Shown here: piece by piece, positions 1-38,018 of the stretch
How the letters are laid out: each line of letters opens with the position of its first letter
Position numbering within the stretch: position 1 is the stretch's first letter
Assembly: GCA_030655955.1 (NCBI GenBank)
Contig: JAUSOZ010000251.1
Span: 1 to 38,018, forward strand
Origin: Deltaproteobacteria bacterium
GTDB taxonomy: Bacteria; Desulfobacterota; Desulfobaccia; Desulfobaccales; 0-14-0-80-60-11
Length of the DNA: 38,018 nucleotides
Direction: 5' to 3'
The notes under the pieces: model-generated
Told to the model about the DNA's origin: nothing
Database searches by the model: none
What the model saw: the letters and a program-made list of their open reading frames with translations, nothing else
Position numbers and translations under genes: made by a program

Positions 1-1089
1 AACTTAATTTTCTCTGCAAAAGATAAGGACTCAAAAAACTCTAAATTAAAAACTGGTATTAAACGTAATGTTGGTCCTCTCTTATTAAAACGAATGTTTT
101 TTGTGACAGAACGGTTAGATGCAATAACAAAATGTCAAAACTTATTGGAAAGTGAAGGAACTGCATATGTTATAGGTACGGGCGGCTCATATCCGGTGGC
201 CGCCTTTATATCAATAGTACTTAACAGGCATGGTAAGCTTTTTTCACAACCAATGCACCCTTTTAATTATATTCGAATTGGATCTTTATCGAATTATGTG
301 ATTGTGGTAAGTTACTCTGGCTCGACACCTGACTGTGGGGCAGTCATTAGAAAAGCTTTAAGCATGGGGGTTAGAAATGTCGTTCTATTAACTGGTTCTG
401 GTAATCCAAAATTAAAGAATTTACTACAACAAAATGATAATAACGTAATTAGTTATCGAACCCCTGTGCGCTCTGCAAAGGATATTACAATAGAACCACC
501 AAAGGAGCGAGGATTTATCTCTTTTGCAGGAACAGTTTCACCTTGTACCCTTTGGGTATCAGCGGTAGTCGGGTCTGTTGAAATGGCAAATCTTGCTGGC
601 GAACTTAATGAATTTTATAATATGGCAGATCCAATTCCAAACATAGCGGAATTGGGAAAATTAATTAAAGAGAAACCTGGCGAGACAGTATCAGTTCTCG
701 GAGGCGGTTTTGCCTGGCCGGCGATGCTAGATATTGAAAGTAAATTTGTAGAAGGCGACCTTGGTAACGTTATGTTGCATGAAGTGAAAGACTTTAGTCA
801 TGGGCGCTTCATGTCATTATTGGGGAATGATAACAAAAGTCCTATTATAGTCCTTGGTGTAGGCCCATGGCACGAATATGAACAATTAGTTTTGAAAACT
901 GTGGAACAAGGCCGATTAATAATTTCTATAAGATCAATATTTAACGATATACTTGGCTCTTTAGAACTATTAGTCAAGGTGCAATTTTTTGCGAGATGGT
1001 TGGGAGAATATTTTAACAAAGATATTTCAAGGCCAAAGCCGCCCCGTGCAGGAATAAAGCTTTACAAATGGAAAGGTCAACTTGAATAA
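1..1089 (+). CDS. SIS-domain sugar-phosphate isomerase/regulator-like protein, 5' partial
   Basis: The reading frame is open from the first base of the window to a TAA at 1087-1089, so the true start probably lies upstream. The first in-window ATG (94) has no convincing ribosome binding site. The protein carries a sugar-isomerase (SIS) fold: a GTGGSYPVA loop near the start and a second-strand segment with VVSYSGSTPDC, the Ser/Thr-rich phosphosugar-binding loop typical of SIS proteins. A second SIS-like half follows (VLGGGFAWPAMLDIESKF), as in the double-SIS proteins related to GlmS and AgaS. The likely ligand is a phosphorylated sugar, but the substrate cannot be told. Codons are strikingly AT-rich compared with genes beyond 2200, which suggests horizontal transfer. 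Similar proteins occur in genomic islands beside nucleotide or defence genes, but no partner is visible here. Confidence 0.7.
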   Translation, partial: NLIFSAKDKDSKNSKLKTGIKRNVGPLLLKRMFFVTERLDAITKCQNLLESEGTAYVIGTGGSYPVAAFISIVLNRHGKLFSQPMHPFNYIRIGSLSNYVIVVSYSGSTPDCGAVIRKALSMGVRNVVLLTGSGNPKLKNLLQQNDNNVISYRTPVRSAKDITIEPPKERGFISFAGTVSPCTLWVSAVVGSVEMANLAGELNEFYNMADPIPNIAELGKLIKEKPGETVSVLGGGFAWPAMLDIESKFVEGDLGNVMLHEVKDFSHGRFMSLLGNDNKSPIIVLGVGPWHEYEQLVLKTVEQGRLIISIRSIFNDILGSLELLVKVQFFARWLGEYFNKDISRPKPPRAGIKLYKWKGQLE

Positions 1090-1951
1090 ATAAAACTAAA
1101 GGGAACCTGAGCAAATAATTAATTAAATATTCTCAATTTATATTATGAGAGTGCGACTTTAGCGAGGGGCAAGAGTTTATTCAGAAAGTGCGGTAGTTAA
1201 TTTTGGCTTTTGAAAATTTTAAACTATGGACAGAAAAAAGAGAAATTACCCTTTTGAAAACGCCAAAGGTGCATTTTTACCTATACTTTATCGCAAAAAG
1301 CCCTCAAATCCGAAAGAATAGGCAACAGTTATCCACAGTTTAAAATAAGTGGGGATTGTTTCTTAACCGTTTGGCAGTTGCTTCCCTCAAATCTTCACGA
1401 AAGCCCTCATAAGCTTTCCATGAGGGAAAGGTAGCAACCTTATTCCAGTGCCAATCAGCAATCCTCATGCCTGTGGCAAGGTTAATTTATTTTTAGGCAT
1501 ATCTTCCTTGGGTGGTTCAAATTATCGTTCATGATTTTCGGCCCCCAAAAATTACTTTTGGATTTTTGCATGTTGACGCAGTCGGCCAGATTTACCGGCC
1601 CCACAGTCCAGAAACTGCTTTTTCTTGAGAACACCCACGGCCCCAATTACGTATACCAGCCGATGACGCAGCTCTTGCTCCCATGGTGGTTCTTCACGGT
1701 CCCCCACTGACATCTGGACTACTTAATAAAGGATAGCCAGCCAGGAGCTTCATCTACGGCCTGCAGGGACCCCTGAGAAGGTACAGCAGGGGGGTTGGTT
1801 CTTTCGCCCCCAAAATTTAATTTCCTTTGGTTGCAATCGATTTCAGAGCGGAACCATTTTGGGAGAGTTGGATTTGAATCTACTGACAGTTTACTGACAG
1901 TGTTTTGTGGCGTATCAAAGCAAGGAAACCCAGTATTCATGCGGTCTTTCA
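1090..1951. other. AT-rich non-coding stretch next to tRNA-Glu
   Basis: About 860 bases with no convincing gene. Base composition is AT-rich up to about 1550 and becomes mixed toward the tRNA. A short frame (about 1569-1712, starting ATGTTGACG) and the frames covering 1719-1992 lack a ribosome binding site or recognisable motifs. A direct repeat ACTGACAGT lies near 1879-1899. Composition and position against the tRNA 3' end suggest decayed island DNA, but no integrase or transposase could be recognised. Confidence 0.5.
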
Positions 1952-2027
1952 TGGTAGTCCCAACGGGAATCGAACCCGTGTCTCCGCCGTGAGAGGGCGG
2001 TGTCCTAGGCCCCTAGACGATGGGACC
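1952..2027 (-). tRNA. tRNA-Glu (anticodon CTC)
   Basis: The reverse strand folds as a complete 76-nt tRNA. The acceptor stem is GGTCCCA with TGGGACT (G1-U72 wobble). The anticodon stem CCGCC/GGCGG encloses the loop CTCTCAC, giving anticodon CTC for glutamate. The T arm is ACGGG-TTCGATT-CCCGT, and CCA is encoded in the DNA. The 3' end faces the AT-rich left side of the window, the usual orientation for island insertion at a tRNA. Confidence 0.95.
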
Positions 2028-2111
2028 GCACCCGTTTTTATATCGCAGCGATGAGATGGTGTCAAGGGGAGGAATCGGGGCCGGCCCGGCAAAAGGTGAC
2101 GGTAAGCGTTC

Positions 2112-2217
2112 AGCTATCAGCAAGAACAAAAAGTTAGGTGAATCTGAGGCAAAATTGTCGACTTTGTCCTCTATCATAACTTTTTGCATTCGTTCATTAA
2201 GCTGACCGCTGATAGCT
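2112..2217. repeat. Inverted pair of short AGCTATCAGC repeats
   Basis: AGCTATCAGC at 2112-2121 and its exact reverse complement at 2208-2217 flank about 86 bases of AT-rich DNA between tRNA-Glu and mobA. The same 10-mer with a similar lead-in (TTTCAGCCGTC) recurs at 6060-6069. This looks like a small dispersed palindromic repeat family. No function can be assigned. Confidence 0.5.
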
Positions 2218-2236
2218 TACCGGTGACTTTCCACGC

Positions 2237-2926
2237 CTATCCGCCAGAATTTTCCCTGGTGTTACCCTCCCGGGCGGATGCGTCTTGCAACGATCCCGTT
2301 CCGGCCAGCCAGGCCTCGGCCTGATGCAGGTCCTGGGGGGTATTGAGGTTAAAAAAACTCCGGCCTTCGGGGTCCAGGGCGAGGACCTCAGTCTCCGATA
2401 AAACCTGGGGCCGGCAAATCTCCAGAAAACGCGTCGGGCGTCGGTCGGTCTGGAGGAAATCTTGTAAGGCGGGCAACAGGCGGATGGAATAGACCCCGGG
2501 AAACGGCTCCAGGCCCCGGGGGGACCGGCACACCACCGCCGGGCGGGAGGTGCGGCCGGCCCGGGCCGCCAGTGCGGCCAGGAGGGCCGGGGCCAGAAAG
2601 GGGTTGTCCACCGCCGCGGCCAGCACCCAGGGGGTCCGGGCCGCGAACAGCGCGGTGACCAGGCCGCCGGCCGGTCCCTGGAACGGCCGCAAATCCGTCA
2701 TGAGGGGCAGGCCGAAGGATTGATGCGCCAGGGGCTGGTTGGTGATGAGCCAGGAGATCGTGACCAGGGGGGCCAGGGCTTCGTTCACCCAGAGGGCCAG
2801 AGGCTTTCCGCCCAGTTGCAGCGCCGCCTTGTCCTGCCCCAGCCGCCGGCTGAAGCCTCCGGCCAGGATGGCTCCGGTGAGGCGCGCCGGGCCGGATTGG
2901 CGGTCCGGCTGCCTGGGTGGCATCAC
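2237..2926 (-). CDS. mobA: Molybdenum cofactor guanylyltransferase MobA
   Basis: MobA transfers GMP from GTP to molybdopterin to give the guanine dinucleotide cofactor used by DMSO-reductase-family enzymes such as formate dehydrogenases. The 229-residue protein has the nucleotidyltransferase signature LAGGFSRRLGQDKA near residues 21-34, followed by TDLRPFQGPAGGLVTAL and the metal-binding AAVDNPFL segment; these are the standard MobA blocks. Its start overlaps the mobB stop by 4 bases, so the two are translationally coupled and lie downstream of a MerR gene in one operon. The C-terminal tail after about residue 205 (Gly/Ser/Asn-rich) looks poorly conserved. Length is near the usual 190-215 plus this tail. 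Confidence 0.93.
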   Translation of the reverse strand: MMPPRQPDRQSGPARLTGAILAGGFSRRLGQDKAALQLGGKPLALWVNEALAPLVTISWLITNQPLAHQSFGLPLMTDLRPFQGPAGGLVTALFAARTPWVLAAAVDNPFLAPALLAALAARAGRTSRPAVVCRSPRGLEPFPGVYSIRLLPALQDFLQTDRRPTRFLEICRPQVLSETEVLALDPEGRSFFNLNTPQDLHQAEAWLAGTGSLQDASAREGNTRENSGG

Positions 2927-3459
2927 CGGCCTCCCAGCTGATCCTGGATAAACCGGCCGATTGCCGCCACCTCCAGGGGATTAAACACCGGCAGGGGGGT
3001 AGGCAGCGGACGGGCGCTGACCCAGGCGAGAAGGCGGGGATAGTTCGGCAACGGGGAGGCGGCATCCGGCGGGGCCAGGCCCACCTTGGGCAGGTCGCTG
3101 GTTTTGTAGCCTTCCACCAGGATGAGATCGGCGGCCGGCGCCAGTTCGGCCAGAATGGCGTCCAACGGCGGCTCCTCGGCGCTGGCACGGGTGATCTGCA
3201 GCAGTCCCGGGGCCGCCAGGGCCACCAGCCGCGCCCCGGTCTGGCGGTAGCGCCAGGTGTCTTTGCCGTCATCCCCCAGATGTTGATGATGGGAGTGCTT
3301 CAGGACTGCGACCTTGAGCCCCTGGGCGGTAAACCACTCCAGCAACCGGCAGATGAGCTCGGTCTTGCCGGTATTGGATGTCCCCACAATACCAAAGGCT
3401 TTAGGCCTCAGTGCGGGGGAAGCGGGGGGAGTTGGCGCGGCAGGAGGAGAATAGATCAA
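2923..3459 (-). CDS. mobB: Molybdopterin-guanine dinucleotide biosynthesis adaptor MobB
   Basis: This P-loop GTPase helps load MobA in molybdopterin-guanine dinucleotide synthesis. After an Ala/Pro-rich N-terminus of about 20 residues, the protein reads FGIVGTSNTGKTELI (Walker A), then VAVLKHSHHQHLGDDGKDTWRYRQTGA, the conserved MobB block with the His/Asp/Trp-Arg cluster, then ILVEGYK (Walker B-like). At 178 residues it is about normal. It overlaps both neighbours by 4 bases (merR stop at 3456, mobA start at 2926), which indicates a compact operon. The annotated ATG at 3459 leaves an unusually Pro-rich leader; no better internal start with a ribosome binding site was seen. Confidence 0.92.
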   Translation of the reverse strand: MIYSPPAAPTPPASPALRPKAFGIVGTSNTGKTELICRLLEWFTAQGLKVAVLKHSHHQHLGDDGKDTWRYRQTGARLVALAAPGLLQITRASAEEPPLDAILAELAPAADLILVEGYKTSDLPKVGLAPPDAASPLPNYPRLLAWVSARPLPTPLPVFNPLEVAAIGRFIQDQLGGR

Positions 3460-3914
3460 GGTTCAGGAACGTATTTTTCGAGGATTTTTTCTCTTTTGAC
3501 ATTGCGGTTGAGATAGATGGCGCACCGGGAACACGGCCCCTCGCAGAGCGTACCCCGATACTCCCGCACTTCATAACAGGGTCGCCAGGGGAGCTGAAAC
3601 GCCGGGCATTCCTCTTTCTTGTCGCAATCGTAGATATTCCAGCAGGGGGCCAGCACCATGAGGTTGCGCAGGCAGGCCAGGGTAAAGCCCCGGTCATGGA
3701 TCAAACTGTTGATCTGGCCGATCTGGGCCACATCAAAACTGGAATAGAGCCGGTTGTTGGTGTTTTTCTCCCGTAACGGCTTGATGAAACCTTCTTTTTC
3801 ATATTCCCGGATGCGTTTTTGGGAAAGGTTCACCAGCCGGGAGACCTCGTTGATGAGACAGAGCTCTCCGCCATCACCTTCGCAACGGAAATATTTAGTT
3901 TTTCCTCGGGCCAT
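3456..3914 (-). CDS. MerR-family regulator with C-terminal cysteine cluster
   Basis: The 152-residue protein begins with a MerR winged-helix domain (LCLINEVSRLVNLSQKRIREYEKEG at about 18-42, then the second wing NNRLYSSFDVAQIGQI). Instead of the usual long dimerisation coil and short metal loop it has a Cys-rich C-terminus: C91, C97, C103, C113, C124, C128 and C131, plus C11, C19 and C81. Such an array could bind an Fe-S cluster or a metal ion. It is the first gene of the merR-mobB-mobA operon, with a 4-base overlap into mobB, and a dyad operator candidate lies just upstream. It may therefore tie guanylated Mo/W cofactor synthesis to metal or redox state. The ligand is inference; MerR membership is clear. 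Confidence 0.85.
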   Translation of the reverse strand: MARGKTKYFRCEGDGGELCLINEVSRLVNLSQKRIREYEKEGFIKPLREKNTNNRLYSSFDVAQIGQINSLIHDRGFTLACLRNLMVLAPCWNIYDCDKKEECPAFQLPWRPCYEVREYRGTLCEGPCSRCAIYLNRNVKREKILEKYVPEP

Positions 3915-3936
3915 AGATCATTCTATAAGAAAATAG

Positions 3937-3971
3937 GTATATACAATGTTACATAGAACGTTTGTTTATAC
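3937..3971. promoter_or_regulatory. Dyad operator candidate upstream of merR-mobBA
   Basis: Arms GTATATACAA (3937-3946) and TTGTTTATAC (3962-3971) are inverted with 9 of 10 matches and a 15-base AT-rich spacer. The dyad is centred about 40 bases upstream of the merR start codon, where an autoregulating MerR protein would bind across its promoter. The sequence is AT-rich in a GC-rich region. No transcription start has been mapped, so the role is inferred. Confidence 0.5.
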
Positions 3972-4033
3972 AAGGAAAAATTCATCGGCTCCGGGGGCGG
4001 CTCTCCCGAAACTGATGCGGTCAGCCCAGGTAT

Positions 4034-4402
4034 TCAGCGTGCCTCTAAAATTTTTCCCACCTCTTCACGGATGCGCTCCGGGATAAGCGCCCCGGCGAAC
4101 CGCCCCTCACCGTTGATGTAGACCAGCGGGGCGGGGAAAGTTTGGGAGTTCAGCAGGGCGGTTTGGGGCAGGGTCGGACCCCGGGGGTCGGTGAGCACGT
4201 TGATATACCACACCACCACCTTGCCGGGGAAGGCGTCGTTTAGGGTCAGGGCCAGGGCCTTGGACTGCATCTCCAGGCTGACCCCGGCCAGGGGGTCGCC
4301 GGGTTCGTTGTGGTCGTGATGACCGCTGCAACCGCAGGCGCAACCGGAGGCCGGGGCCGCGGGGGCGTCGTAAATTACTACCTGTACCGTATCCGGGGTC
4401 AT
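4034..4402 (-). CDS. Small thioredoxin-fold-like protein with N-terminal CxCxC and His cluster
   Basis: A 122-residue protein of unknown function. After the first beta strand (VQVVIYDAP) it has C21-A-C23-G-C25 followed by GHHDHNEPGD, a possible metal-binding patch. The second half has a thioredoxin/ArsD-like pattern: VVVWYINVL, then FPAPLVYINGEGRFAGALIPERI, which resembles the cis-Pro strand and final helix of small thioredoxin-like proteins. The ATG is preceded on its own strand by a purine-rich GAGGAGGA ribosome binding site. It stands alone between the merR-mob operon and the GlcF-like gene. A metal-handling or sulfur-transfer role is possible. The fold call is moderate and the function is unknown. 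Confidence 0.6.
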   Translation of the reverse strand: MTPDTVQVVIYDAPAAPASGCACGCSGHHDHNEPGDPLAGVSLEMQSKALALTLNDAFPGKVVVWYINVLTDPRGPTLPQTALLNSQTFPAPLVYINGEGRFAGALIPERIREEVGKILEAR

Positions 4403-4603
4403 ATCCTCCTCCTCAGGCGTTATCGGGTGGGCCTACCTTCCTGATATCACGGCGGTTCCCCTGCCGCCCGCCATTTCGGGATGCCGGGAGAACTGATCGA
4501 TGAATCCGTTATAATTTAAGTTGTTGTCAGGCCCGCCGCCAGTCCCAGGGGGGATTTTTTTGCCGATCCACCGGAGGAAGGCAGGTTTTAGAAAGGGAAT
4601 CAG

Positions 4604-5911
4604 TTACTTCCGCAAAGACTCGGCGTAGATTTCCAGCGTGTGCTTCACTTGAACCCGCAGGCCGGCCTGGGACAGCATGTCGGTGATTTGGAGCATGCAG
4701 GCGGGGCAGCCGGTGGCCACTACCCGGGCCTGCGAGGCCGCGATGTTATCCCGCTTGCGGGCGCCGATGGCCGCCGAGGCCTCGTAGTGCTGGAGATTGA
4801 AGCTGCCGCCGCAGCCGCAGCACCAGTCGGACTCGGGCATCTCGGTGAGGCTATAGGCGGGGTTGGCGGCAAGCAGGGCCCGGGGCTGGGCCGCCACCCC
4901 CAGGGATTTTTTCAGATGGCAGGGGTCGTGATAGGTCAGGGGAATCCGGCCGGCCGCAGGGAAAATGGCTGCGGGCGCCACCCCCAGCTTATCCACCAGG
5001 AACTGGCTGATGTCCAGGGTCTTGGCCGCCAGGGCTGCCACCCGTTCCTGGAGCGCCGGTTCGGCGTCGGCCATCATGAGGGGCCAGAGCTTTTTGATGG
5101 TGGAGCTGCAGGTGGCGCAGGCGGTGACCAGAAAATCGCAGGGCAGGGCGGCATCGTCCAAAAGTTCCAGATTGAGGCGCACCAGCTGCCGGAAGGTCTG
5201 GGTATCGCCGCCGGACAGGGCCGGAATGCCGCAGCAGCCCTGGCCGGCGGGGAGAAAGACCCCCACCCCGTGGTGGTCCAGAACCTGGAGCACGGCATCG
5301 GCCACCTGGGGATAGAGCTTGTCGATGAGGCAGCCGACGAAAAAGGCCACCCTGAGGTTGGCGGCCCCGGGAGCGGTGTCTCGCCGGGGGACCTTAAGGT
5401 GCCAAGGCACCGGCGCCAGAGCTTTGAAGTGCCGGTCGGACAAGAGCGGCGACATGAACCGGGCGCAGGAGGAGCCCAGGAGGTCGTCCACCGGCTTGAC
5501 GAAAATCCCCTGGAATTTGGCGCCCCAGGCCAGGATGCGGTCGAACCAGGCCGGCTGGCTCAGGAGCCCCCGAAAGAGGACTTTCTTTACCGTGGACAGC
5601 CCCAGGTAGCCCGCCAGGATGGCCCGGGCCTTGATGAAGATATCCAAGACCTTGACGCCGGAAGGACAGTTGGCGGCGCAGGAGCCGCACAGCAGGCAGC
5701 GGCTCAGATGATCCTGGATTCCTTGGGGGTTGGTGAGAATTTCCTGGGCCAGGCCGGAGAGGAGGGCCAGCTTGCCCCGGGCCACGTCGGCCTCGCGCCC
5801 GGTCTCGGCGAACAGGGGGCAGACTGCCTGGCACAGGCCGCAGCGCATGCAGCTCACCAGCTGATCGTCCAACTCCCGCATCAGCCCGGCCAGTTCCTTG
5901 AGGCTGGACAT
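4604..5911 (-). CDS. GlcF/LutA-like (Fe-S)-binding oxidoreductase subunit
   Basis: The protein (435 residues from the chosen start) has two N-terminal 4Fe-4S motifs, C21xxCxxCxxxC31 and C72xxCxxCxxxC82, followed by two CCG domains (GQGCCGIPALSGG and WCCGCGGSF) as in glycolate oxidase GlcF, lactate-oxidation LutA and heterodisulfide-reductase D-type subunits. These proteins pass electrons between a flavin dehydrogenase (GlcD/LldD type) and quinone or other carriers. No FAD subunit gene is next to it, so the partner is encoded elsewhere or unknown. The frame extends upstream to an ATG at 5968, but I prefer the ATG at 5911, which has GGGA seven bases upstream and gives an N-terminus that leads directly into the first cluster. 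Confidence 0.85.
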   Translation of the reverse strand: MSSLKELAGLMRELDDQLVSCMRCGLCQAVCPLFAETGREADVARGKLALLSGLAQEILTNPQGIQDHLSRCLLCGSCAANCPSGVKVLDIFIKARAILAGYLGLSTVKKVLFRGLLSQPAWFDRILAWGAKFQGIFVKPVDDLLGSSCARFMSPLLSDRHFKALAPVPWHLKVPRRDTAPGAANLRVAFFVGCLIDKLYPQVADAVLQVLDHHGVGVFLPAGQGCCGIPALSGGDTQTFRQLVRLNLELLDDAALPCDFLVTACATCSSTIKKLWPLMMADAEPALQERVAALAAKTLDISQFLVDKLGVAPAAIFPAAGRIPLTYHDPCHLKKSLGVAAQPRALLAANPAYSLTEMPESDWCCGCGGSFNLQHYEASAAIGARKRDNIAASQARVVATGCPACMLQITDMLSQAGLRVQVKHTLEIYAESLRK

Positions 5912-6009
5912 GGTTGTTTTCCCAAGAGCCGTCAGCCGCCGGCTTTCAGCCCCAAAATCCCCATTCACACGATTGAACAGACTGAATTTGTTTGCTTTTA
6001 AAAGGAATT

Positions 6010-6069
6010 ATGGCGGGCAGTGCCCGCCCTACAGTCTCTCTTAAGAGCTTTCAGCCGTCAGCTATCAGC
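6010..6069. repeat. Palindromic GGCGGGCA repeat and AGCTATCAGC repeat
   Basis: GGCGGGCAGTGCCCGCC is a small palindrome that matches other GTAGGGCGGGC-type repeats in the window (for example 31206-31230). It is followed by the AGCTATCAGC repeat at 6060-6069 shared with 2112-2217. The two lie between the GlcF-like gene and the receiver gene. There is no sign of coding. Confidence 0.45.
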
Positions 6070-6217
6070 AAAAAAAATCCAATTCGAGACTCTGGAACGA
6101 CTGATGACCATGCCGCATCGCGGTGGCTTATATTATAGTTGCTATCTTTGGCTGGCGCAGGATTGCGTCGCGTCGGGGCGCAGTGCGCCTCCGGCCGTTG
6201 GCGGTGGACTGAAAAAA

Positions 6218-6661
6218 TTACCCCAGGAAAATCCGAAAGGCTTGCTGTTTCATCCGCCTCAGTTCTTCTTCCGTCTGGCGCAGGTTTTTCTGGTGCATGG
6301 CGTGGCGAATCTTGCGGGTGATTTCGTCCATGCTCAGGGGCTTGTACACGATGTCCACCTGCTCCAGATAAAAGCACTGCGGGGACAGGTTCCGTTGGTG
6401 CAGCATGACGATGAAGCGGGTGGCGGGATGACGGAGACGGGCGCTTTCCAGGAACTGCTGATGATCGGGCTGGCGGTGGTCGATAATGACCAGGTCAAAG
6501 CAGCCTTCTTCCAGGGCGGCCAGGGCTTCGGGGACCGTGTTCACCAGCGTCAAGTCCTCAAACCCCAGGAGTTTGATCACCGAAGATAAAAAGGCGCGGC
6601 ACCACTCCTCCTGGTCCACCACCAGGATACGCCCCTGAGTGCACCTTTCCTGATCATGCAT
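6218..6661 (-). CDS. Stand-alone response-regulator receiver protein, atypical
   Basis: A 147-residue single-domain receiver. ILVVDQEE supplies the first acidic residue (D16), LVIIDHRQP the phospho-acceptor D61, and VDIVYKPLS the conserved K107. Two usual features are altered: the second acidic-pocket Asp is Gln at 17 (E18 follows), and the switch Thr/Ser after strand 4 is replaced in FIVMLHQ. The last 30 residues (NLRQTEEELRRMKQQAF) form a charged amphipathic helix. There is no DNA-binding output domain, so it would signal by protein contact. No kinase gene is adjacent; the nearest in the window starts at 24843. Phosphorylation competence is uncertain. Confidence 0.82.
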   Translation of the reverse strand: MHDQERCTQGRILVVDQEEWCRAFLSSVIKLLGFEDLTLVNTVPEALAALEEGCFDLVIIDHRQPDHQQFLESARLRHPATRFIVMLHQRNLSPQCFYLEQVDIVYKPLSMDEITRKIRHAMHQKNLRQTEEELRRMKQQAFRIFLG

Positions 6662-6797
6662 GGGGGGTCTCCTTAGAAGAGCACTATCTCACTTTACTCG
6701 TGAATGAACCTGGCTGCAAGCCCCTCGAGGGTTTTTCCCGAGGGCCGGCCTCTTGGGGCTCCCAGCGCCATAGCGCAGACCGGCGTTCTGTTGCCGG

Positions 6798-8156
6798 CTA
6801 GGCCGGGATGACGATTTCTTCTTGCGGGTTGATGGGGCTCAGGATCATGCCGGTCATCACCTTGGGGTAGAAGTAGGTGGATTTGCGCGGCATGGTGAGG
6901 CCGGCCGTCGCCACCTCCTGCACCTGCTCAATGCGGGTGGGGTTGAGCAAAAATGCCAAACGGGCTTCTCCCTGGTTCACCGCGGCCACGACTTCGCTGA
7001 TCTTGCTGGTGTACTTGCAGGTTTCCTGGTCGTCCTGGGCCTGGGCATCGAGCCCCATGACCTTTTCAAAAATCAGGTAGTTCAAGACCGCCACATCCAG
7101 TTGGGCCAGGGCCGGGTGCATCTGCCGGGCCAGCACCGTTTGGCGCACGCCCGGGCGCAGGATCAGACGCCAGGCCTTGCGCCCGAAGCCCAGAACCACG
7201 TAGGCGCTTTCCCCCGCCGGGACCTCCGCCAGGGTCTGCTGGAGAAAATCTTCGTAGCCCTCGCCGAATTCGTGGGCCGCCGGCAGGGAGACGATCTCGA
7301 AGTATTCCTTCAGGCGTCCCATGACCCAGGACTCTTCCAGGTTTTTCAGCCGCGGTCCGCCCAACAGGCGGTGGGCCATGAGGATGAGCAGGTCCGGGTC
7401 GAACATGTTGGACAGGTACATGAGGGTATAGTTGAACGGCGCCTCAGGCGAGGCCTGGGGATAGCGCTGCTTCATCAACTTCTGAAAGTTCAGCGAGGTT
7501 TCGTAACGATGGTGGCCGTCAGCGATAAACAGGGGCATCTCCAAAAAGGCCCGGTGCACCCCTTTGACCGCCTCGGCCTCGGTGATCCGGTAGAGGCGCT
7601 GAACGTAGCCCATGGTGTCTTTAAAATCCATCAGGGGGGTGTCGGGGCGCGCCCCCTTCAACAGGCTCGCCACGCGGTCGGCGGGGTCGGGATAGATGGA
7701 AAAGATGGGGGAGAAGTTTGCCTGGGAGGCCTTGAACAACTCCAGGCGGTCGGCTTTGGCCGCCGAAAAGGTCTGCTCGTGGGGCTTGATGCTGCCCCCG
7801 CTCAAAGGCTCCAGGCGCACCAGGGCGGCTAAGGCGCCCCGGGTATAGGTATGTCCGGCATGCTGAAACTCGGTCTCCCAGTAGTAGAACGCCGGTGCCT
7901 CATCCCGCACCAGAACATCGTCTTTTTCCCATTGGCGAAAGAGCGCCCCGGCCCGGGTGTAGCGGTTGTTGAGCCGGTCGTCCCCGGGGTCGGCCTGGGG
8001 CAGGATCAGATGAACCATATTATTCGGGTGCCGGTCGGCAAACGCCTGGCGCTCCGCCGGCCGGATCACATCATAGGGCGGCGTGACCACCTCGGTGAGA
8101 TTGGGCACCTTGGCAGAATTATAGAACAGCCCCCGGAAAGGGGCGATGATCGCCAC
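6798..8156 (-). CDS. DUF1015-family protein
   Basis: A 452-residue protein of the DUF1015 family, whose biochemical role is not established. Recognisable blocks are APFRGLFYNSAKVPNLTEVVTPPYDVI at the N-terminus, HPNNMVHLILP, SIKPHEQTFSAAKADRLEL, FIADGHHRYETSLNF in the middle (the HHR motif) and a C-terminal half rich in conserved aromatics. A longer frame exists to 8219, but I chose the GTG at 8156: AGGAGG stands nine bases upstream and the protein then begins VAIIAPFRG, matching the family's normal start. It is transcribed away from speD, with a divergent intergenic region of about 415 bases. Family members often sit near phosphoglycerate dehydrogenase, but that gene is not present here. Confidence 0.88.
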   Translation of the reverse strand: MAIIAPFRGLFYNSAKVPNLTEVVTPPYDVIRPAERQAFADRHPNNMVHLILPQADPGDDRLNNRYTRAGALFRQWEKDDVLVRDEAPAFYYWETEFQHAGHTYTRGALAALVRLEPLSGGSIKPHEQTFSAAKADRLELFKASQANFSPIFSIYPDPADRVASLLKGARPDTPLMDFKDTMGYVQRLYRITEAEAVKGVHRAFLEMPLFIADGHHRYETSLNFQKLMKQRYPQASPEAPFNYTLMYLSNMFDPDLLILMAHRLLGGPRLKNLEESWVMGRLKEYFEIVSLPAAHEFGEGYEDFLQQTLAEVPAGESAYVVLGFGRKAWRLILRPGVRQTVLARQMHPALAQLDVAVLNYLIFEKVMGLDAQAQDDQETCKYTSKISEVVAAVNQGEARLAFLLNPTRIEQVQEVATAGLTMPRKSTYFYPKVMTGMILSPINPQEEIVIPA

Positions 8157-8279
8157 GTTGACGGTCCTCCTCCGCAAATAATAACATATTAAATTTATCA
8201 CCAATCTGGTGAGCGTCAATAGTTATTGGCATAATATCCTCTTCTCGCGCCCCTCCGCGGCCAAAACCCCAAATAATGA

Positions 8280-8308
8280 TTGACCGGAGGTGACAGGCAA
8301 GTTATATT
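8280..8308 (+). promoter_or_regulatory. Sigma70-like promoter for the speD leader
   Basis: TTGACC at 8280-8285 and TATATT at 8303-8308 are separated by exactly 17 bases. Transcription would begin around 8314-8318, just before the folded leader, and read into speD. This is the best promoter match in the divergent region between the DUF1015 gene and speD. Confidence 0.6.
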
Positions 8309-8313
8309 TTCCG

Positions 8314-8556
8314 AATCAACTTTTGATTAAGGGATGGGCATATGCGGATGGCCCCTTTTGCAGGCACGGGAAGGGGTCAACAAGGTTTCGGGGCAAAACA
8401 AACCTGGGGCGCCAAGCCTCCTTCCTCGTGCTCTCCGAACCGGTTGCCGGGGCCCAAGACCTTATTTTGCCGGAATGGCTGCATTCCGGGGCCGCGCTGG
8501 CGACAGCGCACGGTTTGCCTACCGGGTATATCCCGGTGACCCCTTATCTTAGGGTG
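8314..8556 (+). ncRNA. Highly structured 5' leader RNA upstream of speD (class unknown)
   Basis: Paired elements found by eye: AATCAA/TTGATT (8314-8328). A long-range closing stem GAT(T)AAGGG (8325-8333) with CCCTTATC (8541-8548), continued by GGG(C)ATAT (8336-8343) with ATATCCC (8528-8534) and CGG with CCG. An inner arm CACGGGAAGG (8365-8374) with CCTTCCTCGTG (8420-8430), which encloses the hairpin AGGTTT/AAACCT. A hairpin GGAAT/ATTCC (8472-8487). A GNRA-capped hairpin GCGCTG-GCGA-CAGCGC (8494-8509). The speD ribosome binding site follows about 10 bases later. The closed multi-helix layout resembles a riboswitch or a 6S-like RNA. The sequence matched no family I could name with confidence. 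Confidence 0.5.
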
Positions 8557-8572
8557 CGAGGAGGAGAATAAT

Positions 8573-9010
8573 TTGAAAAAGCCGGCGGTTGGCTTTGGAC
8601 TGCATCTGACCCTGGATGGTTATGAATGCAGTTATGAGCGGCTGACGAATCTGGACGCCATTTACGAGTTCCTGGACACCTGCCCGGATATGATCCACAT
8701 GACCAAGATCATGCCCCCTTATGCCTTCAAGTATCACGGCAAAGTGGAAGATGATTGGGGCCTTTCCGGGTTTGTCCTGATCGCGGAAAGTCATATCAGC
8801 ATTCACACCTTCCCTGAGCGCAACTATCTGAGCCTGGATATTTTCTCCTGCAAGGGATTCGATTACCAGCAGGCGGTGGACTATGCCACCGAGTGCTTCG
8901 GTATTGCTCGCCACGAAATCAACTTGTTGGACCGGGGCCTGGAATTTCCCCGGGAAATCAAGAGCGTGGAACGCCTGATGCGCCAGGAGCGGAAACAGAT
9001 GCAAGGCTAG
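8573..9010 (+). CDS. speD: S-adenosylmethionine decarboxylase proenzyme
   Basis: This enzyme decarboxylates S-adenosylmethionine to supply aminopropyl groups for spermidine. The protein is 145 residues, the class 1B size. It carries the self-processing site AES73HISIHTFPE: cleavage before S73 makes the pyruvoyl cofactor, H78 is the processing His and C93 (DIFSC) the catalytic Cys. The start is TTG at 8573, preceded by a strong AGGAGGAG ribosome binding site at about 8559-8566. A long structured leader and a good promoter lie upstream. No spermidine synthase gene is adjacent; the stop is followed two bases later by the CorC-like start, so the two are probably co-transcribed. Confidence 0.95.
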   Translation: MKKPAVGFGLHLTLDGYECSYERLTNLDAIYEFLDTCPDMIHMTKIMPPYAFKYHGKVEDDWGLSGFVLIAESHISIHTFPERNYLSLDIFSCKGFDYQQAVDYATECFGIARHEINLLDRGLEFPREIKSVERLMRQERKQMQG

Positions 9011-9012
9011 GC

Positions 9013-9873
9013 ATGGAAGAGGCCGACAGTCCCCACCCCAGTTTCCTCAAGCGCCTTCGCCTGAAGTTCTCCCGCCGGATCTTCACGCAACCGGAAGACC
9101 TGGAGCGTGAAATCCAGCACATCATCGACGAAGGCGAGGAACGGGGCCTCATTACCCGCCAGGAAGGACGGCTCATTGAGAGTATCTTTGAGTTCAGGGA
9201 TACCCTCGTGCGGGAGATCATGGTCCCCCGGCTGGAGATGGTGGGGGTGGAGCGGGACACCCCGCTGGACCAGATTATCGCCCTGGTGCTGTCGTGCGGC
9301 CACTCGCGCCTGCCGGTGTTCGACGGCGACATCGACCACATCAAGGGCATCCTCTTAGCCAAGGACCTCCTGGTCTTCTGGCAGAACCCCGACACGTCCT
9401 GGGACCCGGAGCGGGTCCTGCGCCCCGCCTACTTCATTCCCGAAAGCAAGAAGATCAGTGACCTCTTACGAGACCTGGTGGAACGCAAAACCCAGATCGC
9501 CGTGGTCATCGACGAATACGGCGGCACCGCCGGCCTCATCACCCTGGAAGATATCCTGGAGGAGATCGTCGGCGAGATCTATGACGAGTACGACCGTCAG
9601 GAACCCCGCCTTATCCCCCAGGAAGACGGCTCGGTGGTGGTGGACGCCCGCCTGGACGTGGAAGAATTGATGGACCACTTCGATTTGGACCGGCCGGAAG
9701 GCAAGTTCGAATCCGTGGGGGGCCTGCTGATCCACTTCCTGGGCCGGGTACCCCAGGTCAGCGACCGGGTGGAGATCCCGAACCTGGAGTTGACCGTGCT
9801 GACCGCCGACGAACGCCGGGCCAAACAGGTCCAGGCCCGCCGGCTGCCCCTGGAAGCAGGGGTCGGGGGTTAG
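9013..9873 (+). CDS. CorC/HlyC-type CBS-domain protein
   Basis: A 286-residue cytoplasmic protein of the CorC (YbeX) class. After a charged N-terminus with LIESIFEFRDTLVREIMVPR comes a pair of CBS domains (about 65-185; HSRLPVFDGDIDHIKGILLAKDLL and QIAVVIDEYGGTAGLITLEDILEEIVGEI) and then the CorC_HlyC transporter-associated domain (about 200-280). There are no membrane helices, unlike the longer CNNM-type homologues. I chose the ATG at 9013, two bases past the speD stop; the frame is open further upstream inside speD. CorC proteins are linked to Mg/Co homeostasis and often sit directly before lnt. Here lnt lies 3.3 kb downstream beyond an accessory-looking patch. Confidence 0.9.
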   Translation: MEEADSPHPSFLKRLRLKFSRRIFTQPEDLEREIQHIIDEGEERGLITRQEGRLIESIFEFRDTLVREIMVPRLEMVGVERDTPLDQIIALVLSCGHSRLPVFDGDIDHIKGILLAKDLLVFWQNPDTSWDPERVLRPAYFIPESKKISDLLRDLVERKTQIAVVIDEYGGTAGLITLEDILEEIVGEIYDEYDRQEPRLIPQEDGSVVVDARLDVEELMDHFDLDRPEGKFESVGGLLIHFLGRVPQVSDRVEIPNLELTVLTADERRAKQVQARRLPLEAGVGG

Positions 9874-10175
9874 GGATCAGGAAAATGCCCTGCCTGCCCG
9901 GCGACCTTTGGCCGCAATTCCCACCATCCCGTACCCTGCATCATTTTGTCTGGTTTTTAGGTTTCCTAAGCCGCTAAAACCCCCATTTTATCTATAATCT
10001 GATCTTTTAACTTATATAATTTGGTACATTTTGTCTAGTCATTGACTCCATCATGGAATTGATTTGTGGTTTAAAATTTTTCATTTTCATTAAACAATAT
10101 TTATGAAATAATATAAAAAGATTTGGGCTTAGGGAACGTGAATTCGGATTCCATATTCAAGGGAGGTGGCGATTA
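9874..10175. other. AT-rich intergenic region upstream of a low-GC gene
   Basis: About 300 bases. From about 9950 the composition turns strongly AT-rich, unlike the preceding gene. The run near 10060-10120 could hold promoter elements for the gene at 10176, but no single hexamer pair stands out. No coding region or repeat was seen. The abrupt composition shift marks the left edge of the accessory patch. Confidence 0.4.
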
Positions 10176-10559
10176 ATGGCAACCGCGAAAATAACATTTT
10201 ATAAATGCATTCAAGACTCTCAAGATTATGGAAGCGATGACGAACACATGGTGTCAAGAGTGTTCTTTACTTTTGAGGTTGGTGACAAAAAATATGACTT
10301 GTACGCCGACATAAAGCAAACCGTTGGGGCCAACTACGAAGAGGGTGCTATAGAAGTAATGCGCCCCGCTGGATATGAAGGTCCCTTCAACTACCAGGTT
10401 TTTCGAGACGCCGCTGAGAAATATTATAGAGGATTGGTTGGGTCTTCAGGCACGGGGATTAACATTCAAGGTGGCTCCAACATCCGAATGAGAAACAACA
10501 CATTTTATCGAAACATGGCTGTTGAATGTGAAGTAGGTGGAAGTACAACGGCATGGTAA
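10176..10559 (+). CDS. Hypothetical low-GC protein
   Basis: A 127-residue protein that I do not recognise. The start is well supported: GGGAGG stands about nine bases before the ATG. The first 85 residues look globular and acidic, with strands such as VFFTFEVGDKKYDLYADIKQ and EGPFNYQVFRDAAEKYYRGLV. The last third, GTGINIQGGSNIRMRNNTFYRN, is Gly/Asn-rich and resembles a turn of a beta-helix. There is no signal peptide or membrane helix. Its composition is AT-rich relative to its neighbours, and it ends 11 bases before a palindromic repeat, which suggests an acquired gene. It may be a small effector or an island passenger; function unknown. Confidence 0.6.
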   Translation: MATAKITFYKCIQDSQDYGSDDEHMVSRVFFTFEVGDKKYDLYADIKQTVGANYEEGAIEVMRPAGYEGPFNYQVFRDAAEKYYRGLVGSSGTGINIQGGSNIRMRNNTFYRNMAVECEVGGSTTAW

Positions 10560-10570
10560 GCCCGTAGCCC

Positions 10571-10603
10571 GTAGGGCGGGAAAGCGGAGCGCATCCCGCC
10601 TTT
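10571..10603 (+). repeat. GTAGGGCGGGAAAGCG palindromic repeat, copy 1
   Basis: This palindrome has the form GTAGGGCGGG, then AAAGCGGAGCGCA, then TCCCGCCTTT (in + orientation). It is one of four copies between 10571 and 11736 that bracket the orphan gene and the toxin-antitoxin pair. The family is of the dispersed REP-like type common in proteobacteria. Confidence 0.7.
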
Positions 10604-10739
10604 GGAATCAATCCATGTCAAGACGCCTGACATTCTCATCTGCCGCCCAACAACTGACCGCTGCCCCCTTGACAGGCCCCTGGCTATCACAGGGTAGAGG
10701 CTGACGCTGCAAAATCTAGGCGTGTGAAGTAGTAGGCCC

Positions 10740-10774
10740 GTATGGCGGGAAAGCGAAGCGCACCCCGCCTTTTT
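10740..10774 (+). repeat. GTAGGGCGGGAAAGCG palindromic repeat, copy 2
   Basis: This copy is a variant of 10571-10603: GTATGGCGGG, AAAGCGAAGCGCA, CCCCGCCTTT. It lies between the orphan gene and the antitoxin. About 230 bases of the surrounding 10560-10891 interval hold nothing else recognisable. Confidence 0.65.
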
Positions 10775-10891
10775 ACTCTGATACCGTACGGTGCCGGTCA
10801 AATTGCCTCAACCTCCGCCACAGGATAAAAATTGTGGTATGATGAGGAGGAGAAAGCTCCCCGGAAGCCCTGGCCGGGGGAAGGAGAAGCT

Positions 10892-11131
10892 ATGGAGCGC
10901 ATCGACCTCCTGAAAGAATTGCAGAAGCTGACGCCCCCCGAACGATTGGCGGTCATCGAGGCCGCCTTGCAGCAGCTTCGGGCCGACCTGGAGGGGACGC
11001 CCGAACGCAAATCTTTGGCCGTGAGAAAGCAGGAGATGGCCGTTGCCGCCCAAGCCTTGCAAGCGGATTACGCCGCCGGGGGCGAATTAACGGCTTTCAC
11101 CGCCCTGGACGCCGAGGATTTTCATGCGTAG
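10892..11131 (+). CDS. Antitoxin-like protein of a MazEF/PemIK-type pair
   Basis: A 79-residue, mostly helical, charged protein (MERIDLLKELQKLTPPERLAVIEAALQQLRADL). Its C-terminal segment (LTAFTALDAEDFHA) resembles the ends of small antitoxins that insert into a MazF-like toxin. The start at 10892 has AAGGAG six bases upstream; a frame from 10832 is open but lacks this site. It overlaps the toxin gene by 8 bases, the usual antitoxin-first layout. The antitoxin call rests mainly on position and size. Because the toxin frame is broken, the antitoxin may persist without a functional partner. Confidence 0.7.
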   Translation: MERIDLLKELQKLTPPERLAVIEAALQQLRADLEGTPERKSLAVRKQEMAVAAQALQADYAAGGELTAFTALDAEDFHA

Positions 11132-11466
11132 GGGGGAGGTCTGGTTCATCAATCTCGACCCCACCATCGGCGCAGAATTGAAAAAGACTCGCCCGGCGGT
11201 CATTGTCAATGACGACGCCGTGGGCCTCCTGCCCCTGAAAGTCATCGTTCCCCTCACCGCCTGGAAGGAGCATTACTGCCAGGCCCCCGCTGGTGCGTAT
11301 CGATCCGCATCCTGAGAACGGCCTGGACAAACCCTCAGCCGCCGATGCCTTCCAGGTGCGCTCTCTCTCCCAAGAGCGGTTGGTGCGGCGCTTGGGCAGG
11401 CTCACCCCTTCCCAGATGAAAAGCATTTCCGCCGCCCTGTCCCTGGTGTTGAGCATCGAACCCTAA
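11124..11466 (+). pseudogene. MazF/PemK-type endoribonuclease toxin, frameshifted
   Basis: The first frame reads MRRGEVWFINLDPTIGAEL, then KKTRPAVIVNDD and LPLKVIVPLTAWKEHY. These are hallmarks of MazF/PemK ribosome-independent mRNA interferases, including the RGEVW start and the TRPAVIV strand. At about 11285-11295 the frame goes off and stops at 11313-11315. A change of frame restores the family's C-terminal half: LVRIDPHPENGLDKPSAADA, then FQVRSLSQERLVRRLGRLTP, ending at a TAA at 11464-11466. One extra base (or two missing) in a GCCCCCGCTGG tract accounts for it. The gene is therefore a recent pseudogene or a sequencing error. The joined product would be about 113 residues, normal for MazF. 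Confidence 0.85.
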
Positions 11467-11794
11467 GCCGCCAGAGGTTTTCTTCATGGCCAATGACGCC
11501 GCCGCCATGGAAATGTTCAGGAGGACCGTAGGGCGGGAAAGCGAAGCGCATCCCGCCTTTTGTAGCTGAACCCGGTCCGAAGATCGTCAAGGTGTTCGGT
11601 CAAGAGTCTCCGGCGGCGTTCCAGCAGCGTGACCGTGAAAAAGAACCTGCCTCCTGGAACCAAGGCGCCTGGGTATTGCGGCATGATTTTAGTTTAACCA
11701 ATTGCTGAAGGCGGGATGCGTTTCACTTTCCCGCCCAACGGCGGCTCAAACAGCTCCTCACCAAACCCTGGAGCGTGAGTCTCGGGCCTTGGTT
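11467..11794. repeat. Repeat-rich gap with copies 3 and 4 of the GTAGGGCGGG repeat
   Basis: Copy 3 (11528-11561) reads GTAGGGCGGG, AAAGCGAAGCGCA, TCCCGCCTTT. Copy 4 (11708-11736) is the inverted form, starting AAGGCGGGATGCG and ending CCCGCCCA. Between them are about 145 bases without a coding signal. The interval joins the broken toxin gene to the 3' end of the convergent M48 gene. Confidence 0.6.
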
Positions 11795-12742
11795 TTACTG
11801 GCTGCGGTTATCCAGGGGTTTTGATTCCAGGTTGTCCGGGGCGGGTTCGGGGGTGGGCTGGGGGGCGGGCGCCGGTTCGGGAGCATTCTGGAGCGCCGGG
11901 GCTGGGGCGGGTGGTTCCAGCGGGGGCGCGGCAGGCGCCGGCGGAGTTATCGCCACCGGCACATAATGCGTCTGCGCCTCGGGCAGGAAATCCACCATGG
12001 CCTGCATGTGGCGGTCGTCCCGGCGATGGGCGCTGAGGAACTTGGGCGGGGACAGCTTGACGAATTCATCGGTCATCATGCGCCGCCAGAAGTCCATGGC
12101 CCGGGCCGGGTCATAGCCCGCCTTGGCCATGAGGATGAGTCCGATCTTATCGGCCTCCAGCTCTTGGGCCCAGCTGTAAGTGGGCAGGATCCCATGCTCG
12201 ATCCCCAGGCTGTAACCCTCACCGATGGCCTGGCCGGCTACACCACCCACCCCTCCAACTGCCATGCCGAGTCCCAGGCCCCCCATGTGGGCCATCGTGG
12301 CCTGGCTCTGGCGCTCCCCGGTATGGCGGGCCAGGGCGTGGCCCATCTCATGGGCCAGCACCGTGGCCAGGCCCGCCTCGTCCCGGGTGTACTTCAGGGC
12401 GCCGGTGAAGATGCCGGACTGGCCCCCGGGGAAACAAAAGGCGCGGGTCTCCTGGGGGTTTTCCAGGACCACAAACTCCCAATGATAATCCGGGCGGTCG
12501 GCCGCGGCGGCCAGGCGCTTGCCCACCCGGGTCACCAGTTCGTTCACGGCCTGGTCCTGGCAGGTATCATTGCGGGCGCGCAATTCCTCGTAGGTTTTGG
12601 CGCCGGTGGAGATCTCGCTCTTTTCGGAGCCCAGGATGATCTGGCGCCGGCCGGTGTAGGGCGCAGTGGCGCAGGCCGCGACCAGGAGGGTGAGCCCGAG
12701 CGCCAAAACCACCATTATCTTGCAGTACCTTGAGAACATCAC
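11795..12742 (-). CDS. M48-family metalloprotease lipoprotein with Pro/Ala-rich tail
   Basis: A 315-residue zinc metallopeptidase of the M48/LoiP-BepA type. A signal peptide with lipobox LLVAAC (C24) predicts lipidation. The catalytic motif is H131EMGH135 and the third-ligand helix ELEADKIG is at about 194-201. Between them a glycine-rich segment (MGGLGLGMAVGGVGGVAG, about 153-170) resembles the mobile lid region of these proteases. After about residue 260 the protein ends in a Pro/Ala/Glu-rich repeat (variants of PAPAP and PEPAP) that is probably unstructured. The expected role is outer-membrane or periplasmic protein quality control. It is encoded opposite to lnt and shares its catalytic layout with the M48 gene at 15073. 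Confidence 0.9.
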   Translation of the reverse strand: MMFSRYCKIMVVLALGLTLLVAACATAPYTGRRQIILGSEKSEISTGAKTYEELRARNDTCQDQAVNELVTRVGKRLAAAADRPDYHWEFVVLENPQETRAFCFPGGQSGIFTGALKYTRDEAGLATVLAHEMGHALARHTGERQSQATMAHMGGLGLGMAVGGVGGVAGQAIGEGYSLGIEHGILPTYSWAQELEADKIGLILMAKAGYDPARAMDFWRRMMTDEFVKLSPPKFLSAHRRDDRHMQAMVDFLPEAQTHYVPVAITPPAPAAPPLEPPAPAPALQNAPEPAPAPQPTPEPAPDNLESKPLDNRSQ

Positions 12743-13137
12743 CGACCTGTGAAGGGAGAAATATCCTACGCTTAGATATTATCAAATCCTTCGCCAAGCG
12801 TTCATAAAATAAAGAACTGCCCGGGTCATGGAACAATTTTTCTGCTCCAGCTTCTGCCTTGAAAATCCGATAGGATATTGTTCACTGGACGTTCATCAAA
12901 AATACCGTGGGGTATTATTTTCTTACGATGGGATGGCTATGCTGACTTGAAGAGGAGCATGGTTGGGGCCGTTGACGGGAGGCGGAGGCCACCAGGACAT
13001 ACCGCCAAGAGGAGGTTTCTGTTATTTGTGCGTCATATCCGGGCATTCAAGCGCCAAACCCTCAATGTCATCACTGGCCCCGGACCCCTGCCCTATTTTC
13101 TTTCCCTTCCCCCCTAATCCGGCTATAATCCCATAGC
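12743..13137. other. Divergent intergenic region between M48 gene and lnt
   Basis: About 395 bases separating divergent genes. It should hold promoters for both, but no strong hexamer pair stands out. The frame at 12878-13117 lacks a ribosome binding site and recognisable motifs and is not taken as a gene. No repeats matching the adjacent patch were found. Confidence 0.4.
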
Positions 13138-14658
13138 ATGAACAAGCGCACTAACCTCTCGCATGTTTTAGCCGCCATCCTTTCCGGCCTGCTGCTGGCG
13201 GCGGCTTTCCCCAAGTGGGACCAGACGTATCTCTTGATCTTCGCCCTGGTTCCCCTGTTCTGGGCCCTTAAGGACCGATCCCTGAAAGCGGCCTTCTGGC
13301 TGGGCCTGGTTTCGGGGCTGGCCCATTATGTGGCGCTGCTCTACTGGATCGTTTACGTCACCCACGTCTTCGGGAAGCTGCCCCTGATCGCCGCCATCGG
13401 CGTCCTGCTGGCGCTGGCCGGGTATTTGTGTCTCTACACCGCGGTGTGGGGGCTGGGGGTCGCCTGGGGCGCCACCCGGGGCCTCAGTCTGCTCTGGTGG
13501 GCCCCCGTCCTCTGGGTGGCCCTGGAAATGGGGCAGACCTACATCATCAGCGGCTTCCCCTGGGAACTGCTGGGTAACGGCCTCTACCTCTACCCGCGGC
13601 TGCTCCAACTGGCCGATATCACCGGGGTATACGGCCTGTCGTTCCTGGTGGTCCTGGTGAACGTCAGCCTCTTTCTCCTCGGCTTTCCGCCCCGGGGCAA
13701 GGTCTTCACGTTCCGCCAGGCCGCGGCCGTCTGCCTGGTCCTGGTCCTCTGGGTCGGCTACGGCTTTTATCGCCTGGGGGAAGTGGACGCCCTGATGGCC
13801 GCCAGCCCCAAGATCAAGGTGGCGGTGGTCCAGGGCAACCTCAAGCAGGGGGAGAAATGGCAGAAGTCCATGGTCCAGGCCACCCTGAAGCGCTACGGGG
13901 AACTGACCCGGAAGGTCCAGGGGGCCCGGCTCATTATCTGGCCTGAAACCGCGGCGCCCTTCTTATACGTGCGGACCCCGGACCTGGCGGCTGAGGTCCA
14001 GAAGATCGCCAGAGACAGCGGCGGCTACCTGTTGTTCGGCAGCCCCGCCTATGAACTGACCCCCCAGGGCGAGTTCTATTATAACCGGGCCTATCTCTTG
14101 AACCCCCAGGCTGAGACCATCGGCTCCTACGACAAGGCCCATCTGGTGCCCTACGGCGAGTACGTGCCGCTGCGGCGCTTTGTCCCCTTCATCGGCAAGA
14201 TGGTGCCCATGGTGGGCGACTTTGCCGAAGGGCCGGAGGGGGCCACCGTGTCCCTGCCCGAAGGCGCCATCGGCCCCCTGGTGTGCTACGAATCCATCTT
14301 TCCCTATCTGGCCCGGGCCCAGGTGGCCAACGGGGCGCGCCTGTTGGTCAACATCACCAACGACGCCTGGTTCGGTAAGACCTCGGCGGCTTACCAGCAC
14401 CTGTCCATGGCGGTGCTGCGGGCGGTGGAGAATCACGTCTGCCTGGCCCGGGCCGCCAATACCGGGATTTCCGCCTTCATCGACGGCGGCGGCCGCCTCC
14501 TGTGGACCTCGGAAATCAACGTCCCCGAGGCCCATGCCCTGGAGCTGGCCTGGCTCCCTGGCGGCAGTCTCTATACCCGGATCGGCGACGTTTTTGCCTG
14601 GGCCTGCGTCATCATCGCCGGCCTGGCCCTCATCCTGGCCCGCCGGCGCTTGCATTAG
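13138..14658 (+). CDS. lnt: Apolipoprotein N-acyltransferase
   Basis: Lnt adds the third acyl chain to the N-terminal Cys of lipoproteins at the periplasmic face of the inner membrane. The 506-residue protein has about six N-terminal membrane helices (1-205), a periplasmic nitrilase-like domain (about 226-475) and a C-terminal helix. The catalytic triad is visible: E270 in IIWPET, K333 in SYDKAHLVPYGEYVP and C383 in GPLVCYESIF; NITNDAWFG follows. These match E. coli E267/K335/C387. Lipoproteins encoded on both sides (11795 and 15073) are plausible substrates. In many proteobacteria lnt directly follows corC; here they are 3.3 kb apart. Confidence 0.95.
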   Translation: MNKRTNLSHVLAAILSGLLLAAAFPKWDQTYLLIFALVPLFWALKDRSLKAAFWLGLVSGLAHYVALLYWIVYVTHVFGKLPLIAAIGVLLALAGYLCLYTAVWGLGVAWGATRGLSLLWWAPVLWVALEMGQTYIISGFPWELLGNGLYLYPRLLQLADITGVYGLSFLVVLVNVSLFLLGFPPRGKVFTFRQAAAVCLVLVLWVGYGFYRLGEVDALMAASPKIKVAVVQGNLKQGEKWQKSMVQATLKRYGELTRKVQGARLIIWPETAAPFLYVRTPDLAAEVQKIARDSGGYLLFGSPAYELTPQGEFYYNRAYLLNPQAETIGSYDKAHLVPYGEYVPLRRFVPFIGKMVPMVGDFAEGPEGATVSLPEGAIGPLVCYESIFPYLARAQVANGARLLVNITNDAWFGKTSAAYQHLSMAVLRAVENHVCLARAANTGISAFIDGGGRLLWTSEINVPEAHALELAWLPGGSLYTRIGDVFAWACVIIAGLALILARRRLH

Positions 14659-14761
14659 TGGCCTTTCCACGCTAAGATAATTAAGCTAATCGAAAAATAA
14701 GCCGAATAGGTCATCGGGTAAGAAAAGAATTTTGTGAAGGTCTTACAGAGAGGAGGCTCAT

Positions 14762-15076
14762 GTGAGAAGGTTATTCGGTTACTCGAAATTTGCCAGATAC
14801 GCCCTGGCCTTGGGGCTGGTCTTGCCGTTGTTGGCGCCGACCGCCGGGTGGGGCCAGCTCCTGAATCTGCCCGGGCTGTTAACCGGCACCCCGGTGAAGC
14901 AGACCAGCAGCGACGAAGTGGCGTTGGCCGGTAAGGGCTTCACTCCCGAGGTGGAGTCCGGTTATCGCGCCAAGCACCCGGAGATGGATTTTGCCCAGGT
15001 GGACAAAGTTGAGAGCTATAAGGTAGACCCCGCCACCCTGCAGGCCTTTATCAAGGAAGGAGACCTGAAACCATGA
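14762..15076 (+). CDS. Small exported protein preceding an M48 protease
   Basis: A 104-residue protein with no family I recognise. A GTG start at 14762 has AGAGGAGG six bases upstream. An ATG two bases earlier would stop immediately, so the GTG is chosen. A signal peptide is evident (ALALGLVLPLLAPTAGWG, about 14-31), without a lipobox Cys. The mature part is short and charged (EVESGYRAKHPEMDFAQVDKVESYKVDPATL). Its TGA overlaps the ATG of the downstream M48 gene (ATGA), so the two are translationally coupled. It may act as a partner, inhibitor or substrate of that protease; this is inference from coupling only. Confidence 0.75.
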   Translation: MRRLFGYSKFARYALALGLVLPLLAPTAGWGQLLNLPGLLTGTPVKQTSSDEVALAGKGFTPEVESGYRAKHPEMDFAQVDKVESYKVDPATLQAFIKEGDLKP

Positions 15077-15933
15077 GACGCCCAGTCTGGTTGGCATTAT
15101 TGATCCTGGTAACCTTCGTGGTAGGGGGCTGTGTCGGCGCATCCGCCATCATACCTGCGGCCGCCGTGGCCTACAAAGGCGCCTCCAAGGCCGCAGAGGC
15201 CTCCCGGCCCATCAACGATTCCGAGGAATACTATGTAGGTCGGGCGGTGGCCGCCCGGATTCTCGGCAAATATAAACTGGACCAGGACCCCAAGCTTACC
15301 CAATACGTCAACGAAGTGGGGGACACGGTGGCCCGGAAATCCTCCCGGCCCAACCCCTTCAAGGGCTACCACTTCGCGGTGCTGGATACCCAGGAAATCA
15401 ACGCCTTTGCCTGTCCCGGGGGCACCATCTTCATTACCCGGGGGCTGATCCAGACCTGCAAAAATGAAGACCAGCTCGCGGCGGTGCTGGCCCATGAGGT
15501 GGGCCACGTGGCCAACAAGGACGGCATCAACTCCATCAGCCAGGCCCGCTGGACCCAGGTCTTCACCTCCATGGGCACGGAAGCCGCCAAGCAATACGGC
15601 GGGGTGGCCGGCAACCTGGTGGGCCTGTTCGAAGGCTCCATCGACGACGTCTTCAAGACCATCGTGGTCAACGGCTACAGCCGCACGGCGGAAGAGGCCG
15701 CCGACGCCGCGGCGTTGACCGAACTGACCAGGGCGGGCTACGACCCCAACGCCATGGTGATCCTCCTGACCACCATGGAGGCCAAGGGCGCGGGCGCCTC
15801 CAGCGGCATCTTCAAGACTCACCCGCCCACCAGCGAGCGCCTGGCCAAGGTCAAGGCCTCGGTGGGCCAAAGCCCGGCGGAATCCCAGGGCGAGAAAATC
15901 CGCACCGAGCGGTTTAAGAAGATCGTGTCGTAA
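15073..15933 (+). CDS. M48-family metalloprotease lipoprotein
   Basis: A 286-residue periplasmic zinc protease. The signal peptide ends in a lipobox (VVGGC20), so the mature protein should be lipid-anchored. The catalytic motif is H131EVGH135 and the downstream zinc-ligand helix reads TAEEAADAAAL (about 195-205). The C-terminal FKTHPPTSERLAKV is the conserved His-Pro-Pro motif of the YfgC/YggG (BepA/LoiP) group. The role expected from the family is degradation or assembly control of outer-membrane proteins. It overlaps the small exported protein by 4 bases. It differs from the M48 protein at 11795 in lacking the Pro/Ala-rich tail. Confidence 0.92.
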   Translation: MRRPVWLALLILVTFVVGGCVGASAIIPAAAVAYKGASKAAEASRPINDSEEYYVGRAVAARILGKYKLDQDPKLTQYVNEVGDTVARKSSRPNPFKGYHFAVLDTQEINAFACPGGTIFITRGLIQTCKNEDQLAAVLAHEVGHVANKDGINSISQARWTQVFTSMGTEAAKQYGGVAGNLVGLFEGSIDDVFKTIVVNGYSRTAEEAADAAALTELTRAGYDPNAMVILLTTMEAKGAGASSGIFKTHPPTSERLAKVKASVGQSPAESQGEKIRTERFKKIVS

Positions 15934-16460
15934 GGGCGGCCTGACGCCAGGCATAGAGAAAATTTGGTTATCCAAGCATGGTAGGGGTGGGTTTTAAACC
16001 CGCCCCTCCTTTTTTCTCCCCCGATAAGGGGTTGGGGTTGGGAGTCTGAGGGAGTTTTGTTTATTAGAGCAGCCGCTTTTGGACCTTTGGCTTAATGAAG
16101 CATGAAAAGGTGGTATTGGCCGGTGGCACAGCCTTTCCAGGCTGTGCCCGACTAATACCGCGTTGCGACCAAAAGGCAATTATTTGCAGACGCAGGCTTT
16201 ACCGTAAAACTTCAAATCCCCCTTTAAAAAAGGGGGACTTTAAAGAAGCCGCAGTCTTTTCCCCCCTTTCCTAAAGGGGGGTTGGGGGGATTTTTCTCCT
16301 CGGGATTGACCAACCCCGGGGTCATGGACCTTGCGCTCGGGCCAGCCAAGGCCAGACGCCTTTGTTGCCAAGTGATTGCGACTCGGTATAATTTGCTTCC
16401 TTGGCACAGGCTGGAAAGCCTGTGCCACCGATTTAAAGAACTTTTCGGATCAGGGGCCAC
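15934..16460. repeat. Repeat-dense intergenic region after the M48 gene
   Basis: This region holds several palindromes and no gene. A GTAGGGGTGGGTTT/AAACCCGCCCC hairpin lies at about 15980-16008. A 27-nt repeat at 16122-16148 (GGTGGCACAGCC, TTTCCAGGCTGTGCC) recurs inverted at 16403-16429 with two mismatches; each arm is itself a palindrome. Two C5-6/G5-6 hairpins lie near 16218-16236 and 16261-16281 (CCCCCTTT with AAGGGGG). The last two could serve as bidirectional terminators between the convergent M48 and RND genes. Confidence 0.6.
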
Positions 16461-19400
16461 TTATGCCGCCCCCGGCCCTCCCCTCAACTTTTCTTGACGG
16501 CTCGCCTGCAGATAGAAAATCAGCGGCACCACCACCAGGGAGAAGGCGGTGGAGGCGAAGAGCCCGAAGATGAAGGACCAGGCCAGGCCCGAAAAGATGG
16601 GGTCCAGGGTGATGACCCAGGAGCCGAACATGGCTGCCAGGGCCGTGAGCAGGATGGGCCGAAACCGCACCGCGCCGGACCGTAGCACCGCTTCCTCTAA
16701 CGAAAAACCCCGGTCCAGGTGGTGGTGGATAAAGTCGATGAGGATGATGGAGTTGCGCACCACGATGCCCGCCAGGGCGATCATGCCGATCATGGCGGTG
16801 GCGGTGAAGTAGATGGGGTTGGCGAAGCCCTGAACCGGCTTGGTGAAGAGAAAATTCAACAGCGCGAACCCGGGCATTACCCCGATCATGGTGAGCGGGA
16901 TGGCCACCATAATTACCAGGGGCATGGTGAACGACGAGGTCTGGAGCACCAGCAGGATATAGATGCCCACCAGGGCCCCGGCAAAGGCAATCCCCAAATC
17001 CCTGAAGACCTGCACCGTGATCTTCCACTCGCCCTCCCCGGCATAGTTGACCCGGTAGCCGCTGGGCGGCGGAGTCTTGTCGGTGTCCGCCATCAGGTCG
17101 AGGATGGCGTTCACGGGGCTTACCCCCGCAGTGTCGCCGGTGACGAACACCACCCTTTCCAGGTTTTTCCGCATGATGGATTTGGGGGCCAGGTCCAGGT
17201 CGAACTGTCCCAGTTCCTGCAATGGCACCATGGCGCCCTGGGGATTCTTGAAGTAGAGCTGTCCCAGGGTCAGGGTGGAGGAGCGCCAGGCCACCGGAGT
17301 CCGCAGAAAGATCGGCAGGGGCAGGCGTTCCGGGGCCAGGTGGACCCGGCCCACCGTCTCCCCGGCCTCGGCCATGGCCAGCCCCCGGACAATCTGGGCC
17401 TGGCTCAAGCCGCTCAAGGCCGCTTTCTGCCGGTCCACCAGGAATCGGAAGCGGGGCTCGGCGGTTTCCACCGTCGTGTCCACGTCCACCACGCCCTTGG
17501 TCTTCAGGAAGTTCTCCTTAACCCGTTCCGCTTCGGTGATGATGCTGGCGTACGAGGCCCCCGGCGGCCCGTAAACTTCGCCCACCAGGGTCTGTAAGAC
17601 CGGCGGGCCCGGCGGCACCTCGGCGATCTTGAGGCGGGCTTTGTACTTCCGGGCGATCTCCTCCATGGCCGGACGGATCCAGAGGGTGACCGCATGGCTG
17701 GCCGCCGACCGCCGCTCCTTTTCCGCCAGGTTGACCCGGATCTGGCCCACCCACGGCCCGGCCATGACGTAATAGTGGCGCACCAGACCGTTGAAATCAA
17801 TGGGGGCGCCCGTTCCGGCGAAGGTGACCACGCTGTCAACCTCCGAGACCGAGGTGAGGTAACGGCCAAAATCCTCCAAGGCCGTTTGGGTTACCTCCAG
17901 GGGGCTGTCGTTGGGCAGGTCCGCCACCACCAGAAAATCGTTTTTGTTGTCGAAGGGGAGCATCTTCAGAGGGACCAGGCCCACCACCGGCAGGAGCACC
18001 GAAATCACCAACAGCCCCACCACCCCCAGGAGAAAGAAGCCGCTCAGACGGCGGTTATTGAGGAGCGGTGTCATGGTGCGGGTGTAGACCCGGTAGACCC
18101 AGGTCTCCTCCAGCACAAAGGGTTTTTCTTCTTTGCCGTAGTCCTTTTTGAGGAAGTGATAGGTGGCCCAGGGCGTGACGGTGAAGGCGATGAGAAGGCT
18201 CATGAGCATGGCCAGGGGCACGTTTAGGGGCATGGGCGCCATGTAGGGGCCCATCATGCCGGTGACGAAATACAGGGGGATGAAGCTGATGATTACCGTG
18301 AAGGTGGCCAGGATGGTGGGGGCCCGGACTTCGTCTACCGCCACCAGGGTGGCTTCCAGGGGCGGATGCTCCCGGAGCTGGAAGTGGCGGTGGATATTTT
18401 CCACGTCGATGATGGGATCATCCACCAACAGGCCCAGGGACAGGATCAGGGCAAAGAGGGTCACCCGGTTGATGGTGTAGCCGAACAACATGTTGCCGGT
18501 GAGGGTGATGGCCAGGGTCAGGGGCACCGCCAGGGCCACGATGAGGGCCTCCCGCCATCCCAGGAACAGCGTCAGCAGCACGGTGATGGAGAGCACCGCG
18601 ATGAGGAGCTCCCGCATGAGCTCGTTGACCTTCTCATCGGCGGTGGCGCCGTAGTCCCGGGTCACTTTTACCCGGATGGCGGGCGGGATGACCTCGGGCT
18701 TTAATTGGGTGAGCTTGTCTATGATGCCCTGGGCCACGGTCACGGCGTTGGTGCCGGTGCGCTTGGCTACCGCCATGGTCACGGCGGGATAAAACTGGCC
18801 CCGCTCGTAGCCTGGGGGCAGTTCTTCCGCCGGCCCGAAGGCGATGGTGCTGAGTTCCGTCGGCTCCTCGGGGCCGTCGATGACCTGGGCCACGTCCTTG
18901 AGGTAGACCGGCTTGCCCTGGTTGAGCCCCACCAGGAGGTTGGCGACCTCATCGGCGGACTTCAGAAATGGCCCGGCCTCCACCACGTATTCCCGGTCCT
19001 GGCGGGAGAAGTTTCCCGCCGGCAGATTGACGTTGCTGACCTCGATGGCCTGGGCCAGCGCGGCCAAATCCAGGCCGTGGCCGGCCAGGCGCGCCGGATC
19101 GGCCAGCACCCGCACCTGGCGCTTGCGGCCCGCCACCACATAGGAGCGGCCGGTGTCGGGAATGCTCTGGAGGCGGTGGAGCAGCTCGTCCGCCACCCGC
19201 CTGAGCTCGTAGTCGTCGACGGTGTTGCTGTACAGGGTCAGGGTGACGATGGGCACGTCGTTGACGCTCATGGGCTTGACCACCCAGCCCGTCACGCCCT
19301 GCGGCACCTGGTCTTGGTTGGAAAAGACCTTGTTGTAGACCTTGAAGAGGCTGGTCTCCAGGTTTTCCCCCACCCTGAACTTGGCGGTGACGATGGCAAA

Positions 19401-19697
19401 CCCGTCCCGGGCCTGGGAATAAAGGTCTTCCAAGCCCTCCATCTCCCAGAGTTTTTTCTCCAGATTGATCACCACCAGGTTTTCCACTTCGGTGGGCGAG
19501 GCCCCCGGGAAGCGGATGAGGACGTCCACCATGGGCACCTTGATCTGGGGGTCTTCTTCCCGGGGAGTGTAGAGCAGCGCCATCAGCCCGGCCAGCAGGC
19601 TCACCAGGATGATGATGGTGGGCAGCTTGGACAGCAGAAAAACCTTGACCAGGCGGGCGGTGAGGCCGAGATGGAGTTCTGGGGGTTTATTGGTCAT
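16461..19697 (-). CDS. RND efflux transporter permease (AcrB/HAE-like)
   Basis: A 1078-residue inner-membrane pump, full length for the RND superfamily. The first helix is at about 25-43 (LPTIIILVSLLAGLMALLY), followed by the periplasmic porter domain starting PREEDPQIKVPMVDVLIRFPG. The middle membrane block contains the SLGLLVDDPIIDVENI motif, with V425 and the proton-relay pair D426-D427. The second porter domain and C-terminal helices (IVVRNSIILIDFI, VLRSGAVRFRPILLTALAA) complete it. The Pro after the Asp pair replaces the usual Ala, a modest variation. The gene is last in a minus-strand order outer-membrane factor, adaptor, permease, so all three parts are present. The substrate is unknown; the DD pair argues against the CusA heavy-metal branch. 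Confidence 0.93.
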   Translation of the reverse strand: MTNKPPELHLGLTARLVKVFLLSKLPTIIILVSLLAGLMALLYTPREEDPQIKVPMVDVLIRFPGASPTEVENLVVINLEKKLWEMEGLEDLYSQARDGFAIVTAKFRVGENLETSLFKVYNKVFSNQDQVPQGVTGWVVKPMSVNDVPIVTLTLYSNTVDDYELRRVADELLHRLQSIPDTGRSYVVAGRKRQVRVLADPARLAGHGLDLAALAQAIEVSNVNLPAGNFSRQDREYVVEAGPFLKSADEVANLLVGLNQGKPVYLKDVAQVIDGPEEPTELSTIAFGPAEELPPGYERGQFYPAVTMAVAKRTGTNAVTVAQGIIDKLTQLKPEVIPPAIRVKVTRDYGATADEKVNELMRELLIAVLSITVLLTLFLGWREALIVALAVPLTLAITLTGNMLFGYTINRVTLFALILSLGLLVDDPIIDVENIHRHFQLREHPPLEATLVAVDEVRAPTILATFTVIISFIPLYFVTGMMGPYMAPMPLNVPLAMLMSLLIAFTVTPWATYHFLKKDYGKEEKPFVLEETWVYRVYTRTMTPLLNNRRLSGFFLLGVVGLLVISVLLPVVGLVPLKMLPFDNKNDFLVVADLPNDSPLEVTQTALEDFGRYLTSVSEVDSVVTFAGTGAPIDFNGLVRHYYVMAGPWVGQIRVNLAEKERRSAASHAVTLWIRPAMEEIARKYKARLKIAEVPPGPPVLQTLVGEVYGPPGASYASIITEAERVKENFLKTKGVVDVDTTVETAEPRFRFLVDRQKAALSGLSQAQIVRGLAMAEAGETVGRVHLAPERLPLPIFLRTPVAWRSSTLTLGQLYFKNPQGAMVPLQELGQFDLDLAPKSIMRKNLERVVFVTGDTAGVSPVNAILDLMADTDKTPPPSGYRVNYAGEGEWKITVQVFRDLGIAFAGALVGIYILLVLQTSSFTMPLVIMVAIPLTMIGVMPGFALLNFLFTKPVQGFANPIYFTATAMIGMIALAGIVVRNSIILIDFIHHHLDRGFSLEEAVLRSGAVRFRPILLTALAAMFGSWVITLDPIFSGLAWSFIFGLFASTAFSLVVVPLIFYLQASRQEKLRGGPGAA

Positions 19698-19773
19698 AGG
19701 TTTTCAGACCATGTGGGACAGCCGCCCTCGGCTGTCCATGGGCAGGCGAGGGCGCCTGCCCTACATTCTTTTT

Positions 19774-19917
19774 TTTCTGGTTCCCAAGCTCCTGCTTGGG
19801 AACCTCTTTGGCTGCGAAGCTCTGCTTCGCTCCTGTAATATGGTTTCGCCCCATTTGGGGTCTGCCAAGCGGAGCTTGGCGGGCAATTGCGTTCCCAAGC
19901 AGGAGCTTGGGAACGAG
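19774..19917. repeat. Four-hairpin palindromic element, copy A
   Basis: The element starts TTTTTCTG. Hairpin 1 is at 19780-19803 and hairpin 4 at 19891-19914. They are exact reverse complements of each other, each being an imperfect palindrome built on GTTCCCAAGC and GCTTGGGAAC. Between them are GCGAAGC-tct-GCTTCGC and GCCAAGC-gga-GCTTGGC. A second copy with identical spacing lies at 33704-33847. Confidence 0.75.
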
Positions 19918-19945
19918 AAGGGGCAGCCTTGGGCCGCCCTATTAA

Positions 19946-20959
19946 CTATTCCGGTAGCATAATCCGATCCCCGGCCTTAAGCCCCGCCAGCACTTCCACC
20001 TGGCCGTCGCTCTGCCGACCCAGCTTCACCTGGCGGAGTTGGGCCGTCTGATCCTTGGCTATCTTGACCATGGTGAGCTGGCCCACGGTGGCCACCGCGG
20101 CCTGGGGGATCAGGATGCCCCGGCTGTGGCCCAGGGGGAGCATGAGGCGGGCAAACATCCCGGGCATGAGGGCCGGGTTCTGGGTTCTCCCGGTGCGCAC
20201 CTTGAAGGTGCGGCTGCCCGGGGCGCTGATGGGAAAGATTTCGGTGAGGGGGAGATTGGCCTCGAACTTCACCGCGGGCACGCTGACCTGGGCGATTTCG
20301 CCGATCTTCACCTGGTCCCGGTAGTTGTCGTTGACCTCGCCCTCGATCTGGAGGCGGGCCGGGTCGTACAGGGACGCCAGAGCCTGCCCGGGCTGGGCCA
20401 GGTCCCCCACCGCGGTCCGGCGCTCCGCCACCACCCCGGCCGCCGGCGCCTTCACCACGGTATAGCCCTTCAGGGTGGCGGCCTCGCTTACAACCGCCTG
20501 GGCCGACTTATAGCGGGCCTCCACGGCCCCGAACTCCTGGGGGCTGGCGGCGCCTTCCTTGAGGAGGAACTGGTAGCGTTTATAGTCGGCGGCGGCCTGA
20601 TTCAATTGCGCCTGGGCCTGGCTGAGCCGGGCCTGGAACTCCGCCGCCGACAGGCTCACAAGAGGGTCTCCCGCCTTGACCCGGGAGCCGGCCTCCACCC
20701 AGATTTTCACCACCCGGCCGGAGACCTGGGACGACACCTGGGAGAGGGTCGGGGAGATCACCGCGCCCATGACCTCAAGACCGCGGGGAATCTCGGTTTC
20801 CTGGACGACCAGGACGCGGCCCTTAAGCGGCGGTCCGGTGATCGGCGTAAGCCCCGGGGCGATTTTGCCGAAGTGGAGCAGCCCCGCCAGCCAGGCCATA
20901 AACAATATGCCCCCCACCACCAGGGCGCTCAGTCCGATGATTTTCTTTTTGTCTGCCAT
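19946..20959 (-). CDS. RND efflux periplasmic adaptor (membrane fusion protein)
   Basis: A 337-residue HlyD/AcrA-family adaptor. A single N-terminal anchor helix (IIGLSALVVGGILFMAWLAGL, about 6-26) is followed by a lipoyl/barrel-sandwich half with VSSQVSGRVVKIWVEAGSRVKAGDPL and a matching second half (VVKAPAAGVVAERRTAVGDLAQPGQAL). A short coiled-coil hairpin (AQAQLNQAAADYKRYQFLLKEG) and a beta-barrel domain ending in IPQAAVATVG complete it. The adaptor links the RND pump to the outer-membrane factor. The coiled coil is short compared with AcrA. It lies between the outer-membrane factor gene and the permease, all in the same direction. No local regulator gene was found. Confidence 0.92.
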   Translation of the reverse strand: MADKKKIIGLSALVVGGILFMAWLAGLLHFGKIAPGLTPITGPPLKGRVLVVQETEIPRGLEVMGAVISPTLSQVSSQVSGRVVKIWVEAGSRVKAGDPLVSLSAAEFQARLSQAQAQLNQAAADYKRYQFLLKEGAASPQEFGAVEARYKSAQAVVSEAATLKGYTVVKAPAAGVVAERRTAVGDLAQPGQALASLYDPARLQIEGEVNDNYRDQVKIGEIAQVSVPAVKFEANLPLTEIFPISAPGSRTFKVRTGRTQNPALMPGMFARLMLPLGHSRGILIPQAAVATVGQLTMVKIAKDQTAQLRQVKLGRQSDGQVEVLAGLKAGDRIMLPE

Positions 20960-20988
20960 GGTTTTCTCGCGCAGCCAGGGTCCCTGGT

Positions 20989-21066
20989 AGGGGCGGGTTT
21001 AAAACCCGCCCCTAGGATATCGGAGTGTCGTTTATCACCCCCACAAGGGCGCCATGAATAGCGCCC
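20989..21066. repeat. GGGGCGGGTTTAAAACCCGCCCC palindromes between efflux genes
   Basis: A near-perfect hairpin (GGGGCGGGTTT with AAACCCGCCCC) at about 20992-21014 is followed by AGGGCGCC/GGCGCTATT-type palindromic sequence at 21040-21066. It separates the adaptor gene from the outer-membrane factor gene. Similar hairpins occur at about 15980. It could stop or stabilise transcripts, but this is not shown. Confidence 0.5.
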
Positions 21067-22425
21067 CTATGGCTTGCCGGCCTCCGCCACCGGGCCGGAG
21101 ATGGTCCCCAGGGCCAGGTCCAGGCCCGCCTGGGCCAGGTAGGTGTCGAACAGGGCCGCCACCCGGCTCAGTTCGGCGTTTTTGGTGGCGTCCTCGGCAT
21201 TGAGCAGGTCCACCAGGATGGTGAGGCCGGATTCATAGCGCAGGCGGATCAGCCTCAGGCTCTCCCGGGCCTGGGCCACCGCCTTCTCAGCCACCCCGAG
21301 GCGGGCCTGGGCCGTCTTCAGGTTCAGAATGGTCTCGGTCACCTGGTGCCTGACCCGGTCCTCCAGGCCCCGCTTCAAGTCCCGGGCCTGGGTCTCTTTG
21401 GCCCGGGTCTCCCGGACCTTGGCCAGATCGGTCAGGCCGTTGAACAGGTTGAAGTTGAGCAGGGCCATCACCGTGTAGCTGTCGGCGCTGGACCCGAAGA
21501 GGCGGCGCTGGTCCACGTCGTACTCCGCCACCACGTGTAGCCGGGGCAGGTAGTTGAGGCGGGCCTTGGCATATTCCTGCTGGGCCACCCGGGCCGCCAG
21601 GGTCAGCTGCTTGAGGTCGGGGCGCTGCTCCTGGGCCGTCTGCTTCAGGTCATCAAGCCGGGGCGGCAGCGGGGCCGGGGCCTTGGGGGCCGGGGCCAGG
21701 GGCCGCTCTCCCGCCTCGGGCCGGCCCACTACCGTGGCCAGGGCGCTGCGGGCAATCTGCACCTGGCTGGCCGCGGTCATCTCCTCCTGGGTGAGCCTGG
21801 CCAGATGCACCTGGGCGGACAAAACGTCGGAATGTACCACCGTGCCGGCCTGAAAGCGGGTTTGGGCGATTTTCAGGTGTGCCGCGGCGGTATGGTGGGC
21901 CTGCTGCACCACCGCCAGGTTCTCCTGGGCCAGCTGCAAGCCGAAATAGGCCTGGGTCACCTGGAACAGCAACTGCTGCCGGGAACTCAGGACATAGGCC
22001 GCGGCCATCTCCCGGCCCAGGCGGGCTTGCTGGTAGCCCAGAGTGGCTTCGCCGGCCTGGAACAGGGGCTGGCGCATCACCAGGCCGGTGCGAAAGTTGC
22101 CGTAGGCATTGGGATTGTTCAGGTTGTTGAGGAGAAAGTCCTGGCCGGTGAAGACCCGCTGGTTCAGCTTGCTCATGAAAACCTGAGTGGGGTTGTCGGA
22201 GAAGTTGTAGGTCTCGTTGAAGTTGACGGTGGGCAGGAACCGGGCCCGGGCGCGGGCCATGTCGGCTTCGGCGGTCTCCACGGCCAGGCCCGCGGCCGCC
22301 AGGGCCGGGTTGTACTTCAGGGCCAGGAGCATGGCCTCGCCCAGGGTCAGGGGGGCAGAGGCAGCCAGGGCTGTTACGCCCCAACCGAGGCAAAGCCATA
22401 ACAAGAAAAGCGCACGCCACCCCAT
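21067..22425 (-). CDS. TolC-family outer membrane efflux protein
   Basis: A 452-residue outer-membrane factor. I chose the ATG at 22425, with AAGGGA seven bases upstream, because the protein then starts with a clean signal peptide (MGWRALFLLWLCLGWGVTALA); the longer frame to 22485 would add 20 residues before it. The mature protein begins LTLGEAMLLALKYNPAL and shows two internally repeated TolC halves rich in Ala, Gln and Arg helices, with a conserved strand region (YVLSSRQQLLFQVTQAYFGL, then QARESLRLIRLRYESG). It forms the channel for the pump encoded downstream. Gene order and spacing (about 107 bases to the adaptor) suggest one operon, interrupted by a palindromic repeat. Confidence 0.92.
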   Translation of the reverse strand: MGWRALFLLWLCLGWGVTALAASAPLTLGEAMLLALKYNPALAAAGLAVETAEADMARARARFLPTVNFNETYNFSDNPTQVFMSKLNQRVFTGQDFLLNNLNNPNAYGNFRTGLVMRQPLFQAGEATLGYQQARLGREMAAAYVLSSRQQLLFQVTQAYFGLQLAQENLAVVQQAHHTAAAHLKIAQTRFQAGTVVHSDVLSAQVHLARLTQEEMTAASQVQIARSALATVVGRPEAGERPLAPAPKAPAPLPPRLDDLKQTAQEQRPDLKQLTLAARVAQQEYAKARLNYLPRLHVVAEYDVDQRRLFGSSADSYTVMALLNFNLFNGLTDLAKVRETRAKETQARDLKRGLEDRVRHQVTETILNLKTAQARLGVAEKAVAQARESLRLIRLRYESGLTILVDLLNAEDATKNAELSRVAALFDTYLAQAGLDLALGTISGPVAEAGKP

Positions 22426-22773
22426 ATCGGTCCCTTGCTCATAAACCGTTTGGGCTATTATAGTGGTCTTCCCTACCGGTGACAACCTTGTTCGCGTTGA
22501 TTAAAGAAGATAACTGTTAAATTCTTCGAGAGAAAAGGTCGTATTTTTAAAAAAATAACCGGCATGAAGGCACCGGGCCGAAGATTGGTTTACTCTATCC
22601 AGGGCCTGTGGTAAGGATGAAAAAGGCGTTAGCCCCGATTTCAGTCGGAAGTTTCAGAAGGCGGAATGGCAGGAGGAATGGTTAAGGCAGATAATCATGG
22701 GGCATAATTGGGCAGGCGGGCACTTCCTTTTCGCCTCTTCCCCTTTTCCCCTTTTACCCCCGGAGTTTTGACC
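22426..22773. other. Divergent intergenic region
   Basis: About 350 bases separating the outer-membrane factor gene from the globin sensor gene. It is AT-richer near 22500-22560, which is likely promoter territory. Very short ATG frames in it (17 residues or less) have no support. The only clear signal is CGGAG at 22759-22763, serving the downstream ATG. Confidence 0.4.
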
Positions 22774-23667
22774 ATGCGAACCTTTCAAGAGATCAAGGAC
22801 AATTACCGGTTCAACGACCCGGATATCGAGACCTTAAAAGGCCTGTTGCCGTTGGTGGAGCCCCACGCCGACACGATCATAGCGGATTTCTACAATCTGT
22901 TCCTTGCTGTCCCCGATACCGCCAAATTTCTGAAAGATGAGGCCAAGTTGACCTGGCTGCGGGCCCAGCATCAAAAATGGCTGCTGGCCCTGTTTCAGGG
23001 TCCTTATGACGAGCGCTATTTCCAACGCCTGCAGCGCGTCGGCCTCGCCCACGTGCGCATCGGCCTGTCGGCTCACTTCGTTTATGTGGGGATGAACCTG
23101 GTCCGCCGGCACCTGCACCAGATCATCGAGACCGAGGTGGAACCCCGGCAGCGGGAGGCCGCGTTCAGGGCGATGGAAAAGATCCTGGACCTGAACCTGG
23201 ACATCATTGCCCGGACCTACCACGAAGAAGAACTCCGCCGGGTCTTTCTCTCCCAGAAGCTGGATTCCTTGTTGATCCGGTTTTCCCAGCGCTTCACTTT
23301 CGGCCTCAACATCCTTCTGGTGGTGGGCCTCCTGGGCCTGTCCCTGGGGGCGGTGGGCCTGGTGGTCCAGGACGTTATCCATATCGTCCAGGGGAATCTT
23401 ACCCAAGGCCTGGTGGGCGCCATGGGCTCGGTGCTGATCCTGTGGGTGGTCATCGAATTGCTGGACATGGAGATCGACCGCCTCCGGGGCGGCGCCTTCA
23501 AGCTCCAACTCTTTGTGGGGTTGGCCCTGGTGGCCTTTATCCGCAAGGTCCTGGTGTCCTCCCTGGCCTCCCATGACCTGTGGACCGAAGGGCTTTACCT
23601 GGCGGGCATATTGGTGTGCGGCGTGATCTTCTGGCTGGTGTCCCGGGCCGAGGCGGGCAAACCGTAG
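22774..23667 (+). CDS. Globin-coupled sensor fused to a PsiE-type membrane domain
   Basis: A 297-residue fusion. Residues 1-155 form a protoglobin (globin-coupled sensor) domain: IADFYNLFLAVPDTAKFL, then GLAH93VRIGLSAHFVYVGMNLV, where H93 is the expected proximal haem ligand. Residues 165-297 carry four membrane helices with the PsiE pattern (VVIELLDMEIDRLRGGAFKL, then VGLALVAFIRKVLVSSL). PsiE is a phosphate-starvation-inducible membrane protein of unclear function. The protein probably senses O2, NO or redox state and passes the signal to its membrane part. The start at 22774 is chosen because CGGAG lies ten bases upstream. The stop is six bases from the stop of the convergent kinase gene. 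Confidence 0.85.
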   Translation: MRTFQEIKDNYRFNDPDIETLKGLLPLVEPHADTIIADFYNLFLAVPDTAKFLKDEAKLTWLRAQHQKWLLALFQGPYDERYFQRLQRVGLAHVRIGLSAHFVYVGMNLVRRHLHQIIETEVEPRQREAAFRAMEKILDLNLDIIARTYHEEELRRVFLSQKLDSLLIRFSQRFTFGLNILLVVGLLGLSLGAVGLVVQDVIHIVQGNLTQGLVGAMGSVLILWVVIELLDMEIDRLRGGAFKLQLFVGLALVAFIRKVLVSSLASHDLWTEGLYLAGILVCGVIFWLVSRAEAGKP

Positions 23668-23673
23668 AGACGG

Positions 23674-24843
23674 TTAATCTTCCCCCGATCCCGGTTCCGG
23701 GGTCGAAGGGGCGGCAGGAGCCTCGGGCGGGGCGACGGGCGGAAACTCGTCCCCCATTTCCGGGCTGTCCGTGAAGCGGTGGGGCAGCCGGATGGTAACG
23801 GTGGTGCCCCGGCCCACCTTACTCTCCAGGGTGATAACCCCCCGGTGTTCGTCCACAATCTGGCGCACGAACACCATCCCCAAGCCGGTGCCGCCGATCT
23901 TGGTGGTATAAAACGGCACAAAGACCTTCTCCACCACTGCCTGGGGCATCCCTCGGCCCGTATCCTGAAGGATCAATACCGCAAATTGTTGCTCCCTGGT
24001 GGTGCGCACCAGCACAGTCCCCCCCTTCGGGGTGGCTTCCACGGAGTTGCGCACCAGATGGGCCAGGGCCACCTTCAGCAGGTGCTTGTTGAAGCGCCCC
24101 ACCAGCGGTTCGGGGCAGAGTTCCGCTACCAGGGAGATATTCTTGGCTTTCAGTTCCGGGAGCAGGAGGTCCAGGGTGCTCCGGACGATGACGTTCAAGT
24201 CCTCCTGGGCGAAAAACGCGGTTTTTCTCATAGCCAGGTTCTCGAAGCGCTCCACCATCTGTTCGATGCGCCGGGCCTCCTCGGCGATGGCCGTGGCCCA
24301 GGCCCGGCTGGGGTCGTCTTCGTGTGTCTTCCGCAGGAGGCGGTGGCTGAAGCCGCCGATGACGTGCAGGGGATTGCGGATGCCGTGGGCCATCCCCAGG
24401 GCCATCTCCGACATGGTGCGCTCCATCACCAGGGCTTCCATTTCCCGGTTGAGGGCCAGGATTTCGTGGCTGGTCTCTTCCAGATGGTGGTGGTCGGCCT
24501 CCATCCGGCGGTATAGGCGCTGAACCCGGTGAAAAAACAGAATGATGGCCGCGATGGCGACGTAAATCACGGTATCGAAGCCGCCGACAATCCGCTGAAC
24601 CAGCGCCAGGTTGGGAAGATTCCAGTAGGCGATAAGATCGTGCAGGGTATGGGAAATCAGGTGAGTTACGGAAAAAATCACAAAGGCGATGGCCAGCCAA
24701 TTAAAGAAGAGCCACAGGGCATTTTCCGGGTCCTGATCCACCAGTCGCCGGCTCAGGCGCAGGGAGAGGAGGGTCAAAATGAGGACGATGAGCGCACTCA
24801 GGTATTCCAGGATCCAGATAGGAGCCAGGGGCAGGGCAATCAT
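23674..24843 (-). CDS. Membrane histidine kinase with His-rich sensor helices
   Basis: A 389-residue sensor kinase. Three to four membrane helices occupy residues 8-105, with an unusual row of His in one of them (THLISHTLHDL: H61, H65, H68). A coiled linker leads to the dimerisation H-box EMALGMAHGIRNPL (phospho-acceptor H153). The ATP-binding domain has the N-box (HLVRNSVEATPKGG), G1 (DTGRGMP) and G2 (GGTGLGM) motifs. The last 30 residues are Pro/Glu-rich. It has no periplasmic domain, so it senses within the membrane or through a partner. Its start abuts the stop of a small His-rich membrane protein gene. No response regulator is adjacent; the only receiver in the window is at 6218. Confidence 0.9.
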   Translation of the reverse strand: MIALPLAPIWILEYLSALIVLILTLLSLRLSRRLVDQDPENALWLFFNWLAIAFVIFSVTHLISHTLHDLIAYWNLPNLALVQRIVGGFDTVIYVAIAAIILFFHRVQRLYRRMEADHHHLEETSHEILALNREMEALVMERTMSEMALGMAHGIRNPLHVIGGFSHRLLRKTHEDDPSRAWATAIAEEARRIEQMVERFENLAMRKTAFFAQEDLNVIVRSTLDLLLPELKAKNISLVAELCPEPLVGRFNKHLLKVALAHLVRNSVEATPKGGTVLVRTTREQQFAVLILQDTGRGMPQAVVEKVFVPFYTTKIGGTGLGMVFVRQIVDEHRGVITLESKVGRGTTVTIRLPHRFTDSPEMGDEFPPVAPPEAPAAPSTPEPGSGED

Positions 24844-25320
24844 CTACTCAGCTCCCGGCTTGCGGACCAGGGCCTTCAGACCCAGATAAAACATCAGGAA
24901 GGCCGGTACTAAAAGGAAGGAATGGTCGATCTTGGTGATATAGACCAGCCAGGTTTGGGAATCATACATGACGAGCTGCCGGCCCCAGCCATGGCCCAGG
25001 ATGATGGGATTTTCCAGGGTCCAGTCGGCCCAGTGGCCCACAAAAGCGTCGAGGTTCCATAAGGCGAGAAGGGCCCAGGCCCACACCAGGAGCCGAAAAC
25101 CACGAAATTTTTGCAGATGGGCATAATAAATTTCATGGATAAAAAAGAGCATGGACAAGAACAGGAGCAAATGGGCGGTCTGGTGGACATAGGAGCCTTG
25201 GGTGCCAAATTGGTACCAGGTGACCCATTGAGCCAGAACATTCTTAGGCGAAAGGAGGACGAGGACGAAAACCGCAGGGCAAATCTGAGATATCCAACGC
25301 CGCATGGGGTTAGGCCTCAC
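24844..25320 (-). CDS. His-rich four-helix membrane protein, probable kinase partner
   Basis: A 158-residue membrane protein that I cannot assign to a family. It begins with a signal-anchor or signal peptide (VFVLVLLSPKNVLA) and has about three or four further helices. Seven His residues are spread through it (H46, H50, H62, H68, H96, H110, H133), several at helix-end positions, with motifs YVHQTAHLLLFL and IHEIYYAH. Its first His pair (H-x3-H) parallels the H61/H65 pair in the kinase encoded next. The stop codon is directly followed by the kinase start, so expression is coupled. A haem- or metal-binding sensory subunit is plausible but unproven. Confidence 0.72.
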   Translation of the reverse strand: MRPNPMRRWISQICPAVFVLVLLSPKNVLAQWVTWYQFGTQGSYVHQTAHLLLFLSMLFFIHEIYYAHLQKFRGFRLLVWAWALLALWNLDAFVGHWADWTLENPIILGHGWGRQLVMYDSQTWLVYITKIDHSFLLVPAFLMFYLGLKALVRKPGAE

Positions 25321-25506
25321 TTGATGATATTGTGCGCATCTTCGCGGGAATTGTCAATCAAAGGCCGATAACTATTTACGATGTATGGGACCCTGGATGT
25401 GGGGGGGGGAATGGCGGCAGGCTGAAGGGTGCAGTCAAAAGCGACGCCGGGATCTCAAGCAGGGCGGCGGCGGCCCCGCCAGGATCCGAGCCCGGAGCTC
25501 GAAGGC

Positions 25507-26400
25507 TTATGCCTGCAACCCCAGGGCACGCAGGGCTTTGGGGTCCTTGCGCCAGTTTTTCCACACCTTGACCCAGAGCTCCAGGAATACCTTGGCCCCC
25601 AGGAGGGCCTCGATTTCGCCCCGGGCTTCGGCGCCGATGGCCTTGAGCATGCTCCCCTGCTTGCCGATGAGGATGCCTTTCTGGGATTTGCGCTCCACAA
25701 AGATCACCGTCCTGATCCTGATGAGATGGGGGCGGCGGCTTTCGTCGAACTCCTCCACCTGCACCGCCACGGCGTGGGGAATCTCTTCGCTGGTGTGGTG
25801 CAGCACCCGTTCCCGGATGAGTTCGGCCACCAGGAAGCGCTCGGTGGAATCGGTCTCCTGGTCCAGAGGGTAGAGGGGCGGCGAGGCCGGCAGGAGTTTG
25901 AGGATTTCGGCCGTTAGCTCCGGCACCCCGTCTCCCAAGAGGGCGGTTAGGGGGATGATGGGCACGGCGGGAAACAGCTCGTGGTAAGCGCTGATGAGGG
26001 GCAGGAGCTTAGGTTTGGCCACGGTGTCGATTTTATTGATAACCACGATCAGGGGGCGGTGCAACTGCCGCAGCCGGGGCAGGAGGGTCTGGTCGTTTGC
26101 CGCCGGGGGCCGGGGCTCCACCAGCCACACCACCACGTCGGCTTCGGAAAGGGCATTGAGGGCCGCGGCGACCAGGGTGGCATTGAGCGCCCCCTTGGGG
26201 TCCAGCACCCCCGGGGTGTCCAGGAACAGGAGCTGGGCCTCCGGCAGGTTGACGATACCCATGAGGCGCTGCCGGGTGGTCTGGGGCTTGGGCGAGGTGA
26301 TGGCGAGCTTTTCCCCTACCAGCCGGTTCAGGAGGGTGGATTTGCCCACGTTGGGGAAGCCGATGAGGGCGACATAGCCGCATTTGAAGTCTTCAGACAT
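25507..26400 (-). CDS. era: GTPase Era
   Basis: Era binds the 3' end of 16S rRNA during 30S maturation. The 297-residue protein is full length. Its GTPase domain has G1 GFPNVGKST, G2 region TTRQRLMGI, G3 DTPGVLDPKG, G4 NKID and G5 (PLTALLGDG). The C-terminal KH domain follows, with the Era-specific IRTVIFVERKSQKGILIGKQGSMLKAIGAEAR. G1 has Phe where Arg is common (GRPNVGKS), a minor change. The gene stands alone between the kinase cluster and the diguanylate cyclase. The usual neighbours (rnc, recO, ybeY) are not in the window. Confidence 0.96.
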   Translation of the reverse strand: MSEDFKCGYVALIGFPNVGKSTLLNRLVGEKLAITSPKPQTTRQRLMGIVNLPEAQLLFLDTPGVLDPKGALNATLVAAALNALSEADVVVWLVEPRPPAANDQTLLPRLRQLHRPLIVVINKIDTVAKPKLLPLISAYHELFPAVPIIPLTALLGDGVPELTAEILKLLPASPPLYPLDQETDSTERFLVAELIRERVLHHTSEEIPHAVAVQVEEFDESRRPHLIRIRTVIFVERKSQKGILIGKQGSMLKAIGAEARGEIEALLGAKVFLELWVKVWKNWRKDPKALRALGLQA

Positions 26401-26548
26401 GCTTTATTATACTCATTTTTTTCGTCTCTTGCCCTGAAAAGAAAAGAGGGGACTTTAAGACCACGTGCGCTCATGAAATCAACTAGAGTCGGGGCGTGGG
26501 TGCACACCTGAGGGGGAATGGTATGAGGGGGAAAATCAAGGGTCAGGG

Positions 26549-29500
26549 TTAGCTGATCTTGGTCTGCTGCAACGGCGCGGCCGGCGGCGCTGCGGTAATG
26601 GTTTCTTCAGCATATTCAGCTGCCACCACCCGGTCCCGGCCGGCCCTTTTGGCCCGGTAGAGGGCGACATCGGCCGACTGGATAAGATGCAACCCGGTGT
26701 CGCCGTGGTCGGGATAAACGGCCACGCCCAAGGAGAGGCTGGTGGGTTTCAGACCCGGGTAGTGCTGATGCATCTCCTTGACGGCTTGACGCAAATCCTC
26801 GGCCCGCTCCAGGGCAATCTCCATTGAGGCCCCCGGCAGGATGAGCATAAATTCTTCCCCGCCATAGCGGCAGGCGATGTCCTCCCCCCGGATATGGGTT
26901 TTGAGCAGAATTCCCAGGGCGCTCAACAGTTCATCCCCGGCACTGTGGCCGAAGGTGTCGTTGTACTGCTTAAAATGGTCCAGATCCATCATGATCACGC
27001 CCAGGGGTACCCCCTGGCGCTTGACCCGGGTGAGCTCCCGTTCCATGGTCTCCTCCAGGTAGCGGCGATTAAACAGGCCGGTGAGGGGGTCGCGGATGGC
27101 CTGGTTACGCAGGGTTTCCCGGAGTCTCAAATTGGCCAGGGCCAGGGCCAAATCTTCGGCCACCGTCAGGGCCAACTGGTCTTTGACGTCCGCCAGGGCT
27201 GGGGGTTGCGCTGCGGCCGGGGGCCCCGGCCGGAGGTGCAACACCCCCAGGGTTTCGCCCTGGGCGATCAGGGGCACGCACAGATAGCCGCCGGGGACAG
27301 CCTCGGCCACGTGGGGGCAGCAAAGGGCTTCCTGGGGATTTTCCACCTTGTGGAGCCGGCCGCGCCGCACCGACCAGCATTCATCCGGGGCGAAGACCGG
27401 GACCGCCAACGAGTCCAGGCCCCAACTGGCCACGGTCTCGTAAAGGTTCCGGGAATTATTGAGCATGTACAGGGCCCCGGCATCATCCGGGAAAAGATTG
27501 GGCAAGAAAAGCCCGATGGTCTTATAAGCTTCTTCCGAAACCTCGCAGGCCTGGATCATATCGGACATTTCATTGGCCTGGGTCATGGTGCGGTTGCGCT
27601 CGTTCACCTGGGCCACCAGGGTATGTAGCTTGTCGTTGGTGGTTTGGATGGCCTCCTCCCATTGCCGGCGTTCGGTGATGTCCACAAAGCTTTCCAGGAG
27701 GCGCTCTTTGCCTTGCAATGATACCTTTACCACCGTCTGCATCACCCAGAGGTTTCCCCCATCGGCCCGCTGCAGCACCCGTTCGGCATTGACCACCGTC
27801 TCCCCCATATCAGTGACGGCGCATTTCCCATGCTCCGGCCGGCAGATGAAGCGGCTGCATTCGGAGCCGACAATCTGGTCTTTGGGGGCGCCGAACAGCC
27901 CAACGGCCACCGGGTTGGCGTCTACGATGACATGGGTCTCGGGGTCAATGATCAGCACCCCGGTCTGGACGTTATCCAGGATGGTCTGGAGGCCGCGGCT
28001 GGTTTCCTGGATGGCTGCCTCCATCTGCTTGCGCTCCGTGACCTCATGCTGCAGCTGCTGATTGACGGTGGCCAGATCATTTAGGGCCTTTTTGATTTCA
28101 CTGAGATTCCGGGCGACGCTCACACTGCCGATCACCTTATGGTGACGGTCGTATAAGAGACTGATGGACAGGGCAAACAGGGCCACGCTCCCATCCCTTT
28201 TGTTCATACGGATCTCGTAGCCGTTGACCGAGCCGGTCCGGCGCAATTGGCTCAGCATTTTTTCCAGTTGCTTCCGGTCGGCATAGAGTTCAAAAGATGA
28301 CATACCTTCAAGCTCTTGGAAAGAATAGCCGAATACCTGCTCAGCAGCTTTATTCCATTGGATGATCCTGCCGCGCTGGTCCACGATGCCGATGGGGTCG
28401 GCGGAGTTTTCCAGGATATTTTCCAGGTATTCTTTGGCCTGCCTGACCTCATTTTCGGCCTGGCGGCGGGCGGTAATATCCCGGACAAACACGATCTTGC
28501 GAGTCTGATCGCCGTGAAGAATGTTGGCCTCAGTGCATTCCACATCAACCAGAGAACCATCTTTTTTCCGATAACGAGGACTCGGTGACAGGTGGGGGCC
28601 GGTTGAATCTTCCCCGGCGTCTTCGCTCTGAGGCTCCAGGGAATCCGGGGCCCGGACCTGGTCGATCTCCAGGCCGACGAGTTCTTCCGGGCCGTACCCC
28701 AGCCATTGAGCCATAAAGGGATTGGCGCCTATAATCCGGCGGGTTTCCGGGTCAAGAACGAACACCGCTTCGGGCGCGGCGGCAAACATGGTCCGGAAAC
28801 GAGCCTCGGAGGCCATGATGCGATTGGCCCCTTCCCGGATGGACAGGTTGGTGCCTGCAAAGACCAGGGTTAAAAACACCAGAATGAAAGCCGCGCCAAT
28901 GCCCATGAGGCGGTAGTGCAATACGGGGCTGAGCGGCTCCAAATTCACCAACGCCCAGCCCAGCGGCATGACCTCGGCGATATTTTGCCGGGTGACCATA
29001 TAACCCTTCCCGGCAAATTCCACTCGGGCTTCGTCAACCAGGGGCTGGGAAAAGATGGGGGTGAAGCGGTCGGTTCCATATTGGATCATGAAGCCGCCCG
29101 GGTCGGTGACCACTAGCGGCCACAGGCTGTGATAGTCCAGGTCGGGGCGGCTGGCCACAAACACGATGCCATGGGGGTCGATGAGGAAGGCCGGATCAAA
29201 TTCCCCCAATTCTTTTTGAAAACGATTCAGGGTCATCTTAAAGACCGCCACCCCGAGGATTTTTCCAGCCGGGTCCTGGACCGGGTAGGAGGCATAAAAC
29301 CCCCGCTTTTTCGAGGTGACTCCCAGGGCGAAGTAGCGGCCGGCGTTGCCCGCCATGGCGTCCTGAAAGTAGGGCCGGAAGGCGTATTTTTTTCCCACGA
29401 AGCTATCCGGGTCGCCCCGGTTGGAGGAGGCGATGGTGGCGCCGGAGGCATCCATAAGGTAGGCCACCGCGGCCCCGAAGCGTTGTTGATACCGGTCCAG

Positions 29501-30460
29501 CACCGCGTTGGCCTGGGCCAGGGTCTGGCGGGACCCCGACTCCAGGACCGGGCTGATCCAGGGAGACCCGGACATGGCCCTGACCGCTTCTTCGGCTTGC
29601 TCCAATTCGAGAGTCAGGCGTTGAATGGCGAGTTGATTGTGGACCAGGCTGTCTTTCCGCACCTGCTGCCCGGCCAGGTCGCCCAGGGATTGGGTCAGAA
29701 ACCAGCCGCCGGCCAGGATGACCGCCAGGGCCGCAACCACGACATACAGGTAGCGGGCCCGGTAGCGGTGGCGCCGTTCATCGCCCTCGGATTGCGCCAC
29801 CTGAAAATAGCCCATGATCATGGCGGCGATCCACACCGCCAGCAGGCCCCGCACCAGCTGGATCGGCAGGCCCGTGAGGCTGGTGAAGGTGGCGTAATTA
29901 AGCGTATTGGCCGGAAAGAACCCGGCCTGGGGCACCACCACGACGGTGGCCAGGCCGTAAAGGATGAAACCGACGCTGCCGGCCAAAAGCGAGAGGCGGC
30001 ACTTTGAATCGGACTGGCGGGCTTCGGCGAAGAGCGCCCACCCGGCCCCCAGGCTGCCCACCAGGCCCAGGAAATAGCGGGTGGTGGCGTTCAAGCCGCT
30101 CCAGCCGGACATTCCCCCCAGGCCGACGGCCAGGGCCAAAACGGCCAAGAGCCAGCGCCCCGGCCCCCGGCTCCGCCGGCGCATCAGGCTGAGACGGCCG
30201 AATTCCACCAGGCAGAGGAAAGACGCGGCCATGATGGCCCAGCGCAGGGCCGCAAACCACACCCCGTCCCCCCAGACCAGGGCCATCAGGTCCAACCATA
30301 CCTTGACCCCGCGGGTGAAACCGAAGAGGGCCAGCCAACCCCAGGGAAGCCGCTGGTCGACCTCTTTGGAGAGGATATAGGCCACCACCCCCAGGCCGAT
30401 AAAAGCCAGGCCATAAAAGAAAAAGATGTAATCCATCTGTGCCTGGAAAAAGGTGGTCAT
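26549..30460 (-). CDS. Multi-sensor diguanylate cyclase (membrane, dCache, PAS, GAF, GGDEF)
   Basis: A 1303-residue sensor enzyme. An N-terminal membrane block of about seven helices (to about 250) is followed by a helix and an extracytoplasmic dCache-like domain (about 275-520; YLMDASGATIASSNRGDPDS and GRYFALGVTSKKRGFYASYP). Further in are a membrane helix (MGIGAAFILVFLTLVFAGT), three PAS domains, a GAF-like domain (DMIQACEVSEEAYKTIGLFLPNLF) and a GGDEF domain. The active site is GGEEF at 1200-1204, and an intact RxxD inhibition site lies five residues earlier (R1191GED). It should make c-di-GMP in response to several cues. I chose the ATG at 30460, preceded by GGAGG; the frame extends to 30562. 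No EAL domain is present. Confidence 0.92.
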   Translation of the reverse strand: MTTFFQAQMDYIFFFYGLAFIGLGVVAYILSKEVDQRLPWGWLALFGFTRGVKVWLDLMALVWGDGVWFAALRWAIMAASFLCLVEFGRLSLMRRRSRGPGRWLLAVLALAVGLGGMSGWSGLNATTRYFLGLVGSLGAGWALFAEARQSDSKCRLSLLAGSVGFILYGLATVVVVPQAGFFPANTLNYATFTSLTGLPIQLVRGLLAVWIAAMIMGYFQVAQSEGDERRHRYRARYLYVVVAALAVILAGGWFLTQSLGDLAGQQVRKDSLVHNQLAIQRLTLELEQAEEAVRAMSGSPWISPVLESGSRQTLAQANAVLDRYQQRFGAAVAYLMDASGATIASSNRGDPDSFVGKKYAFRPYFQDAMAGNAGRYFALGVTSKKRGFYASYPVQDPAGKILGVAVFKMTLNRFQKELGEFDPAFLIDPHGIVFVASRPDLDYHSLWPLVVTDPGGFMIQYGTDRFTPIFSQPLVDEARVEFAGKGYMVTRQNIAEVMPLGWALVNLEPLSPVLHYRLMGIGAAFILVFLTLVFAGTNLSIREGANRIMASEARFRTMFAAAPEAVFVLDPETRRIIGANPFMAQWLGYGPEELVGLEIDQVRAPDSLEPQSEDAGEDSTGPHLSPSPRYRKKDGSLVDVECTEANILHGDQTRKIVFVRDITARRQAENEVRQAKEYLENILENSADPIGIVDQRGRIIQWNKAAEQVFGYSFQELEGMSSFELYADRKQLEKMLSQLRRTGSVNGYEIRMNKRDGSVALFALSISLLYDRHHKVIGSVSVARNLSEIKKALNDLATVNQQLQHEVTERKQMEAAIQETSRGLQTILDNVQTGVLIIDPETHVIVDANPVAVGLFGAPKDQIVGSECSRFICRPEHGKCAVTDMGETVVNAERVLQRADGGNLWVMQTVVKVSLQGKERLLESFVDITERRQWEEAIQTTNDKLHTLVAQVNERNRTMTQANEMSDMIQACEVSEEAYKTIGLFLPNLFPDDAGALYMLNNSRNLYETVASWGLDSLAVPVFAPDECWSVRRGRLHKVENPQEALCCPHVAEAVPGGYLCVPLIAQGETLGVLHLRPGPPAAAQPPALADVKDQLALTVAEDLALALANLRLRETLRNQAIRDPLTGLFNRRYLEETMERELTRVKRQGVPLGVIMMDLDHFKQYNDTFGHSAGDELLSALGILLKTHIRGEDIACRYGGEEFMLILPGASMEIALERAEDLRQAVKEMHQHYPGLKPTSLSLGVAVYPDHGDTGLHLIQSADVALYRAKRAGRDRVVAAEYAEETITAAPPAAPLQQTKIS

Positions 30461-31453
30461 GAGATCGGCCTGCCTCCGTGGGATTGGCTGGGGTGGCGCC
30501 CTGGGCCTTGAGGCGGGCTCCCTACCCTCCCGCCCGGCTGGCGCCACTTTGGCGCCGGCCAATTAATCGGCATCCCAGCTATCCCTTAAAGTACATCATG
30601 GCAGAAAACCATCCGGGGTAAATCCGTATATCTACTGATATATCTAGTTAAAACTCCTGAGTTTAGCCGTGGAACAATTCCCAGGGGTAAAACTCCGCCC
30701 GGGGTGGTGACCGTGCAACCCGGCATAACTTTTAATACCAATGAGCAATCAAAAGACTATTTTTTGTCATTCTGAGCGCAGCGAAGAATCTCGCTTTAAA
30801 GTCGCCGAGATTCTTCACTCCGCTGCGCTCCGTTCAGAATGACATAAATATTCATTGTTTTTTGACTGCTTCGTATAAGAAACCCTGCTCGTATGGGTTA
30901 TTCATCGGCACGAACCTTCGGGTGGTTAAATTTCCCGGGGCTGAGGACGGAGAAAAGGGCGGGGAGGGTGAGCGGGGCAAGGCAGCGCGGCTCGCACCCG
31001 CAAGGGCATTAGCCGTTATTTTTCTCTTCTGGGTCTCAAGCAGGCGCTCAAGGGCGCTGGGTCACTCCAAGAATATAAGGAGCAAAGATATTTAGGATGG
31101 TGGACCATATGCACCCTAAAATTTTCCTTGCCCCCTGATCCCTGGCAACTCTTTAAAACAGTCACTCACGGGCCTTCGGCCCAGCCGCAAATTATGAAAA
31201 GTCAGGTAGGGCGGGCGTCCTCGCCCGCCACTCAACTGGATTGATGGTGCGTAGGACGCACCCTACGAAAGACTTTTCAGGACAGTGACGCATGAGCCTT
31301 GGGCTCACCCATAAACCATGAAAAGCCATTGTCGGGGCGGTTCGGGAACCGCCCCGACGGGAACTTTTCCGAGCCGAACGTGGTCACCGGATCGAAGATA
31401 GCCTAATCGTCTAAATTATTTTGCAGAATAAATATGTTATCCGGCGGCGGCGG
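30461..31453. other. Long repeat-bearing intergenic region without genes
   Basis: About 990 bases. The frame at 30862-31095 lacks a ribosome binding site and motifs. Recognisable items: a REP-like inverted repeat at 30766-30843 (GTCATTCTGAGCGCAGCG with its imperfect complement); a GTAGGGCGGGCGTCCTCGCC palindrome near 31206-31230; a GGTGCGT/ACGCACC hairpin near 31246-31263; and a perfect GTCGGGGCGGTT/AACCGCCCCGAC hairpin at 31331-31358. None has a clear terminator T-tract, so they are best read as intergenic repeats. Confidence 0.6.
30766..30843. repeat. GTCATTCTGAGCGCAGCG inverted repeat
   Basis: The left arm reads GTCATTCTGAGCGCAGCG, then AAGAATCTCG. The right arm is its imperfect reverse complement ending CAGAATGAC. 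It forms a 78-nt hairpin-like unit of a type dispersed widely in bacterial genomes. It lies in the promoter-distal part of the gap upstream of the diguanylate cyclase. Confidence 0.7.
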
Positions 31454-31918
31454 TCAGCGCTTGCGCCAGGCTTCCCACATGGGCTGGCCTTGCTGATCCC
31501 GGAGCAGTAAAACCGAATCGCCCACCGTCACCTGGGCGGCGATCAGCCGGGTTTCGCCTTTCTCCTCCAGGCAGACTCCCTTGACCGTCACTTCCTGCCC
31601 CGGTTCGAGGTCAAATTCCTGGCGCTCCAGATACCACACGGGTCCCAGGTGAACCCGCACCCGGCCCTTTTCTTTGCTATCAATGAGTATGGCCATACCG
31701 GGATGCATTTTATCCTGCAAGGTCTCGGTAAGCACCTGGCTCACTTTGCCGGTGATGGTCAAGGGCTTGCAGACTTTCGTCACCGGGCAGAGATAGGGGG
31801 TGTAAGGGCAGGGGCGAAAGCCCTGGCCGCGACCCTGGCTCAGGGCCGCAGGGGGCCAGATGAGGGCCGCTCCCAACAGGGCGGCCAGGCCGAAGCCAAG
31901 AACATACTGGCGTCTCAT
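31454..31918 (-). CDS. Small periplasmic protein with OB-fold-like features
   Basis: A 154-residue exported protein of unknown function. The start at 31918 is fixed by AAGGAGG seven bases upstream; the open frame continues to 32161 inside the barrel gene and is a shadow there. A signal peptide (YVLGFGLAALLGAALIWPPAALS) is followed by a Cys/Pro-rich segment (RPCPYTPYLCPVTKVC, three Cys). The rest has an alternating strand pattern (LTITGKVSQVL, MAILIDSKEKGRVRVHLGPV, LEPGQEVTVKGVC) typical of small OB-fold proteins. It follows the outer-membrane barrel gene by 23 bases, so they are probably co-transcribed. Confidence 0.68.
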   Translation of the reverse strand: MRRQYVLGFGLAALLGAALIWPPAALSQGRGQGFRPCPYTPYLCPVTKVCKPLTITGKVSQVLTETLQDKMHPGMAILIDSKEKGRVRVHLGPVWYLERQEFDLEPGQEVTVKGVCLEEKGETRLIAAQVTVGDSVLLLRDQQGQPMWEAWRKR

Positions 31919-31941
31919 AGTGTTTCCTCCTTGTCGCTGGT

Positions 31942-33051
31942 TTAAAAAGCGTAAACCATGGATAACATCGGGGTCAACGCGGCATCGGTGTTTTTCCCGA
32001 TCAGGTCGATATTCAGTCCCACCGCCAGGGAGAATTTTTCCGTGGCCATGTATTCGATCCCGGGCAGCACCGACACCAACGCGGCTGGGGCCTGGTTGGC
32101 TTTGTGGCCGAACAGACGCCCGCCCTCCCAAGAGCTGGTGAGTTCCAGGAGGGCGACCCATTTTTTGGTTATGGGATATTCCGCCGCCAGATTCACGGTG
32201 ATGATGTCCCGGGGATAGTTGCGAAAACTAGTGGACCTGGGATCGCCTTCCGCCAGTTCGCCGGTAGGCATACCGTTGTCATCCAGCACTGACACCCAGG
32301 GGCTGCGGTCCTCCCTGCCGCTGAACGCGGTCTGCATGGTGTACCAGAGATTGCCGTAAAGAACAAAGGGCTTGACGTACTTGGATACGTTCAGGCCGGT
32401 GGTAAAGGCAAAGGCGCCGCCGCCGATTGCATCGGTCCCCAGGCGGCCGGGATTAAAGTGCCTGAAATGACCGGTGGGGAAATCGGTGGCGAACAGGGCG
32501 GTCACCGTGGGTATGGTCTCGGTCTCCTCCACCAGGCGATACTTGAAGGTCAGGTTGACGTCGCCGATGCCTCCGAAACTGGCGGAGCGCTCCCCGTTCG
32601 GCCCCCGTTCATTGACGCTGCCGGCCCAATTTTGGGTGAAGGGAACATCAACAAAGACCTCCAGGTTGTTCCACAGGCCGTAAGTGAATTTGTAATCCAT
32701 GCCAAAACTTTTGAAATCGCCGCCCGCCGAGACCCGCCGCCAGTTTTGGGTTAAGCTTCTGGTGACGAAGCCCAGTCCGAAGGTGGGCTGGATGGCGAAC
32801 CCGCCCTTCTCCATGGGAATGGCGGTGTCGGTGACGATGGGACCGAAGGTTGAGGGACATTCATCTTTGGCGGTTTCGGGCTGGAAGCCTTCCCCGCGTC
32901 CTTCAAATTGAATTTCTCCCGGCACCGCGGTGGGTTTCGAGATGACCGGTGCTTTTTCGTCAGCCGCAATTGCCGGGTTGAGCCACCCGGCGGCCAGGCA
33001 ACCGGCACAAAATAAGGCGCAGCAGAACAACCAGATTCGCACATACCGCAT
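31942..33051 (-). CDS. Outer-membrane beta-barrel protein (transporter/porin-like)
   Basis: A 369-residue outer-membrane protein. A signal peptide (IWLFCCALFCAGCLAAGWLNPAIAA) is followed by a short linker and strands with alternating polar and aromatic residues (GGFAIQPTFGLGFVTRSL, FGMDYKFTYGLWNNLEVFVDVPFT, VTALFATDFPTGHF, PFVLYGNLWYT), ending in a terminal Phe (LSMVYAF), the usual barrel C-terminus. The pattern fits the meta-pathway/transporter-type barrel family (PF13557-like). GAGGAG lies eight bases before the ATG. A promoter-terminator unit upstream (33182-33317) suggests regulated expression. It lies downstream of the cobalamin-riboswitch/CbiK genes, but a link to cobalt uptake is only contextual. 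Confidence 0.78.
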   Translation of the reverse strand: MRYVRIWLFCCALFCAGCLAAGWLNPAIAADEKAPVISKPTAVPGEIQFEGRGEGFQPETAKDECPSTFGPIVTDTAIPMEKGGFAIQPTFGLGFVTRSLTQNWRRVSAGGDFKSFGMDYKFTYGLWNNLEVFVDVPFTQNWAGSVNERGPNGERSASFGGIGDVNLTFKYRLVEETETIPTVTALFATDFPTGHFRHFNPGRLGTDAIGGGAFAFTTGLNVSKYVKPFVLYGNLWYTMQTAFSGREDRSPWVSVLDDNGMPTGELAEGDPRSTSFRNYPRDIITVNLAAEYPITKKWVALLELTSSWEGGRLFGHKANQAPAALVSVLPGIEYMATEKFSLAVGLNIDLIGKNTDAALTPMLSMVYAF

Positions 33052-33181
33052 ATCGTTTTCTCCTCTCCATGCTCCAAATTGAGATCATTGGGGGCATCCC
33101 GGAGGCCTTCAGGCCGCCATAATCGGCGTCATGCCGGGAAGAAGAATGCCTTGCCTGGGCTTGAGCCTGGGCCCGGGAAAT

Positions 33182-33233
33182 AAAAAAAGCCACGAAAACT
33201 CAGCGCCTGCGGCGCGACAGCCTTCGTGGCTTT
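33182..33233 (-). terminator. Rho-independent terminator between promoter and barrel gene
   Basis: On the minus strand an 11-bp stem AAAGCCACGAA/TTCGTGGCTTT (33223-33233 with 33186-33196) encloses an inner GCGCC/GGCGC hairpin and is followed by seven U residues (33182-33188). Because it lies about 100 bases after a strong promoter and 130 bases before the barrel gene, the unit is either a small RNA of about 100 nt or a transcriptional attenuator. It can also end transcripts coming from the 85-residue gene. Confidence 0.75.
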
Positions 33234-33288
33234 CAATTCAAGGTTATGAGGGTATGGCGATCCGGGGTTCATCCCCAGATTTTCCACG

Positions 33289-33317
33289 ACTCTATGACAG
33301 GGAAATAGTTTTGTCAA
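33289..33317 (-). promoter_or_regulatory. Strong sigma70-like promoter, minus strand
   Basis: Reading the minus strand, TTGACA (33312-33317) and TAGAGT (33289-33294) are separated by exactly 17 bases. The -35 is a perfect consensus. Transcription would start around 33282 and run toward the terminator at 33182 and the barrel gene at 33051. It is a new start, separate from the cbiK riboswitch promoter. Confidence 0.7.
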
Positions 33318-33421
33318 CTATTGTTCCATAACCAGGGGAAAAATCTCTCTGACGGTTGCAACACCTCACGTCAGCTCTATTTTCCTCACCGGGTGGTTCG
33401 TTTTTACCGCATAAGGTTTCT

Positions 33422-33679
33422 CTAACCGCTCAACCGGACCGGGGGGTGAACCGGCTGCAAGCAGTTTTGTTCCGCCTGGGCCACCAGAAGTTTAATATCC
33501 CCATATCCCTTGGTAAACAGGTAGTGCCAGGCATCATTCACTTCATAAAATCCTTGCCTGGACCCCACCAGCTCCGCCCGGTCGGCTGAGAAGCCCATTT
33601 CCCGGCAATGGCTCAACAGGTCGAAGCCTTCCGGCAACTCATTCCCGCCGGTTAGATACACGAACAGCCCGCGCTTCAT
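33422..33679 (-). CDS. Small hypothetical protein downstream of cbiK
   Basis: An 85-residue soluble protein of no family I know. The start at 33679 is set by AAGGAGG six bases upstream; the frame upstream of it runs through a palindromic repeat and is not used. It has a mixed pattern (LFVYLTGGNELPEGFDLLSH, then CREMGFSADRAELVGSRQGF, YLFTKGYGDIKLLVAQAEQNC) suggesting a small alpha/beta fold, with no signal peptide or metal motif beyond two Cys. It lies after the cbiK gene on the same strand, separated by a palindromic element, and may be co-regulated by the cobalamin riboswitch. Confidence 0.68.
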   Translation of the reverse strand: MKRGLFVYLTGGNELPEGFDLLSHCREMGFSADRAELVGSRQGFYEVNDAWHYLFTKGYGDIKLLVAQAEQNCLQPVHPPVRLSG

Positions 33680-33703
33680 AAAATCCTCCTTGACGTTCTT
33701 GTT

Positions 33704-33847
33704 TTTCTGGTTCCCAAGCTCCCGATTGGGAACCCCATTGCAGGCAAAGCTCCTGCTTTGCGAGAGAATCATTTATTTATTGCGCCGTGCGCCCCAAGCA
33801 GGAGCTTGGGGGGAATTTACGTTCCCAAGCAGGAGCTTGGGAACGAG
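33704..33847. repeat. Four-hairpin palindromic element, copy B
   Basis: Same layout as 19774-19917. TTTTTCTG, then hairpin 1 at 33710-33733 (GTTCCCAAGC with a diverged right half), then GCAAAGC-tcct-GCTTTGC, then CCCCAAGC-agga-GCTTGGGG, then hairpin 4 at 33821-33844, which is identical to 19891-19914. The distance between first and last hairpin is the same in both copies. It lies between cbiK and the 85-residue gene. A degraded third copy (first two hairpins) may occur near 35185-35240. Confidence 0.75.
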
Positions 33848-33876
33848 GGAAAAAACCTCCTTGGGACCAAGTTTCC

Positions 33877-34749
33877 CTATAAGTTCTTCAAGGCCTGGGC
33901 CAGATGGTCCAAATAGATCGCGATGATCCCATCCTGATACCCCAGCCCCTTTGTAATCCCCTCGATGCGGTAGGCTTTTTGCTTCAGAAGCTCGGATTTC
34001 CAGCTTTCCGGTTCATCGCCCAACATATCCTTGGCCACATGTTCACCGGCCACAAACATGAAGGGCATCAGGACCACGGCGGCAGGATTGGCTTTCTTGA
34101 CGGCCTCAAAGGCCTCTTCCTTGGCGGGTGTGCCTTCCACGGTGCCCAGGAAGACATTCTGGTGGGGGTAACGGGCCCGCAACAACCGGCTGAAGGCCAG
34201 ATAGGTCGCGGTCCCTTCGTGGGTGGGGCTGCCGTGGGCCATCAGGACCACCGCCGTGGCCGTCAAGTCTTTTGGGAAAGTCTGGGCCAGGATATTAAGG
34301 ACTCGCTCCTGATCCTTGGGGCTGCTCAGCAGCGGTTTTCCCAAGGCGACTTTGAGGCCGGGGATCTCCCGGCTTACCTGCACGACTTTCTTGTCCCACT
34401 CCTCCCCCGGCACAATATGGAGGGACTGGATGGCCAGCCGGGTATATCCGGCCGCTTTTAATTCTCGCAGGGTCGTGGCCAGGTCATTGAGCTTCTGGCC
34501 CTTTTCCTTGGCGACCTTGTGCCGGACTTTATGGGAGGTGAAGGCCCAGCGGATTTCATACCCCGGAAAGCGCTCTTTGACTTTGGTTTCAAAATGACTG
34601 TACGTGTCAAAGGCTGCGGTGGTGGTGCCAAAAGCCGCCAAAACGATGGCGGGTTTGGCCGTTGCGGCGGCGTTCAGCGCCCCAGGGGCACTGATCGCCA
34701 TGATGAACAGCAGGAGAAATAACCACCTGAACTTACTCGGCTTTACCAT
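33877..34749 (-). CDS. cbiK: Periplasmic-type sirohydrochlorin cobaltochelatase CbiK
   Basis: CbiK inserts Co2+ into sirohydrochlorin in anaerobic cobalamin synthesis. The 290-residue protein has the expected metal-binding residues H172 (MAHGSPTHEG), E205 (LGTVEGTP) and H237 (FVAGEHVAKDM). The N-terminus carries a clear signal peptide (WLFLLLFIMAISAPGALNAAA), as in the periplasmic CbiK of Desulfovibrio, which can also bind haem. Such an enzyme cannot act directly in the cytoplasmic cobalamin pathway, so its job may be cobalt or tetrapyrrole handling in the periplasm. A cobalamin riboswitch plus terminator precedes it. Corrinoid is also needed by the acsD product encoded at 36629. Confidence 0.93.
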   Translation of the reverse strand: MVKPSKFRWLFLLLFIMAISAPGALNAAATAKPAIVLAAFGTTTAAFDTYSHFETKVKERFPGYEIRWAFTSHKVRHKVAKEKGQKLNDLATTLRELKAAGYTRLAIQSLHIVPGEEWDKKVVQVSREIPGLKVALGKPLLSSPKDQERVLNILAQTFPKDLTATAVVLMAHGSPTHEGTATYLAFSRLLRARYPHQNVFLGTVEGTPAKEEAFEAVKKANPAAVVLMPFMFVAGEHVAKDMLGDEPESWKSELLKQKAYRIEGITKGLGYQDGIIAIYLDHLAQALKNL

Positions 34750-34778
34750 GTCGTCCTCACTTTATGCGGTTGATTGCC

Positions 34779-34814
34779 AAAAAAAAATCCTTAAGTCACG
34801 GAGACTTAAGGATT
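34779..34814 (-). terminator. Riboswitch expression-platform terminator
   Basis: A perfect 12-bp stem (GACTTAAGGATT side at 34803-34814 with AATCCTTAAGTC at 34786-34797, five-base loop) is followed on the minus strand by nine U residues (34779-34787). It lies between the cobalamin aptamer and the cbiK start codon, 30 bases before it. A second CTTAAG near 34870-34875 could take part in an antiterminator; that pairing is a guess. Confidence 0.85.
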
Positions 34815-34875
34815 GCACCCAGCTTCTTGATCCTTATTGGAGCTTACCGCCCGCTAGGCCTCGTAGGGGCTTAAG

Positions 34876-35044
34876 CCTTTACCCGGGCAGGTCTTCTGAC
34901 TTCCGGATCTTCCTACTCCCTGCGCCTTCCCATCTCGCTTCAGTGAGACAGTGGCTTTATACAGGTTTCGTCCCCGGTTACAGCGGCGGGACCGTGCCGG
35001 TATTGCACCGGCTTCCCTATTATACCCTATATGGGTACCCGAAT
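34876..35044 (-). promoter_or_regulatory. Cobalamin riboswitch (aptamer)
   Basis: The minus strand shows the conserved B12 aptamer blocks in order: AAGCCGGTGCAATACCGGC, then CCCGCCGCTGTAA, then the core GCCACTG (34949-34955), then GGGAAGGCG, then GGAAGTCAGAAGACCTGCC. A P1 pairing of TACCC (near 35034-35039) with GGGTA (near 34880-34884) closes it. With the terminator downstream it should repress cbiK (and perhaps the 85-residue gene) by transcription termination when cobalamin is abundant. Confidence 0.92.
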
Positions 35045-35121
35045 ATTGTTAGCCCCAATATATATGCAAGTAATTCCGGCTGTCAAGAAAAAAAATAGCC
35101 CGGCTCAACACCCGGAGTCAT

Positions 35122-35262
35122 GTAGGGTGCGCACCGCGCACCATGACATGGCTGGTAGTGCCCGCCCTGCGTTTAATTCCTCTCGTTTCCCAGTTCCTGC
35201 TGAGTAACGCCAATGGGTGGCGAAGCTCTACTTCGGCGACTGGTGCGCGGTGCGCACCCTAC
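35122..35262. repeat. 22-bp perfect inverted repeat GTAGGGTGCGCACCG...
   Basis: GTAGGGTGCGCACCGCGCAC followed by CA at 35122-35143 is repeated in exact inverted form at 35241-35262. The 97-base interior contains CTCGTTTCCCAGTTCCTGCT and GGCGAAGCTCTACTTCGGC, which resemble the first two hairpins of the four-hairpin elements at 19774 and 33704. It may be a small nested mobile repeat. No coding sequence is present. Confidence 0.65.
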
Positions 35263-35319
35263 AAAGCTTTTAGAGAGAGCATGCTTACTCCGGGGTCCAT
35301 GGGTGAGCTTTAAGGCGGT

Positions 35320-35393
35320 TGGCTGGGGGACTAGGATTCGAACCTAGATCAGCGGCGCCAAAGGCCGCTGTCCTGCCATTGGACGATCCCCCA
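35320..35393 (-). tRNA. tRNA-Gln (anticodon TTG)
   Basis: The minus strand gives a 74-nt tRNA with acceptor stem TGGGGGA/TCCCCCA, anticodon stem GCGGC/GCCGC around the loop CTTTGGC (anticodon TTG), T loop TTCGAAT and encoded CCA. This is glutamine tRNA. Confidence 0.95.
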
Positions 35394-35732
35394 GTATGAG
35401 GCCGGCTCAGGGTCCGCGGTTTCCGACCCCGACCTGAGAAATTATAATGGTTATTCCCCCGGCCACGCAAGTATTTTGTCCATTGACAGCCTGAGGCGGT
35501 CCAGGAGCTCTTTTTGTAGGCGCCGCAAGCCCGTGCCGGCCCAGGCAATAGGCCCGGGAGGCTTATTGGCCGGCGACTTGGTATGAGCCCCATGAATCTT
35601 ATCCCATTTCCCGGAATTCTGCCTGAATTGCCGCCCGTCGGAGCACAGTGATGATGGCACAAAGAGCTTTACGTTCTCTCTATTTTTCTCTATAATTTAT
35701 GTGAATACTTTCACACTGAGGGAGATCTAATC
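35394..35732. promoter_or_regulatory. Intergenic region with candidate cooC promoter
   Basis: About 340 bases between tRNA-Gln and cooC, divergently read. TATAAT at 35691-35696 is preceded at 17 bases by TTTACG (35668-35673, 4 of 6 matches to the -35 consensus), a plausible cooC promoter. GGGAG at about 35722-35726 is the ribosome binding site. The frame at 35451-35660 has no support as a gene. Confidence 0.5.
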
Positions 35733-36482
35733 GTGAGTTTTCTCATCGCCATGGCCGGCAAAGGCGGCACCGGCAAGACCACCGTGGCCGGCATGCTGTT
35801 GCGCTACCTGTTGGAACACGGCAAAAAACCGGTGCTGGCAGTGGACGCCGACGCCAATAGCAATCTCAATGAAGTTCTGGGGCTTGAGGTGGACAGCTCC
35901 GTGGGCGCGGCCCGGGAAGAGATGAAAAAGGGCGGCGGCATGGTGGACATGACCAAAGACCAGCTTGTCGAGATGCGCATCAACCAGTGCCTGGTGGAGG
36001 CCGACGGCTTTGATCTCATCGCCATGGGCCAGCCCGAAGGCCCGGGCTGTTACTGCGCCGCCAACAACCTGGTGGCCCATTTTATGGATGTCCTGGCGAA
36101 AAATTACCCTTATATCCTGATGGATAACGAAGCAGGCATGGAGCACATGAGCCGCCTCACCACCAATAAGGTGGATCTCCTGGTGCTGGTGAGCGACCCA
36201 TCCTGGCGCGGAATCCAGGCGGCCAGGCGTCTCAAGGACCTGGCCCAGGCCCTGAAGGTTGTGGTGGGGCGCGCCGTTCTCATCGTCAACCGGGTGACGA
36301 ACGGGCTGAGCCCCAAGACCACGGAGGAAATTGCCACCCAAGGCCTCGAACTGGCCGGCCTGATCCCCGAGGATTCCCAGTTGGCCGAGTTCGACAGCGA
36401 GGGTCGCCCCACTTTTACCTTACCAGCCGATTCATTAGCATTAAAAGGTGCTTACGCCATCTTCGACCGTTTATTTACCTAA
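35733..36482 (+). CDS. cooC: CooC/AcsF-type nickel-insertion ATPase
   Basis: A 249-residue P-loop ATPase of the CooC/AcsF/MinD class that matures carbon monoxide dehydrogenase by delivering Ni. Walker A is GKGGTGKTT (residues 9-17), with the deviant Lys signature of this family. The metal-binding CxC motif is C106-Y-C108 (GPGCYCAAN), and DNEAGMEHMSR follows. The start is GTG at 35733 (ATG at 35751 would remove the first strand); GGGAG lies upstream. It is followed by acsD and cooS on the same strand, the expected context. Members of this group can bind Ni as dimers through the CxC motif. Confidence 0.93.
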   Translation: MSFLIAMAGKGGTGKTTVAGMLLRYLLEHGKKPVLAVDADANSNLNEVLGLEVDSSVGAAREEMKKGGGMVDMTKDQLVEMRINQCLVEADGFDLIAMGQPEGPGCYCAANNLVAHFMDVLAKNYPYILMDNEAGMEHMSRLTTNKVDLLVLVSDPSWRGIQAARRLKDLAQALKVVVGRAVLIVNRVTNGLSPKTTEEIATQGLELAGLIPEDSQLAEFDSEGRPTFTLPADSLALKGAYAIFDRLFT

Positions 36483-36520
36483 GTTCATTACCCGCGATCC
36501 TCCCAAGCGTGATTTTTTGC

Positions 36521-36550
36521 TTGACAGGTTGCCTAGTTAATTATTATTTT
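36521..36550 (+). promoter_or_regulatory. Candidate promoter upstream of acsD
   Basis: A perfect TTGACA (36521-36526) stands before a very AT-rich run where TATTTT (36545-36550, 18-base spacing) or an overlapping TTATTT (17-base) can serve as -10. It lies about 80 bases before the chosen acsD start and after the cooC stop, suggesting that acsD can be expressed apart from cooC. Confidence 0.5.
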
Positions 36551-36628
36551 CACAATGTTTATACCTCCGCAGTTCACAATAAAGTTAAGATGCCGGCGAT
36601 TTCCGGAAAAATTAAGGAGGGAACTACC

Positions 36629-37576
36629 TTGGCGTTTGAAATTCCCAAACAGAAGTATTCTGGCGCGATCAAAACAGTAACCATCGGCAAAGGCGATAAA
36701 GCCATCACCCTGGGAGGAGAAACCTCCTACCCCTTCTATGTGTTTGAAGGGGCAATGCCCCACAAACCCCGGATTGCCATGGAAGTATGGGACAAGGATC
36801 CGGGCGAGGACTGGGCCGGACCGGCGTATGCCGCTATCAAGGATGTTGCCAAGGACCCCGTAGCTTGGGCCGTGAAGTGCGTCAAAGAATTTGGCGCCGA
36901 AGCCATCGGCTTGGTCCTGGTGAGCACCGATCCCAACGGGGACAACGCTACCCCCGAAGCGGCCGCGGCCACGGCCAAGAAGGTGTTGGCCGCCATTGAC
37001 GTGCCGTTGATTGTTTACGGCACCAGCAACGTGGAAAAGGACGCGGAAGTGCTGCCCGTCGTAGCCGAGGCTTGCGCCGACAAGAGCATCACCATCGGCC
37101 CGGTGCAGGACAAGAACTACAAGAAGATCGGTGCCGCGGCCCTGGCCTACAACCATTCAGTGTCGGCTAACTCCCCCATCGACGTCAACCTGGCCAAGCA
37201 GTTGAACATCCTTCTGGGCCAGTTGGGCGTGAAAGACAGCCAGATCCTGGTTGATCCCACCACCGGCGGTCTGGGCTACGGTATGGAATATTCCTATTCC
37301 GTCATCGAGCGTGACCGCATGGCCGCCCTCACCCAGGAAGATGACAAGCTGCAGTCCCCCATCCTCAGCTATGTCGGCCAAGAAGTGTGGAAAGTGAAGG
37401 AGTGCCGGCAGACCAACGAAGAGGCGCCGCAACTGGGCGACCAGACCAAGCGGGGCATTCTGATGGAGGCCATCACTGCCGTGGACCTGCTCCTGGCCGG
37501 CAGCGATCTGCTCATCATGCGCCATCCGGAATCGGTGAAAATGGTGAAAAGCATCATCCAGGAACTGGCCGGCTGA
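36629..37576 (+). CDS. acsD: CODH/ACS complex delta subunit (corrinoid Fe-S protein small subunit)
   Basis: The delta subunit, with the gamma subunit, forms the corrinoid Fe-S protein that carries the methyl group to acetyl-CoA synthase in the Wood-Ljungdahl pathway. Family blocks are TLGGETSYPFYVFEGAMPHKP, AMEVWDKDPGEDW, LLGQLGVKDSQILVDPTTGG, LGYGMEYSYSVIERDRMAAL and LLIMRHPESV. I chose the TTG at 36629: AAGGAGGG lies seven bases upstream, and the resulting N-terminus (MAFEIPKQKYSGAI) aligns with the known start of Moorella CfsB (MAVQILRDRSRAAV). Earlier ATGs (36509, 36590) would add unsupported leaders. The product is 315 residues, normal for the family. cooC precedes and cooS follows. Confidence 0.93.
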   Translation: MAFEIPKQKYSGAIKTVTIGKGDKAITLGGETSYPFYVFEGAMPHKPRIAMEVWDKDPGEDWAGPAYAAIKDVAKDPVAWAVKCVKEFGAEAIGLVLVSTDPNGDNATPEAAAATAKKVLAAIDVPLIVYGTSNVEKDAEVLPVVAEACADKSITIGPVQDKNYKKIGAAALAYNHSVSANSPIDVNLAKQLNILLGQLGVKDSQILVDPTTGGLGYGMEYSYSVIERDRMAALTQEDDKLQSPILSYVGQEVWKVKECRQTNEEAPQLGDQTKRGILMEAITAVDLLLAGSDLLIMRHPESVKMVKSIIQELAG

Positions 37577-37731
37577 GTCGACGCCGCACCTGGATCAGAG
37601 GTATCTTTTTTCTCAGGGCTCAGCCCCTTACGCCTTCGCAGCACATGGATTAACTTCCGGGTAGCGGGCTCTGTTTCCAAAGGGGGGCCATGAAGGTCAT
37701 CCCTAAAAGTAAGAAACTGGAGGAGAAATTA

Positions 37732-38018
37732 ATGGCTGAGTTAGATTTGGAAAAACTATCTATTGACCCTGCGACCATACAGATGCTGAAGAAGGCCAAG
37801 GCGGACGGGGTCGAGACCATTTGGGACCGGGCTGCGGCTATGAAGCCCTGCCCCATCGGCGCTGAAGGCGCTTGTTGCCGCATCTGCTCCCAGGGCCCCT
37901 GCCGGGTGCCGCCCCCCAAGAAGAAAGAAGGCGAGACCAGCGAAGAGAAGAAGCAGCGCACGGGTCTGTGCGGCGCCACCGCCGAGACCATCGTGGCCCG
38001 GAACTTCGCCCGCATGGT
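37732..38018 (+). CDS. cooS: Carbon monoxide dehydrogenase catalytic subunit, 3' partial
   Basis: The first 95 residues of a Ni-dependent CO dehydrogenase (CooS/AcsA type) are present; the gene runs off the window. After LEKLSIDPATIQMLKKAK comes the Cys-rich N-terminus that binds the D and B clusters: C40PIGAEGACC49, C52, C57 (RICSQGPCRV) and GLC80GATAETIVARNFARM. The enzyme interconverts CO2 and CO, in the acetyl-CoA context feeding ACS. I chose the ATG at 37732, where GGAGGAG lies seven bases upstream; the frame is open to an ATG at 37690 but without such a site. It follows acsD on the same strand. The Lys-rich insert (PPPKKKEGETSEEKKQ) between the Cys groups is notable. Confidence 0.94.
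   Translation, partial: MAELDLEKLSIDPATIQMLKKAKADGVETIWDRAAAMKPCPIGAEGACCRICSQGPCRVPPPKKKEGETSEEKKQRTGLCGATAETIVARNFARM

Follow-up and report, generated by a model that had tools for sequence, protein, structure and literature searches.

Histidine kinases that have transmembrane (TM) helices but lack a large extracytoplasmic domain, and that are encoded alongside a separate membrane protein, are exemplified by LiaS with LiaF; in the available part of PMC7492735, LiaFSR is described as unique to Gram-positives. The haem-sensing kinases HrrS and ChrS, as presented in the available part of PMC5812335, also have no extensive loops, and intramembrane sensing has been proposed for them; each of these kinases has six TM helices, and in HrrS it is the aromatic residues Y112, F115 and F118 that are implicated, not a cluster of histidines. 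By analogy, these two groups, the intramembrane-sensing kinases with accessory proteins and HrrS/ChrS, would be the closest in mechanism to the gene pair considered here, located in a stretch of 38,018 nucleotides of deltaproteobacterial DNA (hereafter, the window). Compared to LiaS/LiaF, the membrane partner from the window differs in that it looks homologous to the TM module of the kinase itself, and in that both proteins carry conserved histidines. The membrane anchors of succinate dehydrogenase, SdhC and SdhD, are two homologous three-TM subunits, each contributing one His to haem b. The likeness of our pair to these anchors is an analogy; profile comparison with Sdh_cyt proteins from relatives revealed no similarity. 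The features of the locus are as follows.

22774..23667, forward strand: protoglobin-PsiE fusion, 297 aa, a convergent neighbour outside the unit.
23674..24843, reverse strand: histidine kinase, 389 aa, type II (without PAS), consisting of a three-TM module, HisKA and HATPase_c.
24382..24387, reverse strand: kinase H153-G154, the predicted phospho-acceptor His followed by Gly where Glu or Asp is usual.
24514..24843, reverse strand: three-TM sensory module of the kinase, approximately residues 1-110, the companion of the partner.
24649..24651, reverse strand: kinase H65, invariant (81/81), at the predicted outer end of TM2.
24844..25320, reverse strand: the partner, a small membrane protein of 158 aa from GTG, with a predicted signal peptide and three predicted TM helices.
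24922..24927, reverse strand: partner D132-H133, predicted outer end of TM3 (D in 75/81, H in 73/81).
25033..25059, reverse strand: partner W88-N89...G95-H96, predicted outer end of TM2 (W88 in 81/81, H96 in 78/81).
25171..25185, reverse strand: partner H46-x3-H50, predicted outer end of TM1, consensus EGxYxHQxxH (each His in 78/81).
25231..25305, reverse strand: partner residues 6-30, probably a signal peptide, with predicted cleavage.

The gene layout described in an earlier note on this DNA was confirmed. The TAG stop of the partner gene is directly followed, in frame, by the ATG of the kinase, leaving a zero-base gap, and the globin-PsiE frame ends at 23667, six bases before the kinase frame at 23674. 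Inside the partner gene, GGGAG is situated 8 bases ahead of the kinase ATG, which suggests translational coupling of the two genes. The partner contains seven histidines (H46, H50, H62, H68, H96, H109 and H133), the first two forming an H-x3-H pair. The alignment of relatives begins at M6 (ATG at 25305), hence the frame from the GTG at 25320 is probably too long, and the true start is probably this ATG, yielding a protein of 153 aa. The kinase matches HisKA with 39.6 bits and HATPase_c with 81.6 bits (Pfam cut-offs 26.9 and 26.4, respectively). Two other statements about it held as well: neither reading of the frame nor the domain scan revealed an extracytoplasmic domain, and H61, H65 and H68 are located within the second hydrophobic helix or at its end, as judged from the sequence. 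The window partner had no match to Pfam and NCBIfam families at E <= 1, nor to the plasmid collection.

The same note had named two outcomes that would speak against its proposal, namely, histidines that are not conserved and rare adjacency of the two genes in relatives; neither was observed as far as kinase H65 and partner H46, H50 and H96 are concerned. We surveyed 297 genomes drawn evenly from the window's phylum, together with its class (n = 29), the profile searches being confined to the phylum. In the class, the partner is present in 28 of 29 genomes (36 places), the exception being a genome that is 69% complete, and the kinase is directly downstream in all 30 loci fetched from these 36 places. 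In the phylum sample, the partner profile matched 72 places in 54 of the 297 genomes. The profile of the kinase three-TM module matched the same 54 genomes and two more, in which the match was limited to the end of the linker (positions 104-143 in one and 70-143 in the other; E = 5e-4 and 9e-4, respectively). For each of 81 partner genes (80 phylum and class loci), the next gene on the same strand encodes the kinase module, the gaps ranging from -4 to 34 bases in all pairs except one, with a gap of 162; a membrane protein encoded next to the kinase is also what marks the accessory proteins of intramembrane-sensing kinases. The partner and kinase-module distances are correlated (mirror-tree r = 0.69; maximum in 500 permutations 0.14). 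Within this sample, the partner and the kinase are an obligate pair, and the partner co-diverges with the kinase module.

Conservation was counted over 81 sequences, with residues numbered by the window frames. The proposed histidines fared differently: partner H46, H50 and H96 and kinase H65 are conserved, whereas kinase H61 is His in 19 of 81 sequences and Arg in 62, and H68 is His in 3 of 81. Thus, H61 and H68 were rejected as ligands. Kinase G87 is as invariant as H65 (81/81), partner H133 is missing in 8 sequences, and 62 of 81 partners have an additional His at the position of Q37 of the window protein. The conserved histidines are among the most conserved residues of both proteins, being retained in partners as low as 23% identical to the window one. 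They lie in or at the ends of predicted TM helices, as in haem-b membrane proteins, and such conservation in both proteins would be expected if the two shared a site for haem or metal. The three partner histidines H46, H50 and H96 are absent from the same three class paralogues (L099, L102 and L103; R, Y and Q instead), and such joint loss is as would be expected of a joint site. These three paralogues keep kinase H65, hence this residue would have another or an additional role in them.

A signal-peptidase-like A-x-A motif is found in the partner, with A at -1 in 77 of 81 sequences and A, V or S at -3 in 73 of 81, and the mature N-terminus should therefore be outside. The loop charges mostly agree with this topology, with more K+R on average in the loops assigned to the cytoplasm. 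In the partner, the mean K+R is 3.67 in loop 1-2 (placed inside), and loop 2-3 (placed outside) has a mean of 2.21 for K+R and 3.23 for D+E, although the C-terminus, placed inside, is no richer in K+R (2.11) than loop 2-3. In the kinase, the difference is small (3.22 in loop 1 vs. 2.10 in loop 2). Together, the motif and the loop charges would place the conserved partner histidines at the outer ends of their helices. As the kinase must end in the cytoplasm after TM3, its H65 would also be at the outer end of TM2, and the conserved histidines of both proteins are probably located on the periplasmic, outer face. AlphaFold models from a four-sequence alignment had a mean pLDDT of 39.3 and pTM of 0.22 for the partner-kinase read-through (542 aa), and 47.4 and 0.27 for the membrane part (296 aa), values too low for the models to be of use.

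When the broad profile of the partner (56 sequences) was compared by hhalign with that of the TM module (44 sequences), the score was 30.0 (probability 46%, E = 2e-4), GH96 of the partner being aligned with GH65 of the kinase; with query and target swapped, the score was 28.3 (probability 36%). The controls scored 15.7 and 17.3 for reversed profiles, at most 16.1 for thirty rotated-reversed ones, and at most 19.4 for five membrane families of neighbour genes, one of which (NhaD) is a single sequence. With modest certainty, the partner and the kinase TM module may be considered distant homologues, which suggests a heterodimer of 3+3 TM helices with a shared site.

No profile signal (at most 17.2) was observed with the haem-b families Sdh_cyt, Ferric_reduct and NarI, represented by alignments of 11 of 24, 3 of 6 and 23 of 30 loci, respectively (loci with no open frame across the match, or unlike the main group, were left out), and homology to these families was rejected. 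Pfam scans of the partners and modules produced scattered weak matches, with no family matched by more than 4 of 56 partners or 3 of 44 modules. Searches of PDB sequences with the narrow partner, broad partner and TM-module profiles gave nothing convincing; the matches of the narrow profile to a sialyltransferase (E = 0.001) and TrkH (E = 0.04) were absent with the broader one, and hence were attributed to composition.

The kinases fall into two paralogous types, labelled by the H-box: those in which xRNP adjoins the TM module and linker were assigned to type II (38 of 81, including the window pair), and the other 43, five divergent outliers (L093-L097) among them, to type I. Once the outliers are set aside, 34 of the remaining 38 type I kinases contain PAS_9, and none of the 12 Pfam families matched by the 38 type II kinases is a PAS family. 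All 38 type II kinases group with the five outliers on one branch of the kinase-module tree (support 0.92, 43 tips); the branch of the partner tree that fits best has 45 tips and a support of 0.49. Outside the class, 12 of 14 two-copy genomes hold one copy of each type. The exceptions are G313, with two copies of type I, and G153, with a type II copy alongside a module lacking any recognised kinase domain. In outlier L093 (7971-8570), the three-TM module with its partner is followed by a short LPICSACKKVRD-type tail having no Pfam match at E <= 0.01; the membrane pair may serve other outputs.

The two types also differ in their neighbours, by counts that are approximate (greedy reading frames, tblastn, seeds from the same loci). 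A response regulator encoded together with its kinase is common in two-component systems, though not obligatory. Outside the class, 25 of 38 type I pairs have a regulator gene on the same strand at most 600 bases downstream, and a PhsA-like or TauE match occurs within the fetched stretch in 23 of 38. For type II pairs, no regulator so placed was found, either in the class (0/25) or outside it (0/13); PhsA-like or TauE matches are nearby in 2 of 13 outside the class, one of which (L120) has both types side by side, and near none of the 25 class pairs. The five outliers have neither a regulator nor a PhsA-like or TauE neighbour. In selected examples identified by Pfam and NCBIfam, the type I regulators are of the NtrC type or lone receivers, and the neighbours are PhsA-like molybdoenzymes, the one in L105 scoring 565.6, i.e. 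below the PhsA cut-off of 694, or TauE exporters. At six loci (L081, L083, L087, L105, L111 and L114), a small uncharacterised membrane protein, of 190-211 aa where seen, is encoded in the vicinity of the pair, together with TauE and PhsA-like genes; its copy in L114 has no Pfam match at E <= 0.001.

In HisKA kinases, the acceptor His is typically followed by an acidic residue. The His-Glu pair is invariant in 38 type I kinases (outliers excluded), whereas the window kinase departs from the norm with Gly after H153. Among the class kinases, AHG occurs in 22 of 30, the window included, and ADG in 8 of 30, these being from sister lineages, with the N and G boxes kept throughout; among type II kinases outside the class (n = 13), the residue after His is acidic in 7, and H, K, Q or R in 6. 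The eight class kinases with Asp in place of the predicted acceptor His (L022-L028 and L030; ADGIRNP) retain the ATP-binding boxes and are possible pseudokinases. They resemble DivL, which, according to the available part of PMC4211667, is a pseudo-histidine kinase with retained kinase boxes and a replaced acceptor His. The replacing residue is Tyr in DivL and Asp in f2 relatives and one f1 paralogue, whereas the window kinase keeps its His. As the window lineage has no adjacent response regulator and an atypical H-box, its output is uncertain, and in the window kinase it may not be conventional phosphotransfer, although the His is present.

The earlier note had also grouped the partner, the kinase and the globin-PsiE gene as one sensory locus, and this part did not survive the comparison. 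Globin-PsiE is encoded in 19 of the 29 class genomes: it is convergent beside the pair in 13 (the window and 12 loci, gaps of 16-728 bases), which is what a common gas-sensing locus has in its favour, and on another contig in 6, one of them without a found partner. Against such a locus, the gene is on the opposite strand, it is absent from 10 class genomes that have the pair, and the 55 loci fetched outside the class contained no match (E limit 1e-8). We therefore consider gas sensing by the three genes together very improbable, and rejected globin as a third component; globin-PsiE is a lineage-specific neighbour in a part of the class, outside the unit. Downstream of the kinase in G002 (L003/L032), there are only short globin C-terminal fragments, and no globin is found in that genome, indicating an apparent loss. 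Our literature search found no paper on protoglobin and PsiE together.

The two-part membrane sensor suggested by the earlier note thus stands as an obligate pair with conserved histidines in both proteins, and falls as far as H61 and H68 are concerned; judged by its sequences, the pair looks like an undescribed two-subunit sensor. In the reading that we prefer, at about even confidence, the partner with its signal peptide removed and the kinase module, each with three TM helices, would form a six-helix heterodimer, in which partner H46, H50, H96 and usually H133 would meet kinase H65 at the periplasmic face. The ligand of this cluster would be redox-active or a metal, with haem b and a metal ion as the candidates, and its binding or a change in redox state would shift the helices and thereby alter the kinase core through the helical linker. 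We infer each of the direct contact, the topology, the shared site and the ligand; for the latter, haem or metal is preferred, followed by a quinone, and then by no ligand at all.

If the conserved histidines instead lined a quinone or quinol pocket near the outer face, the unit would read the quinone pool. Respiratory-type molybdoenzymes among the type I neighbours agree with that, and quinol binding is compatible with His, Trp and Asp lying at the surface of the membrane, but four to five conserved histidines seem more than needed; we regard such a pocket as unlikely. Narrow literature searches on RegB with quinone, and on a kinase with haem and a sulfite exporter, returned no paper. Alternatively, the partner could be a LiaF-like accessory of an intramembrane-sensing kinase that senses the state of the envelope or a transporter, with the histidines being structural or proton-linked and binding nothing. 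Short loops, the lack of any sensor domain found, the obligate accessory membrane protein and TauE family transporter genes recurring near type I pairs are all in line with it, and such kinases are known (available part of PMC7492735). However, the histidines rank with the most conserved residues, three of them being lost jointly, while the molybdoenzyme neighbours, counted with chosen seed proteins only, point to respiration; hence, we regard this variant as improbable too. A more specific form of the preferred heterodimer, which we offer tentatively and as rather doubtful, is a new class of redox or metal sensors arising from a duplicated three-TM unit, one copy being free with a signal peptide and the other fused to a kinase. 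The heterodimer would then be pseudo-symmetric, its equivalent GH histidines holding haem or metal between them, and the type II branch, including the window, would have altered H-box signalling, partly without the acceptor His.

As a joint sensor, the obligate pair would be an uncatalogued two-protein addition to those of the window's phylum, the type I members linking it to genes of PhsA-like molybdoenzymes and TauE-type exporters. Five residues can be named for mutation: H46, H50, H96 and H133 of the partner and H65 of the kinase. A kinase lineage is also seen here to lose the phosphotransfer signature while the membrane input is conserved, which bears on the origin of non-catalytic regulators from kinases.
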